Source of the DNA: Zygnema cylindricum
Taxonomy: Eukaryota > Streptophyta > Zygnematophyceae > Zygnematales > Zygnemataceae
DNA length: 64,000 nucleotides
Direction: 5' to 3'
Assembly: GCA_037447655.1 (NCBI GenBank)
Contig: JBBHKE010002627.1
Location: 62,001-126,000 of the forward strand
A model generated the notes under the pieces. That model did not search any database. It was not told where the DNA came from and saw only the letters and a program-made list of their open reading frames with translations. The position numbers were made by a program, and so were the translations under genes. Positions 1-64,000 of this stretch are shown here, piece after piece (within the stretch, counting starts at the first letter, position 1; every line of letters begins with the position of its first letter).

Positions 1-1198
1 CTGGAGAACTTTAACCACCCCTTCAATGGTCCACAGAACATCACCTTCTTTGCAGCGATGCGGAATCGCTTCAACTGCTTGCTTGTTCATTAATTCTTCG
101 CACTCTTACCCACACTTGACACTTTGTACTTTACATGGTGCATCGTATCATCACGTCACATCAGCAACCTGGAGTGCCATAGGACCGCCACATGGCATCG
201 AGTGGGAGGCCGTGCGCATCCTCCCACCCCTGTATCCGGATGCCACATGCCATACAGTACCCATCTCTAGCAACCGTGAAAGACATATTAAACCACATAG
301 ACCATACATCACACGACCGAGACACATGAGAACAGAACTGGAACGACATTTCTTAGGGGAAAAAAAAATAGAGTAACAAAAAACGAACCACCGCTAAACA
401 AAAAACCTCTGTTAAACGAACATGTATAAAAGAAATCTAAAACAACATTGTATTCCCTCGATTCTCCTCCAACAATGTTGCTATCAGAAAACGATTCGCA
501 GACTTAAATTGGCGATCTCCACATCGTCAATTTGGTCGGCTCGGCCCCTCTTCATTATTATTGCCTGATTCTCCGCCCAAAAGATGGCATTTGAACAAAG
601 GACGAGAGGAACAACACATTATTTCTCAATGCTTATAACTCACCACCAAATACCAATTTGAAAAAAAAAAATCGACTCGAGTTGGTTATCTTATAACTCA
701 CCACTATGTGCCAAATCCAATTCAATTAATTCCAGTTCAATTCCGAACCTGACCGTCTTAATTGGCAAACATAACATGCATTTGCAAAAATGGTTAATTT
801 TCATAAGACTATTTAAGGTAGTTGATTAGTAAAGGTTATCTTATATTATTTAAGGATATTTAAAAATACCTCCAGGCTATTTAAAAATACCTCCAGGCTG
901 TTTAAAAATAGGCTTTACTTAACGTTAGCAAGGGTAAATTTGACATTCGAAGTAATTTGAGGTTCTTTAAGGTTCAGGTGATTTGAGATAATTTGAAGTA
1001 TGTATGGGGTTATGTAAGCTTTACTAGAGGTCTCTTCTCAAGTTTATTTGAGAATATTTGAGATACTCTAACCTTAGTTACGGCAGCGTCAGATTAGATA
1101 ACGAAGAATACCTTGAGGTCCTTTGAGCTTATTCACCACTAAGCTTACACCAAGCTAGGCAAGTAAAGAACAGGTAAGGTGATTTGAGGTTAATAAGA
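1..1198. other. Intergenic, no gene seen
   Basis: No coding exon with recognisable motifs or paired splice sites was found. The sequence is AT-rich from about 360 on, with short direct repeats near 860-910 (two copies of a segment reading ATTTAAAAATACCTCCAGGCT). It lies downstream of the minus-strand Taspase gene and could contain its 3' UTR. Confidence 0.5.
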
Positions 1199-1757
1199 TT
1201 AGTTCATATCGTTTGTTTGAGAGAAAGAGAGAGAGAGGAGCAGGGACAGGGAGAAGAAGTGGGAAAGGGAGAGGAGTGAGGGAGAGGGAGAGAGAGAGCG
1301 AGAGGGAGATAGAGAGAGAGGTGGGTGCGTGTATCGCACCACAGGGCGGGGCATGTTGGAGGCGAAGTAGGCGACACCAAAGGAGGCGGCGCAGTGTGAC
1401 GCGACGACCTCCGCCGACTCCAGCATGCCACTCTGCCAAGGGGGAGGGCTGTGAGGGGGGGAGAGAGAGGGAGGAGGGGAAAGAGAAACAGGGAGGGAGG
1501 GAAGGAGAACGAGAGGTGAAGGAGAGAGAGGGAGGGAGAGTGCGAGTGAGAGAGGGAAGGAGAGGGAATGCAGAGAGAGCGGGAGTACGAGAAGCGAGAG
1601 CCAGCAAAGGAGAGAGAAAAAGCGCGGGAGGTAGATTGACGAAGAGAGCGGCAATCCGAGAGGCAGACAGGGGCAGAGAGAGAGGTGCGGCGCATTGAGA
1701 GGCCTAGAGAGCGTCAGCAGCTGCCCGCATGCAGCGCTGTGCCGCAGGACCTCCTAT

Positions 1758-1846
<89 letters not shown>

Positions 1847-4800
1847 GGAAAGAGTGAGAGAGAGAGCAGAGTGAGAGAGAGCGGAGAGAGTCGGAGAGCG
1901 AGCGAGGGAGAGAGGGAGACAGAGCTCGGCCTCGCACCTGGCAGTGCCCCTGCAGCAGCAGTACCCCCGCCTGGGTCCCCCTTCCCTCTCCCCCCGCCAG
2001 CCTCGCCGCCTCCCGCAGCACCCCCTCCAGCGCCTCGGAGGACCCCCCCTCGGCCCTCCCGGCCTCCTCACACGCCCTCCGCGCCGCGCCCGCCCGCATG
2101 AGCGCCTCGCCCTGCCCGGAACAGCTGGCGGCCGTACATCCTGTTTTGTCCTCTAGCGCCCAGCACCCGGCACCGGGTAGAGCTGCCTCGCCCACACGCC
2201 CGCCGACCTGTCTCTCCCTCCACCAAAGTATATGAAACATATAAGAGAACAGAGGAATGTGATAGGAGAGTGGATATTGGACACGGCACCGGCTCTTTCT
2301 CGCTCCCCCTTTCTCTCCCCCTCTCTCCACCTCTCTCCACCTCTCTCTCTTTCTCTTTCTCTACAACTCTCTACTAGTGACTCGACGTCCTCTCTCCACC
2401 CAACATTGAGAAATTGCGAGAAAATGTCCACTGGGGTTTCAGTAGGAACGCTGGGACTCTCTCTCCCTCACTCTCTCCCTCCCCCTTACTTTCATGGCTA
2501 TCCCCCCACTGGAGACACCGGCCGCAGCTCTCCCTCTCCAGTCGATACACACCGCTCCCACTGTGTCCAGAAGCTCCGTCTCCTCTCCCTCCTCTCCGCC
2601 CTCACACTCCTCTCCCTCCTCTCCCTCTTCTCCTTCCTCTCCCTCCTCACCCTCTACTCCTCCATTCCCTCCCTCTTTCCTTTCCTCTTTCTGGTCCCCC
2701 GGCTCTCCTTCCCCTTCTCCACACTCAAGCCTCGCATTCCTCTGTTGCTGATTTCCCTCCTTCGCCTCTCCCTCTCCCTCCCCAACGCTGTCTGGCGGAC
2801 CAATGAGAAGCGTCTCTTCCCCTCTCTCCCCTTCCTGTGGGGGCGACTCTCCCTCTCTTCGCAGCCTCTGCCCTGCAGAACAACGCAGCCATCAGCGCTC
2901 TCCCTCTTCCACTCCCTCTCCCTCCCCTTCCTCTCCCTCCCTTTTCCCACCCCTTCACCCTCTCCTACTCTCCTCTCCCCTCTCCCTCACTCCACCTTCC
3001 TCTTCAAACGACACGCGACATCTCCTGATTATCTCTCCCTCCTCTTACCTTCTTCTCTCCCTCCACCTTTTGCTGACCATTCTCCACCGCGCCTCGTTTT
3101 TCTCCAAGGACTCTCCCTTGCCCGCTCTCTCCTCCTTCCCCAATTTTTTGCTTTCCCTCCCTCTCCTTCCTCTCCCTCTTCTCCTCCTCCACCATGGCCG
3201 TGTACTTCTTCCACTGCCTCCTCGCCCTCTCAGACACCATTTCCTGCCAATCCCTCCCCTCCCTCCCTCCCCTCCCTGTCAAAGCCTTTACCCCTCCCTC
3301 CTTTACCCCCCCCTCTTCACCATCTGCGGCACATTCTCCTCCTCTCTCCCTCCTCTACCTCCTCAAATTTAGCGTGAATTCTGTGAAGCCGCAAATATAC
3401 ACACTTCCCCCAATGCAAAAATTCTCCTCCCCCTCCCCTCCCTCCTCTCTCCTTCCTCACCCTCCTCCCTGCCTACCCCCCTGCCCCCATTTTTTTTTTC
3501 TCTCTGCTCCCACGGTGCTACCATGCATTCGTTTTTCCAATCCACACTAACAACTTTGTCCCTCTCCTTCTCTACCTCCCTCCCCCTTCTCGCCCCTCCC
3601 TCTCCCACCAAAGCAAAAGCTCCGATTCTCCTCACTCCTTTTCCTCCTCTCTCCCAGCAAAACACAAACATTCTCCTCCCTCCTCCCCTTCTCCGGCTCT
3701 CTTGCCCCAAATAAAATCACGCACATTCTCCCCCCATTTCCCCTTCTCTCTTCCTCCTGTCCCCCCAAAAAAACTCTCCCACTCTCTTCCTCTCCCTTCT
3801 CCCCTCTCCCCTCTCCCCCTTCCCCCAAAAAACATTCACATTCGCTTCTCTCTCCCTCTCCCTCCCCTCCCTTTTCCCCTCCAAAAGAAAACTCACACTC
3901 TCCTCCATGAGCACTTCGGGACAGTGTTCCGCCGCCCACAATCTCGCTCCCTCTCCCACTAAGAATCTGCACCCTCTCCCTCCACCCCCTCCAGCCCCGT
4001 CCCCTCCCCTCTCAATTCCTCTTAACTCCCCTCTGTATCACATCAGTACTCCCTCTCCTCCCCCGCCCTTCCCACTCTTCCTCTGTCGCTCTTCAGCTCC
4101 TCCCCCCTAACAATTCTCGGATCTCTTTTTTCTAAACCCTCTCTGTTCTCTTTTCACCCCGGTCTTTTCTATCTTCTTTCTGTTTCTCGTTTCTCCCTTA
4201 GCTCCCTTCCCTCTTCTCTCTCTTTTCTCTTCTCTCCTCCCTTCTCCCTTCTCACTTCTCCCGCCCCTTCTCCTTTCCCTCCTCTCTTCCCTCTCTTGCC
4301 TCTCCTGTCGTCCGTCTCCCCCTCTCCCTCCTCCCATGGGCGGCAATCTCCCTGGCACCATTTCTTCCTTCTCTGCCTCTCTGCCTCTCAGTCTCTCTCC
4401 CTTTCCCGCACTCTTTCTTTCTCTCCCTTTCCCCTCTCCATCTCCCTCTCCCCCCTCTCTCCCTCTCCCCTCCCTCCCTCTCCCTCTTCCTCCCCTCCCT
4501 CTCGCCCCCTCCCCTCCTCCCTCTCGCCCCCTCCCCTCCATCGCCCCCCTCTCCTCCCTCTCACCCCCTCCCCTCCTCCCTCTCGCCCCCTCCCCTCCTC
4601 CCTCTCGCCCCCTCCCCTCCTCCCTCTCGGCCCCTCCCCTCCTCCCTCCCCTCCCTCCCTCCCTCTCCCTTCCCCCCCCCTCACATCGGTCTGACTCTCC
4701 CCACTGGCCCCGCCCCCCCGGCTGCTGCCTCCGCCAGCCGCCCCGCCAGAGCCGCCGCCCACCGGACACCTGTCCCCGCACCCCCCCCCAGGCCCCTCAG

Positions 4801-5376
4801 ACAATCCCCGGGAGAGGGAGAAAGAGGGAGAGAGAGAGAGGGACAAGAAAGAGAGGGAGAGAGAGAGAGACAAGAAAGAGAGGGAGAGAGAGAGAGAGTC
4901 GGGCGTCACCCGGCACGGCCCCCACGGCCCCCCACAGCTCGCCCCCCCTGGCCGTGACGGCAGCGTCACACTCCACCCTCCCCCCCTCCGTGAGATTCGC
5001 GCCCGGCCCCGCGTTGGCCTCCCCGCACCCCTGCCACCCCCCCCCCCCCCACCCCCCTGAGAAACCCTCCTTCCCGAACAAACTTCACAAATCCCTCCCC
5101 CCACCTCCCTCCTCCCCCCTCGTCCCTTCCCTCTCCTCCCACCTCCAGCACGCGTATGGCTTCCACCACCGCCCTCAGGCAGGCGCCTCCGCCTCTCCCT
5201 CCTCCTCCCTCCTCCCCTCGCCCCTCGCCCGCCTCCTCCCGCTGCCCCCCCAGCATCGCCTCCTTGGCCGCCTGGCAGGCCCTCGCCATGGCCGCCCTGT
5301 AGCGCGCATGCGCCGACGTGGCGTGGCGTCCGGCGCCCACGTGGACGGCCACCGCGAAGCGCGGAGCCTCTGCCAT
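1199..5376 (-). CDS. TASP1: Threonine aspartase (Taspase 1), 8 exons
   Basis: Exons in transcript order: 5376-5143, 5030-4910, 4769-4685, 3966-3897, 3243-3049, 2867-2490, 2207-1938, 1432-1199. All junctions are GT-AG and keep phase, giving 528 aa. Family motifs appear in the correct order: FAVAVHVGAG at the N-terminus, NAGPGANLTEGGRVECDA, FLVGEGARLWAAEH, MVSERARRQWKKY, the autocleavage site LLD/TVGAV with nucleophile Thr about residue 337, VSSGGIAMK, and GRVGEAALPGAGCWA. Taspase 1 is an N-terminal-nucleophile hydrolase related to L-asparaginases. It cleaves itself before the Thr and then cuts substrates after Asp. The protein is longer than usual plant members because a Glu/Gly-rich loop (residues about 236-330) precedes the catalytic Thr. 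Start chosen at MAEAPRF, just before the first core strand. Least certain are the acceptor at 2867 and the C-terminus after about 1320, which translates a GA repeat into Ser/Leu. The introns are purine-rich on the sense strand. Confidence 0.86.
1759..1846. repeat. (GA)n microsatellite
   Basis: An almost uninterrupted AG dinucleotide run, with further GA-rich sequence from 1218 to 1320 and 1840 to 1925. It lies in the last intron of the Taspase gene, between the exons ending at 1938 and starting at 1432. Confidence 0.95.
2285..4680. repeat. 2.4-kb polypyrimidine/polypurine low-complexity tract
   Basis: The plus strand is overwhelmingly C and T (CCCTCTC-type degenerate repeats) for about 2.4 kb. 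The only clear breaks are at about 2490-2575, 2840-2890, 3190-3245 and 3900-3970, which are exactly where Taspase exons read on the minus strand. Such mirror-like purine/pyrimidine DNA can form triplex (H-DNA). That is general knowledge and has not been tested here. Confidence 0.85.
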
Positions 5377-6899
5377 GCCCGCCTGCGGCTTGTTAAATCG
5401 ACGAGGCGGATGTGTTGCCGCACTCACTTTTCCCGCGCAAAAAACGTCACTTCTGTCCGGCACACAAATAAACATCCGTACACTGTAGTAGTCGTACCGT
5501 ACGACCCAACCGGCACGTACTGTACTGTACTGTAGCGCCTCCAATTGGATTCGCACGTGTGAACTTTGAACTTCGCAATTTACATTATGGCGGGCTTATC
5601 CCACGCTTCATCATCCTTCTTCTCTTTTACCTCCCATGTCGACTATCAACCTCCCTCCCCCTTCATTTCCATGTGTATTTCCTCTCTTGAGCCGCAGATG
5701 TTGGACGTGTTCGTCCGCGCTCTATCTCTTCCTCCACCCTTTGAGCTCACGCATCTAATTCTACCACGATGTCACACAATCGCATAAGTTGTAGCCTCGA
5801 GAAGAGCTAAAACACATGGGGCTGAAAAACATTTGCTGCAGGTGTTGGATATGCTCGTTTCACTAGAAGCTATTACCAACCTGCCACTCTTTGTCAAACC
5901 TTCCTCTACACCGTCCATCGCTACTGGGTTTAAGGATTTAGTATTGTCAGAAGCTACGACCAAATTAGTGTTATTAACGCTAATAACTATGGGGATTGTA
6001 GTTTCTAACCTTACAATGGGCGAGTATCCCCAAGCCATCTTCCATCCAGCACTTTACACGAAACTTTCACGTCCATTCGAGACCTCGATGTGCATTTGGT
6101 TTAAAGTACCTTGTAATGGCGAGATCTTCATGCCTTAATGAAGACAAAGGAGGATAAACTTCGTCTCAGCTCCACTACTTTTTGCTACTGTCCCTTTCTC
6201 TTTCCGCCGTATAACTTTTCAAGCGATTCGGGCTGTTTAACATTAAATCCTAGCTCCTTCTTGTGGTGACACAATTGAGGTCTTCCGGGGGCCCCGTCCC
6301 TTTGTCCACTGGTCAAGCTTTCATGTAGGCTCTCACCCGAGATGAGAACCTTATTCAAGGCAGGCCCTCTACCCACATCTCATTAAAGGACAATTGTTGC
6401 CAATCATGTCTTCGCACCGACGTTTTGATGGCCGTGGTTTTGATATATTCTTTTGCATTTGTTTGATAAGCTCATGCAATACCGTCGAGTCACTCACCAC
6501 CTTGTAGCATCACTCGAGACCATTGATTCTATCACATATAGCGCTACGATGCATTCTCCTTTGACATTGAGGATGACTTTTCGACTGGACTTCGCCTGAA
6601 AAGGGGAGTGGGACACGCTAGCTAAATCACTTCGTTGCAAGACTACCATATCGTCCCTTGCCCCATTACTCGCCCTTAAAGCAACAAGAGTCTCAAAAAC
6701 AAGTTAAAGGTACGTTAACGAATCATGAGATCAAAATTAGTTGGAGTTCTTTTGGTCTTTCCTTCTAACTTGTGAAGAAAAAATATGGAACATTGAGTAT
6801 GTGGATTTGCGCCAACTTTAAATATCAATATAATCTACACGAATTCCTTAATGGACAGTTTGGAAACTTCAACCGTGGATTTGTGATTTCCTCACGATA
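5377..6899. other. Intergenic; Taspase promoter side, no gene seen
   Basis: The first 200 bases upstream of the Taspase start are richer in CpG and include a short TACTG run near 5517-5533. No convincing exon was found in the rest. A minus-strand open stretch at 6185-6376 could be the decayed downstream part of the reverse transcriptase at 6960-7440, but I see no diagnostic motif. Confidence 0.4.
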
Positions 6900-6959
6900 T
6901 TGATGTGGTAGTTGTCACCAAGTTTTCTTAGGAGGTTCGCCTCAACGTTGTGAGTGAAC

Positions 6960-7440
6960 CACCATACCGTTCGGTGGCTCGTGCCTTCAGCATTCATGCC
7001 GCAATACGGTCAATTGCGCTGAAAGCGTTAGTCGCATCCACTTGAAGTACCATCCAATCCAAACGTATACCCAAAGTAGCTCATAAGCCATGGACAACTG
7101 CCTCGCGACCCATTTTCTAGCAGCAAGAAATTGATGGGCTAAAATATGGTGGTGTGATGCTTCTCGGATTGGATGCACATAGCGCGAGTCACCAAACGGT
7201 ACCTTGCTTCCCTAATAGCGATTAGAGAGATTCATCCAGTCGGCAAAAACAAATGATACAACATTATGGCGAATGTGTCCACGAGCCATCTCGAACGCCA
7301 CCTTAAACAAAGTGTCGAAGCCTTCGGATGGGGTTACATATCTCAAAGACATTCATAAACCATTCGAGGCAGACCACCCTGCGTGAAAGGTGAGGGGATT
7401 GGTCGATCCAAATCAAACGAATCGAGAGGATCATGCCCTT
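6960..7440 (-). pseudogene. Decayed LINE-type reverse transcriptase fragment
   Basis: Minus-strand translation shows pieces of a reverse transcriptase in shifting frames with stops. One piece, around 7200-7350, reads EGFDTLFKVAFEMARGH and resembles the segment ahead of RT motif 1 in plant and algal LINE-like elements. Another, around 7010-7110, includes REAVVHGL-like residues followed by MVLQVDATNAFSAIDR, matching the RT motif with a D..NAF..I.R core. At least three frame changes or stops separate them, so it cannot encode an active enzyme. The assignment rests on remembered motif similarity only. Confidence 0.55.
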
Positions 7441-7895
7441 TAACAAATGAGATGATACATAATTAAACGTTTACGATGTCACAAGTAAAATGACGTCTAA
7501 AAATTGCATATCGTCAACAAATGTCACGACTTTAAATGAAGCTTTTGTGTTTGGACATTGAACCACCCTGAAAATTATACGGAGAATCTTCACTTCAAAT
7601 CAATTTATCTCATTTCTAAGGGGGTGTCCCCATGTAATCGGTACTTTGATAAATTATTTTGGATTGTAGTGAAGATTCTCCGTACTACTTTGAAGAGCGT
7701 CTCAATGTGCAAAAATAAAATTGGAACTTTGAAATGTGACGGTTGTAGACGTAGGTACAACTTGTGAAGATTGAAGACGACTACGAAACTTTCGACGATT
7801 GGTGACACCAACAAAAACAACAACAGTTGTAGACGTCTAGATTTTGTGAAATTGTAGATGTTTAGGGTTCGGTGACATTGTGACGCCATGCTCAC

Positions 7896-8121
7896 TGTTG
7901 ATTTCCAAAACATCCGGGATTCGGCATGTCCCACACTTAGGAAAATTGAGCCGGCCAAGGTTCGAACCTGGGGCCTTTCACTTCAGCTGCGAACGCACTA
8001 CCACTGTGCCACCAGCTCGATGTAGAGATTGGCGGGTCCGTACCCTTTTCTTACGGGCGGCTCAGTATGGATATTCCATATTCTACCCCGTATTGAACCG
8101 GCTTCACGTGCCAATCCAACA
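7896..8121 (-). repeat. 3' LTR of the TRIM
   Basis: 226-bp repeat, differing from the 5' LTR by roughly a dozen substitutions and one indel. The divergence implies the insertion is not brand new. It contains the second tRNA-like module at 7948-8018. Confidence 0.88.
7948..8018 (-). ncRNA. tRNA-like cloverleaf inside 3' LTR
   Basis: Second copy of the 71-nt tRNA-like module. It keeps the A box and a B box with one change at its last base. The 5-bp T stem and the acceptor stem are retained with minor changes. Confidence 0.72.
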
Positions 8122-8135
8122 CCCCCCCCCTCACG
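8122..8135 (-). other. Polypurine tract of the TRIM
   Basis: The minus strand reads GTGAGGGGGGGGG directly before the 3' LTR start TGTTGG. This is the expected position for plus-strand priming in LTR retrotransposons. Confidence 0.75.
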
Positions 8136-8212
8136 GGAAAGGCGGTCAAACCATCCGATATCCCGCTGGCTCCGATACCATGTTGATTTCCAAGAAATCC
8201 GCAATCCCGCTG

Positions 8213-8224
8213 GCTTTGATACCA
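8213..8224 (-). other. Primer-binding site (initiator tRNA-Met type)
   Basis: The minus strand reads TGGTATCAAAGC immediately after the 5' LTR. It is close to the plant consensus TGGTATCAGAGC, complementary to the 3' end of initiator tRNA-Met. A second PBS-like copy, TGGTATCGGAGCC, lies 47 bases further in, together with a duplicated LTR end. Confidence 0.8.
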
Positions 8225-8451
8225 TGTTGATTTCCAAGAAATCCAGCATTCGGCATGTCCCACACTTAGGAAAATTGAGCCGGCCAGGGTTCGAACCTGG
8301 GACCTTTCACTTCAGCTGCGAAAGCACTACCACTGTGCCACCAGCTCGATGTAGAGATTGGCGGGTCCGTACCGTTTTCTTACGGGCGGCTCGAGTATGG
8401 ATATTCCATATTCTACCCCGTATTGAACCGACTTCATGTGCCAATCCAACA
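8225..8451 (-). repeat. 5' LTR of the TRIM
   Basis: 227-bp long terminal repeat in minus orientation, ending directly at the primer-binding site. It contains the tRNA-like module at 8277-8347. Confidence 0.88.
8277..8347 (-). ncRNA. tRNA-like cloverleaf inside 5' LTR
   Basis: The 71-nt minus-strand sequence folds as a full tRNA: acceptor stem GAGCTGG with CCGGCTC (one G-T pair), D stem GCAC/GTGC, anticodon stem TTCGC/GTGAA, T stem CCAGG/CCTGG with loop TTCGAAC. It has an A box (TGGCACAGTGG) and a B box (GGTTCGAACCC), the internal Pol III promoter. The anticodon loop AGCTGAA would give CTG, but position 33 is G instead of the universal U. A working tRNA is therefore unlikely; a tRNA-derived promoter or pseudogene is more probable. 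Confidence 0.75.
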
Positions 8452-9074
8452 CTCACTTGTGACAACGTCGACATCACTGATTAAAGAAATTTTCGCCATG
8501 GTTTCCCGATTATATTTTTTATACTTTTCTCACTCGACTTGCCATTAAGAAAAAACCTAAATATTGGCATTTTCTTTCAAAGATCTTTCATTTTATACCA
8601 ATGTTGTTGTGTCTCATTATAAAATCTATGAGATAAAAGCGATAGTGTGAGAGGGAGAGGGGAGAGGCGATGACGGCGAAAAGTTATCCCAAGGACCCAT
8701 GAATGAAAGTGGAGGTCCGAGACCCCTGCAAAATTTTTTTCCGTACATGCGCGTGGTTGGCACGGAGAAAAATAGCGAGTACTCTCCCTCGTGCAAAAAA
8801 TTCCCCACTCGTGTGGCGCTTGCGTGGATCGTTTTTCATTGGCTCTTTGGGCGGTGCTTGAACTAAAAACACCCCCTCGAGGTGATTTTGATGAAGTTTT
8901 TTGATGGGCTCGATTCTCTTGCCCGGGGGTCGAAAAGTCTAAAACGCCAAAATGTGTTCACATGGCGACAAACATGGAGTACATTCAAAGTGTAGGATTG
9001 ACGTTCACTGTACTTTGGTAAAACTAATTTTCTCGTACGGCTGAAGTTTTTCTCAAAGTTTCCTGAATTTTAAG

Positions 9075-9351
9075 CATAGTTCTAAAGTAGGTGAAAGTAG
9101 GCCCATACAATATGCCTATTGTATGCAAAACATACAATATGACCTTAAGACCCATATTGTATTCGGACCTATTTGGACCAATTAAAACATTCGGACCAAA
9201 CATTTTTATTTACACCGTCATATTCGGACGATCGGACGGTCTCCGGTCAAAGTAGTGATCTAAGAAGATCACATGAAAAAGCCCATAACACAACTTACGA
9301 TAAAGGCGCCGACCAAAGGCCTACCATAAAAACGCCTACTTTTGAACTATG
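9075..9351. mobile_element. hAT-type MITE, copy 1
   Basis: Terminal inverted repeats CATAGTTCTAAAGTAGG and CCTACTTTTGAACTATG enclose 277 bp. The copy is flanked by a perfect 8-bp duplication ATTTTAAG (9067-9074 and 9352-9359). It is related end to end to the copies at 53383 and 61744. Confidence 0.88.
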
Positions 9352-9889
9352 ATTTTAAGGCAAAACGACAGAGAAAAGTCGATACTTTTTAATACATGGG
9401 GACACCCCCTAAGTGCGTGGGCACGTACTCTTTGGAGGTTGAAACTTCAAACTTTGAAAAAGTTGGAAGTTGAGACCCCGGCGTCATCTGATGGACGGTA
9501 CAGTGTAATCTGCGTCGAAATGTGGAAGCGCTATATGCAGCTTGGCCCGTATTATTAACGTAGTTAGCGGCTGAGAATGCGTAAAATACGATAGCACTGC
9601 ATTTACTGTAGTGCTCCCATACCTGGTCGCGCTGTTAAACTCGGGCCTCGATCGTTTGTAAACGGCGAACAAGGAAGCAGCGTCGTTCAAAATTTCAAAT
9701 TCAGTGTACGATTCGTACGAAATCGGCCGAGCCTCCGTTTGAAATTTGAATTGCGAGCCTTCTGCCGGCCGTTGGAGCCGAGGGCAGCCTGCGACCAAAA
9801 GCAAAAGAAAACAAAAGAAAAGAAAAGAAAAGAAAGTAAGAGAGAAAGAGCCGTTGCAGTTCTCGCAGGCTCGATGCTTTGAAGCCGCC

Positions 9890-12800
9890 ATGGCAGACAG
9901 CCCCGCCTCCTTGCTCGAAATGGCGGACGGAGGATCTCCCTTTCCTCGAACCGCGTTATTCTTGAGTCCCGCCTTCAGTGATGCTGTTCTCGAAGCCACC
10001 GAGAATCTGCGCCACTCTCATATGCACACTTCGTTTTCTTTTTCAGCCCAATCCACCAGAGACGCTCCTCCTACTCCCTCTATGAACAGCAAAAGTGAGC
10101 GCCTGGGCCACTGCTCCTCCGCCGATTCTTCGCCGCAGAGAGGGAGACCTTCGGCCCGCAAAAAACTGACGAGAAGTGTTTCACTGGATTTGGAGGATGA
10201 CACTACTTTTGGTAGCGGGGCTGAGGGTCTCGTGCTAGACGTATCTCCTGCAGAGAGGGAGGGAGAGGAAGCGGGAGCAGGACGGATTTTTGGAGAAAGA
10301 GGTCATGAGAAGGAGTATGGAGGGGTTCTGGTTACTGGAAGGCGAGGACAGTCCCCGCGGGAGAATATATTTTGGGCGAAATATTGGCCTCTTGGCGGGA
10401 AGGGGAGTAGTAAGAAGAGTCATGAAGTCGTCGGAGAGAAGCCACAGGGATCGAAGGATGTCAATGGATCTTCGTGGCTCCGTCTGGGAATGCGACGAAG
10501 CTCGAAGCGTGGAGATGGGTTGAGTGTGGATGGTGGATTGCAAGGGCAATATAAATTGCACAAGACTCCCAGAGGACATTCTGGCGTGATGGGTGAGACT
10601 CTCTCTCTCTCTCTCACTCCCTCTCTCTCCTCTTTGTCTAAGCCTCTGTCATGTCTTGTTTAACTGACAGCAAAAACATGAAGTGACGATGTTTTTCAAT
10701 GCATTTAAAATGGCACATCAGGGGCTGTACTTCCTGGTCTGCAACATTTAGGAAAATTAGGCAAGGAAAGGCTGTTGGCATGCCAATTGCTCTAGGAACT
10801 TGATGGTCCATGACATCTCATCCAAAAACGGATGGTTAGACAAAACAAGTTTATCAATTTATAAAAAAAAACAAATGCATTTTTGTGAGACCACATTATG
10901 AATATTGCGATGGATTCTTGCCATTTGCGGAACATGCCATCAACAACGTATGTCACCAAAGTATCAAAACTATATTGTTTGATCTCAATTTCGGTCAACA
11001 TACAATGGACCCTTTGCAACTTTCTCCCAGAGAGGAAAGTAGTTTAGGGCGGTAGTATTTCGCCCGTAATAAATCAGAGGCCATTGATTTCGCTTTTTGT
11101 CAAGAAAGGCAAGAAATGGTTTTTTGTAATGCTATGCCAGTCAGCCATTTGTCAGAAGCATCACATATGAGTCAAGCGGACAGAAAAGACACACGAATGT
11201 TTAATCTGTATGAGATGTATTGTATATACCGTGAGCACACAATTTTAGACACAGCTTACCTTTAACACCGCCTGTGACTATAAAATGCCAGACACTGTCG
11301 CAACTAAACATGATTGACCTTTACGATGCAAACTATTTGCAGCAACTGGAATTCACTATCTCAATATAAAGCAAGGGATGTTGAGAATTCTGTCAATAAA
11401 AAGGTGCGTATTCAGAAAGCAACATGAATCTTAATTTGAAACGTGTCAAGAATCCTTTCTTAAACAATCCAAAGGTGAGATATGAAGCAATGCCATTGCA
11501 TGTTTGACAGATTCTTATTTGACTCTGTCTCTTCTTATTATCCTGTGGTTTCAGGGAGCCATGGCAGTGCAGTCACGACAGTCTCGATGGTTTCAAATGT
11601 TGGCAGTCTCAAGCTTCTCCCGGCCAACAAAGACATTGCAGTCAGACCGCAGTCTCGACCAGTCTCAGCCCCCTGCTCCAGACAGGCGAGTCCTCCTCGA
11701 TATCATCAACGGAGAAGCCAGGAACAGTGTAGAAACAGAGCTTCTCAGCCCACCCTGCCTGAGTCTCCCACCCTCTCTAAGCATTTTCAATTTCTTCAGG
11801 AACCTCTTCCATCCATGCAAGAAACAGTCTCATTGGAATTGCAGGAATGCGAGGGAAATATGGTCTCTGAAGAAAAATACGCGGTCGGAAGGTTAGAAAA
11901 TCAGGCAGGAGATGTGATGGACGCATCTGGAGGCATCCAGGAGGTGCCTGAGCTTCCACAGGACAACCTCACCTCAGAGAGTGATCAAGACTCTCCAGGA
12001 TTTCTTCAGGAAAGATACGGCCTAAGATTAGACCAGGAAGATAGCCCTGGAAAGATAGAGCAGCTAAACTCACAGAAAGTTCAAGCAGAGACGTGTACAA
12101 AACTCTCATCCCAGCAATCAAAAAATGCCAAAAATCACTTCATAGAAGTAGAGACAGTAGAGGCACTTGAGGATGAGGCCAGCGAATCCTCAGAGGAGGA
12201 AGAATGGGTACAGGAGGCGCCCTTGGTCTCTCGCCCGGTCCAGGGAACTCCAGTTCTGAGTGGAAATGTACAGCCTGGATTGGAGTTAACTGCAGAAGAA
12301 GCTAAGGAATCTGCTTCAGGGGGACTTGTATTTGGAATTCCGGTCCTAAACCAGCAAGTTACTGGAGAACCCGAACAGGCTCGTCCCATGCTTCTGCAAC
12401 ATGGAGCTTTGGTAGCTCTCGAATCGCAGGGAAAACGTCTTGCAGCAGTCAAAGTGGAAGGCAGGTAAGGAATTACGGTTTTTTATGTGTTTAGTTTTTT
12501 TTAAATGTTAATTTTTGCAGCAGTGAGATACTATTCGCTGTGAACATTCAGCCATGAAATGCCTGAAACGTGTAAGTGAGGGTTTTTGAGGTAAGGAATT
12601 ACCGATTTTATGTATTTTCAGGGTTTTTTTTAAATGTTATTTTGCAGCAGTGAGATATTGTTCGCTATGAACACTATGCAGCCATGTAATGAGTAAGAAG
12701 TGTAAGTGAGGGTTTTTGAGGTTTCTTTCTTTGTTTTCTTTTCCTCTCTTTTTTGTGGTTTTCTTTGCAAGCAGGTGGGTTCTTGGATGTCCAGCGGGAC

Positions 12801-14629
12801 CTTCCTGGGAGGCTACAGAGGAGACGCAGTTAGGAAGATGGCCGGCTGACTGCTTATTCATCCTACTGTGTGCTGGTGACGGAAAAGTCGGTTTCCGTTC
12901 TGTTGCAGCGGAAGGAAGGACTCTTCGACCCACGGCCACGGAGCCACCAGCCTTTTCCAGCTGGTAAGAAATAACCAAATAAGCTTCTCATGCCAAAAAA
13001 AATTCGGGAGAGTTCAGGGATCATAGCTTTTGTTTTTTTAGGACATTGAATATACACGGATAAATCGATTACAGTAGGAATAGGAGTGTAGAGGAAATAC
13101 ACCTAATAAAGCTAATGAATAAAATGGGCATCCCTGCAAAATACCAAGAAAAGTTTTGCAGGAGACGCCTAACCAGTTATGGGTTCTATGAAAATGAAAA
13201 CGAAGAATGCCTACACTAAATATTGCACCGGTCGCTGAAAAAATGGCAACTTTGGACAAAAGGAAAGGAAAGCTGTTGGGTCTTGTGTAGAGTATTTGCT
13301 TTTCCTTGATCTTATAAGTATTTATAAGTTTTCATTTTTGTGCATGTCTCAGTTTTATGCTTACTTAAAACACCTGCACAAATAAGAAAACAACATTCAA
13401 TTTGTTAAATAAAAAGTCTGTACTTCATAATGGAATTTGAATTACATAACGTAGATAAGTAGCATAAAATTCAATAATAAGTCAAATATAACATAATAAG
13501 AAATTGGAGGTGGTGTGACTTACGACAATTATTCAAATCTATCTCTCTTGTAACAAAATTGTAAATTGATTCTCCAAAATGTTTTATAGAAATCAATTTC
13601 ATACCTCGATATAGATAGGTTTATATTCGCTCTTGAGCAGCAGAATATATGTATCCAAAAATCACAAAAAGATAAAACTACCAATTTGGCCAAATTGTAA
13701 AGGATATATATATTTTTACAAAAGTGGTAGTTTTTTGTGATTTTTGGATACCTATGGTAGAGAAATTCTGAATGGATGTGCACCTGGGTTTTGAACCTTA
13801 TTCATGAGTGCTATCACTAGGGCCTTTACGCCGTATAATTGCAATTTTCATCAACTTTCATTACATTGATTAGTATGCTTGGTGAAGCTTAATTCTCAAG
13901 CTACATTTTTTATTCCTTCGTTTGAAAGCAATTTCCGAGTCTTAAATTGGCACATGTCCTTAGCATCCACAAGACCAAGATTGACAGAGTTCCAAAAATA
14001 CTTTTCATCTTCAGAGCTCGAGGCACTCTCTCATTCCTTCCGTTTTCATGCCGGAGTTCCTCAACTGTGGCTAAACAGTCTCATCAGGTTATAGAAATGT
14101 TCCTATTTCCGGGGCTGTTGGATCTGCAAAAAACCAACCTTTCTTTGAAAATTCACACCGTGTTCCTGAACTGTGTCTAACATTCTCTTTAGTAATTTTC
14201 AACCAACCCACCCGACCTCATCCCACCTCATTCCATCCCATTCCATCCCATCCCCACTCCATCCGACCCCATCTCCTCGCATCTCATCCTCCACCTTGTT
14301 CTCCCATTGCAGGGTTTTCCAAGAGGCAGAAATGTTTCTTGCGCTGCCTGCGACTCCGGGCAGTCCGGGTGGATGGCTGCCCGAGGAAGAAGCTCTTCTG
14401 GAAGGCCCCACCCTTCTTGTGTCTTCCCTGCACCCCCACCACCGCCTGAGGGTGCACGTCTGGGCCATGGTCACCAAGAGTCTGGCCGCGTGGCGCCAGC
14501 TGGAGGGCCGGGCAGTTGCCACACCCATACTCTGTCATCAGGTGCACTCTCCCTCTATGATCGTATGACCATATGGCCGTGTATAGCCGTGTGGAAGAAA
14601 ATTTCACATTAGATTCAGTCGTTGCTTGC

Positions 14630-14698
<69 letters not shown>

Positions 14699-17600
14699 TC
14701 TTCTGACTTCTGCTCCTTCCATTCTCCCTCATCCCTCCTTCCACCTGTTTTTTTCCTGTTCTGTTGTGATGAGCTTGTCCCAAGACAAGCATGTGCACTC
14801 CAAAATACAAGCAACCATGGTATCAACTGCCAACTGCACTTTCTCTTGGTATATCAATCCCCTATTTTCTGGTTTATTTATTCTCAGATTTTTTTTGATT
14901 TTCCGACTCTCTGATTTTCTGACTGTTCTGACCCTCTGTTTTTTCCATTTTTCCAATTTTCCAAGTTTACTTGTTTTCTGATTTTCTGACTCTAAGCTTT
15001 TCTTATTTTCTGTTTTTCCGACTCTCTGAGTTTCACTGACTCTCGCATTTTCTGATTTACCCGTGACAGGTCCAACAGCTCCGAGAGAAGCTCCAGATTT
15101 TGGAGGAGGAGCAAAAAAACGGCCGACTCGCTCATCAAGAAGCGGCTGTCATCGAAATGGAAGCTCAAGGTAATGTGCTTTTTTATCGGAAAAAAAACAT
15201 CCGTGGCTCTAACAAAAATGTCTTTGTTTATACATAGGAAGTAAAAAATGTTTTTACTGTGCATTCTGAAGGAGTTGTTTTGGTTATCCAGAAAGGAAAT
15301 CAGGCATTGGTTTTCTGTGCATTCTGAAGATGCTTATTTTGTTAATCCATAAATAATGTTTTTACTGTGCATACAAAAGACGCTGTTTTGTTTATAAAAA
15401 GACACAAACTATTTACTGTGCATTTTCAGATGCTTATTTTGTTTTTTTTTCCTTTTCCAAAGATGCTTGTGTTGTTTATCCATGAATAGTGCATTTTAAA
15501 GATACTGTTTTGTTTATTCCGAAAGGAAAACAAACATTGATTTCCTTTGCATTCTAAAATGCTTATTTTGTTAATATATCAATAATGGTCTTCCCGTGCA
15601 GTGGCGCATTTGAAGGGCCAAGTGGAGGCTCACGCTGCCTCCTCCAACTCTCTAGAAGATAAGAATGGAACTCATTTACCGCTCCAGTGGAGGCATCAGA
15701 GGGAGGAGAGGGAGAAAAGAGAAGAGGGGGAGGAGAGGGAGGAAAAAGGGGAGGGGGAGGAGAGGGAGAGAAAGGCCACAGGGCTGGAACATAGGCTTAC
15801 CACGGCTATGGATGAGGCAAAGGAGCTCGGCAAAAAGTTGCAATTGTTGGAGAAGGGTCGAAGCAATTCCAGAGGATGCAGGTGATGAGAGGTATCATGA
15901 AAGATGAATCCAGATAGAGATTTTTTGGATGGATCAGCGGATAGAGGGGGAAGGGAAGACGGGGACGGTTCATGGGAGGAAGGCGGACAGGATCAGGATC
16001 GGAGGGGAGGGGCGGGGAGAGGGGGGGCTGAGAAAGAGTGAGAGTGAGAGTGATTGTAGAAGTGAACGCCAGTGCGGAGACTTCCATAATGCTGGGAGAG
16101 TTTAAGTTTTGGATCAAGTGAATAGTTTTGGAAGTTAAAATTGTTTAAAATGAGGGCCTTTGGGGCGTCTTTGTTTTAAATATCCGTTATCAAAATCCTC
16201 CAAGAATAGGTGATCGGGTTGAATATAGATGTGAGGCTTTACGTTTATTGCTTTATGTTTGTGTAGTGGTCAAGGACGTTTTAAGTCAGTGTTGTGAAGA
16301 TAACGGTTTCGAATTGTGTTTATCATTTTGACTTCAACTGCCAAAATTTAGTTTTTTTCACAAACAACTATTGTAGTCACAACTAAAATCTGGTAATTGG
16401 CAAACAATGTATGGCATTTGTCAAACAAAGTATAGTATTTGCTTTAAAAAAGAAAAGTATTTCAAACAAAACTTGGTATTTGTCATGGAAAGAGAGGTTT
16501 TGTCAAAGAAAATACTGTTATTTTCAACAAAATCTGGTTTTTGTCAAACAAAAGCTGATATCTGTCAAAAAATGTGTCTCACCAAAGAAGCCATGGGCCT
16601 GAAAGTTCCTGAAATGCGATAAAATGCATCTGTTGGTTTTTCTTTTTTTTCCTTTTGCAGGAAAATGCAAACGATCCTGTAATTCATTTCATGACACAGA
16701 CCGAGGAGGAATTTTTTAACGAGTCTCATAATGAGCTATTAGCCTCCAAACTTGAAGCAGTTCTATTAAGAGATTCTCCTGAGAGTGTGCGTGAAAAAAT
16801 GAAAATTCCTGGGGGAAGGACATCAAAAGCCCAATTACTTAAGAGTGTCGCCTGTCATCTCCAAGGAAGTCTAAACCCGGAATTTGCCTCGAAATCAGAA
16901 GCAATTCATGGACTGGAAGATCATGTGGAGGAAAAAAATGGTCTCCAGAACGAGAGAAAGGAAAAGTCATATCCATGGAGGGTGGTAGCTTCACATTCCA
17001 CTGCAAGAGAAGGAGAACCAAAAAGTGAGGAACCGTCTTTCCATGTGAAAGACTCTCAGACGCTGAGGGTAAAACATCCCATCGAAAACTCTATCAGAAA
17101 ATCCATCAGAAATCCTAGTGAAAATCCCATTGAAAAACTTGACGAAAATTCGATGGAGAATTCTGTAGTGCCTTCAGGAAACGCAAGGGGAGGAGGGAGG
17201 AGTGTGAGTGGAATAACTGCTGGACTAACAGTGAGGACAGGGAAGGTTAACTTGATGGGAAATAGACATGAAAATGCAACAATGGGAAGTCATCGCACTT
17301 TGAAGGATCACCACCCTGTAGCTTCAGAATTGGCTGTTAACATCGTAGAAGCAAATGGGGCGAGAGAGGAGACAAATGGATTGAGAGGTATCTCCTCCCT
17401 CAGGAGACCGGGTTGGACTGCTGAGTCGAGAGGGGTTCGAGTGAGAGCGAGTAGGCAAGATGAGGGAAATGGAGTGGGAGGACAGGGCCAGCCATGGACA
17501 GGCTTGGAAGGAAAGCCCTCCTCTAGGTTACCTGGGATAGGTGGAAAACAATCTTTCCCTCAGGAAAGAAATGAGTCCACAGTCAGTCAAATAACTAAGC

Positions 17601-19320
17601 GATCCCCGATAAAGACTCTTGCAGAAACTTCTCAACCAGGATCGATGTTGCAAACTGTCTCTAAAGGAGCTCCAGGAGTTCGGTCGGTGAGAGTAGCTGC
17701 CACGTCATCACTTCCATATGAAGAAGGACGAGGAAGGACAGACAAGATCCCACTAACAGACAAGATCCCACAAAGGAAAGAGCAAGAAGGAGGAGAGAGG
17801 AATTCTATCCCAAAACGATCGGCGTCTCCTTCTATAGCCACAGCTGTCCCCTCGACAAAAAAGAAGGCTGTCGAGTCGGTACAACCTTCCATAAAAGGAA
17901 ATGTCAGTCCTAAAACCAAATCACATGGAAATAATGGAGGGGTACTGGGAGGCGAAACAGCTGGGGAGCAATCAGCCAATCACATCCAAGGACCATCCAC
18001 AGTTTCTACAGTGGCGAATCATGGGGAAAGTGGGAGAGAGACGTCGAAAACTCCTCCTCGACTTGCGAGTCGATCCACAGACCCGAGTATGTCTCTGAAA
18101 AGTCGAGTAACCGCCTTAAAAGAGCGAGTAAATGCTCTAAAAGGAGCCACAACCATGGCGTCTGAAACCGTTCGAGCTTCTGTTGCCCCAAAACGACGAC
18201 CTTTGGCCCCAATGTTATCGACAATGGAGCGGAAAGAGGAAAGTTCCACACTAAATAGAGTGGACCTTGCAACCAGGGGAAATGAAGAGAGTGTTTTGGA
18301 GAAGAAAGTTCAGGATCCCAAGGCACACACGATCCTGAGTTCAAGAGAAGGTTTAGGGGGAACTAGAGGGAAAACCGGTTTAGGATCCCGAGAACCAAGC
18401 CCACCTAATGCTATTATCAGATCTTACAGACAGACAAGAGAAAGCAGTGGATTTCAACAACCGGCTCGAAGTCCAAAAGCTGGTCCAGATAGGCGAACGA
18501 TTACAGGAGGAGGAGAAGGAGGGGGGGGAGAAGCCATGGCAGACGGAGACGGGACCAGGGGGAGAGGGAGAGCTGCGACTTTCGGATTTGAAGGAGTGAG
18601 ACAGGCCACTCAGAGGTCTCTAACTCCTCCACATAGGAGAATTTGGGAGACTTCTGAGCCCGGGAATGTCCCCTCGAGACCAAGTAATCCCCAGTTGCCT
18701 TCGTCAATACCGATTGAGACTTCCACACAAATGAAAAATTTAAAGGTTGGATCTGCGGCTTCGTTGAACTCATCTGGAGCTGTTAGAAGAGTAGGGCCGA
18801 GTGTCCGCGATTCGTCGACAAATATAGGGAATATTATGAAGGGTCCAAACAATGTAGGAAAAGAAAATAATGTAAAGAAGACTTCGATCACCATGACTGC
18901 ACATGCGAAAGGAAGTTATCTCAATAATGCAGGAGAGGGAAGGGAAACTGCACAAGGTAAGCATACTGTTTGAGCTCATAAAAATATTTTCATTGAAAAT
19001 ACTTTACTTTGAAGGGACTGAAAGCAGTTCTCATGCTCTATGATGAGTCTTTATATCTTGGCAAGAACAAAGAGAAGCAAAAACAATAATTAAATTTAAA
19101 AAACAAACCTTATCGACAAACAAAAAGAAAGAAAAGAAAATAAAAACCGATAAATGAACCAGCAAATCAATAGGCTGACATAAAAATCTGTATGTGGTTA
19201 TTCTTCTCTACAGACGAGGCTGTACCACAGGGGAACCTCCGGCTATTGCAGAGTCGTCGCATCACGGCCTCCCGTCCTCTCACAGGTGGACTCCGACAGC
19301 CATGGCAGGAAATCAAGTAG
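9890..19320 (+). CDS. Unrecognised large disordered/coiled-coil protein
   Basis: Start MADSPASL in a strong context (GCCGCCATGG). Exons: 9890-10592, 11555-12464, 12775-12963, 14313-14541, 15070-15169, 15602-15881, 16661-18956, 19214-19320. Junctions 1-6 and the last one are GT-AG and agree in phase. Between 15881 (phase 2) and 16661 (phase 0) they disagree, so a small exon is missing or the 3' end of exon 6 is wrong. The coding total is about 4.8 kb, roughly 1,600 aa. Seen: a Ser/Pro/Arg-rich N-terminus, an acidic Glu-rich stretch (ASESSEEEEW), a compact folded-looking part around exons 3-4 (WAMVTKSLAAWRQLEGRAV), coiled coil in exons 5-6 (VQQLREKLQILEEEQ), and a long basic, Ser/Thr-rich exon 7 with repeated ENSIRKSIRNPSENPIEKL-like motifs. 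No enzyme motif or membrane segment was seen. A cytoskeletal or scaffold role is possible but is a guess. Confidence 0.7.
12465..12720 (+). repeat. Intronic tandem duplication including the 5' splice site
   Basis: Two adjacent copies (12465-12590 and 12591-12720) both begin GTAAGGAATTAC and end GAGGGTTTTTGAG. The first copy starts exactly at the donor of exon 2 of the unrecognised gene, so the second copy carries a decoy donor in a TGAG/GTAAGG context. Confidence 0.85.
14633..14694. repeat. (CT)n microsatellite in intron
   Basis: About 30 uninterrupted CT units in the intron after exon 4 of the unrecognised gene. A shorter CT run at 10600-10633 follows the exon 1 donor. Confidence 0.95.
15240..15600 (+). 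repeat. Degenerate tandem repeats filling an intron
   Basis: About six degenerate units carrying the words TTTACTGTGCATTCTGAAG and ATGCTTATTTTGTT recur every 60-70 bases and fill most of the intron between exons 5 and 6. Neighbouring introns hold different degenerate arrays (14880-15060 with GATTTTCTGACTCT words; 16370-16580 with TTTGTCAAACAAA words). Confidence 0.65.
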
Positions 19321-20549
19321 CCGGGAAATTGAGTTAGACTGTTTTTCCGACAGACTGTTCATAAAGGTTGGGCTATTTGCTGGTTTGGGCGATAATCGCT
19401 GCTCCAATTACTGCGGTAATTTCTTACGTTTGTCTGTGGATAAAGGCTGTTTGAGCGTAGAGATTTAGAAAAATGGTATATGTTTAATGGTATAATTGAT
19501 TCGTTTGCTGTTTTTTGCTGTTCAGAGTTCTGTTTGACAGTGGGTGTTTTAGACTTGTCTTTATGACATTGGTCATAAATATGTGCAAAAGAGAAAGCGC
19601 TGTGGAGCAATGAGCAAATCTTAGGAATCTTTAGAGCATCACATTTTGTCCAGCCAAAGTAAACTTTGTTTTTGTGCTGTAACATCAACTTAATGTACGG
19701 CAGGTCTGAGATTAATAAGTAGCTCCGGTAGTATGTAGGAACGATCCGAAGATTGTTTTCCTTAGACCATTTTGCGTAGACTTGTAAGAATTTGTCATCA
19801 ACTTCAGCGCTATATGTGTAAATTATTTATCTTGGAACTCAATGCTTTCTGTTGTCTCATGCTTATATTACTTTTTTCATTTCCTCTCTATTTGGTACAT
19901 TGGTATGATTAAGAAATTGTAAGTGAAAAAAAAACCTATCACCATTTGACAAGCCTACAGCATCATTTGAACGAGTTTGGAAAAAAAGCACAGCAACTGA
20001 AAAACTCACTTGAAGATGATAAAGTATATGGCGCTCATCGGCTCTTCCATTTTCTGACCACTTAAACTAAAGCTGAGAAGTTTCACAACACGATGTTGGA
20101 GAATGAGATCCAGATTTCAGAATGACGAAAAAGAACAATGACAAAAACCTTTGTTTCAATGTTTTACAATTCGTTGAATGTTGAAAAACGAAGCTTGCAA
20201 ACCAGAAAATTATGAGCTGAAAAGAAGGAAACAAACATCACAAAATCCGGACAAGTTGTCATAACATTATAGTTTAGTGTGGAGTACCTTATTTTATAAA
20301 CGACACTGTACAATGTACATGTTCACTGTCACCGCTATCTTAATCACACAAACTACCAAAAATTTGCCCTTCTACAATTCAAAGCTATAATAGAGCTTAT
20401 CTGAAATTCTGAACTTGCTACAGCAGTGGGATGTGGACATATTCACACACCTATTTTGCGCCTTGTAAAAGAAAGGACCCAACTGTAAAAACTGCGCGAT
20501 GGTAAACCATCTGGTATCATAGAAACAAAATAAAGGGAATGAGCTCTAA
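19321..20549. other. Intergenic, no gene seen
   Basis: AT-rich convergent intergenic space between the 3' ends of the plus-strand large gene and the minus-strand cyclophilin gene. It should contain both 3' UTRs. No exon, RNA gene or clear repeat end was recognised. Confidence 0.5.
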
Positions 20550-22410
20550 CTACGCAAGTGGATTTGCATGAATGGTGACCCGATTCAACCGGATTTCTGC
20601 TAACGGACGATCTCCCGGTCCAGTTTGAGCCTGCAAGTACACCATGCGGGTAAGGAGTAAATAAATCAAGAGTACAGAAATTAGCGTGGGCTTTATATTA
20701 GCGAAATTAATTATAATTCAGTTCCGGATGACGTAGCTGTTTTTGAACAGTTTAAAGGATTTGCATTAAGGTTAAAACAAATAGTATTCCTGACGCTATT
20801 TTATGGTCAGAGGGGAAAAAAAAACGGGCACCTTATTAGTGTTAATAACGCTAATACCGATTCACGGTGTACCTCACATCAAGCGATGTCATCCTTCACA
20901 AATTGGCGATGCGAACGGCTCAGATTCTTGAAGAATGGACTTACTGTTGCAAATTCTCTACTCGGGTTTTTCAGGGATTTTTAAGGTTTTTAAAGGCTTT
21001 TTACAATTTCGGCAAGACAACATGCAACTTTGAACAAAAACAACACCGATTGAACTCCAAACAGCCGCTTCAAATGTCCCAAGACAGAGTTGAGATATGG
21101 CCGTAACAACAGAATATACAAAAGTATCACTGAACCTCAAAAAAAAAATATTGGATGTGTGTGCCAGGTACTACAAATTGTTGCAGCAAACTTTCACTTC
21201 AATCAATAATAATTAAAACAAAAAAGTAACTCCGACTAAACTCGATAATTTTTACATAGCCGGTAAATACAAGCAAATAAAAGCTCCATTAATCTATTCA
21301 CACAGACGTCATTTGAGTAAGAAATACAAGACAGACAAGATGGTGAAGATTCACACCTTCTCCATTAGGTCAAGCACTTCAAATCCATGAATGACACGCC
21401 CGAAAATGGTGAAAAGTCCATTAAGATGAGGCTGTTTTGCATATGTCATGAAGAACTGACTGCCATTGGTGTTGGGTCCACTATTGGCCATCGAGAGGAA
21501 GCCACGTGCACTGTGCTGCTCTCCCATTGGTCCCCACCGAACCCCCATGAGAAATCGTAACGAATCTCCACATTAACTCTACATAATTCTTTTTCCTATG
21601 CCTGAAAGAGACATATGGGCGAAAATAAAAGCCGCAAAGACAGAATGCTTTGTTTGTTTTGTTCCTTAAATAGTAAGAAATACAATCGCATTGAAATCAA
21701 TAGACGATCGAAAACTTAATACTCTATATCAGTTTGCATCCGTTTTAATGTGAAAGAACAGGTAAATTGCCTTCCGAGCGCAACAGAACCAAGTGAAAGC
21801 TTTGTCGACAGCAATAAAAAAAATACGGAGGGAGATGGGCATTTTACCTTCAAAGAGTCTCGAATTTCATCATTGAACTTGCGTCCCCAAATCGATGTTC
21901 CACCACGACCGGTTCCTGTGGGATCGCCTCCCTGAATCATGAAACCACGAATGTTTCTGTGGAAAATAGTCGAGTCATAGTATCCACTCGCACAGAGTGC
22001 AAGAAAATTCTGGAATAGGAAGCAGGCTCCACTGTCAGACAGGATTCAGAACTCCAGCTTGAATTTAGAAGGGTTTAGGGTTTTTAGAGTTTTTTTAAGG
22101 CAGCTAGGAATGGAGGAATCGAATTTCTTCGTGGACTCATCTAAGTGAAGGTATGAATCGAAATAGTGCCCAGAGAGATATTTTACACAGATCAAAAATG
22201 CCTAACTCTTCGAAGAATTTCAGACAAGATCAACAGTTTCTAGTACAAAGGGAGAAGCATCAGCTAAACACGACAGTTTCACTATTTGTTGCACTTCGTG
22301 TTTTGAAGGGTTTTCGGACACACCTCAGCAGCTTTGGGGACTTCGTCACAGAAAATTTCACACTTAATATCTCCGAGGTTTGTGTGCAAAGTTACTGACT
22401 GCAAGCCCAT
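20550..22410 (-). CDS. PPIL3: Cyclophilin, PPIL3 type
   Basis: Four exons in transcript order: 22410-22324, 22009-21848, 21515-21357, 20630-20550, all GT-AG in phase 0, total 162 aa. The family uses a conserved pocket to isomerise prolyl bonds, and PPIL3 is a spliceosome-associated single-domain member. Seen in order: [20 protein letters not shown], the catalytic [51 protein letters not shown], and the C-terminus [14 protein letters not shown]. Length matches the family (about 160 aa). The start is odd: usual members begin MSVTL, whereas here the frame begins MGLQSVTL, and the bases before SVTL (CTTGCAG) could instead be a 3' splice site for an upstream Met exon. The last intron ends within a MITE. 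Confidence 0.93.
20638..20871. mobile_element. TA-flanked MITE at an intron end of PPIL3
   Basis: The ends read TACACCATGC at 20638 and GATTCACGGTGTA at 20871, matching the termini of the TA-type MITE family seen at 42398-42606. The interior shares the words GATGACGTAGCTGTTTTTGAA and GGGCACC with copies near 22.5, 32.6 and 33.1 kb. The left end lies 5 bases from the AG acceptor of the last PPIL3 intron. Confidence 0.6.
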
Positions 22411-22456
22411 CCCAAACGCATCGCACCTCAGCCATATCTTGTGACCGCAAGAAGAA

Positions 22457-22665
22457 TACACCGTAAATCGTTTTCAAAGTAGAAAAACTACTAGCGTACG
22501 GTTTATATCAATGTCATTAACTCTAATTCAGGTAAGGGTGATGTGGCTGTTTTTAAACCATTTAAAGAATAAGCGTTAAGAAAAAAGCCAATTAGTACTA
22601 ATAATGCAATTTTGTGTTCATAGGGCAAAAAAAAACTGGCACCGAATTAAAGTTACGGGATAGTG
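22457..22665. mobile_element. TA-type MITE relative, right end lost
   Basis: The left end TACACCGTAAATCG matches the family terminus, and the interior is similar to the copies at 20638 and 33013 (words AACTCTAATTCAGG and CTGGCACCGAATTAA). No matching right terminus was found. Confidence 0.45.
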
Positions 22666-23143
22666 CTTCCCACACTCTCTTGTCCCTACAACCGAATCAT
22701 CGTTCTCAAAAGAAATCCTTCACAAATCTTATAAAAAAGGAATGTGAAATTTGGTATTGTTGTGAATAAATTAACAGTTTCTCGACTCCCAGGACATTTT
22801 CATTCTATTTGGCTTAAGCAGGGTAAGGTAACCAACCATGACAGAAATCGATAGCTCCCTAATGGAGAAAATGCTCTTTGGCTAAAGAAACGACAAAGAG
22901 ATCTGTCACAAACACAACAGACGTGTCACAATTAAAGTCCTCAAAGGGAACTCTTAAAAACCTCGCAAACTTCTTGATTTTCACTCAGCAATCCACATGC
23001 CTCCATGACTCCCTCTTGCACAATTAGCAACCAGTTCCATGCTCTCCCTTCAGCTCACTTTCGCAATTCCTAATGAAAGCTCTCTTGCAACTGCATACAT
23101 ATGGAAGCTCATTGCAATAATGAGTAATTGCTGTGCACCTTCC

Positions 23144-23640
23144 CCTCTCTTTCATTTCTGTTACTCCATAACCCCCTTCATTTTCTTCATCTCTCCCTTC
23201 TTCCCTCCCTCCCTTCTCATCCCCTCCTTCCGTCCCTCCCTCCCTCCTCATCCCCTCCCTCCCTCCTTTCCCCCTGTCCCTCTCCCCCCCTTTCCCCCTC
23301 CCTCCCCTCCCTCCCTCTCCCCCTTCTCCCTCCCTCTCTCTTCCTCTCTCTCTCTCCCTCACACTATCCCCCTTACACTCTCTCTCACTCCCTCTCTCAC
23401 TCCCTCCACTCACTTTCCCTTCTGCACTCTCACTCTCTCTTACTCTCTCTTTCACTCTCTCCTCTCACGATCCCTCTCCCTCACTCTCCCTCTCCCTCAC
23501 TCTCCCTCCTCACTCTCTCTCTCACTCACTCTCTCTTTCACTCTCTCTCTCACGCTCTCCCTTACGTTATCCCTCACTCTCTCTCTCACCCTCTCTCTCA
23601 CTCTCTCCCTCACTCTCTCCTTCCCTCTGCCTCTCTCAAG
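23144..23640. repeat. CT-rich low-complexity tract
   Basis: Plus-strand degenerate CCCTCC and CACTCTCTCT repeats spanning about 0.5 kb. The open frames across it are compositional artefacts. Confidence 0.85.
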
Positions 23641-24011
23641 TGCCCGGACCTTCCTTCTCTCAAGATTATTGCAGTCGTGACATTTGGCATTGTGAGGCAG
23701 TGTACAATATGAGTTCAGAGAGGAGATAATCGCATTGCAACGACAGTCTCGTACATGCTGTCTGGCCTGACCACAGGCGGCTCTGAAAAACCTCTCTTAC
23801 ACGTCCGGCTGTCTGAACTCACACGTGCCAACGGAGGCATACTAACCTTTCCACTTGTGAACGCCTGAAGGAAGATGCTCCACGTGCAAGTTGAGGTTAT
23901 TGAGAAAGAGAAAACGCCACGTGCTGTGCTAAAAGGAAGGTTGTACACGTGTAAGCACTAGACACAACGATTTGGAGGTTTGATGGGTGGCAGTGCTTTC
24001 TGGAAGGCCCC

Positions 24012-24048
24012 ACAGAAGCCCTAACCCTAATCCTAACCTTAACCCTAA
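24012..24048. repeat. Short interstitial telomere-like repeat
   Basis: About five CCCTAA-type units, two of them altered (CCTAATC, CCTTAA). Plant telomere repeats are CCCTAAA; this patch is short and degenerate. Confidence 0.5.
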
Positions 24049-24468
24049 AGCACTAAAATAAATCGTGCGGATTTTCCCATACTAAACATTTTTAGAGCCT
24101 CATGGTTTAAAATGTGCGAAAACATTCGGAAAACAGTACTGGGGCACCGCATACTATACGTATACTATATGATGTGTTCGAAGTTTCGAACGTACTACGC
24201 ATATAGTATGGAAAAACCGCATTAGAGTTTTCCAAAGATTTGAAATTTGAACTTTGAAACTTTGAAGTTTGGTCTCACATCTGTTTGGAATGGACGTTTG
24301 GCTGGCTCCATGCCCTAATTTTCAGCCAACCCTGGAGAGCTTTACTCCTTACTTCGGCCTACTCCTCCCGCACACTTCACATGATTTTTTATAATTTTTA
24401 GGATTTCCTATAATTTTTCTAGATTTTAGGGTCCTCAACACGTGCGATGCGGTGAGCGGCTTGCGGAG

Positions 24469-27400
24469 ATGAACTTGAGCCTTCTAGGTGAGATGACGAC
24501 AGACCACTCTTGCCTTGCTGGCGCTTCAACAGCGGAAATAAGGACTGGCTGACACGTGGCCTGGCTGAAAAATGCAGACCCGTTCCAGGATGATTTGCCG
24601 GAAGTGATCGAAGAGTACCTCGACCATGGCGTCGCCAAGTGTATATCTTTCAACAGGAGGGGGACTCTTCTGGCAGGCAAGCCCGGCTGTCCATGGACTT
24701 GAAACTCTTTCTATTATTTCTAAGTCTTTTTAGTTTTATTTATAATGTGCTATCACTGGCGATCCTGCCAGTAATTACTGTAACTGTACAGGAAAATGTA
24801 CGCTTTTTGCAAAAAGCGTACAGTTTTTGTTTGAATACTTTGCGCCAATAATGCCAGTTTCTGGGCTCTTGTAATTCCTCTGTAAGGCAGCTTATGCATC
24901 CACTGGCACATTCACGTGTATGGCAACATAATTTTGCACTTCTTCCTTCTTTTTGTATGCTTTATGTGTAGGTTTTTCTGTTTTTGAGGGTCTTTTCGGG
25001 TCACGAAAACCAAAGAATTTGAACAAACGAGTAGAGCCACACATTTTCCTTTGGACTGCTATTGTGCCCTTGGCTGTTGGCCTGTCATTTGTCCTTCACT
25101 GTATATCATTGTTCACTTTATGGAAGTGAAACTGACACGCTATCTTTGGCGCCAGCCGGTTGCAGTGATGGCTCCTGTGTCATATGGGATTTTGGCACCA
25201 GGGGAGTAGTGAAGGAGTTGAAGTCTCCAGGATTTTCTGCCCCAGTGACCACTGTTAGTTGGTCCAAAAATGGACGTCAAATTCTTGCCGCATATGCCAA
25301 CTGTTCTCTCTCTCTTTGGGATGTCGCAAAGGGAACGAAAATTTCTACTGTCCTCCTTCCGACAGTTGTCCTCAATGCCCGACTTCGTCCCGGGAGCCTC
25401 TCCACATGCCTTGTGTGTCCTGTGGCGAGTCCTCCTCTTCTGGTTGACGTCAGTACAAACGAAACATTTCCTCTCCCACTTACCTCTGCGAGAGTGAACG
25501 AGACAGGCAGTTCTGGACGCAGTAAAAGTGTGGATTCTGGAAATGTTTCATCTCCGGCAGCGGCAGCTTTTAGTAAGCTTGGGGATTTGGTTTATGTGGG
25601 AACGGCACGAGGAGAGATTTTGGTCGTGAGTGTTGAGACCAGAGAAGTTGTATCCTCATTGCAAGGGCCAGGAGGAGCGTTGATAAAACAATTACAGCTC
25701 AGTAGAAACGGACAATTTTTGTTTACCAATTCGAATGATAGAGTTATCCGAGTTTACGAAAACTTGGTAGATGCTTACAAGTTATACAAGCGACAAAGCA
25801 AGGCTCGACAGACCGGTTCGGCTGGCGTCGTACTGGAGAACAATGCCGTCGTATTGGAAAACAATGTTGTACAGGAGCCTATGCTGAAGTTCTTAAAAGA
25901 GTATCAAGATGCTGTAAATAGGTGTCAGTGGAAGTCAGCGTGCTTCAGTGGGAATGGCGAATATGTCGCCGGAGCCCCTTTGATTAGAGGAGAGCACAAG
26001 ATTCATATTTTCAGTAGAGGATTTGGACAACTGGCGAGGATTTTGGAAGGTCCAAAGGAGGCAGTTGTTGATCTCGCATGGCACCCGACAAGACCGACTG
26101 TGGCGTCAGTTTCACAATCGGGACTCATTTATCTCTGGGCCAAGGATTATATGGAGAATTGGAGTGCTTTTGCTCCAGACTTCAAGGAGCTCGAGGACAA
26201 CGAAGAGTATGTGGAACAGGAGGATGAATTTGACATTGTCCCAGATGAAGACAAAGTATGAAATGATCTTGTTTCTTATTTTCAAACTTTAATTGTGATT
26301 CCCGTTTGTTTGTTCTTCATATGTTTGTCTTCCTTTTTTCTGGTCCAATCAATTCATTCATAATTTCGCCCCCAAGGGGGAGTAAGTACTCAGCTTAATT
26401 ATCTCCTTCACTCTCGACTTCTTTGCAGGTAAAGCCATCAAAGTCAGCAGATGAGAATGCTGAAGTTGATATTGAGACTGTTGAGAAAATTACTGCATTT
26501 AGTGACTCTGATGATTCAGAGCAAGGCCTTTATTTTCTTCCAACCGCTCCAGAGCCCGATGAACGGCTGGATTTAGTGGATGCGGAGGAAGGCCCGGAAG
26601 TGGATGGAGCTTTGGTGCCTGTGGGACAGTCACAGGACTGTGAGGGCACACCCCCTCTGATACAGTTGGAGAGGGAGGCCAAAAGGGCAGCCAGTACTAC
26701 TGGGGAGTCTGGACCTGGTCAGTCAAACTGGAACGGATATTATATTCTTTTCAATCTATTATTATATTCTTTTCAATCTATTATTATATTCTTTTCAATC
26801 TATTGCTGACTTTCATAAACATTTGAAGTCACCACATCCAAAAGTCGTTGTTGTGTATAGTGGATGCCCTGTTCAATTTCATGCCTTTGCCACTAATCAA
26901 ACGCATTTTGTTTATGCTGGTCGGAATTTTTTGTGATGAAAAAATGTTGACCTGCTTTGTTGTGCATGTATTTCAAACTTCATATTATGTTGGTACACCT
27001 CAAATCGCCATAAGTGTTAATAACATTAATATGGTGGCGGTTTTTCAGCCCTTTGACCTCACAATAGTGTGATAATTGTTTTTTGCTTAATGCTTCTTTA
27101 AACGGTTCAAAATCAGCCACTTCATTTGGAACTGAATTAGATTGAATAGTACTGTTAAAAGCCGCGTTTTTCTTAACGCTAAATTGGTAGGAGGTTGTAA
27201 TCGGCCGCTCAGACGTAAATTAAAATTAATTAACACAAAAACAAACCTTGCTGTTTGTATTATCTTGACGCTAATAGCGGATGCCAGTGTACTTATGAAT
27301 AATGTTTATATTGAGCAGAGGAGGATGCTCGTCAAAATGGGCGACAAGCAAGAAAGAGAAAGTTGTCAGAAAAAGCGGCAGAACTTGAGGCTGAGAAAGT

Positions 27401-27470
27401 AGAATCGGCGAAAAAGGCCGGCCGCAATAACATTTCGGGAGGAAAGAAAAACGGCCAGCCGAGCACATAA
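24469..27470 (+). CDS. RBL: RBBP5-like WD40 subunit of COMPASS
   Basis: Five exons: 24469-24487, 24578-24676, 25156-26255, 26429-26717, 27319-27470; phases agree and the product is 552 aa. The first exon encodes only MNLSLL plus one base. RBBP5 proteins form the core of SET1/MLL H3K4 methyltransferases with WDR5 and ASH2L. Diagnostic segments seen: DLPEVIEEYLDHGVAKCISF, AAGCSDGSCVIWDFGTRG, LLVDVS, NDRVIRVYENLV, CQWKSACFSGNGEYVAG, VVDLAWHPTRPTVASVSQSG, and NWSAFAPDFKELEDNEEY, followed by an acidic tail (FSDSDDSEQGLYFLPTAPEP) and a basic C-terminus (ARKRKLSEKAAELEAEK). Length fits the family (about 540 aa). The intron after 24676 uses a GC donor (CAG/GCAAGC); this is required to restore LLAAGCSDG. 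Confidence 0.93.
26738..26806 (+). repeat. 22-bp tandem repeat, 3 copies
   Basis: Three nearly identical copies of ATTATATTCTTTTCAATCT follow the exon 4 donor of the RBBP5-like gene within its last intron. Confidence 0.85.
26994..27291. mobile_element. TA-type MITE in last intron of RBBP5-like gene
   Basis: The ends TACACCTCAAATCGCC and GCGGATGCCAGTGTA are diverged family termini flanked by TA. The inner edges GTTAATAACATTAAT and GACGCTAATAGC also fit the family. It ends 27 bases before the final exon. Confidence 0.6.
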
Positions 27471-30400
27471 ATTTTTCAGTTTCCATTTTTGTAAGTAAAT
27501 CATGATTCTTACTGAAAAATCCGTGCATTATATCTGACTGTGCCTGAATGCAAAACGGAGCGTTGTTGGTGTTAAGTATGAGAAAATTATGGATTTAAAT
27601 GGATTTCAGGTCCAGTAAATTCTATCTTTAAATTAGTGCTGATTTTGATGTGGACTGAAAGTCAGGCATTTTCTTAGGGCTTTTTAGGTTTAATTAGGTT
27701 TTTTTGCACAAAAGGTGGGAACAGCACCCAAAACAATTCACACTGAAATTGTGTAGATTGCAGATCTGCAAGTCTCACAACCGGAATTGAACTGGAGAGG
27801 GGGTTGAGTCCCAACTGAACAGGGAGAGAGAGATAGGAGCCACTGAGGGTGACAAAGCAGGAGTAGGAGAGGAGAGGGAGAAAAGTTAAAGTTGGAGAAT
27901 GTATGGGAAAGGTTAAGTAAGAGAGATATTGACATGCTAAAAGTGGATTGGGTTTCTCTTGTAACATACATTCCGGTTCCACCTTTGGATAAAGAATTAG
28001 GTGACGAAAAAACGACGTATTTTTTGCGATAGGCGGGAAAGTTCATTGCGCCAGATTCACTACAAGAGTGAACTCTTCTAGGAAAAAAGTTGTTGCATTA
28101 GTCTAGGTTAAAAGTTAGGTTTTTAATGATTGGAGTTTTAAAATTGTAAACTCATGTTTCAACATAAAGAAAGAGACCCCGAAAGCTGGTCTTGTGGTGG
28201 GTGGAATTCTCATTTTGGGTTATGATTGACCAAATCTGATTAATCTGATGAAGGTAGGCACGTTGTTGATCTAAGCCTTAATGCTCTTTTGCACCTATGA
28301 TTAAAAATACGACCATATGGTATGTATTTCCATTTGAATGGAAATGGTATGGAAATGCCATACTGTATGTGGTTCCACCACACTATGCTTATATTTGAAG
28401 TATCAGTATAATGCGCGTATGATACAAGGGTAACCAGATAAACCGCTTCCATGTGTTTTCGCGCTTTTGAACTATGTTTTGAATATCTTCTTTTGCATTA
28501 AACCTGTGATCTAGGATTATTTAAGGAGCTCCCTAAGCTTCTCGTTTCTCAAATTGTCGGGTTTGCTAAACTTTTATCTCATGCGACGACCATATTATCG
28601 AATAAGGAACGCCACTTTCAGGGGCTTCATTCTTCTTGCGTCCTTTCTTTCGACGGTTGCCTCTCCTTTACCCTCTATAGCATTTCCCTCAGTTAGCGAG
28701 GAACAACGCAGTCACAAAAAAAAAGGTCCAATGAAACGCCTGAAAACAATGAAAAATCTCTACCACATTCGAAAAGTTTTGATTACATTATCTCAACCTG
28801 AAATAACACGCATCTTACTCAACTGTTTTGAATGCATCCAATCCTGTAAGAAGATTCACCTATACCACTACACCATAATTCATTCATTATTAGTACATTC
28901 CTATACTGTTAAGGTACCGATTGTTTTTGCACGCGGACCTCAAAATATCGCTTATAGGACTTTTATTTTTGTTAAAAGTATTTCTCGAAACGGTTCCAAA
29001 GCAGCCAAGACATTTGGAACATCAAACTAAATAACACTAGTATAAACCCCATGATAATGATTCCTTTAGTACTGATTCATGAGCACTGCACAGGAAGTGG
29101 CATAGACCACAAAAAAGTCTCCGTACATACAATGTAGATGGGGCAAGAACATGGGAGACCTTTTCACTACTGGTGCATCTTGCTCGTAAAGCAATATTCC
29201 ACAACAAATCCAGCCATGTTTGTGCTAAATCCATTTCCTCACTCCATAGGAACAACAAAGAAGATATGGGCAGTGGCCTCACACACATAAGATTATTGGC
29301 TTTTAAGCTGGGATGTTTCCCTTGATGTTTGTGCTCATATTCTGCTATATTTTGGTTCCCCTTTAAGTTGTGGCCTGTTTCATCGTTATATTTTCTGCTT
29401 TCCACTCCCGCTTTCCACTTGGATGGTTAATGGTCTAATGAAATTTATTTTACTATGAAATGAAGCTGAGATGACACTCTTTAAAAATGCGGTAACTAGC
29501 TCAAGGCTCATGCCATTGTTGCTTGTCACCAATATCTGCTATCATTTGTATTTCTATACATGTAAAAACGTCAGAAATGTGTAAATGCAATCTTCACGAC
29601 TAAGTGCTAACATGTCGGCCTTCTAGTAGCTTCTTAATGATTTATGTCACTAGCTCGAAGTATCGATTCATGTTAACGACTTGACTTGATTTGACTGATG
29701 AATGGTAGTTGGGCCTTGCAAACTGAACCGAAGCTGGAGGACCGGTCTTCCCACTCTTGACTGTAAGACTCTTACTGTCTATCTGAATCAAACACCGCCA
29801 ACTTATTCGACAACATATGTATTTCTGGACTTTATGAAGAAAGGGAGACTGAAATCATCGAGTCAGCAATCTGGTGGCAGTATTTGACACCATATGGCAT
29901 TTTGTACATGTGAATAACATCGGATACGGTGCTCAATATATTGTTGGAAGGGACAAAAATTTGGTCAAGGTCAGTTTATTTCAGACCCCGTACTAAATTT
30001 ATAACAACAATTGTGCAGTGGAGATTCACAATGGGGAATAAACTTGATAATGTCGACGACATTCGGAACAAAGAGTCAAAAACAAATCCAAGCCTAAACC
30101 TACACCCCGTATCATTGTTAGCATCAACGCTTTTCCCGCTACTTAAATCATTATTTGTCCGTGTACACTTGTCAATTTCAGTTTGGAGACCGCCAATCGA
30201 AAGGTAAAGTCTTTTACCTTTCCATTGCAACTGTCAGATTATTAGTCCAGAAAGTGTGAACGGAGAAAAGTTGATTTAATTGGCGAAAAAAACATTCACA
30301 GTAATAACGATACACGGTGTACCGTTGAAAGGGACAGATTTTCAGAGGGTCAGATCATTTCAAAACCATGTGCCTAAATTCACCCCAACAGAATTGTCAT

Positions 30401-30760
30401 GGAGAAACACAACTTGGGAGAAAACGAGTGTTCTTGCTCAATTCCAGAAAAAATGTCCTGTGATTATTATCACGATGTCATAAGTAAATCATGTGCGAGT
30501 CATTCCACTAGCAAACAGATTTACATTAAACCAATTTATGGGCTCCACAATCCAATGGGCAATTAGTTACCTCTTATATCATCCCAACTTGCAGCTTTAC
30601 ATCGGTTTTATATCAATATCCAATATTAACATAACGACTGGGAAAACAAGACTGGAACTCTTCTATTCAATAACATACGCTTATTATTCCCTTCCAATAG
30701 TTGCGACATAACTCACGCTTTGCACTCGAATTGCAAAAGCTTGCGATTCTGGAACCAATA
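27471..30760. other. Intergenic, no supported gene
   Basis: Convergent intergenic region between the RBBP5-like and FAM114-like genes. Open frames at 28554-29030 (+) and 29037-29405 (-) show no motif and lie in AT-rich sequence, so I do not call them. A plus-strand stretch at 27860-28031 reads RLSKRDIDMLKVDWVSL before a stop and could be a remnant exon, but nothing joins it. A MITE lies at 30101-30321. Confidence 0.45.
30101..30321. mobile_element. TA-type MITE
   Basis: The ends TACACCCCGTATCATTGTTA and TAATAACGATACACGGTGTA are inverted repeats, with TA at both borders. The interior (ACTTAAATCATTATTTGTCC and TGTGAACGGAGAAAAG) defines a subgroup shared with about 32770-32975, 36721-36894 and about 52310-52500. 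Confidence 0.7.
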
Positions 30761-33700
30761 TTAACTTTTCAAGGTGGTTGATAACAATACATACACAAGA
30801 TGCTTTAATCCGTCCTGTACACTTTGAACAGCCGCATCGCCATCTGCTTCCATTTCCTTGGTCAAAATAACACATTTTTGTGCCACAATAGAAGCGTCTT
30901 TCTCTTCTTTATGTTTTCCTCCATCCTCCGTGGCTCCCGATGCCCCGTCATAAGCGGCCTTCACCTCTAATATGCCTGCACAATGGAGTTTTTTAAGGCA
31001 GATGTTAGAGCATTGTTTATAAATATGTAGCACTTAAATAATAAGCTTTAATAAAAATGGGTGATGGTAAACCATGCGAGTACATGGAAACAAAAAAGAA
31101 AGGAAAAGAAAGGAAACGAGCTACGACTCTAAACAGATTACCATAGAATGTCGATACAACTTGTATCTTATTTAATAAACTTAAAATTCCATAGAATCGA
31201 CCGTGTACAGTTGATTTAAAACATGTTTCACTTACAAAATGAAGTTTTATTTGACAATTGATCTATGATGTTCCTTTTTTTTAAAATTGATAGACACTAC
31301 GACGAGTGTAGCCAACACAATCGTAATTTTGTGTAAGAAAAGACAATCAGAGGAGGCATTGTGGTGTCCCAACCATGGTTCAAATCTGTGAAAACGACTG
31401 GAAACTTTATATGTAGTAACTTCAAGCAATACTGCACGTAATATGGAGCTACCACATATAGCGTTTCTAATTGTTTTAGCACATTTGAACTATAGTCCCG
31501 ACGTGTACTACTACTTCCTGGAAACTCATCGACAAATCCGAAACCTTTCAGCCTCGTACGCAATAATGCCGTTAATTGAGAAGCACTCTGTAATGATACC
31601 AAGACCCTTATATAGACCATGAAAACGTTTTCAGGACAAGTCATGTATATATCATGCACCATCTAGAAATATACGAGTCTATGAAACTCACTATCACACA
31701 GAGAATGTGGATGGCCGTTGGCAATACATCCTCAACAGCTTTATTATTTTTGGCATTATATTTCCTATTTCGTTATATTTAACCGGCTGCACTGCCGTTA
31801 TGCTACACCAAGTGATTCTCAAGTATAATTGACAGCAACAGTAGCAGATAGACCATTGTATATCCCCAGTCCATTAGACCTGATCTGTCAGACGATAAAA
31901 AGTACCGATTATTTGTTATCCATTGTTGAATATACAACAGATTACATCGATAATCCAGCTTCACATAAATATCCGTTATGTATCAGTTCTTGGCAAGGCT
32001 AAAAAAGGTAGATATCGATTATCGGTAGGAAGCCTCTAAGATATGAAACCAGACAGCGGTCATGTTATAGAGTAAATAAAGTAAAACTGCAAAATAGAGC
32101 AAAAAACAAAATTCTTCTGAAACAAAGTAGAGTAAAAACCCACCAGCAGAAAAGCTTCTGACCACCAACTGAATATCTGTCGCCATTTCTTGTCCTTGTA
32201 ATCTCAGAAGTTCTGCCTTTTGTTTACAGCTTTCAGGCCACTTGCGATTCACAGTCGGAGCATCTTGCTGCCCTTCTCCCTCTCCCTCGGCTCCCTCTCC
32301 ACCCTCTCCTCCCTCTCCTCCCCCCATTAACGACCCTCCCGCCTGAAGCAGTAGGGCCACACAGGAGGCGGCCACTTCCGCCACTCTCTGCGATTCCCAG
32401 GCCCTTCAAATGAACTTAAAAGAACGAAACACACACACACACACACACACATATAATATACAGTACATCATGTACCACTATTAGAGTTAATAATAAATGT
32501 ATACAGTACAGTTCACCATGAATCGCTAGAAATTAGTAGCATGAGGGTTATAACCACATTATTAATTCAAACTCAGTTACAATTAGCGTGACTGCTTTTG
32601 AAGAAAAAAACAAGTAGTGTTATTAACGGTGTTTATGATCAGAGGGTAAAAAAAGCTGGCACCGAATTAATGTAATTAACGCTAACCGCGATTGAAGGTG
32701 TGATTCAATGAAAACATACAGTAGTTCACTGAGGACATATACACAGAAAAGTAAAACATATATAAAGTACAGTACTATTAACGTTAATGTTTATTTCATC
32801 ACTTAAATCATTTTTTGTCTGTGCACACTTGTCTAATTTTCATTTGAAAAAAACCAATCAGAAGGTAAGAAACCTTTCCATCACAGCAGTTGAATTAGTA
32901 ATCAGACAAGTGTGCAAAGAGAAAAAGTGGGTTTAAAGGCCAAAAAAAACATTATCGCCATCTGTACAGTAATTCACTGTAAACATATATACAGTGCACA
33001 TATACAGTACAGTAAACCATGAACAAGAGCAAAGAATTTTCTAGCGTGGGGATTGTTTTAGTGTTATCAGTTCTAATTCAATTTTGAATGACGTGGTCGT
33101 GGCTGACTTTTGAACTATTTAAAGAACTAGCGTCCAGAAAAAAAGAAATAGTGATATTAAAGATATTTTGTGTTCAGGGGCCAAAAAAACCGGCACCAAA
33201 TTAATGTAATAGCAATACACAGTGTAATTCACTGAGAACATAAATACAGTATAGTAATCCATTGTAGTTTTTCCGTACTTCCCCATTTTCCCCCGGTGTG
33301 ATTTAATTCTTTCTTTCTTTCTTCTCATTCTCTCTGTGTATATACAAATATACTAGCCTTATTAATAAACTAGCCGCAATTGCAGTAAAAAGCCCTAAAA
33401 ACAAAGAAAAACCCACATGACAGCCCTCTGTCCGAATCGACTCCAGGCGCTCCGTGGTACGCTTTGTCATTTCCACCGAAGACAAACCAGAAAGGCCAGA
33501 AGTATTTCTGCAAAAAAAAAGGAAGCCATATAATTGAGGCCAGGGAAATTGGCGACAAATAATAAACTTCGGAGCCTCATGACCTCTTACTCCTCTAACT
33601 CCTACCCTACTGTTTTCATGACATCGAGCCTACGTACACTCGTGAATTACCAAGATGTCGACCGAGATCTGTACGTTTTTGTACAATATATATTTACAGA

Positions 33701-36700
33701 TTCCACTATACCTTCTCTATGAACTGGTATAATTCTTTTTTATAATAGTCTTTACGTCCATTAAAAGACAAATTCTCGAGAAACGACATTTGTACCTTTA
33801 CGATACATGACTCGTACTTTCATGTACGATTTCTACTGAAAGGAATAATTTTCGGACGACATCCTGAGATTGACCATGGTGCCGAGGGAGGGAGGGAGAG
33901 AGGGAGGAAGGAGGGAGGGAGGGAGGAGAGGAGGGAGGAAGGAGAGGGAGAGGAGGGAGGAGAGACTCAGGACCATGCTGGATGCGGGTGGGGTGCGAGT
34001 GCAAAGCAAGTCAGATCACAAATCGATCACATCGATCTTTCGCCAGATCTGAAAGATAAACCGCAGTTAGAGAGGGAGAGGAGGAGAGATGAGGAGAGAC
34101 GGGGGGAAGGAAAGCGAGAGGGAAGGAGGAGAGTGGTCTGCTACCATGGGCGCCTACCCACTTGGCTGTACTGAGGCTCCTCAAAAACCCTAAAAAAACC
34201 GATAAAAAAATCCCCTACAAAAATCCCCCTAGAAAACTATAAAAAAACCCTCAAGAACTCTGCCCACTGGCCATTTCCTTGGATGTACTGATGCTTGCTA
34301 GTAACCCTAAAAAAACTGTACCCCACAAACTCCACAGAGAAAACCCTAAAAAAACCTGAAAGAAACTCCTACCCGCTAGCCATTTCCTTGGCCGTACTGA
34401 TGCTCGACTGTCGCATGGAGACGCGCTCCTCCGCGCCATCTGGCAGAGGCCATTCGTCCTTTCCACCCACCATACCGTCCGGCACATCCACATTCCCTGA
34501 GTTCTCTGGTGGGCGGAGAAGAAGACTTTTTTGCAATTCTTCTACCAAGGAATCCATGGCGAGACGCTCCTCGTCGGACATTTTTGCACGAGCACGAGTG
34601 GATAATAATGTATGGTGGCTCGACAATGCTTCCAATTCCTATTGTACAATCACAAACATGAACACCCAAAGATGAAAAAACCAACGTGAGAAAACAAATG
34701 TAACAAACAAAAATTTAACACAAAGATGGAAAACAAACACGCTGAATGAAAGATAAATACACAAACATGAACAACGAACAATGAAAAAACAAACATGAAC
34801 AAAAAAACTGAATTCTTCAAATGTGCTCTTAAGTATGTGCTCTCAAAATTCCTAAATATGTGCTCTCTATACTCTTAACTATGCAGCTTATAATGCAAGC
34901 AGGCATGTCAACAGTCATCACCTCCATATGTTCTGGGCCGCCGTAGATATAAAAGCAATGATCATAAGTTACTTCTTCTTCGACATATTCCTCCACCGCT
35001 TCTTCCGGCTCCTTCTCCACTTTCTCTGGCTCATCCTCCAGTTCAATGCCAGTCTCCTGGGCAATTACGTTAATTGTTTCTTTACCAACATACTCCAAAA
35101 CTCGCAAACTCCTCTCTGCCAAACCGCGTCCTGACTGCATCCACAAAAACACTAAGGGTAAGACTTCCATTACGACTCTGTCTCAAAACAAGTAATCGGC
35201 GACTAGAGTAATTGGCTTATTGATCGGTTCAAAGTTTTGATATTTCGACGTGTTCAGCAAAAAACAAAAAAAAGTAAAAGCTAAAACACTACCAACAGGT
35301 ACAAGATCTACTCTCTTTAAAAATGGAGGATCTACAAAATTATGACTTCCCTCTGTCAGTAACTATGAGAACACACTTCAAATCACCCTCGAGGAGAGAT
35401 TTTACAGCACAAGATGTTAACATTGTGTCGCATATTATACCATGGTAAGTCTTAGACAAGACCAGGCAGAATCGTTTTTAGGAGGTAATGTTCATTATAG
35501 CATTTTGGGAGCAAGGCAAATTTACACAATATGTGTCTTCATCTCACCTCTCGCCTCTCGGCTCTCGCCTCTCTCCTCAAGTAAGGCTATCAAAAACTAA
35601 ATGAAAACAGCAACGCCTCCCTAGCAAAGTATTCCTTGCGGAAGTCTATGCTCAACTTAACCTCATTCATACCTCGCAACACTAATTCACCTGACCAGAC
35701 ACCCATGTTCCACACATCTTTCACAATGTTCCCAGTTTCAAAACAGTGGATGAAAACTACACTAACTATCGTTATTATTGTGGAGGAATGAGTATTAAAA
35801 TGAAATTAGTATCAACAAGACTAATTCAAGGCAGAGTCACATGGTCGATTTAAGGTCACTCCCTTAAATAGTGTTATCAACATTATTTGATGAATTTCGG
35901 CCCAAAAAAAGTCATGTCTGACTTAGTGTTATTAACACTGCTAGATGGGCAGTCCAGTTGACGTGGTATTACCTAAGGAATATCAATTTATTCAGACCTA
36001 AGTTGAAAAATAATACTAGATAATAAGACTAAGCTCTAAATTGATCGAAAATTGGCATTAATTAGACAATACTATAGAAGGGTTTCTGATAGTCGACTGT
36101 ATCTACCAAATGCCCAGAACAAATTGTTGAACCTGATTGTTTCAAATGAAAGCAATGCCATGCTTGTATAATAGGAAGTCCAAATGCTTGTCAGAATCAC
36201 AACTAGAGGCAAAACCAAAAACTTAATCAATAAACATTTTCGTACGGGAAGGTATGAACAATATACATTGGACAATGTACAGACACAGACACGCAAACAA
36301 GCGAGTGACATTTCACTCACAAAGTTAACCAGTTTGTGAAAAGCATGAGTTACATTCTCCGAAGGGCAATCTCATATGTGGTGACAAATTCCTTCCTCTT
36401 TGCATTGTCAAGAATGCCATAAACACCAACACCATGTCTCCCAATCTAAAAAGAAACAGAGTGTGTATAAAAAACAGCTGTTCACCTCCAAAAGATTTGG
36501 AGAGGAGCCCTCTTGAATGGTGTGCGCAAGTGTCCCCGCTGAATGCTCCAGCCTGCAGGATCCCCCCTCTAAAATCCCCGCCTCTAAAAATTCTAAAAAA
36601 CCTAAGAATGACCGTCTAAGGACCAGCAACAAGCAACAGAAATCTTACCAATTCCCGTCTCTAGAAAACCCTAAAGTACTGAAAGACCACATACTGTTGT

Positions 36701-38699
36701 CATTAGCACAATAAACCTTGTATCACCATTAGAACTAACGTTTTTCTACCCCATTTAAATCAATTTTTCTGTTCACAAACATACCATTTTTATTTGAAGG
36801 ATCGAAACCTTTCAATTAAAAATCCGACAAGGATAGACACAGAAAAAAGAGTTTAAAGGATGAGATCATTGCTCTGATAATGATTCACAGTGTACCTTAA
36901 ACAGATGAGCTTTTTGATTTTGAGGTCGTTGCACTATAGAAAATGTTCAGTTTTGTGAGTAACCGCACGTAAAACAACACTTACAAATGTACAAAGTGTG
37001 CAATTACTCACGTTTTACTCGTAAGACCCTGAGTAATTTTCGATAGTGTGATTTCCCTATTAAGGACAAAAGCAATGCACTCATGACGCCAGTATTTTGC
37101 ATGAAAAAAATCATTCCAATGAGTCGTTAAAAACGCACGTTTGCATCAAGGTAAGTCCCCCTTTCCAAGCACTCCCCAGAGCTTGAAGTGCACCCGAAGC
37201 CATGCTCTCAACGGATTCATCCAAACTTTTCAGGCCCTGCATTCACCCCAAGGCCCAGAGTTGGAATTATCATGTACACCCGGATTTCAAACATTAAGTA
37301 ACCATTTGGGACATACTTATTAACATGTAATAATAATTTTGTGTAAATTTTACATTGATATAAGTTACAGTCATGGCAGTTCAAATGGCCGAAAAAAACC
37401 GTGCTACGGAATAAGGTTCAAAATACTAAGTAATGGCGCAAAAGGAGCCACGTCATCAGACCATAATTTAGTGAAGCTAACACTATACCACTTTGACGTG
37501 TTCAAGAAATTGTTCAAGGTGAAAAATAATTCAAGTTGAGAAATTCAATTTGCCATAAATTACATGTCACGATGTTCAAATCACCAAACAAAAGAAATTA
37601 ATTTTGAGACGCCAACTTTTGTTCAAAATCCTGGTTCTTCCTGTAGATCACTTTGTAGTTTTATGCCAGCAACAAACAACAGGTGCGCAAAAGGTTGTAA
37701 ACCAGATCTATAAGTTCCTCATCGAGATCTTTTTCTGCCATGATGATTGGGACTTGTAGAGCAGATCCCATTTTAGGATGGTTGATTGGAACCTTCATTG
37801 GTAAAATGAAGAGTGTTAAACAAAGGACAAGGAGAGACTAAACACCTGACCAAGTAGAAAGTCCTTGCTGTCATCATCCATGTTGGTCCCACCTTCTTCT
37901 ACTACTTCTGTGCCCGTCTTAACCTTACTTTGTTGCCCTGATTCAACACTGTCGGAAGTAACTGTGACGACTTTTTCAGGGACCTTTTGCTTGCTCGCTT
38001 GACTGCCGTCAGTTTCGTCTTTTTCGGATGCTTTGTCCTCTTTAGAATCGATCTTCTCGGATTCTTGTGAATCAGCATTGCGCTTTGCTTCCAACTCCAT
38101 CTCTCGCGCTTCTGCTTCCAACTGCTCAAAAACTCCGGATGCTGCGTCTACTGCCTGCATTGCATACACAGATTTACACAAACTTATACAAACGTCCATT
38201 GGCTCCAGGAAGACGGTTCTACAAGACAGATTTACAGGAAGCAGCTTGATTAAAAATCGCCGAAAGGATTTGGAACGAAGAAAGGTGTGGATCGATCGTT
38301 GGAGGTTGTACAAAAATGCTTGAATAATGCAACTCTGACAGATATGCCTACCGTTTTCTGCGCTTCTTGCAGAACGGTCACTACGGAAGCCCAGCTTCCC
38401 CAACCCCATACTGCGGCGGATGAGGTACCCGTGTTCTCTTTAGTCACCAATGGCTCTCTCTCCTCCACATCCGAAGTACTCTCCAGTTTCGTTGCTGCCA
38501 GCTGCTCTTTTTTGGATTCAATTGGCTGTTTCGTCTCTTCCGTGCCTGAACTGTCCGTCAGACTACCCTTGTCTGACGGAAGTGCCTTGTCAGACACCAC
38601 TTCCTTCTTGTTGACAGGAGCGACATCATTGGACTGAATTGGGGCAGGAGAAGCACTCTCTGATGGAATGGGTTTCGTTGTCTCATCATTAGAGCTCAT
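30761..38699 (-). CDS. FAM114/NOXP20 (DUF719) family protein, 9 exons
   Basis: Exons in transcript order: 38699-38352, 38154-37846, 37236-37139, 36552-36486, 35134-34922, 34638-34373, 33507-33417, 32387-32144, 30975-30761. All are GT-AG, every junction phase agrees, and the product is 616 aa. Recognised from the order of conserved blocks: WGWGSWASVVTVLQEAQK, SMASGALQALGSAWKGGL, RVLEYVGKETINVIAQETGI, TYDHCFYIYGGPEHMEELEA, ALSSHHTLLSTRARAKMSDE, MTKRTTERLESIRTEG, RVAEVAASCVALLLQAGG, and the C-terminal QDGLKHLVYVLLSTTL. The N-terminal 200 residues are polar, Ser/Glu/Lys-rich and probably disordered. Family function is poorly known; animal FAM114A proteins are linked to Rab2 and Golgi trafficking. 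The first exon and upstream region are duplicated at 41054-43357. Confidence 0.88.
32429..32451. repeat. (AC)n microsatellite
   Basis: About eleven AC units in a FAM114-like intron, just upstream of exon 8 in transcript order. Confidence 0.9.
32512..32702. mobile_element. TA-type MITE copy in FAM114 intron
   Basis: Diverged termini CACCATGAATCGCTAG and CTAACCGCGATTGAAGGTG. The interior word AGCTGGCACCGAATTAATG is shared with the copies near 22.5 and 33.1 kb. Confidence 0.55.
32770..32975. mobile_element. TA-type MITE relative, subgroup of 30101
   Basis: The interior words CACTTAAATCATTTTTTGTC and AAGTGTGCAAAGAGAAAAAG match the element at 30101-30321. Ends are blurred, so the borders are approximate. 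Confidence 0.45.
33013..33226. mobile_element. TA-type MITE copy in FAM114 intron
   Basis: The right edge CACAGTGTA and the interior words TTGAATGACGTGG and CCGGCACCAAATTAATG match the family. The left edge is diverged. Confidence 0.5.
34140..34385 (-). repeat. Reiterated exon-end segment in FAM114 gene
   Basis: The end of exon 6 (minus, encoding SISTAKEMASG then a GTAGGA donor) recurs twice downstream. The copy at 34262-34300 encodes ASISTSKEMASGQ. A shorter copy at 34150-34180 encodes SLSTAKW followed by GTAGGC. Each is followed by A-rich sequence with CCCTAAAAA words. Only the first copy is used in the in-phase model. Confidence 0.65.
36721..36894. mobile_element. TA-type MITE relative in FAM114 intron
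   Basis: The right end AATGATTCACAGTGTA matches the family terminus. The interior resembles the 30101 subgroup (word ATTTAAATCAATTTTTCTGTT). Confidence 0.5.
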
Positions 38700-38950
38700 G
38701 GTGTCAGGCTACAGAACCTGCAAAAACAATAATGACAGTGTCGACTTTTTTTGAAATGCGTATAATACGTTTCGTGAATAGCAGGTTAATGCCGATGTAT
38801 AAGTACATAATGCCGGCATAACCGTCTATTGCATAGCACAAACATCAGGCAAACATAGAGGGACAGATAGAGAAATACAAAGAGGAAAAGGAATAAGAAC
38901 TAGGTAAGGAAGAACAAAGGCTTTATTACAGAACTCGCAATGAGCAAACC

Positions 38951-39026
38951 GTACTGTACTGTACTGTACTGTACTGTACTGTACGGTACTGTACTGTACT
39001 GTACTGTACTGTACTGTACTGTACTG
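38951..39026. repeat. (ACTGT)n microsatellite, unit A
   Basis: About 15 pentamer units with one variant, upstream of FAM114 exon 1. The counterpart in unit B is 41824-41894. Confidence 0.93.
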
Positions 39027-39250
39027 AATGACTCCTGTGACTGGGTCACTGGACTGTTTTAGTCTTACTAATATTTCTGGTCCGAATGACCTAGACAAAG
39101 AAACAAACCAGTATTGTCAATTCTATTTCATGCTCGGAGGAGAATTCAAATGGGACCGTAAACATAACGGTGAACTGAACAGTCGCACAGTAAATATAAA
39201 ATGTGCTGAACGATTTTAACACTTTACAGGGGAAAATGGAATTAAGTTAG

Positions 39251-40421
39251 GGAATTGTTAATCGCAGAGACGATTTTTGCTGCGCGCAGATAGTTGTCAG
39301 AAATTGTACATTTGAAGTACATTTTCGTACAAGCTACGTACCTTTGAGTTCAGATTTGACGGTCAACCCGTGGAACAAATTTGACTGGCGAAATATTGTA
39401 ACGGCGGCTAAAAAAGTGTCGCGCTTGCGAACGTCGACCGTCATAAAAAAAAACAATTCACACGGCCGACGCAGGTTTACTGGAACAAAACTGCGGCAGC
39501 CACATATAAATAAAATGGCTGCGCGCAGGTAGTTTCTCACTTCACGTGAGCTCCACTGTGAGAGAACACACCGACATTTTGACTTAGCCGCAAAAATGGA
39601 ATCTAATCGCGAACCGTTACACTGAACTTGGACACAAATTGAAGGACGACGTACAACATGTATAAACTCGCACGAAACGAAATAAACTTCGTACAAAATA
39701 AAAAAGCGTACCCGCGTATAAATATCGATGAAACTACAGTAAGGGTACGCTTTTTTATTTTATACGAAGTTTATTTCGTTTCGTGCGAGTTTATTCATGT
39801 TGTACACTTGTACGTCGTCCTTTAATTTGTGTCTAAAATCAGTGTAACAGTTGCGATTAGATTTCCACTTTTGCGGCTAAGTCAAAATGTCGGTGTGTGC
39901 TCTCACAGTGGAGCTCACGTGAAGTGAGAAACTACCTGCGCGCAGCCATTTTATTTATATGTGGATGCCGCAGTTTTGTTCCAGTAAACCTGCGCCGGCC
40001 GTGTGAATTGTTTTTTTTTTTTTTATGACGGTCGACGTTCGCAAGCGCGACACTTTTTTAGCCGCCGTTACAATATTTCGCCAGTCAAATTTGTTTCGAC
40101 GGGCTGACCGTCAAATCAGAACTTCAAAGTACGTAGCTTGTGCGAAATTGTACTTCAAATGTACAATTTCTGACAACTACACCGCGAATCGTTATTAGCG
40201 TTGAGAAATTATTAGAGTAAAGAAAAAATTAGCGTCATTCATTCTAATTTTGTGCCAGGAGACGTGGCAGATTATGGTCCACATCCTTAAATAGTGTAGT
40301 TTATTATATTTAAGGTATCAATGTCAAAATTTGGGGGCGCCGATATAGAGTTCATAACGCTAATAACGATGCGCGGTGTACCTGCGCGCAGCCAAAATCG
40401 TCCCTGCGATTAGCAATTCCC
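39251..40421. mobile_element. Foldback (MULE-like) element, copy A
   Basis: A long palindrome: the left arm begins GGAATTGTTAATCGCAGAG and the right arm ends CTGCGATTAGCAATTCCC. The arms stay complementary for almost the whole length to a centre near 39735. A perfect 9-bp duplication TTAAGTTAG flanks it (39242-39250, 40422-40430), as for Mutator-like elements with long TIRs. Without the MITE in its right arm it is about 0.97 kb. No transposase frame is present. Confidence 0.85.
40180..40378. mobile_element. TA-type MITE inserted in foldback copy A
   Basis: 199 bp, CACCGCGAATCGTTATTAGC to CTAATAACGATGCGCGGTG, flanked by TA (40178-40179, 40379-40380). Unit B has the empty site GACAACTACCTGCGCG, proving the borders. 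Confidence 0.92.
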
Positions 40422-40486
40422 TTAAGTTAGGGTGTGTCCCCATGTGCATAAGTAAGGGTTTTTTTCTGTCGTTTTCCTGTAAAACT

Positions 40487-41053
40487 TAGCGTCGTACTGC
40501 GTAAGTTCCAACCGTACAAAGGAATCGCAAATTTGTAGAGTACAATTTGCGTCACCCTCGAACTTAGGATGTACCAAAATTTGTCGTCTTATATTTTTCG
40601 ACCCACTTCGACGACAAAAAACGTCATCTTCAACCTTATCTTTATGATACATGCGCGATGTGATTTAAAACTAGGGATTTTATGTAAACAAATAGGAACA
40701 CATATTCGCACGTGCCGCAATTTTCGAAGCATTTCACACGATTTTCAAAGACAAAGAAAAGTACGGAAGTCGCTATGTTTTGTCCGTTTGCATATAATAC
40801 GACAAAGAAAATTACACTTTTTGTTTGGTTTTGTCCGTTTTCGTCGAGTACGGATTTTTTTTTTGCACGGGTCTCGAAATTCCGATGCCATTTCACGTCG
40901 ACCGGACAGGAGACGCAAAGGCAAACCGCAACTTCTTCAACCGTGAAACGGTACAGGGTGGAAGGCGGTACGTCTACAATGTCACGGTAAGACATGCGAC
41001 GTCACACAAGCAGTTCCAAAAAATAACGTCCGACAACACAGATTGTAGACGTT
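40487..41053. other. Unique spacer between duplication units
   Basis: 0.57 kb present once, between units A and B. It holds short overlapping open frames on both strands without motifs. It may be the interior of the element whose GGGTGTGTCCCC terminus lies at 40431. Confidence 0.5.
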
Positions 41054-41127
41054 AAGAAAGGTGTGGATCGATCGTTGGAGGTTGTACAAAAATGCTTGAA
41101 TAATGCAACTCTGACAGATATGCCTAC

Positions 41128-41475
41128 CGTTTTCTGCGCTTCTTGCAGAACGGTCACTACGGAAGCCCAGCTTCCCCAACCCCATACTGCGGCGGATGAG
41201 GTACCCGTGTTCTCTTTAGTCACCAATGGCTCTCTCTCCTCCACATCCGAAGTACTCTCCAGTTTCGTTGCTGCCAGCTGCTCTTTTTTGGATTCAATTG
41301 GCTGTTTCGTCTCTTCCGTGCCTGAACTGTCCGTCAGACTACCCTTGTCTGACGGAAGTGCCTTGTCAGACACCACTTCCTTCTTGTTGACAGGAGCGAC
41401 ATCATTGGACTGAATTGGGGCAGGAGAAGCACTCTCTGATGGAATGGGTTTCGTTGTCTCATCATTAGAGCTCAT
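41128..41475 (-). pseudogene. Duplicate first exon of FAM114-like gene
   Basis: Encodes the same 116 residues as the real exon 1 (38699-38352), from MSSNDETTKPIPSE to VLQEAQKT, and keeps the GTAGGC donor. No second exon follows before the unique spacer. It is either a dead fragment or an alternative promoter and first exon that splices over unit A to the exon starting at 38154, which would keep phase 0. Confidence 0.8.
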
Positions 41476-41823
41476 GGTGTCAGGCTACAGAACCTGCAAA
41501 AACAATAATGACAGTGTCGACTTTTTTTGAAATGCGTATAATACGTTTCGTGAATAGCAGGTTAATGCCGATGTATAAGTACATAATGCCGGCATAACCG
41601 TCTATTGCATAGCACAAACATCAGGCAAACATAGAGGGACAGATAGAGAAATACAAAGAGGAAAAGGAATAAGAACTAGGTAAGGAAGAACAAAGGCTTT
41701 ATTACAGAACTCGCAATGAGCAAACCGTCCGGAGACAGGAAGACTAGAAGCAAAATAGATGTCCGCTTAAACTCTGAAGATGATGGTCGGGCTCACATGT
41801 AGGACCACCTAGTAAGAGTCCCA

Positions 41824-41894
41824 CTACTGTACTGTACTGTACTGTACTGTACTGTACTGTACTGTACTGTACTGTACTGTACTGTACTGTACTG
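41824..41894. repeat. (ACTGT)n microsatellite, unit B
   Basis: About 14 uninterrupted ACTGT units, the counterpart of 38951-39026. Confidence 0.93.
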
Positions 41895-42114
41895 AATGAC
41901 TCCTGTGACTGGGTCACTGGACTGTTTTAGTCTTACTAATATTTCTGGTCCGAATGACCTAGACAAAGAAACAAACCAGTATTGTCAATTCTATTTCATG
42001 CTCGGAGGAGAATTCAAATGGGACCGTAAACATAACGGTGAACTGAACAGTTGCACAGTAAATATAAAATGTGCTGAACGATTTTAACACTTTACAGGGG
42101 AAAATGGAATTTAG

Positions 42115-43292
42115 GGAATTGTTAATCGCAGAGACGATTTTTGTTGCGCGCAGGTAGTTGTCAGAAATTGTACATTTGAAGTACATTTTCGTACAAGATA
42201 CGTACCTTTGAGTTCAGATTTGACGGTCAACCCGTGGAACAAATTTGACTGGCGAAATATTGTAACGGCGGCTAAAAAAGTGTCGCTCTTGCGAACGTCG
42301 ACCGTCATAAAAAAAAAAACAATTCACACGGCCGGCGCAGGTTTACTGGAACAAAACTGCGGCAGCCACATATAAATAAAATGGCTGCGCGCAGGTACAC
42401 CGTGAATCGCTATTAGAGTCAATGACTCTAATTGCGGTACCCCCGTTTTTTAACCCAAATTCTCAAATATAATAAATAAAAACCCTTTAAAAAACTAATT
42501 AGAATAGATGATTTCCTTCAAAACCCCCAAATTCTCAAATAGCGTTAATAACGCTATTTGTTTCATAACGCTATTTATTTCTAAACGCTAATAGCGATTC
42601 ACGGTGTAGTTTCTCACTTCACGTGAGCTCCACTGTGAGAGCACACACCGACATTTTGACTTAGCCGCAAAAATGGAATCTAATCGCGAACCGTTACACT
42701 AAACTTGGACACAAATTGAAGGACGACGTACAACATGTATAAACTCGCACGAAACGAAATAAACTTCGTACAAAATAAAAAAGCGTACCCGCGTATAAAT
42801 ATCGATGAAACTACAGTAAGGGTACACTTTTTTATTTTGTACGAAGTTTATTTCGTTTCATGCGAGTTTATTCATGTTGTACACTTGTACGTCGTCCTTT
42901 AATTTGTGTCTAAAATCAGTGTAACAGTTCGCGATTAGATTCCACTTTTGCGGCTAAGTCAAAATGTCGGTGTGTGCTCTCACAGTGGAGCTCACGTGAA
43001 GTGAGAAACTACCTGCGCGCAGCCATTTTATTTATATGTGGCTGCCGCAGTTTTGTTCCAGTAAACCTGCGCCGGCCGTGTTAATTGTTTTTTTTTTATG
43101 ACGGTTGACGTTCGCAAGCGCGACACTTTTTTAGCCGCCGTTACAATATTTCGCCAGTCAAATTTGTTCGACGGGCTGGCCGTCAAATCTGAACTTCAAA
43201 ATACGTAGCTTGTGCGAAACTGTACTTCAAATGTACAATTTCTGACAACTACCTGCGCGCAGCCAAAATCGTCCCTGCGATTAGCAACTCCC
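42115..43292. mobile_element. Foldback (MULE-like) element, copy B
   Basis: Same element as 39251-40421, copied with the segmental duplication. The left flanking 9-mer has lost about 4 bases, so the duplication is no longer perfect; the right flank is ATAAGTTAG. The left arm is split by a MITE. Confidence 0.85.
42398..42606. mobile_element. TA-type MITE inserted in foldback copy B
   Basis: 209 bp, CACCGTGAATCGCTATTAG to CTAATAGCGATTCACGGTG, flanked by TA (42396-42397, 42607-42608). Unit A has the empty site GCGCAGGTAGTTTCTC at 39527-39542. Confidence 0.93.
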
Positions 43293-43358
43293 ATAAGTTA
43301 GGGTGTGTCCCCATGTGCATAAGTAAGGGTTTTTTTCTATCGTTTTCCTGTAAAACTA

Positions 43359-43530
43359 CACCGCGAATCGTAATTAGAGTAAATTACTCTAATTTGGTCG
43401 CTCGAAATTTCGACTCTATTACATCAAATAGAGTAAACGATTCTAATTTTTTCATTATTCTAATTTAGGTAAGTTTAATTAGCGTAAAAAAATTGTAATA
43501 TAGGTTATTTTTAAATAGTGTGGAGTACGG
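43359..43530. mobile_element. TA-type MITE end at border of unit B
   Basis: The left terminus CACCGCGAATCGTAATTAG directly follows unit B. The right terminus is not clear, so the end coordinate is approximate. It may have taken part in, or followed, the duplication breakpoint. Confidence 0.5.
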
Positions 43531-43689
43531 ACGACGGTCGACCGTGCAAAATTGTACTTTTTTAAGTAAAAAGGTACAAATAATGATTTGATTCAATTGC
43601 GCTCGCACGTGAAATCGCACTAAACGAAAAATCAATCACATCGAAAAAAAGCCGTTCGCATAACTCTCGTCCGTCGCGAGGACCACTTG

Positions 43690-44090
43690 CCGATATTCGA
43701 TATGTACCGAATTTTAGGTACCCGATAATCGATATATCGCTTCGATATATCGATTATCGAAATATCGCGATATATTGCCGATATATCGCCAATATATCGT
43801 GTCGACGATATATCGAAAATGAAAATCTTAATTTTTTTTTTCAAACCCCCCCCCCCGAGCGCTCACTGGGGGGGGGGGGGGGGGCAAAATTTCCGTACGT
43901 TTTTCCGTACGTTTTTTTTCGTACAATTTCCGTACAGTTGTCCGTACTCTCACTGTACGGACAAGCAATTTTTGCGATATATATCGCGATGATTTATGTT
44001 GGTCCCGGTACGATATATCGAGGAATTTGTTCGATTGATATTCGATATATCGAATATCGAAATTATCGCGATATGAAACTACCCGATAGG
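43690..44090. repeat. ATCGATAT-rich palindromic element with C/G hairpin
   Basis: Dense self-complementary words (CGATATATCGATT, ATATCGCGATATAT) surround a central hairpin. The hairpin is a C run, GAGCGCTC and a run of about 20 G (43846-43885), followed by GTACGTTTTTCCGTACG. A related copy in opposite orientation lies at 60455-60785. Probably a non-autonomous mobile repeat; family unknown. Confidence 0.55.
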
Positions 44091-44113
44091 GAGGGAGGGA
44101 GGGAGGGAGGGAG
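44086..44113. repeat. (GGGA)n microsatellite
   Basis: Six GGGA units between the palindromic element and the satellite array. Confidence 0.9.
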
Positions 44114-44114
44114 T

Positions 44115-45830
44115 TAGAATATAATTAGTGCTAATACAGTTATTGATCAGTGTAATTAGTGTTGTCTAATTAGTGTTAGTACACTTATTAGTAATGTAGA
44201 ATTAGTGTTGGTACAATGGTTAGTAATTTATAATTTGCAGTTTTCAGTAATGTCTAATTAGTTTTAGTCCTACTATTCGTCTGTATCATTAGTATTAACA
44301 CAGTTATTAGTCTGTATAATTAGTAATATTGTAGTTATTAGTGTGTACAATTTGTATCAGTACTGTTTTTAGTCTGTACAATGAATATCAGTACAGTTCT
44401 TTGTCTGTATAAGTAGTATTAGCACATTATTAGTTCATGCAATTGGTATTTTTTAGATTTTGTATAATAAGTATTTTTAAAGTTATTAGGCTGTATAATT
44501 AGTGTGTAATTAGTGGTAGTACAGTTATTATTTAATTAGTTTAAATACTCATAGAAAGGATACATTGACTGTCCCAATACTAATTAAACATTACTAATAA
44601 TTGTACTAACACTAACTATACAGACTAATAACTCTATAATTCCTAATTACATCGACCAATAAGTGTACCAATACTGATTATACAAACTCATAACTGGACT
44701 CATATTAAATATACAGACTAATAGTTGTGCTAATACTTATTATACATTCTTATAATTGTACTAATACTGATTATACTTGCTAATAACTGTACTATTCTCA
44801 ATTATGCATTACTAAATAACTGTCCTAATACTAATTCTACATTACTAATAACTGTACTAATTAAAATAATAATCCTGATTATGCAAACTACAAAGGATAG
44901 TAATTCTAAATATATAGATTAAGCACTTTACTAATACGAGATATGCAGGTTAAGCACTTTAGTAATACTAAATATACAAACTAACAATTGTTCTAATCAA
45001 TAATCATACAGACTGATAACTGTACATATACGAGATATTCATACTAATTATTTGTGTATTATCTGTATTAGTCCAGCTATTAGTACGTATAATCAGTTTT
45101 TGTACTGTCATTATCAGTAAAGCTAGTAGTACGCATAATCAGTGTTAGTAAAGTTATTAGTATGTGATTACAATTATGGGTTTGTATCATTAGTTTTGGT
45201 ACAATTATTATTCTGTAAAATTAGTATTAGTATAGTTATGAATTTGTATAATAAGTATTAGTACAGTTTTTAGTATGTATAATTAGTGTTTTATAGTTAG
45301 TAGTTTGTATAATCAGTATTGGTTCAGTTATTAGTCTGTATAATAAGTATTTAAACAGTTAGAAGTCTGTATAATTAGTATTGATACAGTTATTAGTCTC
45401 TATAATTAGTGTTAGTACAGTTATCAATAGTGTTTAATTAGTAGTAACACGGTTATTAGTCTATATAATTAGTGATAGAATAATTATTAGTTTGTATAAT
45501 TAGTCGTAGCACAGTTTAAGTTTGTATAATAAGTGTTATTACAGCTATAGCTATAAGTCTGTATAATTAGTATGAGTACAGTTATTAGTCTATATAATGA
45601 GTGTTAGTGCAGTTATTAGTATTAGGACAATTATTATATAATCAGTATTTGTAGAGTTATTAGTCTATATGATTAGTATTAACTCAGTTTTTGGTATGTA
45701 TAATTAGTAATACTATCAGTACAGTTTTTAGTGTGTATAAGTAGTGTTAGTACAGTTATTAGTATGTATAATCAGTATTACTACAATAATTAGTCTAGCG
45801 ACAAATTTTATTAGTTAGTATTCATTAACA
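44115..45830. repeat. 31-bp AT-rich satellite with orientation switches
   Basis: Degenerate tandem units of about 31 bp built on TTATTAGTCTGTATAATTAG and TATTAGTACAG. From 44115 to about 44545 they read in the plus sense; from about 44560 to 45040 as the reverse complement (TAATAACTGTACTAATAC); from about 45050 to 45800 in the plus sense again. No coding potential. Confidence 0.85.
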
Positions 45831-46687
45831 GTTTTATTTGTGTCAAAAATCTTTGGGGATCTATTTTTTATTTACACATGAGAGGTCTTATAAAAACATT
45901 TAGCATTATAGTGATTCTAAATTAGTAATTTCAATACGCTAAAAAATTCCAAACTTCAATTTGGATTATATCATTTCCCGACAAAGCTTTAATTTTTCGC
46001 AAGAAAAACATTAGATTCTTCCATCATTGCAAAATTCACTATCTAAGGTATTGTAAATAATGTAGATTTTGTTGTTATCACTTTATATGTTATTGACATT
46101 TACATTAAACTTCTGAAATCTCAATCAAATATATTATTATTTTTTGTATAAAAAAATGAAATTGGTTAGCTCCAACGCTAACTTGTTAAAGATTTTTTTA
46201 TGCATAAACATAATATTCCCAAGTAAAAACAAACATGTTGGAAAAAAGATTATGAAGGGAGATATCAAACCTAAACCACCATCGGAAATGGAGAGGTTAG
46301 CTTGTTGGCTTGCGAACAATCCCTCTGGTCGAGAAAAAATCCCAAGTGATTCATAGTAGTAAAGATAATATCAACACTAGATAGCCGGGGAAATAACTAG
46401 TCTGGACCATATTTAAACCTTTTTTGAATCACAGTTGACATATGTATCCTTGTCCTCTGATTCCAAGGCCATCTTAGTTTAGTAAAGATAAATATTTTCT
46501 TCTTTATGGACGTACTTATTTTGTAAATCTTCGCATTTTTTTTTTATAAAAGTAATATCGCCAAAATCAAACAAAATCATCATCTCGAAAGGGTTATAGG
46601 GGGACAACCAGTAAGAAGCGTGAAGCCAGACTGGTGTAAAGAGTAATTAGACAATGTTGAATAGAAAACCACATCATATATATATAT
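45831..46687. other. AT-rich intergenic, no gene seen
   Basis: No exon, RNA gene or clear element boundary. A short plus-strand frame at 46144-46356 has no recognisable motif. Confidence 0.45.
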
Positions 46688-46688
46688 A

Positions 46689-46780
46689 GTATTTAAAAGC
46701 AGAAATGTGTATTGCAAGAACATCTTTAGATGCACAATTTAGGAACGCACGTATCTTGTCACATTGCATTTCCATTTGCA

Positions 46781-46822
<42 letters not shown>

Positions 46823-46915
46823 TGCAAATGGAAATGCAATGTGACAAGATACGTGCGTTCCTAAATTGTGCATCTAAAGATGTTCATGCAATACACATTT
46901 CTGCTTTTAAATACA
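46689..46915. repeat. Near-perfect 0.23-kb hairpin around (TA)n
   Basis: Two arms of about 100 bp, from GTATTTAAAAGCAGAAATG to GCTTTTAAATAC, are reverse complements with a single obvious mismatch. They are separated only by a TA run (46783-46819). No convincing target duplication. It could be a foldback MITE or the source of a long perfectly paired hairpin RNA. Confidence 0.85.
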
Positions 46916-47263
46916 CATGTTAAAAACGAACATAATTTGTAGCAGTCTGACACCGTTTTGTCTTTCGACATTTCCTTCTGTGATTCCCTCTATTTATAAC
47001 AGCAATTATAAGAATAGATGTAAGCTTACTTCATTTTTTATAAACTGTTTAGGGTGTTTTTTTTTTTTTTCTTCACAATTTTGTCGAATTCAATTTTTAT
47101 TCACCTTTTTTCTTTTTTTATGAGTCTACATATTTATGCTTGAAAATAAACACAAAGATAACCAAAGATAATCGATAGATCTCGAGTGAGCTATTACATA
47201 CATAATTTGGACAAGTGTTATGGTCTTTAGGGGGGCGTTTAAACAAACGGGGGATTATTTTTT

Positions 47264-47294
<31 letters not shown>

Positions 47295-47769
47295 GACAGG
47301 GGAGAGAGATTTGCTTTGCAGTAAAGTAAGAGCGGAGCAGTTCAGTACCAGCAGAGAGTGGGAGAAAGGTGACTCTGAGTGGGAGAAAGGTGACTCTTTT
47401 TTTTCCATCGGTGATTTTTTTTTTTTGTAAATTACATGTTCTCTTATGTGATTGGTCCTCTAGTTTGTTCATAAGTTTGCGAGGAAAGAATTTTTGTACT
47501 GTTCACGTCCGTGCGTTCGTTTTCGAAATACTTCAAAAACGAAAAAGTGAATTCCGAACATGATGTCCGATGGCGGACGGCAGTTGCAGTCTGGTTTTCG
47601 CTGCTGTCGAGTTTTGACGCATAGAACTGCATCTTTTGTCCGCCGTTACGCTCCAAAACGGTCGAAAACGACCGTCCCAACCGTCATCGCCGCTTTTTTT
47701 GTCATTTTATGAAATTTGGCGTACTGATCCCAAAATTTATGACATCGTTTTCCCATTTTTCCAAGTGTG

Positions 47770-47850
47770 AACAACGCAATAATGGTGAACTGCACAGTCG
47801 CACAGTAATATAAAATGTGTTGAACGATTTTAACACTTTACAGGGAAAAA
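47770..47850 (+). repeat. Third partial copy of the FAM114 upstream sequence
   Basis: About 80 bases, from GGTGAACTGCACAGTCGCAC to ACACTTTACAGGG, match 39165-39238 and 42030-42100, which precede the foldback elements. The shared stretch is therefore itself a dispersed repeat. Confidence 0.75.
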
Positions 47851-48235
47851 TGCGATCCAGTTTGAAACTGTGAAACTGGCAGTATTCATCTGTTCCAGTT
47901 TCCCGTCGATTGTTTTGCAGGTTTTCGCAATAACAGCCGACGACCTAAGTGCCTATCCCTGTTTAGTGTTTACCACTAAAAGGCGGTCGCACGGAAACTG
48001 TCGCGGAAAGTGATGTCTCGCGTGTACTGGAATGGACGAATTGTCGATCGCGCTTTTCTTGGAGCTTCCTAAATTCTCCTCCCCACGTTTCATTCTGTTA
48101 ATTCTCTTTTTTGCATGTCACATCAAACAGTGACGGTCATGGCTAAGGATGTTTTGAGCGAAGTTATTGTGAGACATACTTTAATGTAGGGAGACGTTTT
48201 TCTTCTGTCCATATATTAGGCTGTCAAGCTCAGCC

Positions 48236-51200
48236 ATGGCCGTCCTTGCATCGCTGCAAGGATGGTCCACTTCGATTTTAACTTTGAAAACTGGATCATC
48301 TTTGCCTAAAAAGGAATTCGCGAGCATTTCTCCTTGTTTTGGTTTGGCCCTGAAAGTGAGCAATGTCCGTCAAAGCATTTTAGGTTTTGTGAGAGCGAGT
48401 GTTCCTGAAGGAGGACGAAAAGTAAGAGTCCCTCGGAAAAAAGGTCTGAAAGGATCAAAATCTGGAAAAGGGAGCTCGAAATCTGGATCAAATCAGGACT
48501 CTGGTTCTTCTCAAGGAGATTCAAGTCGATCGGGAAAGTTTCAGAATAGTTCAAATGATGCTGGGAATGGAGAGGGAGGAGGAGCAGGAGGTGGTGGAGA
48601 GGGAGGAAGTGGAGGAGATGATGGAAAGTCATGGGAGGGAGGAGACGGTAGTGGTGGTAGAAAAGGGGGAGGGCCAGGTGAGAAGCCATGGACGAGTGGA
48701 AGTGAGAATGAAAATGAAACGAAAGAAGATAGTGAAGGGACTACACCTTCGTCGACTTTTTCTTCATCCGAAGAAAGTCTTTCCAAAGTATTGGCTGCAT
48801 TACCTGCGAGCTTAACTGCTGCAAATGACAGGCCCTTGTCCAAAGATTGGAATAAGGCAGAAAAGAATGGGGGAGTTGACGATACCGACAGTACAGGATC
48901 CCAAGGAGGTTCCTCTGTTTCCTCAGAAGCTGTCAGTGGAGAGGAAGCTTCCACGAAGCCTCCTTTGGATCGTGTTCTTGGAGCCTTGGCAGGTCTTGTG
49001 TGGGCTGTAACTGGACAAAAGGTAGAGGAGAGTGCAGCCTTGACACCTGAGAGGAAGAAGCAGTTGGAGGCTCAAATGGAGAGACAGACTCTTGTAGATG
49101 AGGTTGCTTTACTTGCTCTTCAGTTAATGGATCGCCGGTCCGGAGAACAGGCATTAGCTCGTCGATCAGAGGTAAGTCGGGCTACGTCGAAATTTTATGA
49201 ACTTAGTGTTTAAAACTTCAAAAAAAGGGCTAAAGAACAGAGAAGGTCATGATCCGTTCATTTAGAAATATGTAGTTTTCGGATAATTCATGCTAGTTTT
49301 TCAAGTTATGATCAAAGATTGATGCTGAAATTTAAGTTTCGCTCATACAGATGGCCACTTATCGCTTTAAGTGTTTTTGAAGAGATTTTTCTTGTTATGG
49401 TTTTTCTTATAATGCTCTTTCTGGTTTTGCTTAATTAAAAAATCGCATTCTCTCCTCTTTTGTCGTTGTTTGACTAAAATGTCAGACCTGTCAGCTTTAG
49501 GGTGTTGGTAAAGTTTGGATAGTTAAATTTGGTTAAGTATGAAGCTTGGAGAATACAGTCAACTTGATATCATTATGCTATTTTTGTTGTTTGGACAAGT
49601 TTCTTTCGCTTGGCTGTCATGGTTTCAGGAGCTTGTGAGATTTTGAATGTTTTATTCGTCATAAACCTTCTGGATAAGTTTATCACTCTATGAAGTAGGT
49701 GTCTGAACTGGACATGCTGGTCAAAATGTTTTTTATATTTTAGGTTATTGAACAGCCAGACATATACCTTCCAATAATCTGAACTCTTTCAAGTGGGATA
49801 TTTGTTTTAACCCTTTCAAAAACCTATAGCTGTTGCTTCTAAATGTTTCGTACCTGCATTGCAGCACCTTTTTTACTATGATTTCTCAAACTTTCAACTA
49901 TGTGTGCCATGACTATGTTTTCAGTCGTTTGAACTTTGAAGTTTGTTATTTCTAGAAAGTTGATTTTGACCAGAAGTTCGCATGGTTTAAATAGTACAAT
50001 GAAATCTCATTTGAAAATATTGGGACAGGTCAGCGCCTTGCGGAGACTTGTACGCGAAGCATTCACAGATTTGCTCAATGTGAGAGAACGCGTCGACAAG
50101 CTCGAGCTTCATACCGGTCTTAGACGTCTGGGTTCAGGGCCATCTGCAGCCTCAGAAGGTGGAGGTGTTCGCACCCGACTCACTGGGGAAGTGAATGCAG
50201 GAGCTGCATTCCTTCCTGCAGAAGGAGAGAACAGTCAGGAAGCTCGAAGTTTGTTGGAAAAGGCAGGCATGAGGTCAGGGTTAGGAGTGAAGTTTCGATT
50301 TGAGACACCTTGTCGTGAAGCAGATGTGTTATTGACTGAATGCACTGCTGGACTGGGGGAAGCCAGTAGTCCAATTATGTTGGGTGGCCCTATCACTTTG
50401 CATAAAGTACTATACACAGCACATCTTCAGCCTGGATTACTGCTACGATTTGCTCCTTTAGGAGCTCATGGATGGGACATGGCAGACACACTTAACCCAC
50501 TCCAGGTACAATTTCCATCTCCTAGTATTGGTGTTTGTTCGTCCTCTTTTTCTATGTCTATCCCTATCTCTCTCGCTGCTGTTTTAACACAGGATGCTGA
50601 TGCATTTTCCATCACTTTTAAACTCGTCTTGTTGTGAGAATTGATCTAGAAGACAAGGTTTTTTTTTTTTTTTTTGTTCCTCAGTCTGATTCGGTCTAAA
50701 CCTGATCGTCAACAGGGTCGAGCTTTGACACGTTTTGCGAGCGAGGGTTCTCCTCTCCACGGTCACGCCAAGGGTTCAGCAATTGGTCTCTCTCTTAAAG
50801 GAAGCGCTGCGACTCTCACTTGTGCCCAGTTTCTAAGTGGATGGGGTGCACCTGGAAATGTTGGTACTCCAGCTATTTCCGATCCAGATGCCAACGGTCT
50901 TTGTGCTTCCACTTTAGCGCAAATCGCTCTCCAACCTCACGACCGTCTACTTTTGGCGTTTTCTGTTCTGAATCGCATGTGGCCAGCTCCGCTGGTTCCT
51001 TCAGGTGGTGGCCTTCATTGGAGTGAGATGGGACCTTTGGTTTTGCCTAAACTGCAATGGCGACCAAAGCAGTTTTTATCGGAAAGTAAAGGGAGTAGAG
51101 ACTCGACCATCACTAGTTTAAGTGGCAATGAATCGGCTTTATGGGAACCTCCACATCCGACAGCTGGAACGGCTTTGCAGTCAATTTCTGTTTCTGGAGC

Positions 51201-51552
51201 TCTTGGACTCGGGCCCAGTACTACTTTAGCTGCTTGGGCTCAAGCGGACCAAGCTGATTGGTTAGCCGATAATGAGCGCCATAGAATGTTATGGGCTTTG
51301 TCTCTCGCACATACTCCTACTAAGGGACGAGGAGCAGTGGGATGGGGTTTTAGTTTGGGTTCAGGACTGCTTGATGGGTCGTTGCAATCGTACGACGAGA
51401 ATTGCTATGAGGGCTCTTTTCCTTTGCAGATGGAGGCTTTTGTTCGGCTACGGTGTGGACGAGGACTTAGTCTCCAACCGGGAGTTGTCCTTGCAACCAG
51501 TGGAAAGTCTTCTCACCATGCTTTGATGCTCCGTTCCACGTTGGCTTTGTGA
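48236..51552 (+). CDS. Putative plastid-targeted protein, 3 exons
   Basis: Exons 48236-49171, 50029-50505 and 50716-51552, all in phase 0 with GT-AG sites (GTAAGT, GTACAA), total 749 aa. The start MAVLASLQ has a good context (AGCCATGG). The first 60 residues are rich in Ser and basic residues and poor in acidic ones, as in a chloroplast transit peptide (inference). Next comes a Gly/Ser-rich linker (about residues 60-165). A helical segment then spans the first junction (LALQLMDRRSGEQALARRSE, then VSALRRLVREAFTDLLNVRE). The C-terminal 350 residues alternate polar and hydrophobic positions and end with MLRSTLAL, which would suit a beta-barrel or beta-rich envelope protein. I do not recognise the family; the beta-barrel idea is weak. 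Confidence 0.82.
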
Positions 51553-53382
51553 GGGAGGGTGAGAGAGGTTTTCGGTGCAAGTCCTCGTAGTTTTAATTCT
51601 TTCTAGAGAAACATTTTAGTTTATAGGTTTTTTCAAAAGAAGTGAAGAGTCGATTGTCCAGGATGCACTTTATGGTTGAACGCCTGATATCAGGTCGGGT
51701 CTTCATTTCTATGATATCGCAAGGAAGAGGAAGATGGGGACATGTAATAAGCTATGGCTCTTATTATGTAATACACCAGGATCGAGTCTTCTGTGTGGTC
51801 GAGCTATTTGGTCTCCTTGTTGGTACAAATAACAAATGCAAGGAAGTATGTAAACCACCTTTTAGGCAGGCCAACAGTGAACATGTTTGAAACATTCAAA
51901 ACATGTCTAAAACTTTCTTTTAATCACCGTATTGTTTTTTCTATTGAGTATACACTGTAACCTATTTTGCTATGTGCTACACTGTATGGCTCAGTGCAGT
52001 ATATAAAAATGTTAGTGGATTACTTCAAAAGCTAAATCAAGATTCTGGGGAGTAAAAAGTACAGAATCCAAACAAGTGAGAGATTGATGGATATTTTGCG
52101 AGCGAAAACAGGAATAATTCTAACTGTAAACTTTTACATGGTACTGTTGCCGCCATCAGACTCGATAAGAATGGTCTTACGGCTGATTATAGCTATTTTT
52201 TTGCATTGTACTCGCTGTTTCTCTGGAAATTTGAATTTCGACCAGAATATTTTGTGGACTCTTATCTGAAATAGTTAAAATTTGAGGCCTTAGTATGGTC
52301 ATATTATTGCAAAGCGGAAAAACAGCATTTCGCTTTTAGCATTATGGTTTTTTGCCTCTTAACTCAGCTTTTCTCAGTGCACACAAATGCAAATATCTTT
52401 TTTTGGAGACTGTCAAAAAAGTCTTAATTTTCACGGCCGTTGAACAGTAATCTGACACGTTTCCACACAGAAAAGTTGGTTTAAAAGGCAAAAAAAACAT
52501 AAATGTTTATAACAATGAGCGTTTATCAAAGCAAAATTATCCAGAGGAAAGATGTTCAAGAGACCACCCGATAACAATAAGTACACTAGAAAATGGGAAG
52601 TAAATAATCACAATGTTACTCCATATTATATAAGTCATAACTGAAATAGCCATTCAAATCAATGTCAACTTTTTGTACGGTTTCTCCACACTCTCCAATA
52701 GGCTTTTGATGAGCATAGTATAATTAAGTTTATATACAAAAGTTTATTATAGAGGTCAGTATTTATATATAAATAAATGGATAGATAAAAGATTACGCCT
52801 ATTGGTGTTCCAAAAGTACCGTTTCAAATTCGAGGAGAAAAAGATTCATCTTGGATTGACGTATGTAATCGATTATATCGTGATACATTGTTATTTTTGG
52901 GACAAAATGTAGATGAAGATATCGCCAATCAATTCATCGGCGTCATCTTTTTTTGAAATTGTAACTTTTGAAGTTACAAAATCTCAGAGGGCCATAGATC
53001 ACACGAATTTCTTTTACATTTATGGTTTTTTTTTTTTTCTGTTTCTTTCTGACATTCAACAAATTGACGCCTTTTTATGAAACAACTCATTCTCAGGCTG
53101 CTTGTTGCAAATAGAAAAAGTCAATAATGATTTAATCAGGCGGCCGACTAAACTTGCAACCGTCCGATTCAAACGGTCGTGTAGCTGACGAACACGGATT
53201 CCCATTTGTCAACTGATTGAAAAAAAATTGTGGACGAAATTAAGCGGCTTGTCAACTCTTGTTTAAATTCAAAACGTCCGTTGGATAGGTTGAATGGATA
53301 TCGAATATTCGATGCTTCCCAAAATCGTCGCGTCTCTACGTACGGATGCGCGCCTTGCGACAAATGTTTGGAGGGAATGGAG
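51553..53382. other. Intergenic, no gene seen
   Basis: A diverged relative of the 30101-type MITE is recognisable at about 52310-52500 (words TCTGACACGTTTCCACACAG and GGTTTAAAAGGC). A minus-strand frame at 53169-53363 has no family motif. Confidence 0.45.
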
Positions 53383-53664
53383 CATAGTTCAAAAGTAGGC
53401 GTTCCTTCATCGTAAGTTGTGTTATGGGCTTTTCATGTGATCTTCTTAGATCGCTACTTTGATCAGCGACCGTCCGATTGTTCGAATCTGACGGTGTAAA
53501 TAAAAATTGTTGGTGCGAATGTTTTAATTGGTCCTATTTTTGGTCCGAATGTTTTAATTGGTCCGAATAGGTCCGAATACAATGTGGGTCTTAAGGTCAT
53601 ATTGTATGTTTTGCATACAATAGGCATATTGTATGGGCCTACTTTCACCTACTTGTGAACTATG
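53383..53664. mobile_element. hAT-type MITE, copy 2
   Basis: CATAGTTCAAAAGTAGG to CTACTTGTGAACTATG, 282 bp, in opposite orientation to copy 1. Flanked by a perfect 8-bp duplication GAATGGAG (53375-53382 and 53665-53672). Confidence 0.9.
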
Positions 53665-56600
53665 GAATGGAGGCTCTATGGATAATAATATATCCCGCAT
53701 AAAGTACAAAGAACAATAATGTTGGAAAAAAAAAGTACAAAATTTTCATTTTTTTTGGTTTTTTGTTTGACCGACCGTAACTGACCGTTTTTTCTTTTCC
53801 TGTTGAGTCAACCGACCGTAACCGCCCAACCCCCAAAATTTGGCAACCGAATCCGTTCCGGATCTGGCGCGGGCGGTCGGCTAACGGTCGGTCACGGTTT
53901 CGGTTGACCGTTTGCGACCTCTGACCAGTACCCATAACTATCGGCGATAAATGTACGGTTTATTCCGTACATATATACGAATATCTGTCCGTACTGAAAT
54001 CTTGTTATACAGAAGTTCGGAAAAGACTGTCATTAGTGGCATGCCACGCTATATACAATCAATAATATAATACAATACTTATAAAGTACTATTATATAGC
54101 GTACTATGTTTTTTTTCTACTTATCGCCTACAATAAATTTGTTAGTCTCGGAGCGATATATCGGGACCCCTCACAGTTCGATAACCGAAAGTTTTTTGCC
54201 GATACACAACACTACTAAATTCCATCCACAGTAAGAGGTGGTGAAAGAGAGAGGTGGAGTTTGGTGGTTGTAGTGGGCTTGTGTCACAAGAGGGAAAACA
54301 AAAGTTTATGGTAATTAACTGGAGCTGCACAGAAAAAACAAGAAAATATGAGGACCATCAAACGATGAAAAATGTTTAACTAGAGAACGTGAAAAAAGTG
54401 AGCATACGAAGTTTTTGTACTTACAGTACTATACAACGCAGCAATTACCCCAGGGGAAGGAGATACTACTAAGCACACCATCACCTTCTCTAAATTGTTC
54501 AATCCTATTTGTAGTTCACTTTTATCTTCCTACTATGGCACGCATCAATACTAGTCCACAATTAGGAACAATGTAGCACATTGAGCATGGAGTGGCTGGA
54601 AACCCTAAACACTAGAGAAAGCTCACCTACAAGACCCAGCAGTACAACACGAGGAAGGGACATCTAAAGACAAACGCGGAAGAAAGGGTGCTCGTTTATT
54701 ATGTGTGCTAGATGTTTTACTTAGAACCACGTAAGTAGTTACACTAAATACTCTTGCATGTATGTTTTAACACGTGTATTGAATAATCTCAACCTTCTAC
54801 CTTTTGTTAAACAATCCACGCAACTTATCATTGTGCTCAACATGGAGGGCCTTCCAATAGCCTCGAAGACGAGCCGACAACGAGCCACATCCTCACGAGC
54901 TCCATTCCCACCCCCACAAACTGGACAAAAATCGATAGAGAATATATGAGGTGTAGAGGAGCACCGTCCATTTGAACAGGAGAGAGGTGGATTAAAGACA
55001 AGTGAAGGGCATATGGGACGAAAGTCTTCATCAATAAATGGATACTTCTATTTAGCCTCGGAGGAGGGGATCCCAATCATAAGCCCCCAAAACCTAAAAA
55101 ACCTAAAAAAACCCCTAAAAAAACCCTGAAAAACCCTACAACAATAAGATCACGAACAAAAGCTCAGTCCTCGATTGGAGGAAGACTGTAATAAAAGGGT
55201 ACTCGAGGGAGGACTACGAAGAGTTAGGAGAAGTTGACAACTCCTTACATGGTGGGAGGACTGAGTTTTGGGTGGAAGAGGAAGTGTAGGGAGAGAAGGG
55301 AGGAAGAGGGAGAAGGGAGGTAGAGGTAGAAGGGGGGTAGAGGGATAAGAGGGGCGAAGGTGTTCCATAACATGGTCGGTCAAACCAGGGGAAACAAATG
55401 GAAAATGGGGAAGGACGTACTCCATAGGACCAAAGTTTTAGTCACTTCATTACAGTCCAAATTGTAGCACTGTCAAAAAAATAGGCAACAATTTCTTACT
55501 TTCCTGATCAGCAGAGATTAGAAGCCTGTGCCAGAAGATTTCACGAATATCTTAGGTAGCCAACATTAGTCAATATCGAAATAATTAGTCAATACGATAG
55601 TATCTTTGCATCGGCATATCGGGACAAATGCTGGATGAATTTTGCGATATTTATACTAACGGCGTATCCGATCAATCCATCGTCAAAAAAGGTACACATC
55701 CATTATCAGTAAAACCTACCGATACACGACTAATAAATTGTACATCGTACAACTTTTTGAGAAATTGTACATACCGTTTAAAGCTAACTGTACGTTTCAC
55801 TATCAACATGAGGAAAAGTGACTCCCAATAAGAATTCGAATCCAAAAGTTTCCCTCGCAAAAAATTTCCCCCAAATATTTTCTTATCTCCCGATCAACGG
55901 GAATTTACAATTGCCACAGAACATCCAAAATCTGTAAGTCATAGGAATGAGTGAAGTGGTTGGTATTTTAGGGTTTTTTAGGGTTTTATTAACCGGCCTC
56001 TGAACTCCACCAGACACTGGAGCTTCTGATCCTTAATTAAATGAACTGAACTGTATCAGCATCAAGATACCCAAAAGTGAAATAAATGCGAAAATTTATG
56101 TCATATACATTCTGTCAGCTCTGCAGGAACTGACGGAACTGACAGCTGCCACTACTGCATATCAAACCTACCGCAAAACCTCCATAGTTAAGAACACCAC
56201 CATTTACAAACTCACCTGAAAAACCAACTTGTTTTCATAACAAGCTTCAGCTTTAATCTTCATTAGTTTCCAAGCGAAAGACAATTTTCATCATTTTCCA
56301 AATGAAACAACTGTTTTCAAATGCTGTTCCAACCTAGCATCCATTTTATATACAGCCACAATAGGTTGTTTGTATGCTGACAAATCTCCCAACTTTTCTC
56401 GTAATAACACCTACGCTGCACAAATTCCGTGAAACTGCCTTTCAAATGCAATGATAACAATGTAACTGAAATATTAATTTTTTTGTTCAATTTTGCCTAA
56501 AATCAATAGTTGCATGTATGATCTGTTGAAAATCACTCTCCACTGGTAAAATATTAATCTACATCGGTACACCCTCATTTCACCACTACTTTACACCAAT

Positions 56601-56707
56601 TCCATAGAAATTAACCTAAATCGACATTAAATCACTTCCTGAGGTTCCTACCAATGTGCTAAATCTCGTGCAAAAACAATTTATCGCCTCAAAATGAAAA
56701 GAAACAA
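53665..56707. other. Intergenic, repeat-rich, no gene seen
   Basis: Contains a run of ACCGACCGTAA and GGTCGGT words at 53767-53930, a patch of AACCCTAAAAAA words at 55085-55140, and a purine-rich stretch at 55250-55350. No exon could be supported. Confidence 0.45.
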
Positions 56708-60154
<3,447 letters not shown>

Positions 60155-61743
60155 GGCTGTAAAACAGACGGAGAGGCACAGGTTTCTCAACCTCTCCCCT
60201 CAGTGAGCTTTGACACCCACTGTCTATCTCTGTCAACACTTTATCCCAAAAGATGGATGAGCAGATGGGAGCGGTTGTGGAATAAAGTACAAAAAAAAGT
60301 ACTGAGAAAATAAAATTCCGAGCCTGTGAACACCTAGATTTGGAGCAGACACGGAAAGATCCTCCGAGGCTCGTTCCTAGCTATGACTAGAAGCTCGGAT
60401 TGAGACTCGACTTGAAACTACAGTAATGTGTACTGTTCGTAAATATTATCGGTAGTGTTGGGTATCGGGTATATTCATATCCCAATGATTTCAATATTCG
60501 ATATATCGAATATCGATCGAGACTGGGACCAATATAAATCATCGCGATATATATCGCAAAAAATGGGTGTTCGTAAGTACGGAAAATCGTACTAAAAAAC
60601 GTACGGACCCCCCCCCGGAGCGCGCGCCACGAGGGGTGTGGGTTCTGAAAAACAAATCGGGAAAAAAAAGTATCGCATAATATTTAGCTTCTCGGTACAT
60701 GGATTCGATATATCGATTATCGGATACCTAAAATTCGATATATATATCGAATATCGGCAATAGGTCTTCGATATCCAACACTAATTATCGGTCTACGTTG
60801 GCTGGTTCGGCCAAATAAAAATTTTGGTTCGGATCCGGTTCAGAAACGCTTTCCCCTACCAGAATATGTGGAAAGCACGTGGCTGGAGCTAAGAGGTTCA
60901 CAAAGCGGGAAATGTCGTGTACGGAGGGAGGCCGCATCCAATTTGGTCGATTTTAGCGCCAAGGGAGAATTGCACCGCCTTACACGTTCCGTGAAACGGG
61001 GGGACCGTACAGGTTCAACATTCAAACAAAATCCGTTTAATGCTCGACAATCGGTTATGGCAAAATCAAATCTCTTTTCACATAACAATTGAAATAGTAC
61101 TGTAAATGGGGAAACAACCAAAAAATAATAAGACCAACTACCACCTATCCGTCGATTTTCTCCTTTGCGTAATAATAACCGTCCAATCCTGGTCAGTTAT
61201 GTCACAGATGTGTCCAGGTGGAGGAATAGCAAAAATTTATCCTCTACCAAGGATTGTGCTGTGCGTCTTCTTTTCCACCGCATAATTTTAGCAGCCACGG
61301 TGGCGCTTGTGCCTCTAACGGATCTAGCGTCCTTATCCCATACCGTACACTGTTCTCATTGGGTAATATACCCACGTGACAGATCTATTTGAAAAAAATA
61401 AAATACTCTGAATAAATACATCGCAAAAGCAAAAAGAGGTTGGACAAGCCGATTGCTTGAATGCGACGGTTCCTCCTTGGACGCGATTTTCCCAATCAGC
61501 GTGAAAAAGCTCGATACTCTGTCCAGAGTGCAGAGTGTCTGCGATTGGCTGCTCTCGCACGCGCGGGTCGTTTTCTCTATACTTTCCCCCGTTTTTTAAA
61601 AGTTGGAGGGATTCCCAATTTCCAGGAAGCTGGCCACTGAAGATCTTTTTCACGCCAAAACAGCGCGCCGATCGCGCCACGTCAATGACGCAACAGTTCC
61701 TGGTCAGTCCACCGACATGGGATGCTCGGATGGTGCATTGAAC
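60155..61743. other. Upstream of RD21 gene; palindromic repeat, no gene seen
   Basis: The first 300 bases should hold the RD21 promoter; no definite element was identified. 60455-60785 is a repeat copy (separate entry). A minus-strand frame at 60840-61121 shows no motif. Confidence 0.45.
60455..60785. repeat. Second ATCGATAT-rich palindromic element
   Basis: Resembles 43690-44090 in reverse orientation: CGATATATCGAATATCG words, GGGACCAATATAAATCATCG, a C run followed by GGAGCGCGCG, then CGATTATCGG and ACCTAAAATTCG. It starts and ends with GTGTTGG-type and CCAACAC words (60450 and 60775). Confidence 0.55.
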
Positions 61744-62100
61744 CATAGTTCAAAAGTAGGTGAAAGTACGCCCATGTCTATTGTACGCAAAACATATAAT
61801 ATGACCTTTAGACCCATATTGTATTGGTCGCAAAATGAAAAAAAATAGTAACAGGGTTGAGTTGCACATTGATCGATAGAGAATTAAACGCCATGTCTAA
61901 ATTTTGAAAAACATTTGGACAAAAAAATATTTTTCTGTGAGTTTTGAGGTACTTTTTATTTGAACCGTCAGATTTGGACGATCGGAAGGTCGCTGATCAA
62001 AGTAGCGATCTAAGAAGATCACATGAAAAGCCCATAACACAACTTACGATAAAGGCGCCGACAAAAGGCCTACAATAGAAATGCCTACTTTTGAACTATG
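61744..62100. mobile_element. hAT-type MITE, copy 3
   Basis: CATAGTTCAAAAGTAGG to CCTACTTTTGAACTATG, 357 bp, same orientation as copy 1, with a longer centre. Flanked by a perfect 8-bp duplication CATTGAAC (61736-61743 and 62101-62108). It lies 0.3 kb from the hAT transposase remnant. Confidence 0.92.
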
Positions 62101-62394
62101 CATTGAACGTAACAGCTTGTTCGATTTTACGGTTCCATCGATTGGCTGCATTTCCCATCTGCCATAACTGGATTTGTGAACCTAAGGAGAGCATAGATGT
62201 CCAATTCGTACGGATTTGGAATTTTTTACGAAAACAATTATTCGTTTGTTTCGTAGCCTTCGTAAATTTTGTACATCTAAACTGTACGGAATACTGTACG
62301 GACATTTTCAAAAAAAAAGATGTTGGTTAATTTACGCTCGCGAATCTTCATTTGTCCTCCACTCCTCTTTCACACTCTTTCATACTCCTTCACA

Positions 62395-64000
62395 GGAAGC
62401 CGCCATTAGAGACGCTATAAAATTGGCCATTAAACTTGTCATTGAACCCACCCTTCAAGTTTCCACGAATCCAAAGAAGAGCATCCCTGCCTAGGCCACG
62501 AAGAATCGAGTGGAATCACGTTAAGGCTCCAGACGGAGAGCTGCTTGGGAATAACAAAATATGCATCTGTGTATACTGCAATTCTGAATACAATGGTCAA
62601 GCAACTAGGATTAGAAACCATCTGCTTGGAAATATTAAAAGTGGGGGCATTAGAGCTTGCATTTTACGTCCAAATGAAGTGCAAGCGGAGTTTAATGTAT
62701 CGGAAACTGCAAAATCTTCTCATGGCTCTCAGAAACGTGTCATATCCGATTTGGATGAACTCACTGGATGTCTAAGATCTGGATCTACAAGGTGTTCAGA
62801 CAAAAATAAATAATGTATATAATATGCATAACAAAAAAAAGGTGGATGTCGCAGGGGCAAAAGCTTTCTTTGCCAATGGTTTGCCGTTTCAACTATTAGA
62901 CGACCCATATTTTAAGGCAGCAGTGAAGAAGACCGAGGATATAGGGTCGTTCTACAAGTTACCTCACAGAAATACCATGAGAAATCGCCTTCTATGTGAG
63001 ACGAAAGCAACGATCAGTAGCGATTTGGCAAGCTCCTTGGAGACCATAAAAAAAATCACTAGTGCCTCAATCACATCAGACGGTTGGACGGCCGTTGATG
63101 ATACGCCTCTCTTAAACATTTTAGCTGTCACCCCCAAAGGTGACATGTTTCTCAAGGTGGAAGACACTCGGGGGAAAATCAATGATGTTGAATATGTTTG
63201 TCAAGTGTTAGAGAAAGGAGTTATTGCGGTGGGGGTCAAGCATGTGGTACAAGTTGTGACAGATTCTAATCATGTGAAGAAGGTTGCCGCCTCCATCCTC
63301 ATGGAAAAATATCCTTCCATCACGTGGACGCCATGAGCTGCCCACGTATTGGACCTAATGTTAGAGGATTGGGGCAAATTATCATTTATTTCAACACCTA
63401 TCCGAGAGGCGAAGGAGGTGTTGAAATTTATCATGAATCATCACATGACAGCAGCCCTATTCCACAAAATATCTAAACTTAGGCTTTTGAAACCTGGAGG
63501 GACCAGGTTTGCTGCAAATTTTATTATGATACAGAGGTTTTTAGAGGTGAAGGATAGCTTAGAGATCTTGATGTTTGATGAAGCTTACAAACAATGGTTA
63601 TTGAAGTCTACATACAAGTTAGAGGGTGGAAAGATTAAAGGCTTTATCTTGAACTCGAAGTTTTCGACGAGAGTGACTGAGGCTGTGACAGTTTCAAAAC
63701 CTGTAGTGCGGCTGATGAGGGAGTGCGACAAAGGGAACCCAAACGCGGGGAAGGTTTATCATGGTTTTTACACTATTGGGGAGTTCTTAGTAAAGTTATC
63801 CAGCAATGGAGGAGCGCGAAATTACGAAGGCTTGCAGATTCTAGATAAGTTGAATGTGTCTTTCATTGCCAGATGGGAGATGGCACATAGCCCCATATAT
63901 GTTGTTCGCTTTGTACTCGATCCTGAGTACCAAAGTGACGACTATGGTCAACTTTCAAATGTGAACATAGTGAAAGGTTTCCAAATAATGCTTGATAAGA
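62395..64000 (+). pseudogene. hAT transposase with BED finger, broken and truncated by window
   Basis: A BED-type zinc finger is seen at 62500-62700 (RRIEWNHVKAPDGE, then CVYCNSEYNG with a later H and C). A DUF659-like segment follows in another frame (62797-63336: AKAFFANGLPFQLLDDPYF, SDGWTAVDDTPLLNILAVT). At 63334 TGA replaces the Cys codon expected in the family motif W-T-P-C-A-A-H, after which the same frame stays open to the window end (LRLLKPGGTRFAANFIMIQR). The two parts differ by a frame near 62740-62810, either an intron or a frameshift. hAT transposases excise and insert elements with 8-bp target duplications. With an internal stop this copy is probably inactive. Element ends were not found. 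Confidence 0.82.

Follow-up and report, generated by a model that had tools for sequence, protein, structure and literature searches.

A Helenus/TRIMp3-type TRIM family with a tRNA-like module in each LTR in the genome of Zygnema cylindricum

Anatomy of the element and its family

The window, the whole 64,000-nucleotide stretch of Zygnema cylindricum DNA that we analysed, contains a complete TRIM, a non-autonomous LTR retrotransposon of 556 bp, on the minus strand at 7896-8451, and whole-length relatives occur elsewhere in the genome. Two copies of the target-site duplication (TSD) CTCAC border it at 7891-7895 and 8452-8456. Named in element sense, its minus-strand parts are a 227-nt 5′ LTR (8225-8451), a 103-nt internal region (8122-8224) and a 226-nt 3′ LTR (7896-8121); the two LTRs have TG..CA ends and are about 95% identical. 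The primer-binding site (PBS), TGGTATCAAAGCCAGCGGG, a pattern with 174 exact sites in the genome, adjoins the 5′ LTR at 8206-8224, and the polypurine tract (PPT), GTGAGGGGGGGGG, adjoins the 3′ LTR at 8122-8134 (both minus strand). We take this PBS to be of plant type and to match initiator tRNA-Met. The Cassandra PBS, given as TGGTATCAGAGC (PMC7215508), supports this assignment. Most copies read have an internal region of 57 nt; that of the window element is longer because of a 44-bp tandem duplication of the LTR end and PBS (8153-8240, with units at 8153-8196 and 8197-8240, minus strand), which also produced a second PBS copy, TGGTATCGGAGCCAGCGGG, at 8162-8180 on the same strand. At less than 1000 bp, with two TG..CA LTRs, a PBS beside the 5′ LTR, a PPT beside the 3′ LTR and a TSD, the element has the build of a TRIM, and it lacks coding capacity: the sole frame of at least 150 aa across it (8026-8484, plus strand) runs from stop to stop and is antisense to the element. 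All the parts named in the earlier note (TSD, TG..CA LTRs, PBS and purine tract) were found in the sequence; the orientation had to be corrected, as the element lies on the minus strand and 8225-8451 is hence the 5′ LTR. In subfamily A (described below), GACCGGCTT, directly before the purine tract, can pair by eye with AAGCCGGTC in U3, a pairing that would put the purine tract into a hairpin.

We searched the 353-Mb genome for further members of the family, which proved to be large. Exact sites numbered 174 for the PBS versus 1 for its reversed control, and 270 for a module 20-mer versus 0. Whole-element searching yielded 54 matches from 40 scored of 958 candidates, LTR-only searching yielded 78 matches from 40 scored of 964, and 110 distinct units were resolved among the loci examined. 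An exact 5-bp TSD was present in 35 of the 61 intact-ended units; shuffling the pairing of flanks 2000 times gave 0.69 such units on average and at most 5. The earlier note had proposed such a count of LTR copies that have TSDs. Most intact-ended units had two LTRs (42 of 61), the others having one (12), three (4), four (2) or five (1).

An LTR of this family borders each of the 66 PBS sites examined, on one side or both, so that the exact PBS led to no autonomous partner: the 57 loci that hold these 66 sites, among the 100 listed of 174, contained only the window TRIM family. Of the 110 units, 36 have a Copia-like stretch no more than 700 bp away on one or both sides, a figure without a background control that names no partner. 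At L004/L030, L045, L053, L062, L097 and other loci, TRIM copies lie inside Copia coding sequence, on one strand or the other. In L039 (991-1935), a 243-bp tandem repeat consists of a solo LTR and a short host spacer, which indicates that LTRs spread by local duplication too. In the left flank of the TRIM array in L003, A-box-like repeats of the form TAGCTCAGTGGTAGC stand in tandem.

Elsewhere in the window, about 200 bp from the TRIM, lies a 33-nt inverted repeat (7571-7691) with arms 82% complementary and 55 nt apart, possibly a MITE or hairpin element. Two minus-strand frames at 38250-38708 and 41002-41484 encode near-identical proteins and represent a local duplication. Long low-complexity frames, CT/GA-rich, occupy both strands at 1155-5535, and a frame at 62776-63336 resembles, by eye only, part of a hAT-type transposase.

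The tRNA-like module and its place in the LTR

Each LTR carries a tRNA-like module on the minus strand, at 8276-8347 in the 5′ LTR and at 7947-8018 in the 3′ LTR. ARAGORN identified both as tRNA-Gln(ctg), and Infernal scored them at 51.7 and 48.8 bits, respectively, against the Rfam tRNA model (RF00005; gathering cut-off 29 bits), with all stem pairs standard. The Infernal comparison, proposed in the earlier note, thus bore out its account of a tRNA-like module with paired stems in each LTR, except that both modules are 72 and not 71 nt long. Scanning the whole window with Rfam at the gathering threshold returned no tRNA, for which the faster filters are presumably responsible. A scan of 7890-8460 with E up to 1 returned two matches, both RF00005 tRNA, and no 5S; a Cassandra-type module is therefore absent. 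The cloverleaf is the minimum free energy (MFE) fold of the 5′-LTR module and of one subfamily-A copy, not of the 3′-LTR module nor of one subfamily-B copy, and the fold z-scores of the modules are only about -1. Because of this, the evidence for tRNA likeness is the covariance score, not fold stability.

The sequence of the 5′-LTR module contains an A-box-like TGGCACAGTGG (8330-8340, minus strand), with low diversity across 172 distinct LTRs, and a B-box-like GGTTCGAACC (8288-8297, minus strand), likewise placed in the 172-LTR alignment. We take these to be the A and B boxes of Pol III, both of which the earlier note had described in the module. A functional tRNA would have U33 and a kept anticodon; here position 33 is G, as the earlier note remarked when it doubted a working tRNA, and it is G in both subfamilies; the anticodon is CTG in subfamily A and CTC in subfamily B. 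Across modules from nine sources, ARAGORN called tRNA-Gln(ctg) for most, with one Leu call and one His call. For genome annotation this is a warning: many such LTR modules may be entered as tRNA-Gln or other genes by ARAGORN and, probably, by further tRNA finders.

The distinct full LTRs numbered 172, divided into subfamily A (129), subfamily B (40) and three single old copies, and the window element groups with subfamily A in the alignment. The module occupies the same place in all 172, as expected of the fixed LTR part that the earlier note had supposed. We collected 130 distinct module sites with enough flank, 126 of which were assessable; the other four belong to one locus that was added after the BLAST database was built, and were read as LTR. 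Both U3 and U5 accompanied the module at 113 of the 126 sites, U5 without U3 at 11 and U3 without U5 at two, while none lay outside an LTR; since most loci had been selected through a match to the LTR, the PBS or the module, the tally is not a census and unusual modules are under-represented. In a module-only search, the 40 places scored of 1081 first-look candidates were all inside LTR matches. Two observations had been named that would speak against a fixed LTR part, namely LTR copies without the module and a module that is a SINE with its own TSDs. Among the loci examined, LTRs that skip the module were not seen, leaving aside copies with a truncation or rearrangement at that point, and the LTR alignment, inspected by eye, showed neither a SINE tail nor a private TSD around the module. 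A SINE2 would stand alone, away from LTRs, and have a tail and TSD of its own, a description that none of the 126 sites fits. The fixed place in 172 LTRs, together with the 270 versus 0 exact 20-mers, rules out a module that arose by chance.

Elements of this type have been described before. TRIMs with tRNA-like LTRs were named Helenus and, with Cassandra and Ajax, proposed as TRIMp3 (Kojima 2024, PMC10886601). The earlier statement that a tRNA module is known from no named TRIM family consequently does not hold, Helenus being one as described there (Kojima 2024, PMC10886601). Among the literature matches listed, in which subscription journals are mostly uncovered, there were no other reports of TRIMs with tRNA modules.

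RNA structure, transcription signals and truncated copies

The module is mostly 72 nt long in subfamily A and 73 nt in subfamily B, which has one extra D-loop base. Over the 172 LTRs, mean site diversity was 0.127 in U3 (positions 1-84), 0.098 at positions 85-105, 0.080 in the module and 0.111 after it. The first 20 nt of the LTR were conserved to the same degree as the A box (0.039), and conservation of the B box (0.079) did not exceed that of the entire module. Copies of both subfamilies scored 47-57 bits against Rfam tRNA, and one old copy, L107, had no tRNA match at E 0.01.

The anticodon stem is not part of the promoter. Subfamilies A and B differ there at five of ten positions, and all five pairs are kept (TTCGC/GTGAA versus CTGAC/GTCAG). 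The anticodon helix was 100% paired in 19 chosen LTRs, with three pairs changed on both sides, and 93.8% paired in 16 chosen modules, with two such pairs. Across 159 ungapped modules, 96-98% of stem cells were paired. In the analysis of the 19 LTRs, pairing fell to 22-39% when the pairs were slid by one to three columns. None of 500 column shuffles reached the covariation score there, whereas the number of both-side pair changes was reached by 76 of 500 shuffles for the 19 LTRs and 65 of 500 for the 16 modules. The double changes in the anticodon stem mainly represent one split, that between A and B, and copies within a subfamily have scattered broken pairs. By a post hoc calculation, if five of the ten stem bases are substituted at random, every pair survives in 1.1% of cases; with a transition bias, the figure is 3.9%. 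Two hairpins lie in U3 on the minus strand. In the hairpin or palindrome TATGGA-ATA-TCCATA (8396-8410), the A/B difference keeps the pairs; it was aligned by eye and left uncounted because the MAFFT alignment shifts it. The second hairpin (8367-8389), of the type CCGCCC..GGGTACGG, was included in the pair counts and likewise differs between A and B with its pairing kept; it shows one compensatory pair between copies, and this pair is broken in the 5′ LTR of the window element. Folding the complete LTR as a consensus gives an alternative structure, with U3 paired to parts of the acceptor and T arms. Collectively, these comparisons are suggestive of an RNA structure that is kept beyond the A and B boxes alone.

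Directly after each module is a T4 run, a candidate Pol III terminator, at 8271-8274 in the 5′ LTR and at 7942-7945 in the 3′ LTR (both minus strand). Such a run occurs within 8 nt after the module in 161 of the 169 LTRs of subfamilies A and B, and in none of the 169 upstream of the module within the LTR. A further T4 lies farther downstream in 4 of 169; the window 3′ LTR has a second T4 closer to its end. Approximately 30 nt upstream of the module, 98 of 169 LTRs have AATAAA and 58 have AAGAAA. Of the 129 A copies, 71 have the triplet CAA within 10 nt before the module; of the 40 B copies, none does. For flowering plants, upstream TATA and CAA and downstream poly(T) are described in only part of tRNA genes, and for Arabidopsis, CAA triplets within 10 nt are described as acting as starts (PMC11700998). 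The signals in the LTR appear to fit Pol III transcription, although subfamily B is without CAA.

Copies truncated at the 5′ end have a pattern of their own. In 58 PBS-anchored units, the 5′ LTR was complete in 38, started at positions 3-8 in four, started at position 85 or beyond in 11 and was absent in five. The 11 truncation starts were 87, 99, 101, 117, 118, 124, 144, 145, 188, 202 and 210, and none of the 58 units started at LTR positions 9-84. Under an even spread, the probability of such a gap is 0.006, or 0.009 without L066, in a small sample and for a test formed after the data were seen. Five more truncated copies from the whole-element, LTR and module searches started at 85, 99, 105, 106 and 113; their fetching favoured partial matches with much of the module, and the resulting p of 0.0016 is indicative only. 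Were the RNA to start just before the module, U3 would be absent from its 5′ end, and the gap at 9-84 would follow. The truncation pattern is thus suggestive of an RNA start at that point.

Several individual cases stand out. By eye, the BLAST starts at 22 (L054), 39 (L039), 106 (L109) and 118 (L066) were judged to be artefacts of an indel, inversion, duplication or interruption; L066 was kept among the 11 (10 otherwise), L054 and L039 are outside the sample, and L109 was counted as complete. Excluded from the further truncated copies were L037 (95), the second fragment of L076 (148) and the starts at 3-8 in L029, L034/L036 and L058. The L053 copy, which begins at 85/86, interrupts otherwise continuous Copia coding sequence, is flanked by what may be a 5-bp TSD (TCGTG) and may be an integrated reverse transcript. 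Several hundred bp of the Copia target are gone in L082 and L097, resembling ordinary deletion. Truncations at the 3′ end stop at many places, U3 included. An origin of the isolated R-U5 fragments (L037, L046, L049) from integrated strong-stop DNA was weighed and set aside; L037, the right flank of which also borders a complete unit, looks like a local duplication.

Building on the anatomy, the copies and their TSDs, which are established, we infer from sequence a start, a stop, a polymerase and a helper for this family. The reading that we consider probable is that of a Helenus/TRIMp3-type TRIM that would be transcribed by Pol III, would have the tRNA gene as its R region and would be mobilized in trans. 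Pol III would start just before the module of the 5′ LTR. Part of the transcripts would stop at the T4 of that LTR, yielding a tRNA-like RNA of roughly 90 nt, and others would pass this weak T4 and terminate only at that of the 3′ LTR, yielding a genomic RNA of roughly 370-380 nt for a typical copy. Both ends of the genomic RNA would share the tRNA gene, so that R would be the tRNA gene. Initiator tRNA-Met would prime this RNA at the PBS, proteins of an autonomous LTR element would copy it in trans, and insertion would create TSDs of 5 bp. Probably the tRNA-like fold is preserved as an RNA structure as well, and the module does not act as a translating tRNA. Standing against this reading are the z-scores of about -1, a cloverleaf that is not the MFE fold in the 3′-LTR and B modules, the lack of a match in L107 and the lack of CAA in subfamily B. 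Also counting against it are anticodon-stem changes that trace mainly to one split, a B box conserved no more than the rest of the module, the equal conservation of the first 20 LTR nt and the A box, the small set of truncated copies with the deletion-like L082 and L097, the alternative fold of the LTR and a PBS search that led to no autonomous partner. We propose, tentatively and as a possibility rather than an expectation, that the tRNA-shaped RNA makes up the entire R repeat, with an RNA that starts just upstream and ends at T4; that its fold may serve retrotransposition through RNA end definition, strand transfer or packaging; and that the 5′-truncated copies may stem from failed reverse transcription and thereby mark where the RNA starts.

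Other origins of the module were weighed against Pol III transcription from a tRNA-gene R. The family could be an ordinary Pol II TRIM whose ancestor acquired a tRNA gene or the head of a SINE, now a passive passenger; the AATAAA that precedes the module in 98 of 169 LTRs could then be a Pol II poly(A) signal, and the ordinary fold z-scores agree with a passive module. This signal is not fixed, however, AAGAAA being there in 58 of 169, and further points against a passive module are the T4 kept directly after it in 161 of 169 LTRs, the strong tRNA scores in copies of both subfamilies and an anticodon stem that changed with its pairing kept; we regard such an origin as unlikely. Spread of a dispersed working tRNA gene for translation, Gln or Glu by its anticodon, would agree with the ARAGORN call of tRNA-Gln(ctg) for most modules and with their complete stems, but the G33 of both subfamilies and the change between CTG (A) and CTC (B), by which decoding identity is not kept, make this very improbable. 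Similarly, many Helenus modules are described as failing tRNA isotype checks (Kojima 2024, PMC10886601).

Hardly any weight can be given to a recent SINE insertion into one LTR or to a chance cloverleaf, even though the loci read are biased towards LTR-bearing ones and a degraded tail could be missed. The tails of plant SINEs vary. None of the 126 assessable sites lies outside an LTR, all 40 places in the module search are in LTR matches, no LTR that skips the module was seen, and exact 20-mers number 270 versus 0. An old SINE origin, before the family amplified, is possible.

Relation to known elements

The likeness to tRNA-derived SINEs (SINE2) lies in Pol III A and B boxes within a short mobile element. 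In contrast to these SINEs, the window family has LTRs, a PBS, a PPT and 5-bp TSDs, and no SINE tail by eye. The parallel with Cassandra drawn in the earlier note is apt, since both have a Pol III gene inside the LTR. Cassandra, as described, also has the PBS TGGTATCAGAGC and tandem arrays, and multi-unit transcripts have been reported for it (PMC7215508); its module is 5S rRNA, whereas that of the window family is tRNA, and the sequences were compared at the PBS only. Units of two to five LTRs in the window family resemble the arrayed plant TRIMs described as L3I2 and L5I4 (Gao et al. 2016, PMC4717578). In the main text of that paper, the term tRNA is absent, and 5S is in no family but Cassandra (PMC4717578).

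The closest likeness is to Helenus, and the window family is a rich new Helenus/TRIMp3-type example of a class already known. Helenus, by its description, is a short TRIM with a tRNA-derived A/B-box sequence in each LTR and a PBS and PPT between, and it shares 5-bp TSDs in plants, solo LTRs and tandem arrays (there LTR-11_DR) with the window family (PMC10886601). The tRNA-derived LTR sequence and the 5-bp TSD, a feature of Helenus in plants and fungi, are both present here. The GGTTC of the Helenus box B is found in GGTTCGAACC of the window element and kept in most copies. Compared with TRGCY..YGG, the box A of most Helenus LTRs, the TGGCA..TGG of most modules listed departs at Y, and TGGCT occurs in L061 and L090.

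The plant hosts of Helenus on record in Kojima 2024 number one, Selaginella moellendorffii (PMC10886601), and the present family adds a second plant host to the class. That the host is a green plant is also indicated by its PBS and by an RBBP5-like protein: among the 120 listed of 976 database hits to this protein, those with a species name are 47-55% identical, one hit without such a name is 88% identical, and Selaginella is not among the names. Whereas Helenus-1_SMo is described as having an LTR of 120 nt and an internal region of 85 nt (PMC10886601), the window family, compared with it by description, has LTRs of about 227-231 nt and an internal region of 57 nt, in a different plant. Pol III transcription of Helenus itself is unproven according to its description, which stresses the promoter boxes and reports predicted structures that do not support tRNA function (Kojima 2024, PMC10886601). 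With about a hundred units read and two subfamilies, the window family provides enough to begin testing what the module is for. If selection does act on the fold and not on the two boxes alone, TRIMp3 elements would have to be seen as mimics of tRNA, beyond promoter thieves. The window family further differs from Helenus in having a full cloverleaf and compensatory anticodon-stem changes between its subfamilies.
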